Below, piece by piece: positions 1 to 32,500 of a stretch of DNA of 32,500 bases (the first letter of the stretch is position 1; each line of letters begins with the position of its first letter). A model generated the notes under the pieces. That model worked only from the letters and a program-made list of their open reading frames with translations, searched no databases and was not told where the DNA came from. A program made the translations under genes and the position numbers. Source of the stretch: Candidatus Hydrogenedentota bacterium (GTDB lineage Bacteria; Hydrogenedentota; Hydrogenedentia; Hydrogenedentales; JAEUWI01); assembly GCA_016791475.1 (NCBI GenBank), contig JAEUWI010000069.1:1-32500 (forward strand). Direction: 5' to 3'.

Positions 1-115
1 AAATTTGGCGCTACGTCAACAGCTAACTATCTGCTACACAAACAATTGCAAAGAATCGAAAACTGGGGATCACTCAGCGCTCCCCGCCCCGAATTCTGGA
101 TTGTTCCACGCGTCA

Positions 116-124
116 TGATATTAT
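116..124 (+). promoter_or_regulatory. possible extended -10 promoter element
   Basis: TGATATTAT fits an extended -10 (TGN followed by TATNNT). It lies in an AT-rich patch about 50 bases upstream of the DUF1460 gene. No convincing -35 box is seen at 16-18 bases. Only the motif is visible; promoter activity is inferred. Confidence 0.3.
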
Positions 125-172
125 AGGCGGCGTAGGGCGCAGCCGGCGTATCGCCAGGAAATTACACTTCGT

Positions 173-979
173 ATGAGTTCATGGATATCAATTCTCTTAA
201 GTGTTCTTGGCGCAGCCATTTATGAGCAGACGCCCTCGGAGACCGATGCCTACCTGTCGAAACTCCAGGGGGCGGATTCCAGCTTTGCGCGGCGACTCGA
301 GCGGGTTATTCAGGATAGCGTGGGTACGCCGTATCACGATGGTCCCCTCGGCGAAGGCCCGAATGCACCCTACGACGCCGATCCGCTCATCGACCTGAGC
401 CGAGTCGATTGCGTGACCTTTGTCGAGCAGAGCGTCGCCCTGGCGAGCGCTTCGAGCCTCGCTGAAGCGACCGACCTGCTCCAGGGATATCGCTACAAGG
501 ACGGCCAGGTGGACTTCCTCCACCGGAATCACTTCATGCTGGTGGACTGGACCCCGAACAACCCCTGGTGTCTTGAATCGACCGCAAAGCTCGGCATAGA
601 AACGAAAAAGTTAACTCGGACCATCAGCAAAGCTGCCTTCTTTCGCCGAGTGAAAGCCCCGGAACTGGGGCAAGACATACCTGATCGGGATGTGACGGTC
701 AGTTACATACCGATAGACAAGGCAAAGGCCGTGGCGCACGCCATTAAGGAACCCTCCCTGATCGTATTTATTGGTCATGTAGACTGGTTGTTTGCCCTGC
801 ACTGCGGCATCTTTCTGCCCGACGGGGCCGGTTCGGGAATGCTCTATCACGCCAGTTCCGCCGCCGGAAAAGTGGCCCCGATGAATCTGGAAAGCTACGC
901 GGCAAGTCAATCCAGGCGCTACCTGGGCCTGGCGGTTTACGAGATACGCGATCCCAGCCTTTCCCAAACCGGAAACTGA
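173..979 (+). CDS. DUF1460 / N-acetylmuramoyl-L-alanine amidase-like exported protein
   Basis: This 268-residue protein begins with a hydrophobic leader (about residues 4-17), so it is probably exported or membrane-attached. The segment DCVTFVEQSVALA (Cys80) matches the signature of the DUF1460 family, a papain/NlpC-like fold annotated as N-acetylmuramoyl-L-alanine amidase-like. The segment RNHFMLVDW and the late YHASSAAGKV are also typical of that family. Cys80 is the likely nucleophile and the later HCGIF histidine a likely partner; both roles come from family knowledge. The likely role is cleavage of peptidoglycan or a related amide in the envelope. An AGGAA at 156-160 lies 12 bases before the ATG, slightly far but usable. 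The gene stands alone, with about 85 bases before zwf. Family assignment is fairly sure; the substrate is not known. Confidence 0.82.
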   Translation: MSSWISILLSVLGAAIYEQTPSETDAYLSKLQGADSSFARRLERVIQDSVGTPYHDGPLGEGPNAPYDADPLIDLSRVDCVTFVEQSVALASASSLAEATDLLQGYRYKDGQVDFLHRNHFMLVDWTPNNPWCLESTAKLGIETKKLTRTISKAAFFRRVKAPELGQDIPDRDVTVSYIPIDKAKAVAHAIKEPSLIVFIGHVDWLFALHCGIFLPDGAGSGMLYHASSAAGKVAPMNLESYAASQSRRYLGLAVYEIRDPSLSQTGN

Positions 980-999
980 TACGTCCCGCATGGCCCACG

Positions 1000-1008
1000 T
1001 GCTAAAAT
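1000..1008 (+). promoter_or_regulatory. possible extended -10 promoter for zwf
   Basis: TGCTAAAAT fits an extended -10 (TGN plus TAAAAT), 55 bases before the zwf start. No good -35 box is seen. A transcript from here would carry a short leader including the UUCG hairpin at 1032-1045. Confidence 0.4.
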
Positions 1009-1031
1009 GGCACCTTGATCACGCGTAAATT

Positions 1032-1045
1032 GCGCCTTCGGGCGC
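1032..1045 (+). promoter_or_regulatory. UUCG tetraloop hairpin in zwf leader
   Basis: GCGCC-TTCG-GGCGC forms a perfect 5-bp stem closed by a C(UUCG)G tetraloop. It ends two bases before the zwf ribosome-binding site GGAAGGA (1047-1053). There is no following T run, so it is not a normal terminator. It could stabilise the mRNA 5' end or affect initiation; this is inference. Confidence 0.4.
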
Positions 1046-1063
1046 CGGAAGGACTTAGAGAAA

Positions 1064-2539
1064 ATGACTCAGACCATTGAACGTTCGCATCCACTCGCCG
1101 TGGTGGTAATCGGGGCATCGGGCGATCTCGCATTGAAGAAGATTTTTCCAGCGCTTTTTGCGCTTTATTGCCAGGACCTGCTGCCCGATACATTCCATAT
1201 CGTTGGTTTTGCCCGCAGCCCCATGTCCCACGAGGAATTCCGCAACCGCGTGGAAGAGCGCCTGACTTGCCGGTATGTGCCGGGGGAAAAATGCGACGAG
1301 CGCATGCAGAACTTCCTGGCCCGCTGCACGTACGTGTCCGGCAACTATGACTCCCCCGAGTCCTTCCAGCAGTTGCACGCGGAGCTGGACAAGCTGGATC
1401 CCGGCCGCATGGAGAACCGTATCTTCTATATGGCCATCCCGCCCTTCCTGTTCCTGGATGTGGCCCACGCCCTGCGCGATGCCCAACTTGTTTCCCAGGG
1501 CTCGGACAGTAACTGGAGCCGCGTGGTTATCGAGAAGCCCTTCGGCAGCGACCGCGCCTCTTCCGACGCGCTCACCCACAGCATGTGCCAGGTATTCAAC
1601 GAGGCCCAGACCTACCGCATTGACCACTATCTGGGCAAGGAAGTGATTCAGAACCTGCTGGTTCTGCGCTTTGCCAATCTGATTTTCGATCCCATCTGGA
1701 ACCGGAACCACATCAAGAATGTCCGGATCACGTGGACAGAAAATCTGAGCCTGGAAGGTCGCGCGGGTTATTTTGACCAGTACGGCATCATCCGCGACGT
1801 CATGCAGAACCATCTGCTCCAGATGCTCTCCCTCGTGGCCATGGAGCAGCCCGTGGCGCTGAATTCCACCTATGTGCGCGACGAGAAGGTCAAAGCGCTC
1901 CGCGCGGTGAAGCCCCTTACCCTCGACGATCTGGTGGTGGCCCAGTATACGGCGGGCGTTTCGGGCGGCAGGCAGCATTTCGGCTATCTGGAGGAGAAGG
2001 GCACCCCGCCGGACTCCATCACCCCGACCTATGCGGCGGCGGTGCTTCAGGTGAACAGCCGCCGCTGGGCCGGCGTCCCCTTCCTGCTTCGCGCGGGCAA
2101 AGGCCTGGACGATTCCAAGACCGAGATCCGGATTCGATTCCGCAGCATGCCGGGCAACATCTTTGCTGACGCCGCCAAGGGACTTCCGAACAACGAACTG
2201 GTGATTACCGTGCAACCCGATGCGGGCCTGACCCTGCGCATTGTGAACCGCGTGCCCGGTCTGGGTATCCGGCTGGACGAAACCAAGCTGGACCTGCGCT
2301 ATGCCTCCGCATTCGAGGGCACGATTCCCGACGCCTACGAGTCTTTGATTCTCGATGTGATCCAGGGGGACAAGAGTCTCTTCATCCGCGCCGATGAGCT
2401 GGAGGCCGCCTGGGACATATTCACGCCCGTTCTGCACGAGTTGGAGGCGAAGCGGGTCAAGCCGGAGACCTATCCCTTCGGCAGCCATGGCCCGGAAGCG
2501 GCCAACGCCCTCGCGGCGCGGTTCAACGCCAGTTGGTAA
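1064..2539 (+). CDS. zwf: glucose-6-phosphate 1-dehydrogenase
   Basis: This enzyme oxidises glucose 6-phosphate to 6-phosphogluconolactone with NAD(P)+, the entry step of the oxidative pentose phosphate pathway in the cytoplasm. The protein has 491 residues, the normal family length. Visible signatures are the Rossmann nucleotide-binding motif GASGDL (17-22) and the substrate/active-site motif RIDHYLGKE (185-193), whose His is part of the catalytic pair with a later His. The segment IEKPFGSD is also typical. A strong ribosome site, GGAAGGA at 1047-1053, sits 10 bases before the ATG and supports the start. pgl follows 73 bases downstream (from its preferred start), so the two are probably cotranscribed. 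No 6-phosphogluconate dehydrogenase gene is present in the window. Identification is very secure; the cofactor preference cannot be read from sequence alone. Confidence 0.97.
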   Translation: MTQTIERSHPLAVVVIGASGDLALKKIFPALFALYCQDLLPDTFHIVGFARSPMSHEEFRNRVEERLTCRYVPGEKCDERMQNFLARCTYVSGNYDSPESFQQLHAELDKLDPGRMENRIFYMAIPPFLFLDVAHALRDAQLVSQGSDSNWSRVVIEKPFGSDRASSDALTHSMCQVFNEAQTYRIDHYLGKEVIQNLLVLRFANLIFDPIWNRNHIKNVRITWTENLSLEGRAGYFDQYGIIRDVMQNHLLQMLSLVAMEQPVALNSTYVRDEKVKALRAVKPLTLDDLVVAQYTAGVSGGRQHFGYLEEKGTPPDSITPTYAAAVLQVNSRRWAGVPFLLRAGKGLDDSKTEIRIRFRSMPGNIFADAAKGLPNNELVITVQPDAGLTLRIVNRVPGLGIRLDETKLDLRYASAFEGTIPDAYESLILDVIQGDKSLFIRADELEAAWDIFTPVLHELEAKRVKPETYPFGSHGPEAANALAARFNASW

Positions 2540-2612
2540 TGGACGGCACTTGGTCGAATGAATGAAGCTCCCGCTTGGGCGAGACCAGCGGGACCGATTG
2601 ACAGGATATGAA

Positions 2613-3284
2613 ATGACGATTGCAGTACGAGATTTCGATTCCAAGGCGGACCTCTTGACGGCCATGGAGGCCCTCATGCGTGAAACGCTGACGCGGACTT
2701 CGGACACGCGCTTCGCCCTTATGATCTCCGGCGGTAACACACCGCTGCCGGTCTATGCCGCGATAGCCGCCGCGCCCGTTCTCGCCAGTCCCAACGCCTG
2801 CATCATGTTCGCGGACGATCGGCACGTTCCCGTGGATTCTCCCGAAAACAACTATGGCAACGCCAGGGCCATGATCGACGCGCTGGCCTTGAAGCCCGGC
2901 AACACGCTCCGGATTTACCCCGAATTCAGCCTGGAAGAGTCCGCCGATCGCTATGACATCGATCTGCGCACCTTCCTGAAATCCGGCGGCACGATTCCCG
3001 TGGCCCTGCTGGGCCTGGGCGCCGATGGGCACACGTGCTCGCTCTTCAACGACGACGACCTCGAGCGTTGCGAGGGACGCCTGGCGGCCCCCGCCTACAA
3101 GTCCACCCCGCCCGATCGCGTTACGGTCAGCCCCGAATTGCTGTCCCGTTGCGGGCGAGTCATTTTCGTGGCCGCCGGCGAGGACAAGCGCGCCATGATC
3201 CAGGCCCTCGTGGAAAAGCCCCTCACGATCACGGCGGGGAAAGCGGTGGCCGGATGCAATTCCGTGGAAATCTGGCGGGCTTGA
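2613..3284 (+). CDS. pgl: 6-phosphogluconolactonase
   Basis: It hydrolyses 6-phosphogluconolactone to 6-phosphogluconate, the step after zwf. With the start at 2613 it has 223 residues, typical for the DevB/Pgl type. Diagnostic motifs are SGGNTP (39-44) near the N-terminus and GLGADGHTCSLF (about 134-145), which carry the phosphate-binding and catalytic region, with His140 of GADGHT the expected catalytic residue. An earlier in-frame start at 2562 would add 18 residues. AGGA at 2603-2606 lies six bases before 2613, and the mature family usually begins just ahead of such a strand, so 2613 is preferred. It sits directly behind zwf on the same strand, which agrees with the function. Confidence 0.93.
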   Translation: MTIAVRDFDSKADLLTAMEALMRETLTRTSDTRFALMISGGNTPLPVYAAIAAAPVLASPNACIMFADDRHVPVDSPENNYGNARAMIDALALKPGNTLRIYPEFSLEESADRYDIDLRTFLKSGGTIPVALLGLGADGHTCSLFNDDDLERCEGRLAAPAYKSTPPDRVTVSPELLSRCGRVIFVAAGEDKRAMIQALVEKPLTITAGKAVAGCNSVEIWRA

Positions 3285-3331
3285 GTCCCGCCACCGGTAT
3301 GCCGATGTAATGTATTGATTGGACCAGCAGC

Positions 3332-4420
3332 ATGGCACACTCTTTCAGAATAAGACTGGACAAGGTCCTCCGGGGACTGCTGGTCGTGTGTGCGATGGGA
3401 CTCGCCGGGGTCGCGCACGCCGACCTGCTGGTGACCGCCAGTGGCGAGTCACTCTCCGGCGAGCTGACCCGGGTCAAGGATGGGATCCTTGTATTCCGGA
3501 CCTCCCTCAAAGGCCAGATGATGCTGCCCATGTCCGAGGTTAAGTCGCTGGCCACGGAAAGCGTCTGGGTCGTCACGGAAACGGGCGGCGCGGTCCACAT
3601 AGGCCGATTCGTTGCCGAAGGCGTCGAGGAGTCCGCTGGTGAAGGCGCGGCCCCCCGGATCTCCAATTTCCCCCTCACGGCGGTGGATTCCGCCCGACCC
3701 GCGCCCCGGCAGGGCTCCGGGACCGAGCCCGCGGACACCGGGTGGTCCGGCGAGGTCGGCGGGGGTGTCCGGGCTTTTGAAGGTACGCGCGACGGCGTGG
3801 CCCCCCAATTGCGGCTTGGCCTCAAGAATCGCGGCGATCAAATCAATACTTCCCTCCAGCTTAACTTCGACGCGGACGGAGAGGACACCCTGCCATCCTA
3901 TTTCAAAGGCAGTTTTGACATCACCGAGTCGACGGAGGAGTCCTGGGCGCCTTTCGTACAGGCTCTCGTGGAACGCAATACGAATGAGGCCCTGCAGATC
4001 AGAACCGGTCTCACCGTGGGGATGCGCTACCGCTTTGACGCGTCCAGTGGAGCGGCCCTGGAAGGGCTGGCGGGAATCGGTGTCGGCTACGGTGAATGGG
4101 GCGGCAAATATCTGGACCGATCACGGCCCATCAAGTCCGTCGGCGACCGGGACCAGTCTGAGCTGAACGTGACGTTGGGGCTCCGCTATTCCCGATCAAT
4201 CTGGGGCGGCGCGGAATGGAGCAGCGGTGTATTCCTTCAGCCAAGCCTTACCGATGCGGACGACTTTCGCGCCGGGGCGGCCTCCTCGGTGGTGTATCCC
4301 GTCACCAATCGCCTGCACCTGCGCCTCGAGATGCTGATGAACTACGACCATCAACCCGAACTTTCGGCGTTGGACCAGATGGACACCAGCGTGGGGGCGA
4401 GCATAGAATTGAATTTTTGA
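3332..4420 (+). CDS. DUF481-like outer-membrane beta-barrel protein
   Basis: This 362-residue protein has a clear signal peptide (MAHSFRIRLDKVLRGLLVVC onwards, probable cut after AHA near residue 31). Residues about 32-95 form a small beta-rich domain (LLVTASGESLSGELTRVKDG) resembling the N-terminal part of exported DUF481-type proteins. Residues about 135-362 alternate hydrophobic and polar residues in long beta strands (INTSLQLNFDADGED, SELNVTLGLRYSRS). The chain ends in the aromatic terminus SIELNF, as expected for an outer-membrane barrel inserted by BamA. That implies a diderm envelope. DUF481 (YdiY-like) is my best family guess from overall pattern rather than a sharp motif. The gene follows pgl by 47 bases. 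A GC-rich hairpin without a T run (4421-4448) follows the stop. Confidence 0.6.
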   Translation: MAHSFRIRLDKVLRGLLVVCAMGLAGVAHADLLVTASGESLSGELTRVKDGILVFRTSLKGQMMLPMSEVKSLATESVWVVTETGGAVHIGRFVAEGVEESAGEGAAPRISNFPLTAVDSARPAPRQGSGTEPADTGWSGEVGGGVRAFEGTRDGVAPQLRLGLKNRGDQINTSLQLNFDADGEDTLPSYFKGSFDITESTEESWAPFVQALVERNTNEALQIRTGLTVGMRYRFDASSGAALEGLAGIGVGYGEWGGKYLDRSRPIKSVGDRDQSELNVTLGLRYSRSIWGGAEWSSGVFLQPSLTDADDFRAGAASSVVYPVTNRLHLRLEMLMNYDHQPELSALDQMDTSVGASIELNF

Positions 4421-4540
4421 GGCGCGGTGGCTTCGGAACCCGCGCGCCGACGAATACAATCGAGCGGGCGTTGGGCCGGGCGGGTTCCGCCGGAACATAC
4501 CCCTTGACGAAAAACCCATCGGGACACAGGCATCATCGCT

Positions 4541-5581
4541 ATGAATTCTAAGAGAGCACTTGCGGGTCGTGGGGCGGAGATTGCAGTGGGGGCGACCTAC
4601 CTGCTCGCCGCCGGACTCAAAGCCTGGGATTTCAACCGTTTCATTGGGCAGATTCTCGCCTATCAGATTTTCAGTTCGACGGAGGCCTTGACCGTTGTCG
4701 CCTTTACGACGCTGACGCTGGAGACTTTTCTCGGGCTTTCCATGGTGCTGGGCAGCCCCTGGCGTCGGCAGGTCCTGACGGCGAGCGCGGCCATGCTGCT
4801 CTTTTTCACGGGCCTGATCGTGTATGCCTGGCAGGTGCACAATCTGAAAGACTGCGGCTGTTTCGGGAAAGTCCCCATGACGCCGCCGGAGGCGATTGCA
4901 AAGAACCTGGTGTTATTGGCCCTGACCGCCCTGGCCTGGTATGGCCTGGAGGCGGGGGACAAGGTTGCGGCTCCCGTGGCCAGAATCAAGCTACGCACCC
5001 TCGGGCCCATCGTGCTGGCCCTGCTGGTCTGCCTGGTCGCCTTTCCCCAGGTGGGCGGTACCTTCGAGGCGGAAAACGATGGGCCGGTCGCGCCCGCCCC
5101 GGAACTGCCGACGGCCGCCGCCCAACCCGCCGACGAGGTCGGAGTTTTCGCCGCTTACCGTATTGTCCCCGAATATGGAGATACCATAGACCTGGCCCAG
5201 GGGGACTATCTCGTCGCCCTGCTGAGCATGACCTGCGAGCACTGCATGGGGGAAGTACCCCAGATCAACGACTACACGAACCAGGAGACCCTCCCGCGCG
5301 TGGTGGCCATCTGCCTGGAACCCGAGGAGGGCAGCATGCGGAACTTCCAGGATCTGACCGGTCCGCTGTTTCCCATGCACTCCGTGGGCAACGACATGCT
5401 GACTTGGGCGAAGATCTGCAGCGGCGTTCCGCCCCAGCTCTGTCTTGTTCGCGACGGGGTGGTATTGAAGACCTGGAAGGACAAGATGCCGCCCTCGGAG
5501 GAGATAGTGGCGGCGCTTGGGGAGGGGGTAAGTGAGGAAACTGCGGAAGCTGCGCAAGGGGCCGAATCGGGAGCACTTTGA
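4541..5581 (+). CDS. MauE/DoxX-like membrane protein fused to a thioredoxin-like domain
   Basis: The 346-residue protein has two parts. Residues 12-136 hold about four transmembrane helices in the MauE/DoxX arrangement, with the typical DCGCFG motif at 104-109 after the third helix. Another membrane helix lies at about 153-170. A Pro/Ala-rich linker (182-198) leads to a thioredoxin-like domain (about 203-335) containing a CEHC (CxxC) motif at 232-235. MauE-like proteins are known to support disulfide or redox maturation of exported proteins, and the CxxC domain points the same way. The domain is probably outside the cytoplasmic membrane, tethered by the fifth helix. No methylamine-dehydrogenase genes are nearby, so a mau role is not supported. 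The ATG start has only a weak ribosome site. Confidence 0.75.
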   Translation: MNSKRALAGRGAEIAVGATYLLAAGLKAWDFNRFIGQILAYQIFSSTEALTVVAFTTLTLETFLGLSMVLGSPWRRQVLTASAAMLLFFTGLIVYAWQVHNLKDCGCFGKVPMTPPEAIAKNLVLLALTALAWYGLEAGDKVAAPVARIKLRTLGPIVLALLVCLVAFPQVGGTFEAENDGPVAPAPELPTAAAQPADEVGVFAAYRIVPEYGDTIDLAQGDYLVALLSMTCEHCMGEVPQINDYTNQETLPRVVAICLEPEEGSMRNFQDLTGPLFPMHSVGNDMLTWAKICSGVPPQLCLVRDGVVLKTWKDKMPPSEEIVAALGEGVSEETAEAAQGAESGAL

Positions 5582-5585
5582 TACT

Positions 5586-5614
5586 TTGCATAATTTACAA
5601 CGGTTTGTTATCAT
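5586..5614 (+). promoter_or_regulatory. putative promoter of the ABC exporter operon
   Basis: TTGCAT (5586-5591) and TATCAT (5609-5614) are spaced by 17 bases. The -10 is also extended by TG at 5606-5607. The pair lies in an AT-rich stretch in the 232-base gap before the ABC ATPase. The motif is seen; activity is inferred. The rest of this gap shows nothing else I can name. Confidence 0.45.
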
Positions 5615-5813
5615 CTCCCGGCTGTGTAACGATGGGCGGTCTGTGAAGAGCAGCGGATGCCAACTTCGTATGTCGCACTTGTATGCAGTGTGGATTCATT
5701 CAAGTTTACATGTTGAAGGTAGTTTGTAGTAACGGGAATGTCCCTCCCAGGCGGCCTGTCTGGCCTGAGCGCCCGGCACGCCGTACTCCCAACCATACGA
5801 AAGGCCTCATTCT

Positions 5814-6758
5814 GTGTCTGTAGTTATTGAAACGAAGGGACTATCTAAGATCTACGAGAGTTCCTTCCGTGGGCAGGATGTCCACGCATTGAAGGAGCTC
5901 GATCTCAGCGTGCGCGCGGGCGAGATCTTTGCCTACCTCGGACCCAACGGTTCGGGCAAAACCACCACCATCAAGATGCTGCTGGGCCTGATCTTCCCGA
6001 CGGGCGGCTCCATCGAGATCCTCGGACAGACCGATATCACATCGGCCAAGGTGCGCCGGAATATCGGGTATCTGCCTGAAGGGGCCTATTACCCCGACTT
6101 CCTTCGGGGCGAGGAAATTCTCCGATACTACGGCCAGCTCTACGGCCTTCGTGGCGCGGAGTTGACCCGGCGCATCGACGAGGTGCTGGAGGAAGTGGGC
6201 ATGACCCACGCCCGCAGGCGTCTGCTGCGGGGCTATTCCAAGGGCATGCGCCAGCGCATCGGCCTGGCCCAGGCCCTCATCAGCGATCCTCAGATCCTGA
6301 TTCTGGACGAACCCACCACGGGCCTGGACCCCATCGCGCGCAAGGAGATGCGCGACATCCTCGCCCGCCTTCGCGATCGGGGCAAGACCCTGATGATCTC
6401 CAGTCACGAATTGCTGGAAGTGGAACTGATCAGTGATCGCGCGGGTATTCTCTATCAGGGTGAGCTCCAGAAGCTGGGCACCATCGACGAACTCCTTACC
6501 GATCGCGACGTTACGATCATGGTGGAAGGGGCCTCGGAGGATGTGTTGAGCAAGCTGGCGGGCCGGGGAATCACGGCCGAAGACAAGGTGGAGGGCAAGC
6601 TCGTCCTCCGCGTGCCCAACGACCTGAGCGTCTACGACGCCCTGGCGCTGTGCAAGGACCACGCCCTGAACCTCCTGAGCGTGGCCCCCCGTCGTGAAAC
6701 CCTGGAAGAACTCTTCGTCCGTACCGTCGGCGAAGCACAAAATCGGAGTAAAGCCTGA
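5814..6758 (+). CDS. ABC transporter ATP-binding protein (ABC-2 / exporter type)
   Basis: This 314-residue ATPase powers an ABC-2-type exporter. It shows Walker A GPNGSGKTTTIKML (about 44-57), the signature YSKGMRQRIGLAQAL (about 142-156), Walker B LILDEPTTGLDP and a switch histidine in SSHELLEVE. The C-terminal ~90 residues (from about 225) form an accessory domain, common in ABC-2 ATPases such as the CcmA/NatA-like group. The start is GTG at 5814, with ACGAAAGG at 5797-5804 as ribosome site. Its stop overlaps the start of the permease gene (TGATG), so the two are translationally coupled. The substrate cannot be told from sequence. Confidence 0.93.
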   Translation: MSVVIETKGLSKIYESSFRGQDVHALKELDLSVRAGEIFAYLGPNGSGKTTTIKMLLGLIFPTGGSIEILGQTDITSAKVRRNIGYLPEGAYYPDFLRGEEILRYYGQLYGLRGAELTRRIDEVLEEVGMTHARRRLLRGYSKGMRQRIGLAQALISDPQILILDEPTTGLDPIARKEMRDILARLRDRGKTLMISSHELLEVELISDRAGILYQGELQKLGTIDELLTDRDVTIMVEGASEDVLSKLAGRGITAEDKVEGKLVLRVPNDLSVYDALALCKDHALNLLSVAPRRETLEELFVRTVGEAQNRSKA

Positions 6759-7609
6759 TGTCGGCTGTATTGGATTATATGCGCGGGCCTTGGTGCATCG
6801 CTGTTTATACGTGGCGTGAAGGTATCCGCAAGAAGACCCTGGTGGGTTTCCTCATCTTGAGCTTGCTCGTCATTTTCGGCGCGAGTTTCATGTCCGCGTT
6901 CCTCGATCAAACCACGGTCGGCAACGCCGAAACCGATCTGGACCTTAAACTTATCAAAGATATCTGCGTGACGACGATTTCGATCTTCGGCATGCTGATC
7001 ACCATCTTCATTTCCGCCTCCGTGGTGCCCAATGAAGTGGAAAACAAGGTCATCTACACCGTGCTCTCCAAGCCGGTTCGCCGCATGCAGTACCTGCTGG
7101 GCAAGTTCATGGGCGTACAGATGATCGTACTCGCCAATCTCCTCTTGATGGCCGGTCTCTTCTTTGCCGCCATCTGGATCAAGCAGGAAGCCATGCCCAC
7201 GCTGCTGCTCTGGTCGGTCCTGCTGACCTACTTCGAGTTCCTCGTGGTTTCCGCCTTCACCTTTGCCGTGTCCTGCACGTCGACCTCCGCCGTACTTCCC
7301 ACGATCGCCGGTCTCTTCATTTACATGACCGGCAACCTGACGGAATACCTCAAAGACGTGAACAACCGTTCGCGCGAAGCGACGGACTTCTTTCAGCGTT
7401 TTGTCGGGCAGGCGGCGGAATGGCTCTACAACATCCTGCCGAATCTCCAGAAGTTCAGCCTCAAGAACTACATTCTGGACCTGCAGCCGAACGATCCCCT
7501 GCCGAGCGAGATGATGGACCAGATCCCCAATCTCATTCTGTATGGTCTGGCCTACGCCATTGCCGGCTATGTCATTGCGTACTGGGTATTCCGGCGCAAG
7601 GAGCTGTAA
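6758..7609 (+). CDS. ABC-2 type transporter permease
   Basis: The 283-residue protein has a cytoplasmic N-terminal helix, a first membrane helix (GFLILSLLVIFGASF) followed by a roughly 50-residue extracytoplasmic loop, then a cluster of four membrane helices from about residue 70 to 200 and a final one at about 258-275 ending in WVFRRKEL. The segment NEVENKVIYTVLSKPVRR is characteristic of ABC-2 permeases of the NosY/CcmB-like or ABC2_membrane_2 type: a coupling helix after TM2 with a 'sKPV' motif. It overlaps the ATPase gene by one base and is followed after three bases by the TPR-like gene, so the three are one operon. The exported substrate is unknown. Confidence 0.9.
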   Translation: MSAVLDYMRGPWCIAVYTWREGIRKKTLVGFLILSLLVIFGASFMSAFLDQTTVGNAETDLDLKLIKDICVTTISIFGMLITIFISASVVPNEVENKVIYTVLSKPVRRMQYLLGKFMGVQMIVLANLLLMAGLFFAAIWIKQEAMPTLLLWSVLLTYFEFLVVSAFTFAVSCTSTSAVLPTIAGLFIYMTGNLTEYLKDVNNRSREATDFFQRFVGQAAEWLYNILPNLQKFSLKNYILDLQPNDPLPSEMMDQIPNLILYGLAYAIAGYVIAYWVFRRKEL

Positions 7610-7612
7610 GGC

Positions 7613-9052
7613 ATGATGAACAAGCACCCCAACATCACACTCGGGCTGCTGCTCGCTCTCTTCGTCGCCCTCGGCGCGATACAGGGACAGCGCCTGGATC
7701 GCTTGTTTGAGGCCGACGCCTTCTACAAGTGGATCATCGCGGCGGCTACGGACGAGCGCTACGGCTGGGCCGAGGCCCTCGAACATGCGGATCCCGCCCT
7801 CTACAAGGAGGTGGTGGCCGTCGCCGATCCGTTGCTTCAAGACGCGAAAATGCCGGAAGGCGAGCAGGACGCGATCAGCCGCCTGAGCAAATCGCTCCAG
7901 GAGCGTGAAAACGATAAGCTCGTCTACGAACTGGCGAAGGGGAATGACCTCGCGCCGTTTCGCGCCCAGTTTCTGGAGAAGCTCCGCGGGGGCGACCTGT
8001 ACTACACGAAGGACCTTTCCTATTCCGCCGTCATGAGCGGCATGGAAGGGGAAGGCTCGGTCAGTATATTCAACCTCTTCTTCGGGTTCCGCAAGGTTGC
8101 CGCCAACTTCATGTGGCTGCAGGTGGACCGCTACTGGCACATGGGCCATCTCTACAAGATGGTTCCCCTGATGAAGACCTGCGTTCTTCTCGATCCGAAC
8201 TTCATCGACGCCTACCTGCTGGGCGCCTGGCACCTGGGCTACAACGCGACGGCGGCCATGGAGTATACGCCGATTCCGCTGCGCGTGTGGAGCGACAAGT
8301 ATCAGGACTGTCTCGGCGAGCAGGAGAAGTATTACTACCTCGCCATCGACTTCCTGAAGGACGGCATCCGCAACAACCCCCGAAACTACAAGCTCTTCTT
8401 TGACCTTGGGTTCGGCATGTATCGGGAAAAGTTGAACGATATCGACAACGCCGTACTCTACCTGTCTGAAGCGGTGCGTCTGCCCCACGAACGGTGGGTG
8501 CCCCGCATGCTTTACAAGTGCCTGGAAGAGCAGGGCGAATACGAGAAGGCGCTGGACGGCTGGAAAGAGAACCAGAAGCGTTTCCCGGAGAACGATGTTA
8601 ACGATCGCTCCATGGAGCGTCTGGCCGGGCTTATTGCCGAGCGCCGGGCGGCCCAGGCGCTGGAAAAGGCCAAAGTAACCCAGGATGAAGCCGAACGAGC
8701 CCGGTTGATTGCCGAGTCTGAAGCTGCCGAAAAAGAGGCCTACGACATCTGGGTCAAAATGGATGAGCCCTACGCGCTGGCGCGCAAGCTCCGCATCGAT
8801 GCGATCAACCGCGCCGAGGAGGGCCTCTACCTGGAAGCGGTAAGCTACCTGGACAAGGCCCGCTTTGAAGTGGGTTCGCTCTTTGACGAGTTGTCCGACC
8901 TCATTATCAAGTACAAGCAAGCCGGCGGCCTGCCCCTTTCCGTTTCGGAGAAGAAGGCCCTCGTTCGCGACGAAGAGAGCGTGGCCTGCATTGGCATGCC
9001 GGAAGCAGAGAAGCAGAAGCGTGTCGAAGCGTTGAAAAAGCGCCGTTCCTGA
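7613..9052 (+). CDS. membrane-anchored TPR-like protein, third gene of ABC operon
   Basis: The 479-residue protein begins with a hydrophobic segment (about residues 8-24) that acts as a signal anchor, so most of it probably lies outside the cytoplasm. Residues about 140-330 hold helical repeats with TPR-like spacing, such as NPRNYKLFFDLGFGMYREKL, and the later YEKALDGWKENQKRFPEN. Residues about 340-385 are a charged Ala/Glu/Lys-rich coiled coil. The C-terminal region (about 395-479) is again helical. AAGGAG at 7598-7603, inside the permease gene, is the ribosome site. Two adjacent ATGs (7613, 7616) make the exact start uncertain by one residue. Tight linkage to the ABC genes suggests it is an accessory or assembly partner of that exporter. 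Function is not recognised beyond this. Confidence 0.8.
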   Translation: MMNKHPNITLGLLLALFVALGAIQGQRLDRLFEADAFYKWIIAAATDERYGWAEALEHADPALYKEVVAVADPLLQDAKMPEGEQDAISRLSKSLQERENDKLVYELAKGNDLAPFRAQFLEKLRGGDLYYTKDLSYSAVMSGMEGEGSVSIFNLFFGFRKVAANFMWLQVDRYWHMGHLYKMVPLMKTCVLLDPNFIDAYLLGAWHLGYNATAAMEYTPIPLRVWSDKYQDCLGEQEKYYYLAIDFLKDGIRNNPRNYKLFFDLGFGMYREKLNDIDNAVLYLSEAVRLPHERWVPRMLYKCLEEQGEYEKALDGWKENQKRFPENDVNDRSMERLAGLIAERRAAQALEKAKVTQDEAERARLIAESEAAEKEAYDIWVKMDEPYALARKLRIDAINRAEEGLYLEAVSYLDKARFEVGSLFDELSDLIIKYKQAGGLPLSVSEKKALVRDEESVACIGMPEAEKQKRVEALKKRRS

Positions 9053-9079
9053 TACGATTCCCACAAGTTCGGAGTACGA

Positions 9080-9120
9080 GCGGGTGAGCCGGTTGGCAGT
9101 CAACACGGCTCACCTGCTTT
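9080..9120 (+). terminator. hairpin terminator after the ABC operon
   Basis: GCGGGTGAGCCG (9080-9091) pairs with CGGCTCACCTGC (9106-9117) over 12 positions, with a single G-T wobble. The loop is 14 bases, in which TTG/CAA can extend the stem. TTT follows directly. The T run is short, so a weak intrinsic terminator is most likely. Its position, 27 bases after the TPR gene stop, fits the operon end. Confidence 0.5.
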
Positions 9121-9151
9121 ACCGTTTACCCGTGTTGAAGCTCCCAGACAT

Positions 9152-9820
9152 TTGAGTACGTTCTCCCAGATAGAGTTCAACCTGCGCGATATTCGCGCCC
9201 GCGCCGCCGCCGCCGCGGAGCGCGCGGGCCGTGACCCGGAGGGGGTTACCCTCATCGCCGTGACCAAGTCCGTCGGTGTGGATGAAATTCGCGCCCTGCG
9301 GGATCTCGGTCTCCGGCACTTTGGAGAGAATCGCGTGGAGGTGGCCCGGGCCAAGCGGGAGGCGCTGGCGGATTCCGAGCTGGTCTGGCACATGATTGGG
9401 AACATCCAGCGCAGGAAAACCCGGGACGTGCTGGAGGTATTTGACCGGATTGATGCAATGGACCGCCTATCCCTTGCGGAAAGCATTCAGACCCGGTGCC
9501 TGGAGCTGGATCGGTGTACGCATGTCCTGGTGGAGGTTAACGTATCCGGAGAGTCGCAGAAGCTGGGTGTTTCGCCAAGCGAGTTGCCGGGGTTGCTGGC
9601 GGCGATGGCGCCGCTGGATCGGGTTCGGGTGCGTGGTCTGATGACCATGGCTCCCTACGATGCCACCGCCGCGGAAATCGGCGGGATATTTAACCGGCTC
9701 GCCTCGCTCGCGGCGGATCATCGACTGCCCGACGTGAGTATGGGCATGAGCAACGATTTTGAATTGGCCATTGAGGCCGGGGCCACCGAAGTCCGCATTG
9801 GCAGCGCCCTGTTTGAATAA
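9152..9820 (+). CDS. yggS: YggS/PROSC-type pyridoxal phosphate homeostasis protein
   Basis: This 222-residue protein belongs to the COG0325 YggS family, a cytoplasmic single-domain alanine-racemase-like TIM barrel that binds pyridoxal 5'-phosphate and controls free PLP levels. The PLP lysine is in LIAVTKSVGVDEIRAL (Lys about 39). Other hallmarks are HFGENRVEVARAK, WHMIGNIQRRK, LVEVNVSGESQKLGV, GLMTMAPYDA, and the C-terminal SMGMSNDFELAIEAGATEVR followed by IGSALF, which forms the phosphate-binding region. The family length is about 220-235, so the protein is complete. The start is a TTG at 9152; no ATG lies in frame upstream within the gap. It is followed by pheS after 83 bases on the same strand. 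Confidence 0.94.
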   Translation: MSTFSQIEFNLRDIRARAAAAAERAGRDPEGVTLIAVTKSVGVDEIRALRDLGLRHFGENRVEVARAKREALADSELVWHMIGNIQRRKTRDVLEVFDRIDAMDRLSLAESIQTRCLELDRCTHVLVEVNVSGESQKLGVSPSELPGLLAAMAPLDRVRVRGLMTMAPYDATAAEIGGIFNRLASLAADHRLPDVSMGMSNDFELAIEAGATEVRIGSALFE

Positions 9821-9903
9821 ATGACGAGTTGAATTCGAGGAAGCGTTGCCGGCCCGCACGGACGAGCGATGAGACGAATCGATACTGGCAAGGAAAGATC
9901 AAG

Positions 9904-10920
9904 ATGAAAGACCAACTCGAGGCCCTGCAACGAGAGGCCCTCGACAGCATCGCCGGGGCCACCGAACTGGACGCGCTCGAAGCCGCGCGCGTTAAATACC
10001 TGGGCCGCAAGGGCGCCCTCACGGAAATACTTCGTGGGCTCGGGAGTGTGTCCGCGGAAGAGCGACCCGCCATGGGGCAGGCCGCGAATGTGGTGAAAGA
10101 CGCCATCGGCGCGGCGCTGGACGAACGCAAGGCGCTGCTCTCCACGGCGGCGGAGTCGGCCCGTGAGTCGAGCGAAGCGGTTGACCTCACCCTGCCCGGA
10201 CGCCAACCGCGTCGGGGCCACATCCACATGGTGAATCAAGTGACCGAAGAGATTGTGGAGATCTTTGCCGCGCTTGGTTTCCAGGTGGCAACCGGTCCGG
10301 ATATAGAGACGGAATATTACAATTTTGACGCGCTGAATACCCCCGCCGACCATCCGGCGCGCGACTCCCACGACACCTTCTTCGTGAAGCCGGGTGTGGT
10401 GCTGCGTACCCACACCTCGCCGGTGCAGATGCGGGTCATGGAGCAGGTGAAGCCGCCCGTGGCCGTGCTGGCGCCGGGGCGCGTCTATCGCGTGGACTAT
10501 GACGCGAGCCACAGCCCCATGTTCAACCAGATCGAGGGACTCCTGGTGGACGAAGGCGTGACCTTTGCCGATCTGAAGGGCACCCTGATGCACTTCATCC
10601 ACGAGATGTTCGGCAAAGACACCAAGGTGCGCTTCCGCCCGCACTTCTTCCCCTTTACCGAGCCTTCCGCCGAGGTGGACATCAGTTGCACCATCTGCAA
10701 AGGCTCGGGCTGCCGCCTGTGCAAGCACAGCGGGTGGCTGGAAGCCCTCGGCTGCGGCATGGTCCACCCGAAGGTCTTCGAATACGCGGGCTACGACTAC
10801 GAGAAATATTCGGGCTTCGCCTTTGGCCTGGGCATGGACCGGATCGCCATGCTGCGCCACGCCGTCCCCAGCATTAACCATCTTTTCGATAACGACCTTC
10901 GCTTCCTGGAGCAGTTCTAG
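9904..10920 (+). CDS. pheS: phenylalanine-tRNA ligase alpha subunit
   Basis: With PheT it forms the alpha2-beta2 synthetase that charges tRNA-Phe. The 338-residue product has the N-terminal coiled coil (about 1-85), then the class II catalytic core. Visible elements are motif 2 around SHSPMFNQIEGLLVD and the CTICKGSGCRLCKHSGW metal-like insert. Motif 3 is GLGMDRIAMLRHAV near the C-terminus. An upstream TTG in frame (9829) would add 25 residues with no family match. GGAAAG at about 9891-9896 lies some eight bases before the ATG at 9904, which is therefore preferred. pheT starts two bases after the stop codon. Assignment is secure. Confidence 0.97.
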   Translation: MKDQLEALQREALDSIAGATELDALEAARVKYLGRKGALTEILRGLGSVSAEERPAMGQAANVVKDAIGAALDERKALLSTAAESARESSEAVDLTLPGRQPRRGHIHMVNQVTEEIVEIFAALGFQVATGPDIETEYYNFDALNTPADHPARDSHDTFFVKPGVVLRTHTSPVQMRVMEQVKPPVAVLAPGRVYRVDYDASHSPMFNQIEGLLVDEGVTFADLKGTLMHFIHEMFGKDTKVRFRPHFFPFTEPSAEVDISCTICKGSGCRLCKHSGWLEALGCGMVHPKVFEYAGYDYEKYSGFAFGLGMDRIAMLRHAVPSINHLFDNDLRFLEQF

Positions 10921-10922
10921 TC

Positions 10923-13319
10923 ATGCGCGTTTCCCTGAATTGGCTTAAAGAATATGTAAACATCGATGTTTCCTCCGAGGAACTCGCGCACCAGATGACC
11001 ATGCTCGGTCTGGAGATTGAATCCATCGAGCAACTAGGCGGCGACATCAAGGATGTTTTTGTCGGCCAGATTCTGTCCATAGAGCCCCACCCGGACGCGG
11101 ACAAGATCGTGGTCTGCCAGACGGATGTGGGCGGCGAGACAGCCCTTCAGATCTGTTGCGGCGCCAAGAATATGAAGGTGGGGGACAAAGTCCCCACCGC
11201 CGTTGTGGGCGCCAGCCTGCCCGGCGGCTTCGAGATTGCCCGGCGCAAGATGCGGGGCGTTGAATCCCAGGGCATGATGTGCGCTTCGACGGAGCTGGGG
11301 CTTCCCAAGGGCGAAGACGGTCTGCTCATCCTCGATCCCTCCGCCCCGGTTGGCATGAACATCAAGACCCACCTCGGGCTGGATGACACGGTGCTCGAGA
11401 TCGAAGTGACGCCGAACCGGGCCGACTGGGCCAGCATGATCGGCGTAGCCCGCGAACTTGCCGCCTTGTACAACACCGAACTTCGCATTCCCGAAGTCAG
11501 TGTCGCCGAAGAGGGAAGCCCCGTCGAAGGGCAGACCTCCGTCACGGTTGAGGCGGCCGATCTCTGTCCGCGCTACATGGGGCGGGTACTATCGAACGTC
11601 AAGGTGGGCCCGAGCCCCGAATGGCTCTGCAAACGTCTCATTGCCGCCGGGCAGCGTCCGATCAACAACATCGTGGATATCACCAATTTCGTGCTTCTGG
11701 AAACGGGCCAGCCGCTCCACGCCTTCGATCTCAATAAGCTCGCCGAAAACTGCATCGTGGTGCGGCGCGCGAAAGCCGGTGAGACCATCAACACCCTCGA
11801 CGGCGAGAAACGCAACCTGGCGGAAGACATGCTCGTCATCGCCGAAGGAAAAGATCCACAGTGCGTAGCGGGCGTCATGGGCGGCGCGGACAGCGAAGTT
11901 GACGAAGGCACCACCACCATATTCCTGGAGAGTGCCTTCTTCCACCCGGCCTCCGTGCGCAAGACTTCCCGCGGCCTCGCCCTCATCTCCGAGTCGTCCC
12001 AGCGCTTCCAGCGCGGCGCGGATCCGGAAATGGCGGCCTATGCCCTCGATCGCGCGGCCCAGCTTATGGCCGAACTGTCCGGCGCTGAAGTGGCGCGGGG
12101 CGTCATCGACGCGTACCCTGTCCCCTTCAAGCCCCGCGAAGTCACCCTGCGCTTTGCCCGAACACTTCGTCTGCTCGGTGTGGATCTTGCCGCAGAGGTG
12201 CAGTGCGGCTTGCTCCAGCGCCTGGGCCTGGAGGTCATCGCGCGCAACGACCATGAGGCTACGTTTCGCGTTCCCCTTCGCCGCCACGACGTTTCCATGG
12301 AGGCGGATCTCATTGAAGAGGTGGCCCGGCTTTACAGCTTCGACAACATTCCCGTCACGCTGCCCACGGTACGCCGCTGCGAGAAGGTCTTCGCCCCGGA
12401 AGAAGCGCGCATTCGCGCACTGCGACATTTCCTGGCGGGGCTCGGCCTGACCGAGCTCTACAACTGGTCCTTCAGTTGCCCGGAAGATGTCGCCAGGGCC
12501 GCGCTTCCGGCCGAGTATGCCAATATGGTGGTGCTGCAGAACCCGCTCTCGGAAAAGCAGGCAACCATGCGGTCCAGTTTGCTGCAGGCCCATCTGGGCA
12601 ATGCCGCGCGCAACCTGAACTACGGCGTGACCTCCATCGCGGGCTTCGAGATCGGGCCGGTGTACGTTCCCGCCGATGGCGATGCCCTGCCTTCGCAGGC
12701 GCGACGTGTGGGCATTGTCCTCGCGGGCAACGCCGCTGCCGCGGACTGGTCCCAGAAAGCGCGTCCCGCGGACTTCTACGACCTCAAGGGTCTGGTGGAA
12801 GCCGTGCTCGCCGAATTCGGCGTGTCGGCGAAGTTTGAGGAGACCGACTTTCCCACGTTCCAGAAAGGCCAACGGGCCGCCATCGTGGCGAACAAGAAGA
12901 CTATCGGCTACCTCGGCAAGGCCGCCTCTGCCGTGGTTCGTGCCTTCGACACGGAGGGTTCGATCTACCTGGCCGAGCTTGACCTTGACGTCCTGCTGGG
13001 ATCGCGTCCGGCTGCGTCGCAGTTTGCTCCCGTGCCCACGTTTCCGCCCTCGGTACGCGATCTGGCGGTCGTCGTGGATGCCGCTGTTCCAGCAGGCGGT
13101 CTGCGCGACATGGCATCCCAATCGGGCGGCAACTTGCTGCGTGCCGTAGAAATCTTTGATATCTTTACGGGCCCCCAGGTGGGCGAAGGCAAGAAGAGCG
13201 TCGCGCTGAACCTCGTGTTTCAATCAAATGAACGCACCCTTACCGACCAGGATACGCAGAAGGCCTTCGACAAGATCCTCAAGCGTCTTCAGCATGAATA
13301 CAAGGCGGAACTTCGGTGA
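10923..13319 (+). CDS. pheT: phenylalanine-tRNA ligase beta subunit
   Basis: The 798-residue beta subunit carries the editing site and much of the tRNA-binding surface of PheRS. In order it shows the B1/tRNA-binding EMAP-II-like domain (about 40-150, GQILSIEPHPDADKIVVCQT) and the B3/B4 editing module (about 210-385, with PINNIVDITNFVLLETGQPL and FHPASVRKTSRGLAL). The B5 domain (about 400-475, SMEADLIEEVARLYSFDNIP) and the catalytic-like core follow. The C-terminal FDX-ACB anticodon-binding domain (about 704-798, PPSVRDLAVVVD) ends the chain. Length and domain order are normal for bacterial PheT. Its last four bases overlap the GTG start of the following coiled-coil gene, which suggests translational coupling. 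Confidence 0.97.
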   Translation: MRVSLNWLKEYVNIDVSSEELAHQMTMLGLEIESIEQLGGDIKDVFVGQILSIEPHPDADKIVVCQTDVGGETALQICCGAKNMKVGDKVPTAVVGASLPGGFEIARRKMRGVESQGMMCASTELGLPKGEDGLLILDPSAPVGMNIKTHLGLDDTVLEIEVTPNRADWASMIGVARELAALYNTELRIPEVSVAEEGSPVEGQTSVTVEAADLCPRYMGRVLSNVKVGPSPEWLCKRLIAAGQRPINNIVDITNFVLLETGQPLHAFDLNKLAENCIVVRRAKAGETINTLDGEKRNLAEDMLVIAEGKDPQCVAGVMGGADSEVDEGTTTIFLESAFFHPASVRKTSRGLALISESSQRFQRGADPEMAAYALDRAAQLMAELSGAEVARGVIDAYPVPFKPREVTLRFARTLRLLGVDLAAEVQCGLLQRLGLEVIARNDHEATFRVPLRRHDVSMEADLIEEVARLYSFDNIPVTLPTVRRCEKVFAPEEARIRALRHFLAGLGLTELYNWSFSCPEDVARAALPAEYANMVVLQNPLSEKQATMRSSLLQAHLGNAARNLNYGVTSIAGFEIGPVYVPADGDALPSQARRVGIVLAGNAAAADWSQKARPADFYDLKGLVEAVLAEFGVSAKFEETDFPTFQKGQRAAIVANKKTIGYLGKAASAVVRAFDTEGSIYLAELDLDVLLGSRPAASQFAPVPTFPPSVRDLAVVVDAAVPAGGLRDMASQSGGNLLRAVEIFDIFTGPQVGEGKKSVALNLVFQSNERTLTDQDTQKAFDKILKRLQHEYKAELR

Positions 13320-13612
13320 ATCCTCTGGTCAAGACCTACCTCCAGCAGATCGAGCAGTCCATCGCCGGGCTGGGGGAGGTCTTGGCCGAGCGCCGGAGCG
13401 AAATCGCGCGCCAGCAGGAAGCGCGCGACCGGCTCCAGCAGCAGGTCTGGAGCAAGAGCAAGGAAATGGCGGTGCTTCAGGAGGCTGCCGCCGATTATGA
13501 GGCCCTCCGCCAGGCAAACGAGCGCTACCGGGATCGTCACGCTCAATTGGAAGAGCACCTGAAGAAAGTGCTGGCCTACACCCGCGCGCTCGCGGAAGAG
13601 GTGCGCCAATGA
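13316..13612 (+). CDS. 98-residue coiled-coil protein between pheT and zapA
   Basis: The protein is almost entirely helical, with heptad-like spacing from about residue 5 to 95 (IEQSIAGLGEVLAERRSEIA, then RLQQQVWSKSKEMAVLQ). There is no signal peptide or membrane segment. The start is GTG overlapping the pheT stop (GTGA). Its own stop overlaps the next start (ATGA), so all three genes are probably translated in a coupled way. Coding status is supported by these paired overlaps and by the conserved place of zapA after pheT in many bacteria. A ZapB-like or other cell-division coiled-coil role is possible from context only. No family was recognised. Confidence 0.7.
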   Translation: MNPLVKTYLQQIEQSIAGLGEVLAERRSEIARQQEARDRLQQQVWSKSKEMAVLQEAAADYEALRQANERYRDRHAQLEEHLKKVLAYTRALAEEVRQ

Positions 13613-13905
13613 GCGATGAATTCGTGCAGGCCAGGGTAGCCAAAGTAAACCTGCGCCTTCCCATCTACCGCGACCGCCAAACGACCCTGACCATTGCCGA
13701 TGAGGTGACGGCCCGTGTCGCCGCGATGGAGGCCGAGGCCGGACGTATCGACAGCCAGGCTTTTGCCCTCCAGGCCGCCTTCGCCTACGCCGCCGAGCTT
13801 CACGCGGAGAAGGCCGAGCGCGACGCGGACACACGGGAACTGCTGAAGGTTCTGGATCGAATCGCGGGGCAACTGGCGCGGCTGCTTGAAGAGAATGAAG
13901 AATAG
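13609..13905 (+). CDS. zapA: ZapA-like cell division protein
   Basis: The 98-residue protein shows the ZapA pattern: a short beta-strand pair at the N-terminus (VAKVNLRLPIYRDRQTTLTI), then a helix with VTARVAAMEAEAGRIDSQ, an Ala-rich helix FALQAAFAYAAELHAEKAE and a C-terminal coiled coil. ZapA binds and bundles FtsZ filaments in the cytoplasm. Its place immediately after pheT is seen in many bacteria and supports the call. The ATG overlaps the preceding stop by four bases. The stop and the last codons lie inside a repeat (13900-13997), so the natural C-terminus may have been altered by that repeat. The family call is reasonable but rests on pattern, length and context. Confidence 0.72.
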   Translation: MSDEFVQARVAKVNLRLPIYRDRQTTLTIADEVTARVAAMEAEAGRIDSQAFALQAAFAYAAELHAEKAERDADTRELLKVLDRIAGQLARLLEENEE

Positions 13906-13997
13906 TGAATTGGGAATGGCGAATTGAAGAATCGCCCGTACTCTGTTGAATTTCCTAATTCACTATTCTCAATTCGCAATTCGCAATTCGCAATTCC
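13900..13997. repeat. 7-bp-periodic inverted and tandem repeat
   Basis: GAATAGTGAATT (13900-13911) and AATTCACTATTC (13957-13968) are a perfect 12-bp inverted repeat. Right after it, CAATTCG occurs three times plus a fourth copy CAATTCC, head to tail (13970-13997). The left arm continues with GGCGAATTGAAG, a reverse-complement relative of the same 7-bp unit. The AT-rich block stands out from its GC-rich surroundings. Its left arm contains the zapA stop codon. It can fold into a large hairpin and may also act as a transcription end. Confidence 0.8.
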
Positions 13998-14065
13998 CAC
14001 TTTGGGTGTTGCATCATGATCGCCTTGACCTTTTCTCATCTTCCAAGCGTAGGAGAGCAGCAGCG

Positions 14066-15337
14066 ATGGGTATCACACGAAGAGAAGTTTTGAAGGCGGG
14101 GGCCGCGGGGGCGGTGGCGTGGTCTGTGGCGCGGGGACCGGCGGCCTATGGGCAGGATCGTCCCTGGCGCCATGCCGTGATTGGCATCGGGGGCCAGGGC
14201 ACGAATCACTTGAATGGATTCGCGAAGACCGAGGGCGTGACCATCGTGGCCGCATGCGACGTTGATCCCGAGCGCCGGACGAAGGTGGAGGAATGGTGGA
14301 AGGACAAGTTCGACGCAAGAATGTACACGAACTTTCATGAGCTCCTGGCCGATCCGAACATCGACAGCGTCTCCATAGCCACACCGGATCACTGGCATAC
14401 GCCGGTGGCGCTCCACGCCCTCCTGGCGGGAAAGCATGTCTATGTGGAGAAGCCCTGCTCCCACAATATCCATGAGGCGCTGGTGCTCGACAAGCTCGCC
14501 CGGGACACGGGGCTCTGCGTGCAGCACGGCACCCAGCACCGCAGCGGCGAGGGACCTATTGAGATGGTCAAGCTGCTTCGCGAGGGGATCATCGGCAAGG
14601 TGCGCATGGCCAAGGCCATCAACCACCAGCTCCGCGGGCCCATCGGCCGCGAGCCCGACAGCGAAGCCCCGGCGGGTGTGGACTATGACATGTGGCTCGG
14701 GCCCGCGCCGAAGCGTCCCTTCTCCAGGAATCGCTGGCACTACAACTGGCATTGGCACTGGGACTACGGCACGGGCGATACGGGTAACGATGGCGTGCAC
14801 CAGATCGACGTGATGCGCTGGGGCATGGGCGTCGACCTGCCCAACCGCTGCACCTCCGTTGGCGCCCAGTTGTATTACGACGACGACCATGAGACGCCCG
14901 ACACGCAGACGGCGATCTTCGAGTACGACGACGTCCATCTCATGTTTGAGATGCGGCTCTGGACCAACTACAAGCTGGCGGGCCACGACAACGGCGTATT
15001 CTTCTACGGCGACAAGGGTACCCTGGAGATCGGCCGCGAGGGGTGCTTCATTCAGCTCATCGGCGAGGAGCGCAAGCGCATGGGCGACTCCCACAACTTC
15101 ACGGCCAACGTCGCAAACTTTGTGGCTTGCGCCAAAGCGGGCACGCCGGACAAGCTGAACGCGCCCATCAGTGAAGGCGTGAAGTCCACGATTCTGTGTC
15201 ACCTCGCCAATATTGGCACCCGGGTCGGCCGGCCCCTGACGTTGAGCCCGGATAAATCGAGCTTTATCGGCGATGACGCGGCGAACAACCTGATCGCCCG
15301 CACCTATCGCGAGGGCTATGAGCTCCCCAATGCATAA
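14066..15337 (+). CDS. Gfo/Idh/MocA family oxidoreductase with Tat signal
   Basis: From the ATG at 14066 (AGGAGA at 14051-14056, nine bases away) the product has 423 residues. It begins with a twin-arginine leader MGITRREVLKAGAAGAVAWS, so it is likely exported folded through the Tat system. A Rossmann NAD(P) motif follows (AVIGIGGQGTNHLNGF, about 34-49). Then come SIATPDHWHTPVALHALLAG and KHVYVEKPCSHN, both hallmark GFO_IDH_MocA elements; the Lys of EKP is the usual catalytic Lys. The C-terminal half is the alpha/beta dimerisation domain. Such Tat-exported members are abundant in Planctomycetes and relatives and are linked to sugar or sugar-acid oxidation. The substrate is unknown. An upstream in-frame start at 13946 lies in the repeat and is not credible. 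Confidence 0.9.
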   Translation: MGITRREVLKAGAAGAVAWSVARGPAAYGQDRPWRHAVIGIGGQGTNHLNGFAKTEGVTIVAACDVDPERRTKVEEWWKDKFDARMYTNFHELLADPNIDSVSIATPDHWHTPVALHALLAGKHVYVEKPCSHNIHEALVLDKLARDTGLCVQHGTQHRSGEGPIEMVKLLREGIIGKVRMAKAINHQLRGPIGREPDSEAPAGVDYDMWLGPAPKRPFSRNRWHYNWHWHWDYGTGDTGNDGVHQIDVMRWGMGVDLPNRCTSVGAQLYYDDDHETPDTQTAIFEYDDVHLMFEMRLWTNYKLAGHDNGVFFYGDKGTLEIGREGCFIQLIGEERKRMGDSHNFTANVANFVACAKAGTPDKLNAPISEGVKSTILCHLANIGTRVGRPLTLSPDKSSFIGDDAANNLIARTYREGYELPNA

Positions 15338-16214
15338 CGGAATGGAACAGCGCCCGGTGGGCCTGATCGGGCTCGGTTTGCTCGGAAAGGCTATCGCCGG
15401 GCGCCTTCTTTCGGCCGGTATGACGGTGACCGGTTGCGACGTTGCCCAGCGCGCCCGGGACGAGGCCCAGGCGCTGGGGGTCACTGTCGTGGAGGATCAC
15501 CACGCGGTGGCGGCGACGTGCGGCGTGATCGTGTTGAGCTTGCCCACCTCTGAAATCCGGCAGGCGTTGCTTTGGGGTGGTGGCGGTCTTGCGAAATCGT
15601 TGCCGGAAGGGGCACTGCTCCTCGACACCACCACGGGACGTCCCGAGGACACGGAAGTGGACTGGGCCCGGCTCAATGCCCTCCAGATCGACTTTGTTGA
15701 TGTATGCGTTCTCGCGTCGAGCGCCCTCGTGGCACGGGGCGAAGCCGTGTTGCTCGTGGGCGATGCCGAGTCTCGCGCCGGGGGCTATGCACCGCTCCTG
15801 CGGACCTTTGGACGGCAGATATTCTATCTGGGCAAAGCTGGCGATGGGAGCCGCATGAAGCTGATGGCCAATCAGGTGCTGGGACTGAACCGCCTCGTAC
15901 TGGCGGAGGCCCTGGGGTTGGCGGAGCGTTGCGGACTCGATCTGGAAATGACCCTCGACGTGCTCAAGTCCGGTCCGGCTTCATCCCAGGTCATGTTCAC
16001 CAAGGGAGCCCGCATGATCGCGGGGGATTTCACGCCCGAGGCTCGACTCGCGCAGCATGCGAAGGACGTGGGCCTGATCCTGGAAATGGGCGAGCGGTGC
16101 GGCGCGAAGTTGCCCCTCAGCGCGCTGCACCGAGAGGTGCTGAACCAGTTGATCGATTCAGGCCACGGTGGCGAAGACAATTCGGCAGTGGTGCGGGCCT
16201 TTAAGCAAGAATAG
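15318..16214 (+). CDS. 3-hydroxyisobutyrate dehydrogenase-like NAD(P)-dependent oxidoreductase
   Basis: This 298-residue enzyme belongs to the beta-hydroxyacid dehydrogenase family. It shows the N-terminal Rossmann motif GLIGLGLLGKAIAGRLL, SLPTSEIRQ, a substrate-site TTTGRPEDTE segment (usually DxSTxxP) and the catalytic lysine motif GDGSRMKLMANQ. The C-terminal half is the all-helical domain. Members reduce or oxidise short beta-hydroxyacids such as 3-hydroxyisobutyrate, tartronate semialdehyde or glyoxylate. The exact substrate is not evident. The ATG at 15318 overlaps the preceding gene by 20 bases; in-frame ATGs at 15330 and 15342 are alternative starts, and no ribosome site decides. It is likely cotranscribed with the oxidoreductase upstream. 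Confidence 0.88.
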   Translation: MSSPMHNGMEQRPVGLIGLGLLGKAIAGRLLSAGMTVTGCDVAQRARDEAQALGVTVVEDHHAVAATCGVIVLSLPTSEIRQALLWGGGGLAKSLPEGALLLDTTTGRPEDTEVDWARLNALQIDFVDVCVLASSALVARGEAVLLVGDAESRAGGYAPLLRTFGRQIFYLGKAGDGSRMKLMANQVLGLNRLVLAEALGLAERCGLDLEMTLDVLKSGPASSQVMFTKGARMIAGDFTPEARLAQHAKDVGLILEMGERCGAKLPLSALHREVLNQLIDSGHGGEDNSAVVRAFKQE

Positions 16215-16288
16215 GATTCCAGCGTGGCATCCCATCGAGCCGGGAGGCCGTGCGCCAGAACGCTTATCGCCAGAAAGGGCGGGGGCTA

Positions 16289-16912
16289 ATGCGAATCACC
16301 CGAAATAGGTTGTTGCTGTCGCTCGGGACGCTCTTCCTAATTGTGCTGATACCCTGGGTGGCCATTTTCAAGAATTCAGGGGCCTCATTTAACGCCACCG
16401 CCTTGGCCCAATCCGAGACACGCATGTGGAAAGCCTACTACGACCGCGATCTACTCCGATTGCGCGGGGAACTCCGCCGGATGCTTCGCGAACAGTTCGG
16501 GCTCTCCCGCTACCGCACTTGGCAGGTGTCGGCCCGCCTGGCGACGGCCTCCCTCAGTTTTGCCCGTAGCGGGGATGGGCAGGCGGCGGAAGTACTTCGC
16601 GATCTCACCGAGGCCTACCGAGGTATTCAGGCAGCGACCCGCCTCGACTTCGATCCCGCCGAGGCGGCCCGCGCCGAACTGGGGTGGTGGGCCGCCCGCC
16701 GTACGCCCGGTGAGAATCAACCCGAGCAGGTTGGCGAGCGGATTGAAGCGCTCTACGCCATTCTCTACGGACACACCAACGATCTGATCGCCCAGGCGGC
16801 CCTGCTGCGCGCTGAAGCCGCCCATGTCCGCGATACCCGGTCGGACTGGCCCGAGGTGGAGCGGCTCCTGGAGCAATCTTATCGGTCTCTGCTCGCGGGA
16901 ATGTTGCCCTGA
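16289..16912 (+). CDS. membrane-anchored protein of unknown function
   Basis: I do not recognise this 207-residue protein. It begins with a basic N-terminus and a hydrophobic helix (about residues 8-25, LLSLGTLFLIVLIPWVAIF), so it is either a type II anchor or a signal peptide. The rest is helical and rich in Ala, Arg and Glu, with helix pairs such as RDLLRLRGELRRMLREQ and GERIEALYAILYGH that would suit a TPR-like or other solenoid fold. An in-frame GTG at 16250 would give 220 residues, but the ATG at 16289 has AAAGGG nine bases upstream and places the membrane helix at the start. It converges with the SDR gene after nine bases. Confidence 0.7.
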   Translation: MRITRNRLLLSLGTLFLIVLIPWVAIFKNSGASFNATALAQSETRMWKAYYDRDLLRLRGELRRMLREQFGLSRYRTWQVSARLATASLSFARSGDGQAAEVLRDLTEAYRGIQAATRLDFDPAEAARAELGWWAARRTPGENQPEQVGERIEALYAILYGHTNDLIAQAALLRAEAAHVRDTRSDWPEVERLLEQSYRSLLAGMLP

Positions 16913-16921
16913 TCCCATCTC

Positions 16922-17737
16922 TCAGCGTGTCGGCGGTTTGCCGGAGAAGTGGTCCATGGAATGATAGATCCCGAGCCACCGCCCGCATACCGCATCAAAG
17001 ATCGGAGCGGGCAACGCCGCGTAAAGCATGGGGACGAGGTTCACGATCCATGGTATGCGCAGCATGGACGTGTTTCGCTCAATTCCCTGAAGAATCTTTT
17101 CCGCAGCATAGCCCGGTTCAAGCAGGGGCGCGCCAAAAGGCGCGGCGGCGCCGGCAAACATGCCCGTATTGACATAGCTGGGGCACACCGTCGTCACGTG
17201 CATGCCCCGGTGTTCCCGCAGTTCTACGCGCAGCGATTCGGAGAATCCCAGGCAGGCCCACTTGCTCGCGGCGTAGGTGGTGAGGCGTGGCACCGGCACA
17301 AAGCCCGAGGCCGATGCGATGTTGACGATGTGGCCGCTGTTGCGCGCGAGCATGGCGGGGAGAAAGGCCCGCGTGGTGTGGATGACGCCGAGGGTATTGA
17401 CCCTTATGGACTTCTCGATATCTTCGTGCGACTGCTCGGCAAGAGTCCGTCCCACGACGATACCCGCATTGTTGATGAGGATATCCACCGGGCGCTCATC
17501 GTTTAGACTCGTCGCCGCTTCGGCAATTTGCATGTAATCCCCCAGATCCACGGATGCCCCCGCCACCGTAGCACCGGGACCCTGTAATTCGCGCACGCGC
17601 GATTCGAGGGCATAGGCATTCACGTCCCAGAGGGTCACCCGGGCCGCGCCCCGCGCAAGGCACCCCCTGGCCATAAGGGCGCCCATGCCCTGGGCTCCGC
17701 CGGTGATGAGCACGTGTTTATCCCGAATCTGCGTCAT
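16922..17737 (-). CDS. short-chain dehydrogenase/reductase (SDR) family oxidoreductase
   Basis: The 271-residue enzyme is a classical SDR. It shows the NAD(P) motif TGGAQGMG (12-19), NNAG (89-92), the catalytic Ser in ASAS (about 142) and YAASK (Tyr155, Lys159). The segment after the active site (PSYVNTGMF) is the usual substrate-loop region. The C-terminus carries an extra hydrophobic stretch (IPWIVNLVPMLYAALPAPIF), typical of membrane-associated SDRs that act on lipids or sterol-like compounds. That link is family knowledge. It is a single gene on the minus strand, divergent from the isochorismatase-like gene across 150 bases. Confidence 0.92.
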   Translation of the reverse strand: MTQIRDKHVLITGGAQGMGALMARGCLARGAARVTLWDVNAYALESRVRELQGPGATVAGASVDLGDYMQIAEAATSLNDERPVDILINNAGIVVGRTLAEQSHEDIEKSIRVNTLGVIHTTRAFLPAMLARNSGHIVNIASASGFVPVPRLTTYAASKWACLGFSESLRVELREHRGMHVTTVCPSYVNTGMFAGAAAPFGAPLLEPGYAAEKILQGIERNTSMLRIPWIVNLVPMLYAALPAPIFDAVCGRWLGIYHSMDHFSGKPPTR

Positions 17738-17887
17738 AGAATTTGATGGTCCTGATGGAAAGGAAGTTCAGTGGTTTGGATGGGCCACCAGAGAGTAGCA
17801 TAGGGCGCAAGGTCTGCGCAGGTCCGCAGCCACACACGCATTGGATGGAACCGCTATCGCCATGGCGGCGCCGGAAAGGTAACAGAA

Positions 17888-19444
17888 ATGACCATTCGTT
17901 TCGTTGCGGGTTTGATTCTGATTTCGGTCGTGCTCTCAGGTTCTTCGGCTTTCTCCGAAGGCGCGCTTGCCCTTCACACCCGCGGCCAGATCGAGACCTC
18001 CCAGTGGGTGGCTCCGGAAAAGATTAACACCGATCTTGATGCTCCGGTGAGTGACCGGGCCTTTACGTATGTTCATAAGACGTTGCTGTGGGATCCCGCG
18101 AAGACGGCGCTCGTGATCGTGGACCTCTGGGATCAATCGCAGGCGCCCCAGGTGGGAAAGCGCATGGAGGAGCTCGCCCCGCACATCAACCAGGCCGCTC
18201 GGACCGCCCGGGAGAAGGGCCTGCTTGTTGTTCACGCGCCCGGCGGTGTTACCGATTATTACACCGGCACGCCCCAGCGTGCGCGATGCCTGGACGTCGA
18301 GCCTGTAGCGCTCGTGGCGATGGAGGAAGGTCCCGCCCTTCCCGTCGATGCTTCGGACAACGGATGGGAGGGACCTGTCCGCGCCGACAAGCCCCAGACG
18401 CGCCAGCACCCCGCTATTGAGATCGCCGAAGCCGACGCCGTCGGCGAGGGAGCTGAAGTCTATGGACTCTTGAAGAAGCGCGGGATTGAGAACGTTATCC
18501 TGATGGGTGTTCACGCCAACTTCGCCCTGCTCGACGGTCCGACGGGTATTCGCCAGATGAAGGCGCAGGGCTTGAATGTCGTGCTGGTGCGCGACTTGAC
18601 CGACAGCCGTTACAACCCCGAAAAAGCGCCCCGAGTGAGCCACATTCGCGGTACCGAACTCGTGGTCGACCACCTGGAACAGTTGGGATGCCCGACAATC
18701 GACAGTACCGACCTCACCGGCAAGCCCGCCTTTCGCTTTACGGAAGATACTCGCCCCCACCTGGCTATGATCGTCAGCGACGATCACTACCACGCCGACA
18801 AGACCTTGCCCGAGTTTGCCCGCGTGCTGCGAGAGGCGGAGGGGATCCATGTGTCCGTGCTCCACGGAGAAGGGGGCCACAGCATTCCGGGTATGGAGAA
18901 CCTGGCCACGGCGGATGCGGTGCTGGTCTTCGTACGGCGGCTCGGGTTACCGTCCGGTCAACTCAAACTGCTGCGTGATTTCGTCGCCTCGGGAAAGCCC
19001 GTTATCGGGCTCCGCACGGCGAGTCATGCCTTCAAGCTCAAGAACAAGCCCGACGGAAGCTATGAAGTCCCCGAAGGTATCGCGGAGTGGGGGGGCTTTG
19101 ACGCTGAAGTGCTCGGCGGCAGCTATACGGGCCATGAGGCCAACGAAATTGGCGCGGATATCAGCAACCTGTCGACAGACCATCCGATTCTAAAGGGCGT
19201 GGAGCCCGCCGCCTGGCACAGCCTCGGTTCCCTGTACAATACCGGAGCCATTGCCGCCGATGCGCTGCGCCTGCAGGAGGGGAGCATTCCCGGGGTGACT
19301 GAGGCGGTCACCTGGATTCGCGGAGCGGCGCCGGGCCGCGGAAAGGTCTTTTACACGAGTCTGGGCCATCCGGCGGACTTTCGTGAGCCTGCCTTTCGGC
19401 AGTTGCTGGTGAATGCGGTGAAGTGGTCGGTGGGCACACTATAG
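17888..19444 (+). CDS. isochorismatase-like / ThuA-like fusion, secreted, catalytic Cys replaced
   Basis: The 518-residue protein has an N-terminal signal peptide (about 1-23). Residues about 70-240 match the cysteine hydrolase (isochorismatase-like) fold, with the Asp motif ALVIVDLWDQ (Asp79) and the segment GVHANFALLDGPTGIRQM (207-224). In homologous proteins as I know them this segment reads like GVHTNMCVLG, where Cys is the nucleophile; here the matching residue is Ala213 (codon GCC at 18524-18526). So the domain probably lacks normal hydrolase chemistry. Residues about 255-515 resemble a ThuA-like/class I glutamine-amidotransferase-like domain (HLAMIVSDDHYHADKT, VFYTSLGHPADF). ThuA domains are often found in planctomycete sugar-metabolism genes. 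GGAAAGG lies about nine bases before the ATG. Domain naming is by pattern; the Cys loss is read directly. Confidence 0.85.
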   Translation: MTIRFVAGLILISVVLSGSSAFSEGALALHTRGQIETSQWVAPEKINTDLDAPVSDRAFTYVHKTLLWDPAKTALVIVDLWDQSQAPQVGKRMEELAPHINQAARTAREKGLLVVHAPGGVTDYYTGTPQRARCLDVEPVALVAMEEGPALPVDASDNGWEGPVRADKPQTRQHPAIEIAEADAVGEGAEVYGLLKKRGIENVILMGVHANFALLDGPTGIRQMKAQGLNVVLVRDLTDSRYNPEKAPRVSHIRGTELVVDHLEQLGCPTIDSTDLTGKPAFRFTEDTRPHLAMIVSDDHYHADKTLPEFARVLREAEGIHVSVLHGEGGHSIPGMENLATADAVLVFVRRLGLPSGQLKLLRDFVASGKPVIGLRTASHAFKLKNKPDGSYEVPEGIAEWGGFDAEVLGGSYTGHEANEIGADISNLSTDHPILKGVEPAAWHSLGSLYNTGAIAADALRLQEGSIPGVTEAVTWIRGAAPGRGKVFYTSLGHPADFREPAFRQLLVNAVKWSVGTL

Positions 19445-19458
19445 TCCCAAGGTGCTTG

Positions 19459-19488
19459 TTGGGCGGCGGACGGTGCTTCAGGTACAAT
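19459..19488 (+). promoter_or_regulatory. weak candidate promoter before the 7TM sensor gene
   Basis: TTGGGC (19459-19464) and TACAAT (19483-19488) lie 18 bases apart in the short gap after the fusion gene. The -10 is good and the -35 poor. This is a motif match only. Confidence 0.25.
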
Positions 19489-19528
19489 TCCGAGCGTAAG
19501 GGCGGTCTGGCCTTTCGGTGGTTGAGTC

Positions 19529-21013
19529 ATGCGAAGAGGCTCCCAACGGACTTGCGCGGGCCGCGCCATTTTATTCACAGGGGTTTATCGCGTGTTCGTT
19601 TTTTCCGGTCTTATCCTGGCGGCGCTCACGGCGTGGACTGCCGGGGCCTCGGCTCAGCCACCGCAGGAAACGACCGTGCCCCGAGGCGTGCCCCTCTCCC
19701 TCGAATTGCTCCAGCCGGAGGTCCGTGTTTCTGGCGTCGAAGAGGCCGCTTCCCCCGAGAACGCGGGTCGATTCACCCCCATCGCCGGGCAGGACGTCCA
19801 CCTGGGCTACACGGATCGCGAACACTGGTTTCGCTTTACGGTTGACGGCGCCACTGCCGATCCGCTTGTGCTGAACCTGAGCAATTCCCAGCTCATCGAC
19901 GTCACCCTTTACGCGCCCGTCGTAAGCGGGGGCTTCACCGAGCAGGCGATTGGCGTTGCCGTGCCCTTCTGGTCCAGACCCCTGGTTGCCCTCAACCCCG
20001 CGTTCCCTATCGAGGTGGCGCAGGGCCAGTCAAAGACATTCTATATGCGGATCTATCACTATGGGGCCATGCGCTTCCGTGCGGAGCTCCTTACCGCCGA
20101 TGTCGCGCGCGAAGAGGCCATTCTGCGGCTTTCTCTCAACCTGCTGCTGGCGGGTGCCCTCATCGGGCTGGCGCTCTACCATGGCTGCATCTTCGTCGGG
20201 CTTCGCCAGCCGGTCTACCTCTGGCTCTCCCTCATGCTGCTGGCCACCACGCTCAATCAGATGACCTTCGCCGGCACCGCCAACATGCTCCTCTGGCACG
20301 AGCCCACCCGCTGGGGCAACCACGCTCTGACCCTCACCGGTATCACCTGCCAGGGGCTTGGCGTCGCCTTCTCCATGAGCTTCCTCCAATCCTGGAAGCA
20401 CACGCCCCGCCTCGCGTGGGCCGCCATCGCCTTTGTGATTTTCGGCACCGGCGTCGGATTTCTCACCCTCGCGGGACACCCCATCGTGTTCTACGGCGTC
20501 ATCGCCTACGTCCTCCTTGGCCCCGTCATCATGGGGGCCCTCGCCATTCAGGCCGGGTGGCGCTCCCCCGTGGCCCTGGGGCTATTCCTGGCCTCCTGGG
20601 GATTCGTGCTCGTGGGCGAAGTCCTCTTCTGCATGGTCTACCTCGACCTGCTTCGCGACAACCCCTTCACCGCCAACTTCATGCACGTGGCCACCCTGGG
20701 CGCCTCCCTCGTCTGGTCCTTCTCCCTCACGCGCCAGATCAAGACCAACGCCCAGCGCCAGAGCGAATTGCTGGAAAGGCGCGTCGCCGAGCGCACCGCC
20801 GAACTCGAGACCGCCCTGAGCGAGGTAAAGACGCTCGAAGGGCTGTTGCCCGTGTGCAGCAATTGCAAGAAAATACGTGACGACGCCGGGGCCTGGCACG
20901 CCATGGAGACCTACGTCTCCAAGCATACCGGCGCCGATTTCAGCCACGGCATCTGCCCGGACTGCGTGACCGAACTCTACCCGGAATACGACCGCCGGGG
21001 GAAAGAGGGGTAG
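19529..21013 (+). CDS. 7TM-DISM-like membrane sensor with C-terminal CxxC...CxxC module
   Basis: The 494-residue protein looks like a 7TMR-DISM receptor. After a signal segment (about 22-42) comes a roughly 140-residue extracytoplasmic beta-rich domain (LGYTDREHWFRF, KTFYMRIYHYGAMRF) of the 7TMR-DISMED2 kind. Seven membrane helices follow at about 190-405, then a short coiled coil (SELLERRVAERTAELETALS). Such receptors usually end in a GGDEF, kinase or phosphatase domain. Here the chain ends instead with a short Cys module: VCSNCKKIRDD (Cys443, Cys446) and HGICPDC (Cys476, Cys479). This module recurs at the C-terminus of bacterial signalling proteins but its function is, to my knowledge, undefined; metal binding is likely. 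The start could also be GTG at 19592. Confidence 0.82.
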   Translation: MRRGSQRTCAGRAILFTGVYRVFVFSGLILAALTAWTAGASAQPPQETTVPRGVPLSLELLQPEVRVSGVEEAASPENAGRFTPIAGQDVHLGYTDREHWFRFTVDGATADPLVLNLSNSQLIDVTLYAPVVSGGFTEQAIGVAVPFWSRPLVALNPAFPIEVAQGQSKTFYMRIYHYGAMRFRAELLTADVAREEAILRLSLNLLLAGALIGLALYHGCIFVGLRQPVYLWLSLMLLATTLNQMTFAGTANMLLWHEPTRWGNHALTLTGITCQGLGVAFSMSFLQSWKHTPRLAWAAIAFVIFGTGVGFLTLAGHPIVFYGVIAYVLLGPVIMGALAIQAGWRSPVALGLFLASWGFVLVGEVLFCMVYLDLLRDNPFTANFMHVATLGASLVWSFSLTRQIKTNAQRQSELLERRVAERTAELETALSEVKTLEGLLPVCSNCKKIRDDAGAWHAMETYVSKHTGADFSHGICPDCVTELYPEYDRRGKEG

Positions 21014-21057
21014 CGCAAAGCCCCCCCCGGAACAAGCCAGGAGGACAGGGGGGCGCG
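21013..21057. terminator. GC-rich hairpin between convergent genes
   Basis: CCCCCC (21021-21026) can pair with GGGGGG (21048-21053), and flanking GCGC on each side can extend the stem across a 4-base bulge. There is no clear T run. It lies just after the sensor gene stop and just before the rhamnosidase stop, so a bidirectional end is possible. Confidence 0.3.
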
Positions 21058-21059
21058 AT

Positions 21060-24000
21060 CTACTCTTTCAGGAACAGCCTGTAGGGCGGTATGGGCTGTT
21101 TTTCCCCGTTGGGCCCTTCCATGAGGATATCCATCGACTCTGACCCCGTGTTTTCGAAGTAGAGCACCCGGAGAGGGTGCCGGCCCGCCTGCAGGTGTAT
21201 CGTTCCGGTGGTCGCCTTTTCGCCAAAGTAGCCGGTGTTGTCCACGACTACTTTTTCGTCGAGATAGAGAACGCAACCATCATTGGCGGTGGCGTGGAAG
21301 TTGTAGTCGCCTTCGGTATCGATCTCGAGGTTGCTCGTGAAAACGATGGCGACATGATCTTCCCGCTTTTCAATTTCACCCACAGCAAATCCGTGAATCC
21401 GTCCGCTGGACACCGGCGCGGTGAGTTCCAGTGGTGGTCGTTCGTCCCATTCGCCTTCATACACCCCGTAGTCCACCCCGTGAATAGCCGGGTCCACAAA
21501 GTTCACCGAAACGCTGCTCGTAAAGCTCGGGATATACCCCTCGCGACAGGCTATTGCGTTCACCTCTGCCGTGCTGTCCAGCTCGAAGGGCGTCGAATAT
21601 CTGATCGAACTTTGATCCGGTGCGGTGCCGTCGAGCGTATAGAAGATTTCCGCATCCGCCGTTGCGGACTCGATCGAGACTTTTGCCCTATCCGGCTTTG
21701 AGATGATGGCATCCCGTGGCAGAATGACGGGGGTTGCGGCATGTATCGCCTTGACGATGCTGCCGATGTCTGCGGAGCTAAAGTCGTACGTCCCCGCTGT
21801 CACCTCGTAAATCGCGCGAGTTCCCTCCTGGGCCCGCCGCTCCGCACGGCCCCAGTCCGACTTGCTTTCGAGACGCACGGAGTCCGCGTCGGCCGACGGG
21901 ACCAGCACCGTGGCGGTGGTGTTGGGAGGAACTTGTACCGTCAGGTGGAGCGTGTTGTCCGCTATGCGCCAGCGGCTGACAATCGGACCATAGACCGACC
22001 TGTATTCCGCAGCGACGTGTGTCAGGTCGCCCGCGATTGCGGGTTCGATGCGTATGTGCTTATAGCCCGGCCGTTCGGGGTCCGATTGGATGCCGGCCAG
22101 TCCCGTGAAGAACCAGCGGATGACGCTGCCGTACATGGGGTGGCTGTGCGACAGCTTCCCGTCCCAGTACTCCCACAGGGTCGTGGCATCCTTTTCGAGT
22201 ATGTATCCAAATCCTGGATAGTTCCGCTGGTTCATCAGCGTGAAGGCGATATCTTCACGCCCAGATGCCGTGAGGACATCGAGCATCAGCGGCGTCGCCA
22301 GGATCCCGGTGTCGAAGTGTCCCTCATTCTTCAGAATACTATCGACCAGGCTTTCGAGCACGGGAACGAAAGCCTCCTCCGGTACGATGCCGAAAGCCAG
22401 CGGGAACACGTTCGCCCCCTGCCGGTTCTGCCAGTACCGGGCGTTGTCGGCATCGAAATAGGCCGCATTTATGTTCTTCCTGATCTGCTGCGCGAGCTCG
22501 GCATAACGCGTTGCGTCCTGGTCTTCCCCCAGGACTTCGGCGGCTTTGGAAAGGATGTCCGCCACGTGAAAGTAATAACAGGTGTTTACAAAGGGGGGCG
22601 GAATCTCCACGGGATCCGGGTTCGCCCAGTCTCCGAGACACCAGCCACCCGGCTCTTCGCGGTCCACGAGCCCCTCCTGATTCAACCGCGTGCCGAGGTA
22701 ATCCACAAAATGTTTCATGCCGGGATAGTGCTGCCGCAGGATGTCCTTGTCGCCGTAGTATTGATAATAGTACCACGGCACGCGAACGTAGGAAGCGCCC
22801 CAGGCCGGTCCGCCACCTCCGCCCCCGTAGGGCGCCGTATGGGGCACGTGCCCTGTATCGCGGTTCTGGGCGTCCGCCATGTCCTCCAGCCATTTGCGAT
22901 AGAACTGGGCCATGTCAAAGTTCAGGGTGCACGATTCCATCAGATACTGCCCGTCGGCGGTATAGCCCAGCCGCTCCCGATGGGGACAGTCGCTGATGAA
23001 AGCGCCGTGGAAATTTCCCAGTTGGGTACGGATATAGTTTTCATAAATTCGGTTGAATAGTTCGTTGGAACACTCGAAATTCCCGACCCGCTCCACGCCG
23101 GTGTGCACCACCCGGCCGGTCACTTCGCTCAAGGTAACGGAATCGGGCACGCCGTCGATCTCGACATGGCGAAAGGCGTGCCAGGTGAAGCGCGGCTCAT
23201 AGCGCTCGTCGCCCTTTCCGGATAGAATATACGTGTCTTCCTGCCCATAGGGCCCGCCCATCTCTTCAATGTACCGAAGCGTTATGCGAGTCCCTTTCGG
23301 GCCTTCCACCTTGAAGCTAACCCACCCGGAAAACATTTCTCCGAAGTCGAAGGAATAGCCGCTCTCGCCCCGCTTTGATACGAGAACCGGCTTGATGTTT
23401 CGGGTGACCCGGTCGGGCGGCGCCATCTGGGCCATCAGCTTTCCGGTGGGGGCACGGACGAGTTCCGCTTTCCTCCAGTTGGAATCGTCAAAGCCGCTTT
23501 GATTCCAACCGACGGGCTCCAGGCGCGCGTCATAGACCTCTCCGGTGAAGATCCCATCGTGCAGGAGCGCGCCGGTGGCGGCGGTCCAGGTGTTGTCGCT
23601 GACGACGCGCTCTGTCGTCCCGTCGCGGTAGGTGATTTCGAGTTGCAGGATCATCCGGGGGGTGTCATACCACATCCAGCCCTCGTCGCGGCGGTCCCGC
23701 TGGTTGTACCAGCCATTCCCAAGGATCATGCCGATGGCGTTCTGTCCCGGCTGGAGAAGGGTGGAGACATCGTAGGCGTTGTAGAGCACACGGGTTGAGG
23801 AATGATCGCTATAGTCGTACAGCAGGTTGCGCAGATTGCGCGCGTCGTAGTTCGTGGGCGCGGGCGCCAATACATGATCGCCGACCCTGGCGCCGTTGAG
23901 GTAGAGCTCGTAGTAACCCAGACCGCTGACATGGACCGTGGCGGACTGGATCGGCTTTGCCAGTTCAAAGGTTTTGCGGAGATAGGGCGCGGGGCCGGTC

Positions 24001-24488
24001 TCCGGCGAATCCGGCGCGCCATCCTCCGAAAGGGCGATCCAGCTCGCCTCCCAGTCGCTCTCCTCAGTGAGTCCCACGCGCCAACGGCCCGCTTCGCTCC
24101 ACGCCGAGCGGTGACCATCCTGATTCCACACGCAAACCTTCCAGAAGGCGGTTTGACGGGAGTGAAGCGACTTTCCGCCGTACTCGATGCCCTGAGACTG
24201 GTCGCTTTGAATCCGGCCACTGTCCCACAGGTCGCCTGCATCCTTTTGCAGTTCCTCCAGCGTACTGGAAACGATGATCTGATAGGCCGTTTGCGATTGC
24301 AGCGCTTCCGCGGAAGGGAAGCTCCAGCTCAGGCGTGGCGCGCCGCCCCGGGTGGCGATCGGGTCCGTGAGGGAATCACATCGCAGGTTCACCGGCGTCG
24401 GCGGGCTGGCGTGAACGTCTTGCGCTGCGCTGATGCCGGCCATGAAAGCCACCATCGACAGGATGAATGAACCTCTCAAACAATACAT
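21060..24488 (-). CDS. secreted GH78 alpha-L-rhamnosidase with PA14 domain
   Basis: This secreted enzyme removes alpha-L-rhamnose from polysaccharides or glycosides. From the ATG at 24488 it has 1142 residues and a signal peptide (MYCLRGSFILSMVAFMAGIS, cut near SAAQ). Residues about 30-190 form the N-terminal fibronectin-like domain (PVNLRCDSLTDPIA, PRLSWSF), followed by the Bac_rhamnosid_N lectin-like domain (YLNGARVGDHVLAPAPTNYD). The (alpha/alpha)6 catalytic domain carries DCPHRERLGYTADGQ (about 500) and TTLWEYWDGKLSHSH (about 768), which hold the acidic catalytic residues of GH78. Residues about 923-1000 look like a chitobiase C-terminal-type domain and 1003-1142 like a PA14 carbohydrate-binding domain. 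An in-frame ATG at 24557 would add 23 residues before the signal peptide; neither start has a good ribosome site. Confidence 0.93.
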   Translation of the reverse strand: MYCLRGSFILSMVAFMAGISAAQDVHASPPTPVNLRCDSLTDPIATRGGAPRLSWSFPSAEALQSQTAYQIIVSSTLEELQKDAGDLWDSGRIQSDQSQGIEYGGKSLHSRQTAFWKVCVWNQDGHRSAWSEAGRWRVGLTEESDWEASWIALSEDGAPDSPETGPAPYLRKTFELAKPIQSATVHVSGLGYYELYLNGARVGDHVLAPAPTNYDARNLRNLLYDYSDHSSTRVLYNAYDVSTLLQPGQNAIGMILGNGWYNQRDRRDEGWMWYDTPRMILQLEITYRDGTTERVVSDNTWTAATGALLHDGIFTGEVYDARLEPVGWNQSGFDDSNWRKAELVRAPTGKLMAQMAPPDRVTRNIKPVLVSKRGESGYSFDFGEMFSGWVSFKVEGPKGTRITLRYIEEMGGPYGQEDTYILSGKGDERYEPRFTWHAFRHVEIDGVPDSVTLSEVTGRVVHTGVERVGNFECSNELFNRIYENYIRTQLGNFHGAFISDCPHRERLGYTADGQYLMESCTLNFDMAQFYRKWLEDMADAQNRDTGHVPHTAPYGGGGGGPAWGASYVRVPWYYYQYYGDKDILRQHYPGMKHFVDYLGTRLNQEGLVDREEPGGWCLGDWANPDPVEIPPPFVNTCYYFHVADILSKAAEVLGEDQDATRYAELAQQIRKNINAAYFDADNARYWQNRQGANVFPLAFGIVPEEAFVPVLESLVDSILKNEGHFDTGILATPLMLDVLTASGREDIAFTLMNQRNYPGFGYILEKDATTLWEYWDGKLSHSHPMYGSVIRWFFTGLAGIQSDPERPGYKHIRIEPAIAGDLTHVAAEYRSVYGPIVSRWRIADNTLHLTVQVPPNTTATVLVPSADADSVRLESKSDWGRAERRAQEGTRAIYEVTAGTYDFSSADIGSIVKAIHAATPVILPRDAIISKPDRAKVSIESATADAEIFYTLDGTAPDQSSIRYSTPFELDSTAEVNAIACREGYIPSFTSSVSVNFVDPAIHGVDYGVYEGEWDERPPLELTAPVSSGRIHGFAVGEIEKREDHVAIVFTSNLEIDTEGDYNFHATANDGCVLYLDEKVVVDNTGYFGEKATTGTIHLQAGRHPLRVLYFENTGSESMDILMEGPNGEKQPIPPYRLFLKE

Positions 24489-24658
24489 AGTCCAGACCGC
24501 GCTTTCTCTCGTTTTTTCCACCAAGTCCCACGCCCCGACTTCGTTGTTATACCTCATGGCGTATCACGGGGCAAGGGGATTGATCCGGGCAGTCGCATGA
24601 TAGACTCAGAGATTGCGGGAGGGCATGGACAATACGATGAATCAAAAGGAATATCGAG

Positions 24659-24685
24659 CACGGAAGGGCACGGAACTTCACGGAA
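24659..24685. repeat. three CACGGAA copies at 10-bp spacing
   Basis: CACGGAA occurs at 24659-24665, 24669-24675 and 24679-24685, each 10 bases apart, about one helical turn. It lies in the 168-base gap upstream of the rhamnosidase gene. It could be a short genome-wide repeat or a helically phased binding site; neither is shown here. Confidence 0.65.
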
Positions 24686-24725
24686 ATAAAGTTAAGTCGG
24701 CAACTATGGGTGGTCCTGCCGCATG

Positions 24726-25352
24726 TTAGTTCGACTCCGCATACCTCGCCTTGATCTCGCCGATCTTTTCGATGATGGCCGTTGTCATGGGGAACTTGGT
24801 GCCCAAGCTGATTGGATCGAAACTGCCGTGCGGGTAGAGCACCTTACCGCTTCGTCCCCCGTGGCGGAACTTCATCTCATCACCTTCATAATCAGGGATC
24901 TCGACCAGCACGGGGAGTGAGGAACCCTCGTCACCGTGCGCACGAACAAGCGTTTCGCTCAGTCGAAGAAACTGATCCCCGCCAAAGGAGCCCCGACCTT
25001 TCGGTGCTGGTAGATCGGCGTCAAAGTTGGCCCTTGACGCGATAAATGCCGGGTAACTCTCGAGAAAGGCCAGGTACTGATCCTCGTTGGCCAGAGCATA
25101 ACCCGTATAGGCAAAGGAGGGTCGACGGAACTTCGCATCGAGATCGGGATCGCTGGCGTGAACCGGTACGGAGGGGCAATGGAGTGAATACGTATTTTCG
25201 GGATCCATCACGGGTTTTACGCTTTCGAGTGCCGGGAACAGGTTGCCCGGTATGGCGCTCATCGGAGGATACTTCTTGTCGGGGTGGGCATTTATATAGG
25301 CGTGGAGAATTCCGAGTGCCCGCCCCAACCATAGGCGACCGTCATCGAGCAC
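24726..25352 (-). CDS. H-X9-DG-like secreted protein, probably frameshifted 3' part
   Basis: This 208-residue frame resembles planctomycete-type secreted proteins related to the H-X9-DG group. It has LGILHAYINAHPDKKYPPMS and PGNLFPALESVKPVMDP near the start, which correspond to the usual 'LG..H.Y......YPP' block. The C-terminal block is FRHGGRSGKVLYPHGSF and TKFPMTTAIIEKIGEI. In canonical members this block reads like 'GGANVLYMDGHV...KWPMT'; here the DG is replaced by HG, so the motif is degenerate. The frame starts with GTG and no signal. A matching membrane-anchor frame lies just upstream in another frame (25292-25492), and adding one G to the run CCCC at 25352-25355 (GGGG in the coding sense) joins them as RDLG-VLDDGRLW. 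I read this as one gene broken by a one-base deletion or an error. Confidence 0.65.
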   Translation of the reverse strand: MLDDGRLWLGRALGILHAYINAHPDKKYPPMSAIPGNLFPALESVKPVMDPENTYSLHCPSVPVHASDPDLDAKFRRPSFAYTGYALANEDQYLAFLESYPAFIASRANFDADLPAPKGRGSFGGDQFLRLSETLVRAHGDEGSSLPVLVEIPDYEGDEMKFRHGGRSGKVLYPHGSFDPISLGTKFPMTTAIIEKIGEIKARYAESN

Positions 25353-25492
25353 CCCAGATCTCGTCCAATGGCTCGCAGGCCAATGAAGGTCAGCGTGCCT
25401 GCGATGGAAAGGGCGGTGATGAAGGCAGCCGCGACTATGGCGTATCGATACCTTCTTGAATGGGGTAGATGCGTAGCGAGCTCTCTTTGCAA
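25292..25492 (-). pseudogene. N-terminal anchor fragment of the same gene
   Basis: The frame starts at a TTG (25492) and encodes a hydrophilic lead, then a transmembrane helix (RYAIVAAAFITALSIAGTLT), then GLRAIGRDLG. After that, protein-like character is lost at the GGGG run (25352-25355, coding sense) and the frame ends at 25292. Together with the 24726-25352 frame it would make a membrane-anchored protein of about 255 residues. It lies 38 bases downstream of the WG-repeat gene. Whether the break is real or a sequencing or assembly error cannot be told from one copy. Confidence 0.5.
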
Positions 25493-25529
25493 TCCGTGGT
25501 CAGCTCTTGCCGATGTCGCCCCGCCTCCT

Positions 25530-26624
25530 CTATTCCTCTATCACGAATTCGTGCGTCCACTCCAAGGCCCGCAGCGCGGGGGAATCGCGGAGCACCGCGG
25601 CCATGCCGTTCTCAAAGGGCGTCACCATGCGGTATTGGGGCGGGATGACGGGGTTGCCCTGGCGGTCGATGTAGCCCCAGGCCTCGCCTTTCAAAACCGC
25701 CGCCCTGCCCTCGAAGAAGGGCTCGACCTGATCGTAGTCGGGCGCGAGCACCGTCTTGCCTTCGCGGTCGACAAAGATATATTCGGGCGCTTCGGTACGC
25801 CACACCAGCGCGAGGCCGTCGTGGTGGGAGCTTTTCATCCACTGGACCTTGTCGACTATGACGACAAACTCGCCCGTTCTGTCAATGAATCCAGCGATGT
25901 CGAAGGACAAGTCTGGACTGCTCATCTGCGCAGCGGCCAGGCCGTCTACAAACTCAAACAGCGCGTTGAATTTGGCCTCGATCACCCAATTGCCCGACTT
26001 GTCGATCATGCCCAGATGCTTCTTGCCGTGCTCGTCCAGCTTGCCCGCGATAGCGAGGCCGTCCTTGAAGGGGCGCGCTTCGGCATAGTTGCCGGGCACG
26101 GCGTTGTCACCCTTAAGGTCCACATATTCAAAGAGCGGGCTGGAGTATTTCGGATCGCGGCTTGGCCCGAAGATGCCCATGGCCGCTACGCCCTCGGAAT
26201 AGGGGGAGGCTATGGCATAGCCGGGATCGACCCGATAGAGGAATTCTCCGTTTTTCTTCATGTAGTAGATGGCGCGGTTCGTCTGAACCGGGAATACCTC
26301 GGCGTTTGGTGCGTGGATGCCGAATACACCGGCGAGGCCCGCGCTGGTCATACGCACTTGATTGAAGGCGCCAAAAAGCCCGAAGTTCTTTTCGGCCTCT
26401 CGGAGCCACGGATCGTTGGCTTTCTCCACCAGGGTGTCGGCCAAATCCCGCACCCATGCCACCTCGCTTTCAGCGACCGGCATGCCGTCGGGCCCTATGG
26501 TCCCGTAGAGGCTGCGGATGTGCGCCTGGGCCTTCAGCCTGAGTCCGTAGTACACGGCAAAGCCGCCTGCCGCCAGGAGGCCCAGCGTTACACACGCGAT
26601 GCCAAGTCGCTTCTTGTTGATCAT
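25530..26624 (-). CDS. membrane-anchored WG-repeat protein
   Basis: The 364-residue protein has a basic N-terminus and one hydrophobic helix (about 8-26, GIACVTLGLLAAGGFAVYYG), so the rest is probably outside the cytoplasmic membrane. Its C-terminal half carries WG/KWG-type repeats of about 35-45 residues. Each repeat has a core 'G(Y/F/M)ID+.G..(V/I)I...(Y/F)': GMIDKSGNWVIEAKF (about 205), GFIDRTGEFVVIVD (about 242), YIFVDREGKTVLAPDYD (about 280) and WGYIDRQGNPVIPPQY (about 316). WG repeats form beta-rich scaffold proteins with no fixed enzymatic role. The H-X9-DG-like fragments lie 38 bases downstream on the same strand and may be cotranscribed. The family is clear; the function is not known. 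Confidence 0.85.
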   Translation of the reverse strand: MINKKRLGIACVTLGLLAAGGFAVYYGLRLKAQAHIRSLYGTIGPDGMPVAESEVAWVRDLADTLVEKANDPWLREAEKNFGLFGAFNQVRMTSAGLAGVFGIHAPNAEVFPVQTNRAIYYMKKNGEFLYRVDPGYAIASPYSEGVAAMGIFGPSRDPKYSSPLFEYVDLKGDNAVPGNYAEARPFKDGLAIAGKLDEHGKKHLGMIDKSGNWVIEAKFNALFEFVDGLAAAQMSSPDLSFDIAGFIDRTGEFVVIVDKVQWMKSSHHDGLALVWRTEAPEYIFVDREGKTVLAPDYDQVEPFFEGRAAVLKGEAWGYIDRQGNPVIPPQYRMVTPFENGMAAVLRDSPALRALEWTHEFVIEE

Positions 26625-26874
26625 GGGGAGTCTAACCCTTTCGCTTGCCGCTGGACCGATGGGGCTACCCTAGCAGATTGGAAGGTCACCGTCAACGAGG
26701 TGGCACCCGATGATGGCCCTGGGAGTACTGTCGTTTCGCGATTCTTGGTTGCCCGTCCGCCATGGTGTACACTCTTGGGAGTTACTTGGGCGGGACCCTC
26801 GCGTCCCGAGGTACGAAGGGTTGGTTGCTTTGCGTGCGCTGCGGTATTTGCGTTTCTTTTTCGAAGGGGGTGGT

Positions 26875-29481
26875 GTGTCCATTCGCGGTTGTGCTTTGCT
26901 GTTCCTGATGGGCCTTTCCAGCATGGCCATAGCGCAGGAGACTGCGCCGGAGTCCGCCGGGGCACCCCCCGCGGATGCGGCCGCACCCGAGCTTGCGGTC
27001 CCGCTGGAAATCGCGGAGTTGAAGCCGCTCCACCTGGAGACCCCCCTCGTGGAGGGCGGCTCGGCCATCCCCATCGTGGTGCCGTCGGACGGCTCGCACG
27101 ACGCCGACGCGGCGGTGATCGCCAACGCCATCGAAGCGGCGGGCGGGGCACGCCCGATGTTGATTAAGGACGATGCCTTCGCGACGGGACTCCCTATCGA
27201 GCAGCACGTTATCGCCCTCGGCAACCGCTCGACGAACAAGCTGCTCAGCGCGCTTTATGACCATCACTACAGCCTGACCGACCTGCGCTATCCGGGGCCC
27301 GGCGGCCACGAAGTGCGCACCCTCCACAATCCCTTCGGCAACGGGAAGAATGTCATCATCATCGGCGGAAGCGATGCGGCCGGCGTGACCAATGGCACCT
27401 TGCTGTTCTCGCGGAAAGTCGGCGACGCCCGGAAGACGGAATCCGGGCTGGTGCTGGGCCGCCTGATGGAAATTCAGCTTGGCGCGGGCATGACGCCACC
27501 ACAGGATCTGGAGCAGGTGACCACCTGGGATGGCAATGGGGTAGGGGGGGGCGATTTCGGCTGGAACAGCATCAGCAAGCGAATGGCCCTTTACTACATG
27601 ACCGGGGACACCTTCCACGCCAATGAGGTCCTGCGCCTGGCCTTTCCGAATGATCAGGCAAAAGCCGAGCTGGACGTGCTCGACGGCGCGCGCATCGAAA
27701 ACAGGGACGCCCCCCTCAGCGGCACGCGGCCGGAATACGCTCACCGCATGGCGCTCTATTGGGACCTCATCGAAGAGAGTCCCGCCTTCACGGACGACGA
27801 CCGCCTCCGCGTGACCCAGGCCCTCGCAAAGCAGGTGGCCCCGGAGAGTATCGAAGCCACGATCATGACGCCGTACTTCGTTGGCACCGCCCGGGAGCAA
27901 TGGGCCTCGATCGCGCGCTTCAGTCTGGGGCGATACTTGGCCAAAGACTACGCCGATCCTCGCTGGGCCCTCGTGCGCGATCAGGGCGCGAAAGATTTCA
28001 GCGCTCTCCAGGCCAAGCCCTGGGTGGTGGGAGGGGGCGAAGACCTCGCCCAGTATGGCGCGGGTATCGCCCCCGTGTTGAACTATCTCCTCCTCACCGG
28101 GGATCGCGTGCCCGTTGAAAAAGGCGTGCTCGCGGCGCTGCTGCGTCCCCTGGAAATCCTGGCGAGCGGTCGCGAGGGCGACCGGCTCCTCGTCCAGAGC
28201 CCCATCACCTTCTTTCATCAGGCGGCCCAGCTCACCGGCGATGGGCGCTGGCTGGAGTACGCGCGCCGGACCGGCGCCGACCGGGATAGCTTCCACATCG
28301 GCCAGTCCTGGTGGCCCGCCATCGCCGCCGTGCCGCCCGCGGGTCTGGTGGAGTCCTGGCAGGTTCACGGTGTGCCCGATCCCCAGTGGCGCGAGCGGAA
28401 TGTCGGCGTGTCGGGAGAGGAGTCCTTCAATTTCTTGAGCTACCGCAACGCGCCCGATGCCACGGGCGACTTCATCCTCCTCGACGGACTACAGGCGGAA
28501 CTGCGCCAGTCCCTCGGGATCCTGGAGTTGCGGCAGGGCGGCCAGACCATCCTCGAAGGGCGGCACAACGCCCTCAAGACTCGCATCGAAGGAATGGCCG
28601 AGGCGACCGTGCCCGCCGATGGCACCCTGAAGCACCAGCGGGTGGTGGGGGAGATCGCCACCGCAATCCTCGAATCCCCCAAGGACCCGGCGGCCGTCTG
28701 GCGACGCAGTATCATCAACCGGCGCGGCCACTACACCCTACTGCTCGACAGCCTCACGCCCCGAGTCGATTCCCCCGGCCTCGAAGTCCAGCTTTCCTGG
28801 GAAACCGCCGAAGGTGACTGGGCCGTCGGGCCCGGTGCAAGCGCCCTCCTCCTGCCGGGTGTGGACGATCCCGAAAAGGTGCCCGCCCTTCAGACCAGCC
28901 GCGCCATGAGTCTGGCGGTCGCGGGCAAAGTGGCCACGCTGTCCTCAACGGTACCCGCCGTGACCGGTCAGCCCCAATATCTCTTTTCGATTATTGGTCA
29001 CGGTACCGTGGGGGCCATCGCCTGCGCACCCCTCGGGAACAGCGCCGCCGCACTCCACCTCCCACGCGCCGCCGTCGCCGCCACCGGCGCCCACGACGGT
29101 CTCGAAGGCACGCTCGTGCTGCTGGAGCCCGACTACCTCTACGGCCTCGACCTCAGCGCCGCCCGCGAGCTCATTCGCGCCGAGGCGCCCGTCGAGATCG
29201 CCTGGGATCTCCGGGAAGGCATCATCGATATCATCACCTCGAAGTCCACGGTCCTTACCCTGGCTCTCGACGGTCCCGAAAAGCTCCGCCTCGACCGAAC
29301 CCCCCTTACCGGAGAGCTGGTCGATGGCAAAGTCCGAATCACCCTCGACGCCGGGCGCCACCGCATCACCGGCGCCTCCCTCAGCCAGGCCCGGCTGGAC
29401 GTGAACACCGCCTGGCTCAACGAGACCGTGAACAAGGCCGTTGCCGAGAGCCGGCCCGCGTCCCCGCAGACCGCCAATTAA
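26875..29481 (+). CDS. large secreted protein, possible heparinase/alginate-lyase-like fold
   Basis: I prefer the GTG at 26875, which follows AAGGGGG (26864-26870) and gives a signal peptide (MSIRGCALLFLMGLSSMAIA, cut before Q). An upstream in-frame ATG at 26710 would add 55 residues before it. The mature protein is about 848 residues. Residues about 60-175 form an alpha/beta domain with IPIVVPSDGSHDADAAVIAN and VIIIGGSDAAG. The middle region (about 200-500) is helical, with an (alpha/alpha)-toroid look (YYMTGDTFHANEVLRLAFP, TFFHQAAQLTGDGRWLEYAR). The C-terminal region (about 520-850) is beta-rich and contains WRRSIINRRGHYTLLLDSL, a pattern like the beta-sandwich of heparinase II/III proteins. 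A polysaccharide lyase role is a guess from fold pattern; no catalytic residues are identified. It sits beside a rhamnosidase gene. Confidence 0.78.
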   Translation: MSIRGCALLFLMGLSSMAIAQETAPESAGAPPADAAAPELAVPLEIAELKPLHLETPLVEGGSAIPIVVPSDGSHDADAAVIANAIEAAGGARPMLIKDDAFATGLPIEQHVIALGNRSTNKLLSALYDHHYSLTDLRYPGPGGHEVRTLHNPFGNGKNVIIIGGSDAAGVTNGTLLFSRKVGDARKTESGLVLGRLMEIQLGAGMTPPQDLEQVTTWDGNGVGGGDFGWNSISKRMALYYMTGDTFHANEVLRLAFPNDQAKAELDVLDGARIENRDAPLSGTRPEYAHRMALYWDLIEESPAFTDDDRLRVTQALAKQVAPESIEATIMTPYFVGTAREQWASIARFSLGRYLAKDYADPRWALVRDQGAKDFSALQAKPWVVGGGEDLAQYGAGIAPVLNYLLLTGDRVPVEKGVLAALLRPLEILASGREGDRLLVQSPITFFHQAAQLTGDGRWLEYARRTGADRDSFHIGQSWWPAIAAVPPAGLVESWQVHGVPDPQWRERNVGVSGEESFNFLSYRNAPDATGDFILLDGLQAELRQSLGILELRQGGQTILEGRHNALKTRIEGMAEATVPADGTLKHQRVVGEIATAILESPKDPAAVWRRSIINRRGHYTLLLDSLTPRVDSPGLEVQLSWETAEGDWAVGPGASALLLPGVDDPEKVPALQTSRAMSLAVAGKVATLSSTVPAVTGQPQYLFSIIGHGTVGAIACAPLGNSAAALHLPRAAVAATGAHDGLEGTLVLLEPDYLYGLDLSAARELIRAEAPVEIAWDLREGIIDIITSKSTVLTLALDGPEKLRLDRTPLTGELVDGKVRITLDAGRHRITGASLSQARLDVNTAWLNETVNKAVAESRPASPQTAN

Positions 29482-29522
29482 GCGATGTAACTTCGCGTCG
29501 ACCGACACAGTGTGGTTGAACA

Positions 29523-30497
29523 TCACCCCTTTGGCACAAGCACTACTTTCCCCGAGCTCTTGCGATCCGAGATAAACTGATGGGCCCGGGCCGCTTCCTC
29601 CAGCTTGAACTCGTGACCCACCACGACCGTGAGCTTGCCGTCCAGGAGCCACGCGTGCAAATCGCGCATGGCGCCGGCCATGGCCTGGGTGTCGCCGGTA
29701 TAGGCCATCAGGTGAAAGCCCGCCACGATCCAGTTGCGCGCAAGCAGCGTTCGCGCCTCGACTACCGGCGGCTCTTTGCTGGCTATCCCCAACGTTACAA
29801 GCATCCCACGGGGCTTCAGACACTTGAGACTCTTCGCAAAGACTTCGCCGCCCACCGATTCGATCACCAGATCGCAGCCCCGGCTGCCGGTGATCGCCTT
29901 CACCGATTCCTGAAAGTCCTGTCGCTTGTAATTGATGGCGTGGGCACAGCCCAGGGATTCGATCAAGGCGCACTTCTCCGGGGTGCTCGCCGTGCCGATA
30001 ACCGTCGCACCCGCGTTGCGCGCAATCTGCACGAGCTGCGTGCCGAGTCCGCCCGCCGCCGCCTGGATGAGCACTGTCTGGCCCGCCGCAAGCCGGCCGA
30101 GGGTCAGCAGCGCGTGGTAGGCCGTCAGGAACTGGCAGGGGATTGCCGCCGCCTGCGCGAAGCTGAGCTGCTCGGGCTTCGGCATGACCTGCCCCGCCTT
30201 CGCGACAACGTACTCGCTGTAACCCGACTGGCAGAAAGACATCACCTCATCCCCGGGACGCCACTGGGTCACGCCGTCACCCGCCTCCACCACCACGCCC
30301 GCCACCTCAAAGCCCGCGCCGAAGGGGGCTTTGGGCCCGCCGGGATAGAGACCCTCCCGCTGCATGATATCCGCATAATTGATCCCGGCGGCCCGCACCT
30401 GGATGCGTACCTCGCCCGGACCGGGCGCGGGAATCGGCACCTCGCGGATTTCAAGGACTTCAGGGCCGCCGAAGGCGGTGGCGACGATGGTTTTCAT
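29523..30497 (-). CDS. NADPH:quinone oxidoreductase-like zinc-independent dehydrogenase
   Basis: The 324-residue enzyme belongs to the medium-chain dehydrogenase/reductase superfamily, quinone oxidoreductase branch. It begins MKTIVATAFGGPEVLEIREV and has GEVRIQVRAAGINYADIMQR, where the Zn-binding Cys of alcohol dehydrogenases is missing, as is usual for this branch. The segment FGAGFEVAGVVVEAGDGV follows, then the NADPH-binding QAAAGGLGTQLVQIARNAGA and CDLVIESVGG. Enzymes of this type reduce quinones or alpha,beta-unsaturated carbonyls. The substrate is not evident. It is a single gene on the minus strand, converging with the large secreted-protein gene (41 bases apart) and diverging from the small orphan gene across 234 bases. 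Confidence 0.92.
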   Translation of the reverse strand: MKTIVATAFGGPEVLEIREVPIPAPGPGEVRIQVRAAGINYADIMQREGLYPGGPKAPFGAGFEVAGVVVEAGDGVTQWRPGDEVMSFCQSGYSEYVVAKAGQVMPKPEQLSFAQAAAIPCQFLTAYHALLTLGRLAAGQTVLIQAAAGGLGTQLVQIARNAGATVIGTASTPEKCALIESLGCAHAINYKRQDFQESVKAITGSRGCDLVIESVGGEVFAKSLKCLKPRGMLVTLGIASKEPPVVEARTLLARNWIVAGFHLMAYTGDTQAMAGAMRDLHAWLLDGKLTVVVGHEFKLEEAARAHQFISDRKSSGKVVLVPKG

Positions 30498-30671
30498 GGG
30501 GCGGGTTCTCCAGGGTTGTTTACGGATCTCGGAGCATAACAGCGCGGGGGACCAGTCGGCAATCGGGGGTCCAAAGTGTGCATGAATAAACCTATCCTTG
30601 TAGTGGTACTAAGGCCGGGGCGATGAACGCCCGAGGGCAATACAAACATCTAACGAAACACAAATACGCAA

Positions 30672-30700
30672 TTGACATGGCCCGGTTATGCTGTGCACAT
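30672..30700 (+). promoter_or_regulatory. candidate promoter with consensus -35 upstream of small gene
   Basis: TTGACA (30672-30677) matches the sigma-70 -35 consensus exactly, in an AT-rich part of the 234-base divergent gap. At 17 bases' spacing the -10 would be GCACAT (30695-30700), which is poor. So this is only a partial match. Nothing else in the gap was recognised. Confidence 0.25.
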
Positions 30701-30731
30701 GAACAACCAGAGCGAAAAAAGGAAAAACGAC

Positions 30732-30932
30732 ATGAGCAGCATCACGATTGAAACGATGGAAGGCCCCGCGGCGCGGAGCGAGGGCGGAATCACCCTTCTG
30801 GAAGCCTACAGCGCCCTGGCAAGCCGTGAATCCAAGCGTATCCCCGCCGTGGAAATCCCCTTTCCCGGCCAGCCGAGCGGGGTTGATCGTGAGGGGCACT
30901 TCTGGATGATGAAGCTTCGCAACGTGGGCTGA
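30732..30932 (+). CDS. 66-residue orphan protein
   Basis: The ATG at 30732 is preceded eight bases earlier by AAAGGA (30718-30723). The product has 66 residues, no signal peptide and no membrane helix. It has an amphipathic helical stretch (GGITLLEAYSALASRESKR), a Pro/Gly-rich segment (IPFPGQPSGVDREG) and an aromatic end GHFWMMKLRNVG. A TTGACA -35-like site lies upstream and a UUCG-loop terminator follows 18 bases after the stop, which supports a real short transcription unit. Earlier in-frame ATGs at 30672 and 30699 lack ribosome sites. I recognise no family. The Ser/Thr kinase gene follows on the same strand, but with its own promoter-like sequence. Confidence 0.6.
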   Translation: MSSITIETMEGPAARSEGGITLLEAYSALASRESKRIPAVEIPFPGQPSGVDREGHFWMMKLRNVG

Positions 30933-30950
30933 GCGCCCGGCTGCGGCGGG

Positions 30951-30984
30951 GTCGGTGTTGCCTTCGGGCGACACCCGACATTTT
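30951..30984 (+). terminator. UUCG-loop intrinsic terminator
   Basis: GTCGGTGTTGCC (30951-30962), TTCG loop (30963-30966) and GGCGACACCCGAC (30967-30979) form a 12-bp stem with one bulged C and one G-T wobble, closed by C(UUCG)G. ATTTT follows. It ends the small-gene transcript and separates it from the kinase promoter. Confidence 0.7.
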
Positions 30985-31021
30985 CGGGGGCTGGGGGACT
31001 TTCACAGGATTGTAAAGAGTG

Positions 31022-31050
31022 TTTATTCCTGCTCGGCTTTCTGCTATTCT
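31022..31050 (+). promoter_or_regulatory. putative extended -10 promoter of the kinase gene
   Basis: TGCTATTCT (31042-31050) fits an extended -10. TTTATT (31022-31027) lies 17 bases upstream of TATTCT as a partial -35. The expected start is near 31057, giving a leader of about 45 bases with two palindromes. Confidence 0.45.
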
Positions 31051-31056
31051 ACACCG

Positions 31057-31081
31057 CACAGTAGGGTCTGTGACGTTCACA
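31057..31081. promoter_or_regulatory. overlapping palindromes at the kinase transcription start
   Basis: CACAG-N6-CTGTG (31057-31072) and TGTGA-CGT-TCACA (31069-31081) overlap in the predicted leader. The second looks like a CRP/FNR half-site pair but with a 3-base rather than 6-base centre. They could be an operator or a leader hairpin; only the symmetry is visible. Confidence 0.35.
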
Positions 31082-31101
31082 ACTGAGCCGGGAACAACAG
31101 G

Positions 31102-32055
31102 ATGAGCGAACAAAATAAACCGGATTTTCAGGTGCCCAAGCCCGGGGGGCGTTCCAACCTGGCCAAAGCCATTGGGGGCTTTGAGCCCGGCGATATTATC
31201 GCGGAACGCTACCAGGTCGTGCGGATGCTCGGAAAGGGCGGCATGGGCATCGTTTACCTGGTAAACGATCTCAAGCGGGATCGTCAGATCGCCCTCAAAA
31301 CCCTCCTTCCCCAGTATGCCACCAACCAGCAGGCCGTCGGTCGTTTCGTGCGCGAAGTGAACGCGGTGCGCCAGTTGAACCACCCCGGTATCGTGAAGAT
31401 CCTCGCCGCCCGCCAGTACGGCTCCCTGCTTTACTACACCATGGAGTATCTGGACGGGAAGACCGTGCGCGATTACATGGTCAAGCGGGGCAAGCTCGGC
31501 CTCGGTTCGGCCGTGCGCATCCTGTCGCTCCTGTGCGACGCCCTGGAGCACGTGCACCAGGTTACCGTCCACCGCGATATCTCCCCCGAAAACATCATCC
31601 TCCTGCAGGATGGCACCATCAAGCTCCTCGATTTCGGTCTGGCCAAGCTTCAGGACCCCAGCGGGGCCCAGTTCACCCGCGTGGGCGCAACCCTCGGACG
31701 CATCCAGTACAACGCCCCCGAGCAATCCTTCAACGCATCGGAAGTGGATCAGCGCGCCGACATCTATTCCATCGGCATTATCTTTTTCGAGATGTTGAGC
31801 GGAAAAGTGCCCCGGGCCTTCGAACCCATCTGCGAACTCTGCCCCGAACTGCCCAAGGAGGCGGACCGCTTCTTCGAGCGGGCCCTCGCGCGCGATCCCA
31901 AAGACCGCATCGCCAATGCGGCCGAGTTCCGCGAGTGCATCAATACCCTCTATCAGATCAGCACCGGCGCCATAAAGCCCACCGAACAACCCAAAGCCGA
32001 AGGCGGTTTCTTCTCCCGGCTGTTGGGCGGCATTCTGGGAATATTCAAGCGCTGA
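31102..32055 (+). CDS. Ser/Thr protein kinase with C-terminal amphipathic tail
   Basis: This 317-residue protein is a Hanks-type (PknB-like) Ser/Thr kinase. It shows the glycine loop GKGGMG (44-49), ATP Lys66 in IALK, the helix-C Glu85 in REVNAV, HRDISPEN (157-164, catalytic Asp159), DFG (177-179) and APEQ (205-208), so all key catalytic residues are present. The Lys of the usual HRDxKPEN is Ser here, a change common in bacterial kinases. The kinase domain ends near 280. No transmembrane helix follows; the chain ends in GGFFSRLLGGILGIFKR (301-317), an amphipathic and basic stretch that may bind membrane. No sensor domain is attached. Substrates are unknown; the 66-residue protein upstream and the H-X9-DG gene downstream give no firm link. 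Confidence 0.95.
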   Translation: MSEQNKPDFQVPKPGGRSNLAKAIGGFEPGDIIAERYQVVRMLGKGGMGIVYLVNDLKRDRQIALKTLLPQYATNQQAVGRFVREVNAVRQLNHPGIVKILAARQYGSLLYYTMEYLDGKTVRDYMVKRGKLGLGSAVRILSLLCDALEHVHQVTVHRDISPENIILLQDGTIKLLDFGLAKLQDPSGAQFTRVGATLGRIQYNAPEQSFNASEVDQRADIYSIGIIFFEMLSGKVPRAFEPICELCPELPKEADRFFERALARDPKDRIANAAEFRECINTLYQISTGAIKPTEQPKAEGGFFSRLLGGILGIFKR

Positions 32056-32065
32056 ACCGGGTGGC

Positions 32066-32500
32066 TCAGTAGCCCTCTTTGGATCCGTGATCGAAGTGGC
32101 GGTTGTCCTGAGGACCAAACCACCCCACCATCCAACGGCTGTTCTTCGCGCCGTAGATGTTGGTCTCCGGCGCCCATTCCCACTTCTCGCTCGTAATGTG
32201 ACCATCCGCCCAGAGCACATTCGCCCGTCCATAATGCCGGAAATGCATCGAGGGTGACTGAAATCCCCAGGCCGCCGCGCCCCGAGGCTCGTCCGCCGAC
32301 ACGAAGTGGGGGGGCTCCACAAAGCTGTATTCGATCAGATAGCCGTTCTGGGGCATCGCCGCATCCGCAAACAATACCGTCTGGGCCGGGTGCTGGATCC
32401 GCGAATCCAGAAAGCCGTTCCTCGCCGCGCTCACCAGATCGTTCGTCACCGCGAGCGTGGAGCCGATATAGGCCATATTGTAGCCGTAACCGCCCGTGCC
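32066..32500 (-). CDS. H-X9-DG type secreted protein, C-terminal part (5' end outside window)
   Basis: The reading frame is open through the window edge, so only the last 144 residues or so are visible. The end of the coded segment has YGYNMAYIGS, QTVLFADAA and RHYGRANVLWADGH. In the last, His-X9-Asp-Gly is the signature of the H-X9-DG-CTERM group of secreted prepilin-like proteins common in Planctomycetes, Lentisphaerae and relatives. Such proteins usually begin with a prepilin-type or signal leader and are exported through a type II-like system; that part is not in view. It converges with the kinase gene, 10 bases apart. A degenerate relative lies at 24726-25492. Confidence 0.88.
   Translation of the reverse strand, partial: GTGGYGYNMAYIGSTLAVTNDLVSAARNGFLDSRIQHPAQTVLFADAAMPQNGYLIEYSFVEPPHFVSADEPRGAAAWGFQSPSMHFRHYGRANVLWADGHITSEKWEWAPETNIYGAKNSRWMVGWFGPQDNRHFDHGSKEGY

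Follow-up and report, generated by a model that had tools for sequence, protein, structure and literature searches.

The isochorismatase-like half of a two-domain protein encoded in the window, by which we mean the whole analyzed stretch of 32,500 nucleotides from a Candidatus Hydrogenedentota bacterium (contig JAEUWI010000069.1 of assembly GCA_016791475.1), has an alanine in place of the family's nucleophile cysteine and is strongly accelerated on the window lineage, while the ThuA half of the same chain evolves at the rate of its sister protein. In this lineage, the first half has probably become a pseudo-hydrolase domain that serves a still functional ThuA half as fold or binding partner. 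An earlier note made from the letters of the sequence had suggested such a pseudo-hydrolase; the lost nucleophile, the retained Asp79, the lack of a substitute Cys and the maintained ThuA half agree with it, but the rest of the domain is eroded and no Cys-less clade accompanies the window.

The gene layout and the domain assignments are summarized in Table 1. The frame, which the earlier note had called intact, is indeed open over all 518 residues at the positions listed there, and both Pfam matches lie above their curated cut-offs (PF00857 Isochorismatase, 31.9 bits against 27; PF06283 ThuA, 52.4 bits against 33.4). In an AlphaFold2 model of the fusion protein, built on a shallow alignment of 12 rows and with a mean pLDDT of 83.8, both domain folds are predicted to be intact, and this is the structure prediction that the earlier note had proposed as a check. 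Fold searches matched the first half of the model to RutB (Z 17.6, rmsd 3.1, 177 residues) and also to triuret and biuret hydrolases (TrtA, Z 16.8), and the second half to the ThuA-like protein 1t0b (Z 20.1, rmsd 2.6, 203 residues). Judging from its N-terminal sequence, the protein is probably exported and located outside the cytoplasm, the putative signal peptide having been called by eye only.

Table 1. Positions in the window of the fusion gene, its functional sites and its neighbors
Feature	Position	Strand	Basis or remark
Gfo/IDH/MocA gene	13946-15337	+	Pfam; 64% identical to G037 C545 relative
NAD_binding_2/NAD_binding_11 dehydrogenase	15318-16214	+	Pfam; 63% identical to G037 C545 relative
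Small ORF without known function	16250-16912	+	59% identical to G037 C545 relative
Upstream block as a whole	13946..16912	+	G037 contig C545 has relatives of all three genes, likewise ordered
Short-chain dehydrogenase (SDR) gene, conserved neighbor	16922..17737	-	Pfam adh_short; 65% identical to the G035 neighbor, 59% to G037, 60% to G036
Gap of 150 bp, SDR gene to fusion gene	17738..17887	.	Slot of a Gfo/IDH/MocA gene in G035, G036 and G037
Fusion CDS of 518 aa with a hydrophobic N-terminal stretch, followed by isochorismatase-like and ThuA domains	17888..19444	+	Intact single frame
Putative Sec signal peptide, residues 1-22	17888..17953	+	By eye: Arg4, hydrophobic run, AFS/EG; model helix 3-19
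Isochorismatase-like domain, residues 62-289	18071..18754	+	Pfam and fold matches (RutB Z 17.6, TrtA Z 16.8)
Pfam Isochorismatase stretch, residues 73-244	18104-18619	+	Pfam
Asp79, family catalytic Asp, kept	18122..18124	+	Asp in 117/117 distinct readable homologues; aligned with TrtA Asp
Arg172-Gln173, kept; candidate region for catalytic Lys/Arg	18401..18406	+	Homologue columns
Nucleophile segment, residues 207-222, GVHANFALLDGPTGIR; relatives mostly GVHTNMCVLGRPFGIR or close variants	18506..18553	+	7/14 conserved columns lost
Ala213 (GCC) in the nucleophile Cys column	18524..18526	+	Cys in 119/119 distinct readable homologues
ThuA domain, residues 300-513	18785..19426	+	Pfam; best solved fold 1t0b

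Homologues were collected from 13 loci on genome contigs, from the window's phylum (68 genomes searched), from a set of 392 genomes surrounding a planctomycete relative, of which 62 gave a match at 1e-40, and from 387 genomes around a Verrucomicrobia-labelled relative (10 with a match, 6 of these in ThuA only). The latter two sets were drawn from larger groups and three candidates per genome were scored, so family copies may be missed. Weak isochorismatase matches in G050 (C421) and G039 (C28) and fragments in G072 (C267) were left out. Apart from the window, the set comprised 130 ORF rows with an isochorismatase domain, of which 121 are distinct; from these, the Cys count set aside L153 (an unrelated outlier of 27 bits) and L151 (which ends before the column) to leave 119. 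A score and coverage filter left 71 rows including the window, with L015/L051 as halves, and the partial L012 and L025 were excluded from the conserved-column and rate counts and from the trees.

Profile alignment to solved structures placed GVHANFA of the window protein on the GVTTEVC block of TrtA, with Ala213 in the column of the nucleophile Cys of TrtA (Cys162) and BiuH; the entry 6xj4, whose title names C162S, has Ser in this column. According to PMC7948467, Cys162 is the nucleophile of TrtA, replacement of this Cys by Ser inactivates the enzyme, and the triad of both TrtA and BiuH is Asp-Lys-Cys. All 119 distinct readable homologues carry Cys in the column, making the window protein the sole Cys-less member found, and the catalytic Asp is likewise invariant in the homologues readable at that site (117/117). 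Thus, the family ancestrally possessed the Cys, and a single derived loss occurred in the window. The earlier note had identified Ala213 as the Cys position and the Asp of VDLWD as kept, both of which these alignments bear out. It had also named two observations that would speak against its reading, a different Cys at the nucleophile position and a family that never had one there; no other Cys was found at that position, and the ancestral Cys contradicts the second. Its suggestion to look for a Cys-less clade led to one sequence and no clade, and a single sequence does not indicate long-term retention of the Cys-less state.

A substitute nucleophile was considered and rejected. The only cysteines of the window protein, Cys134 and Cys268, both lie in ordinary columns of the family alignment (Cys in 11/15 rows at column 134 and in 15/15 at column 268), so neither of them is new.

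The earlier note had regarded the rest of the domain as well preserved, a view that the comparison with 59 full-length fusion homologues overturns. At 64 isochorismatase columns, conservation among these homologues reaches 90% or more; the window protein lost 13 of them, and none of the 59 lost more than 4. Losses were concentrated around the nucleophile: segment 207-222 has lost 7 of its 14 conserved columns, the remainder of the domain 6 of 50 (Fisher p 0.005). Moreover, the loop after the nucleophile changed from GRPF to DGPT, the loop Cys134-Leu151 has 8 residues fewer than its counterpart in the sister (L018), and the half as a whole is accelerated (see below). The ThuA half lost only 2 of 35 conserved columns, a loss equalled or exceeded in 18 of the 59 homologues; the difference between the halves in this measure (13/64 versus 2/35) fell short of significance (Fisher p 0.08). 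The genome is a draft of 529 contigs, 96.2% complete and with 3.66% contamination, and this draft state and contamination would favor an artefact of sequencing, assembly or alignment. Such an artefact is nevertheless exceedingly improbable, given that a change from Cys to Ala takes at least two base changes, that 13 conserved columns and a loop are altered together within an open frame, and that the ThuA tree and the gene order place the window beside G035.

The idea that one domain was swapped in from another family was rejected, since both domain trees put the window with the same relatives. Support for pairing it with L018 is weak in the isochorismatase tree (86/28), where the four-row clade reached 98/88, and strong in the ThuA tree (100/98). 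No second copy of the family matched in a search of the window's whole genome; three other isochorismatase loci are present in that genome, of which L154 and L155 keep the Cys and show no match to the window protein.

For the rate comparisons, the sister was L018 from G035, a member of the same genus that is 61% identical to the window protein, five outgroups were used in turn, and the G036 row was the copy on contig C514. Relative rate tests counted 56-62 window-only versus 7-12 sister-only changes in the isochorismatase half (chi2 29-44 across the five outgroups), and 19-26 versus 14-21 in the ThuA half (chi2 0.1-1.9). Correspondingly, the end branch of the window measured 1.05 against 0.11 for L018 in the isochorismatase tree, being the sole branch flagged as long (median 0.22), and 0.25 against 0.19 in the ThuA tree. 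Pairwise dN between G035 and G036 was 0.147 in the isochorismatase half versus 0.251 in the ThuA half, and this relation was reversed between the window and G035 (0.312 versus 0.207). In a joint codon model with branch lengths shared by the halves, the window branch showed a domain-specific change of omega (LRT 51.7, p 7e-13), in contrast to the G035 sister branch (LRT 1.3, p 0.25); the absolute omegas are meaningless here, with synonymous sites saturated and the window branch at its bound. When the isochorismatase half, where synonymous sites are saturated, was taken by itself, the two-ratio codon test was not significant (p 0.37), and the lower window omega given by the same test in ThuA (p 0.006) came with a runaway branch length and was not trusted. 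Only the contrast between the halves was therefore used, because of the synonymous saturation, the branch at its bound and the nonsignificant two-ratio test.

The fast half is still constrained. An omega of 1 on the window branch was rejected for the isochorismatase half (p 4e-7) and also for the ThuA half, and the isochorismatase changes outside 207-222 avoided conserved columns (4/48, versus 46/111 of the other columns; p 2e-5). The isochorismatase half is thus under weaker but real purifying selection, relaxed rather than abandoned. These results bear on the idea that the whole fusion gene is at the start of decay with both halves dispensable, which the missing upstream Gfo gene of the genus and the loss of half of the conserved nucleophile segment could suggest. 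We consider decay very unlikely, because the frame of 518 residues is intact, omega of 1 is rejected in both halves, and the ThuA half keeps 33/35 conserved columns and the rate of its sister, a half that can be regarded as maintained.

The chief rival to a pseudo-hydrolase is a switch of the isochorismatase half to a chemistry that works without Cys. Cys-less isochorismatase-like proteins are already known and established in the superfamily, with the nucleophile Cys described as absent from PhzD (D38-K122-G155) and YecD (D26-K112-G145), where Gly stands in its place and the Asp is kept (PMC5353710). The window protein keeps Asp79, Arg172 and Gln173, and fast change around the nucleophile in a retained fold could be adaptive. 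Nonetheless, such a switch appears unlikely: the window has Ala and not Gly, the sequence alignment placed no catalytic Lys in the fusion family, the codon analyses gave no sign of omega above 1 (although saturation weakens this result), and the changes are spread over the domain, reaching 46 of the 111 less conserved columns, as expected from relaxed constraint. As for the Lys, the profile alignments to solved structures break before its region. At position 173 (codon 18404-18406 in the window), 109 of 120 distinct homologues have Gln and 11 have Glu, and position 172 varies; in YcaC, the counterpart of the catalytic Lys position is reported to be Arg84 (PMC4519933). With Gln or Glu near the expected place of the Lys, the fusion family may possess an unusual triad.

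For a pseudo-hydrolase domain beside a working ThuA half, the following course of events can be proposed. The ancestor was a cysteine hydrolase of the isochorismatase-like type that carried a fused ThuA domain, and in the window lineage its nucleophile Cys gave way to Ala, the following loop to DGPT, and the other loop to its shorter form. Because the nucleophile Cys is replaced, thioester-type hydrolysis by the isochorismatase half should no longer be possible according to the chemistry of the family, and catalysis by this half would be lost. Since purifying selection is retained and the predicted fold is intact, we infer that the fold is most likely kept to hold the ThuA half, its oligomer or a ligand. 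The ThuA half, evolving at a normal rate, would then be the working part.

The gene neighborhood offers a possible context for this loss. The order on G037 contig C545 (Gfo, dehydrogenase, small ORF, SDR, further Gfo, fusion) is that of the window plus one extra small ORF, and the further Gfo gene sits between the SDR and fusion genes on C545, in G035 and on G036 contig C182. Of this further gene, the last 28 codons are present at the edge of G036 contig C514, upstream of the second G036 fusion copy, and in G023, which gave no SDR match, the gene lies directly upstream of the fusion. Hence, it directly precedes the fusion in G035, G036 and G037, the three remaining genomes of the genus, and in G023, and is absent in the window lineage. 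The copies of G036, G037 and G023 are 81-82% identical to the G035 query. In the 150-bp gap of the window, a search for a Gfo remnant returned only short weak matches, none of them convincing, and the best match in the window's genome (56%, on another contig) is nearer to a G034 protein (67%) than to the four Gfo copies (55-57%). With one Gfo/IDH/MocA protein as query, 75 matching stretches were obtained in the window's genome, some genes being split in two, in keeping with a large family set.

Among the distant Cys-bearing relatives, L006, L007, L008, L010, L023, L024 and L026 gave no Gfo match in the flanks examined, L011, L014, L022 and L027 gave only matches of 31-39% in other places or orders, and L013 has a 70-residue match of 40% just upstream. 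The coupling of the Cys loss to the missing Gfo gene is weak, because Cys-bearing distant relatives also do without the gene and a 56% homologue exists elsewhere in the window's genome. It is conceivable that the hydrolase half once acted on the product or the substrate of the Gfo oxidoreductase and became dispensable together with it. ThuA has a role in disaccharide metabolism, and in some relatives the presence of a Gfo/IDH/MocA gene next to the fusion is at most a reminder of thuA-thuB. A recent switch from enzyme to pseudoenzyme in one domain, coupled to the loss of the neighboring oxidoreductase and leaving the half as a scaffold or effector site for ThuA, is a tentative proposal that we hold to be possible though rather doubtful. 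If true, it would tie Gfo/IDH/MocA, the isochorismatase-like hydrolase and ThuA into one unrecognized extracytoplasmic pathway. The protein is a clean natural experiment, in that one half lost its nucleophile and sped up, the remainder of the chain acts as an internal control, and a candidate partner gene is gone from the adjoining slot; for a fusion family that has been little studied, it suggests a pathway that can be tested. Among the literature searched, no paper was found on the Isochorismatase-ThuA fusion, nor on ThuA-like proteins or ThuA with Planctomycetes.

Several further features of the family were recorded. On G035 contig C3 (L152:4503-6733), a two-gene cassette of an AAA_21 ATPase and a DUF4276 protein, with HEC-01A and HEC-01B as the best PADLOC models, lies directly downstream of the intact fusion gene and is flanked by two 113-bp direct repeats that are 94% alike and represent the fusion gene's 3' end. 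The arrangement suggests a candidate defence cassette, inserted at this 3' end without disrupting the gene. Ten ORFs (L029, L030, L031, L033, L035, L036, L037, L038, L039 and L147) have the reversed domain order, with ThuA first, and the nine of them put in the trees form one clade in both domain trees, for which a second fusion event or a rearrangement of the domains could be responsible. Two different fusion copies occur on separate contigs in G037 (L150 and L021) and in G036 (L179 and L005); three of the four are cut by contig ends, the Cys is kept in the three that are readable at the column, and the two-copy state may represent a strain mixture. In the planctomycete set, the longer fusion ORFs L054, L055, L057, L060, L070 and L080 (965-1102 residues as fetched) extend several hundred residues further, so a third domain is possible in them.

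In comparison with known systems, the window protein belongs with an Isochorismatase-ThuA fusion family found in MAGs labelled Hydrogenedentota, Planctomycetota and Verrucomicrobia, with which it shares the domain order and 39-64% identity (14 rows). Neighbors of the fusion gene are conserved within the genus, and the window differs from the other members in its missing Cys, its fast first half and the lack of the upstream Gfo gene. The fold of the first half is shared with the triuret hydrolase TrtA, the biuret hydrolase BiuH and the ureidoacrylate amidohydrolase RutB (Z about 16-17.6), as are the catalytic Asp and the position of the nucleophile block. In contrast to TrtA and BiuH, the window protein has Ala for Cys and is fused to ThuA, and after the nucleophile the fusion family is three residues longer than these two enzymes. 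PhzD and YecD (1nf9 and 1j2r; fold Z 14.8) resemble the window protein in lacking the nucleophile Cys and keeping the Asp; however, their third position is Gly where the window has Ala213, which departs from the Asp-Lys-Gly pattern, and all other fusion family members found carry Cys. The second half shares its fold with the ThuA-like proteins 1t0b, 4jqs and 4e5v (Z 18.6-20.1), from which the window protein differs in having its ThuA domain fused behind an isochorismatase-like half.
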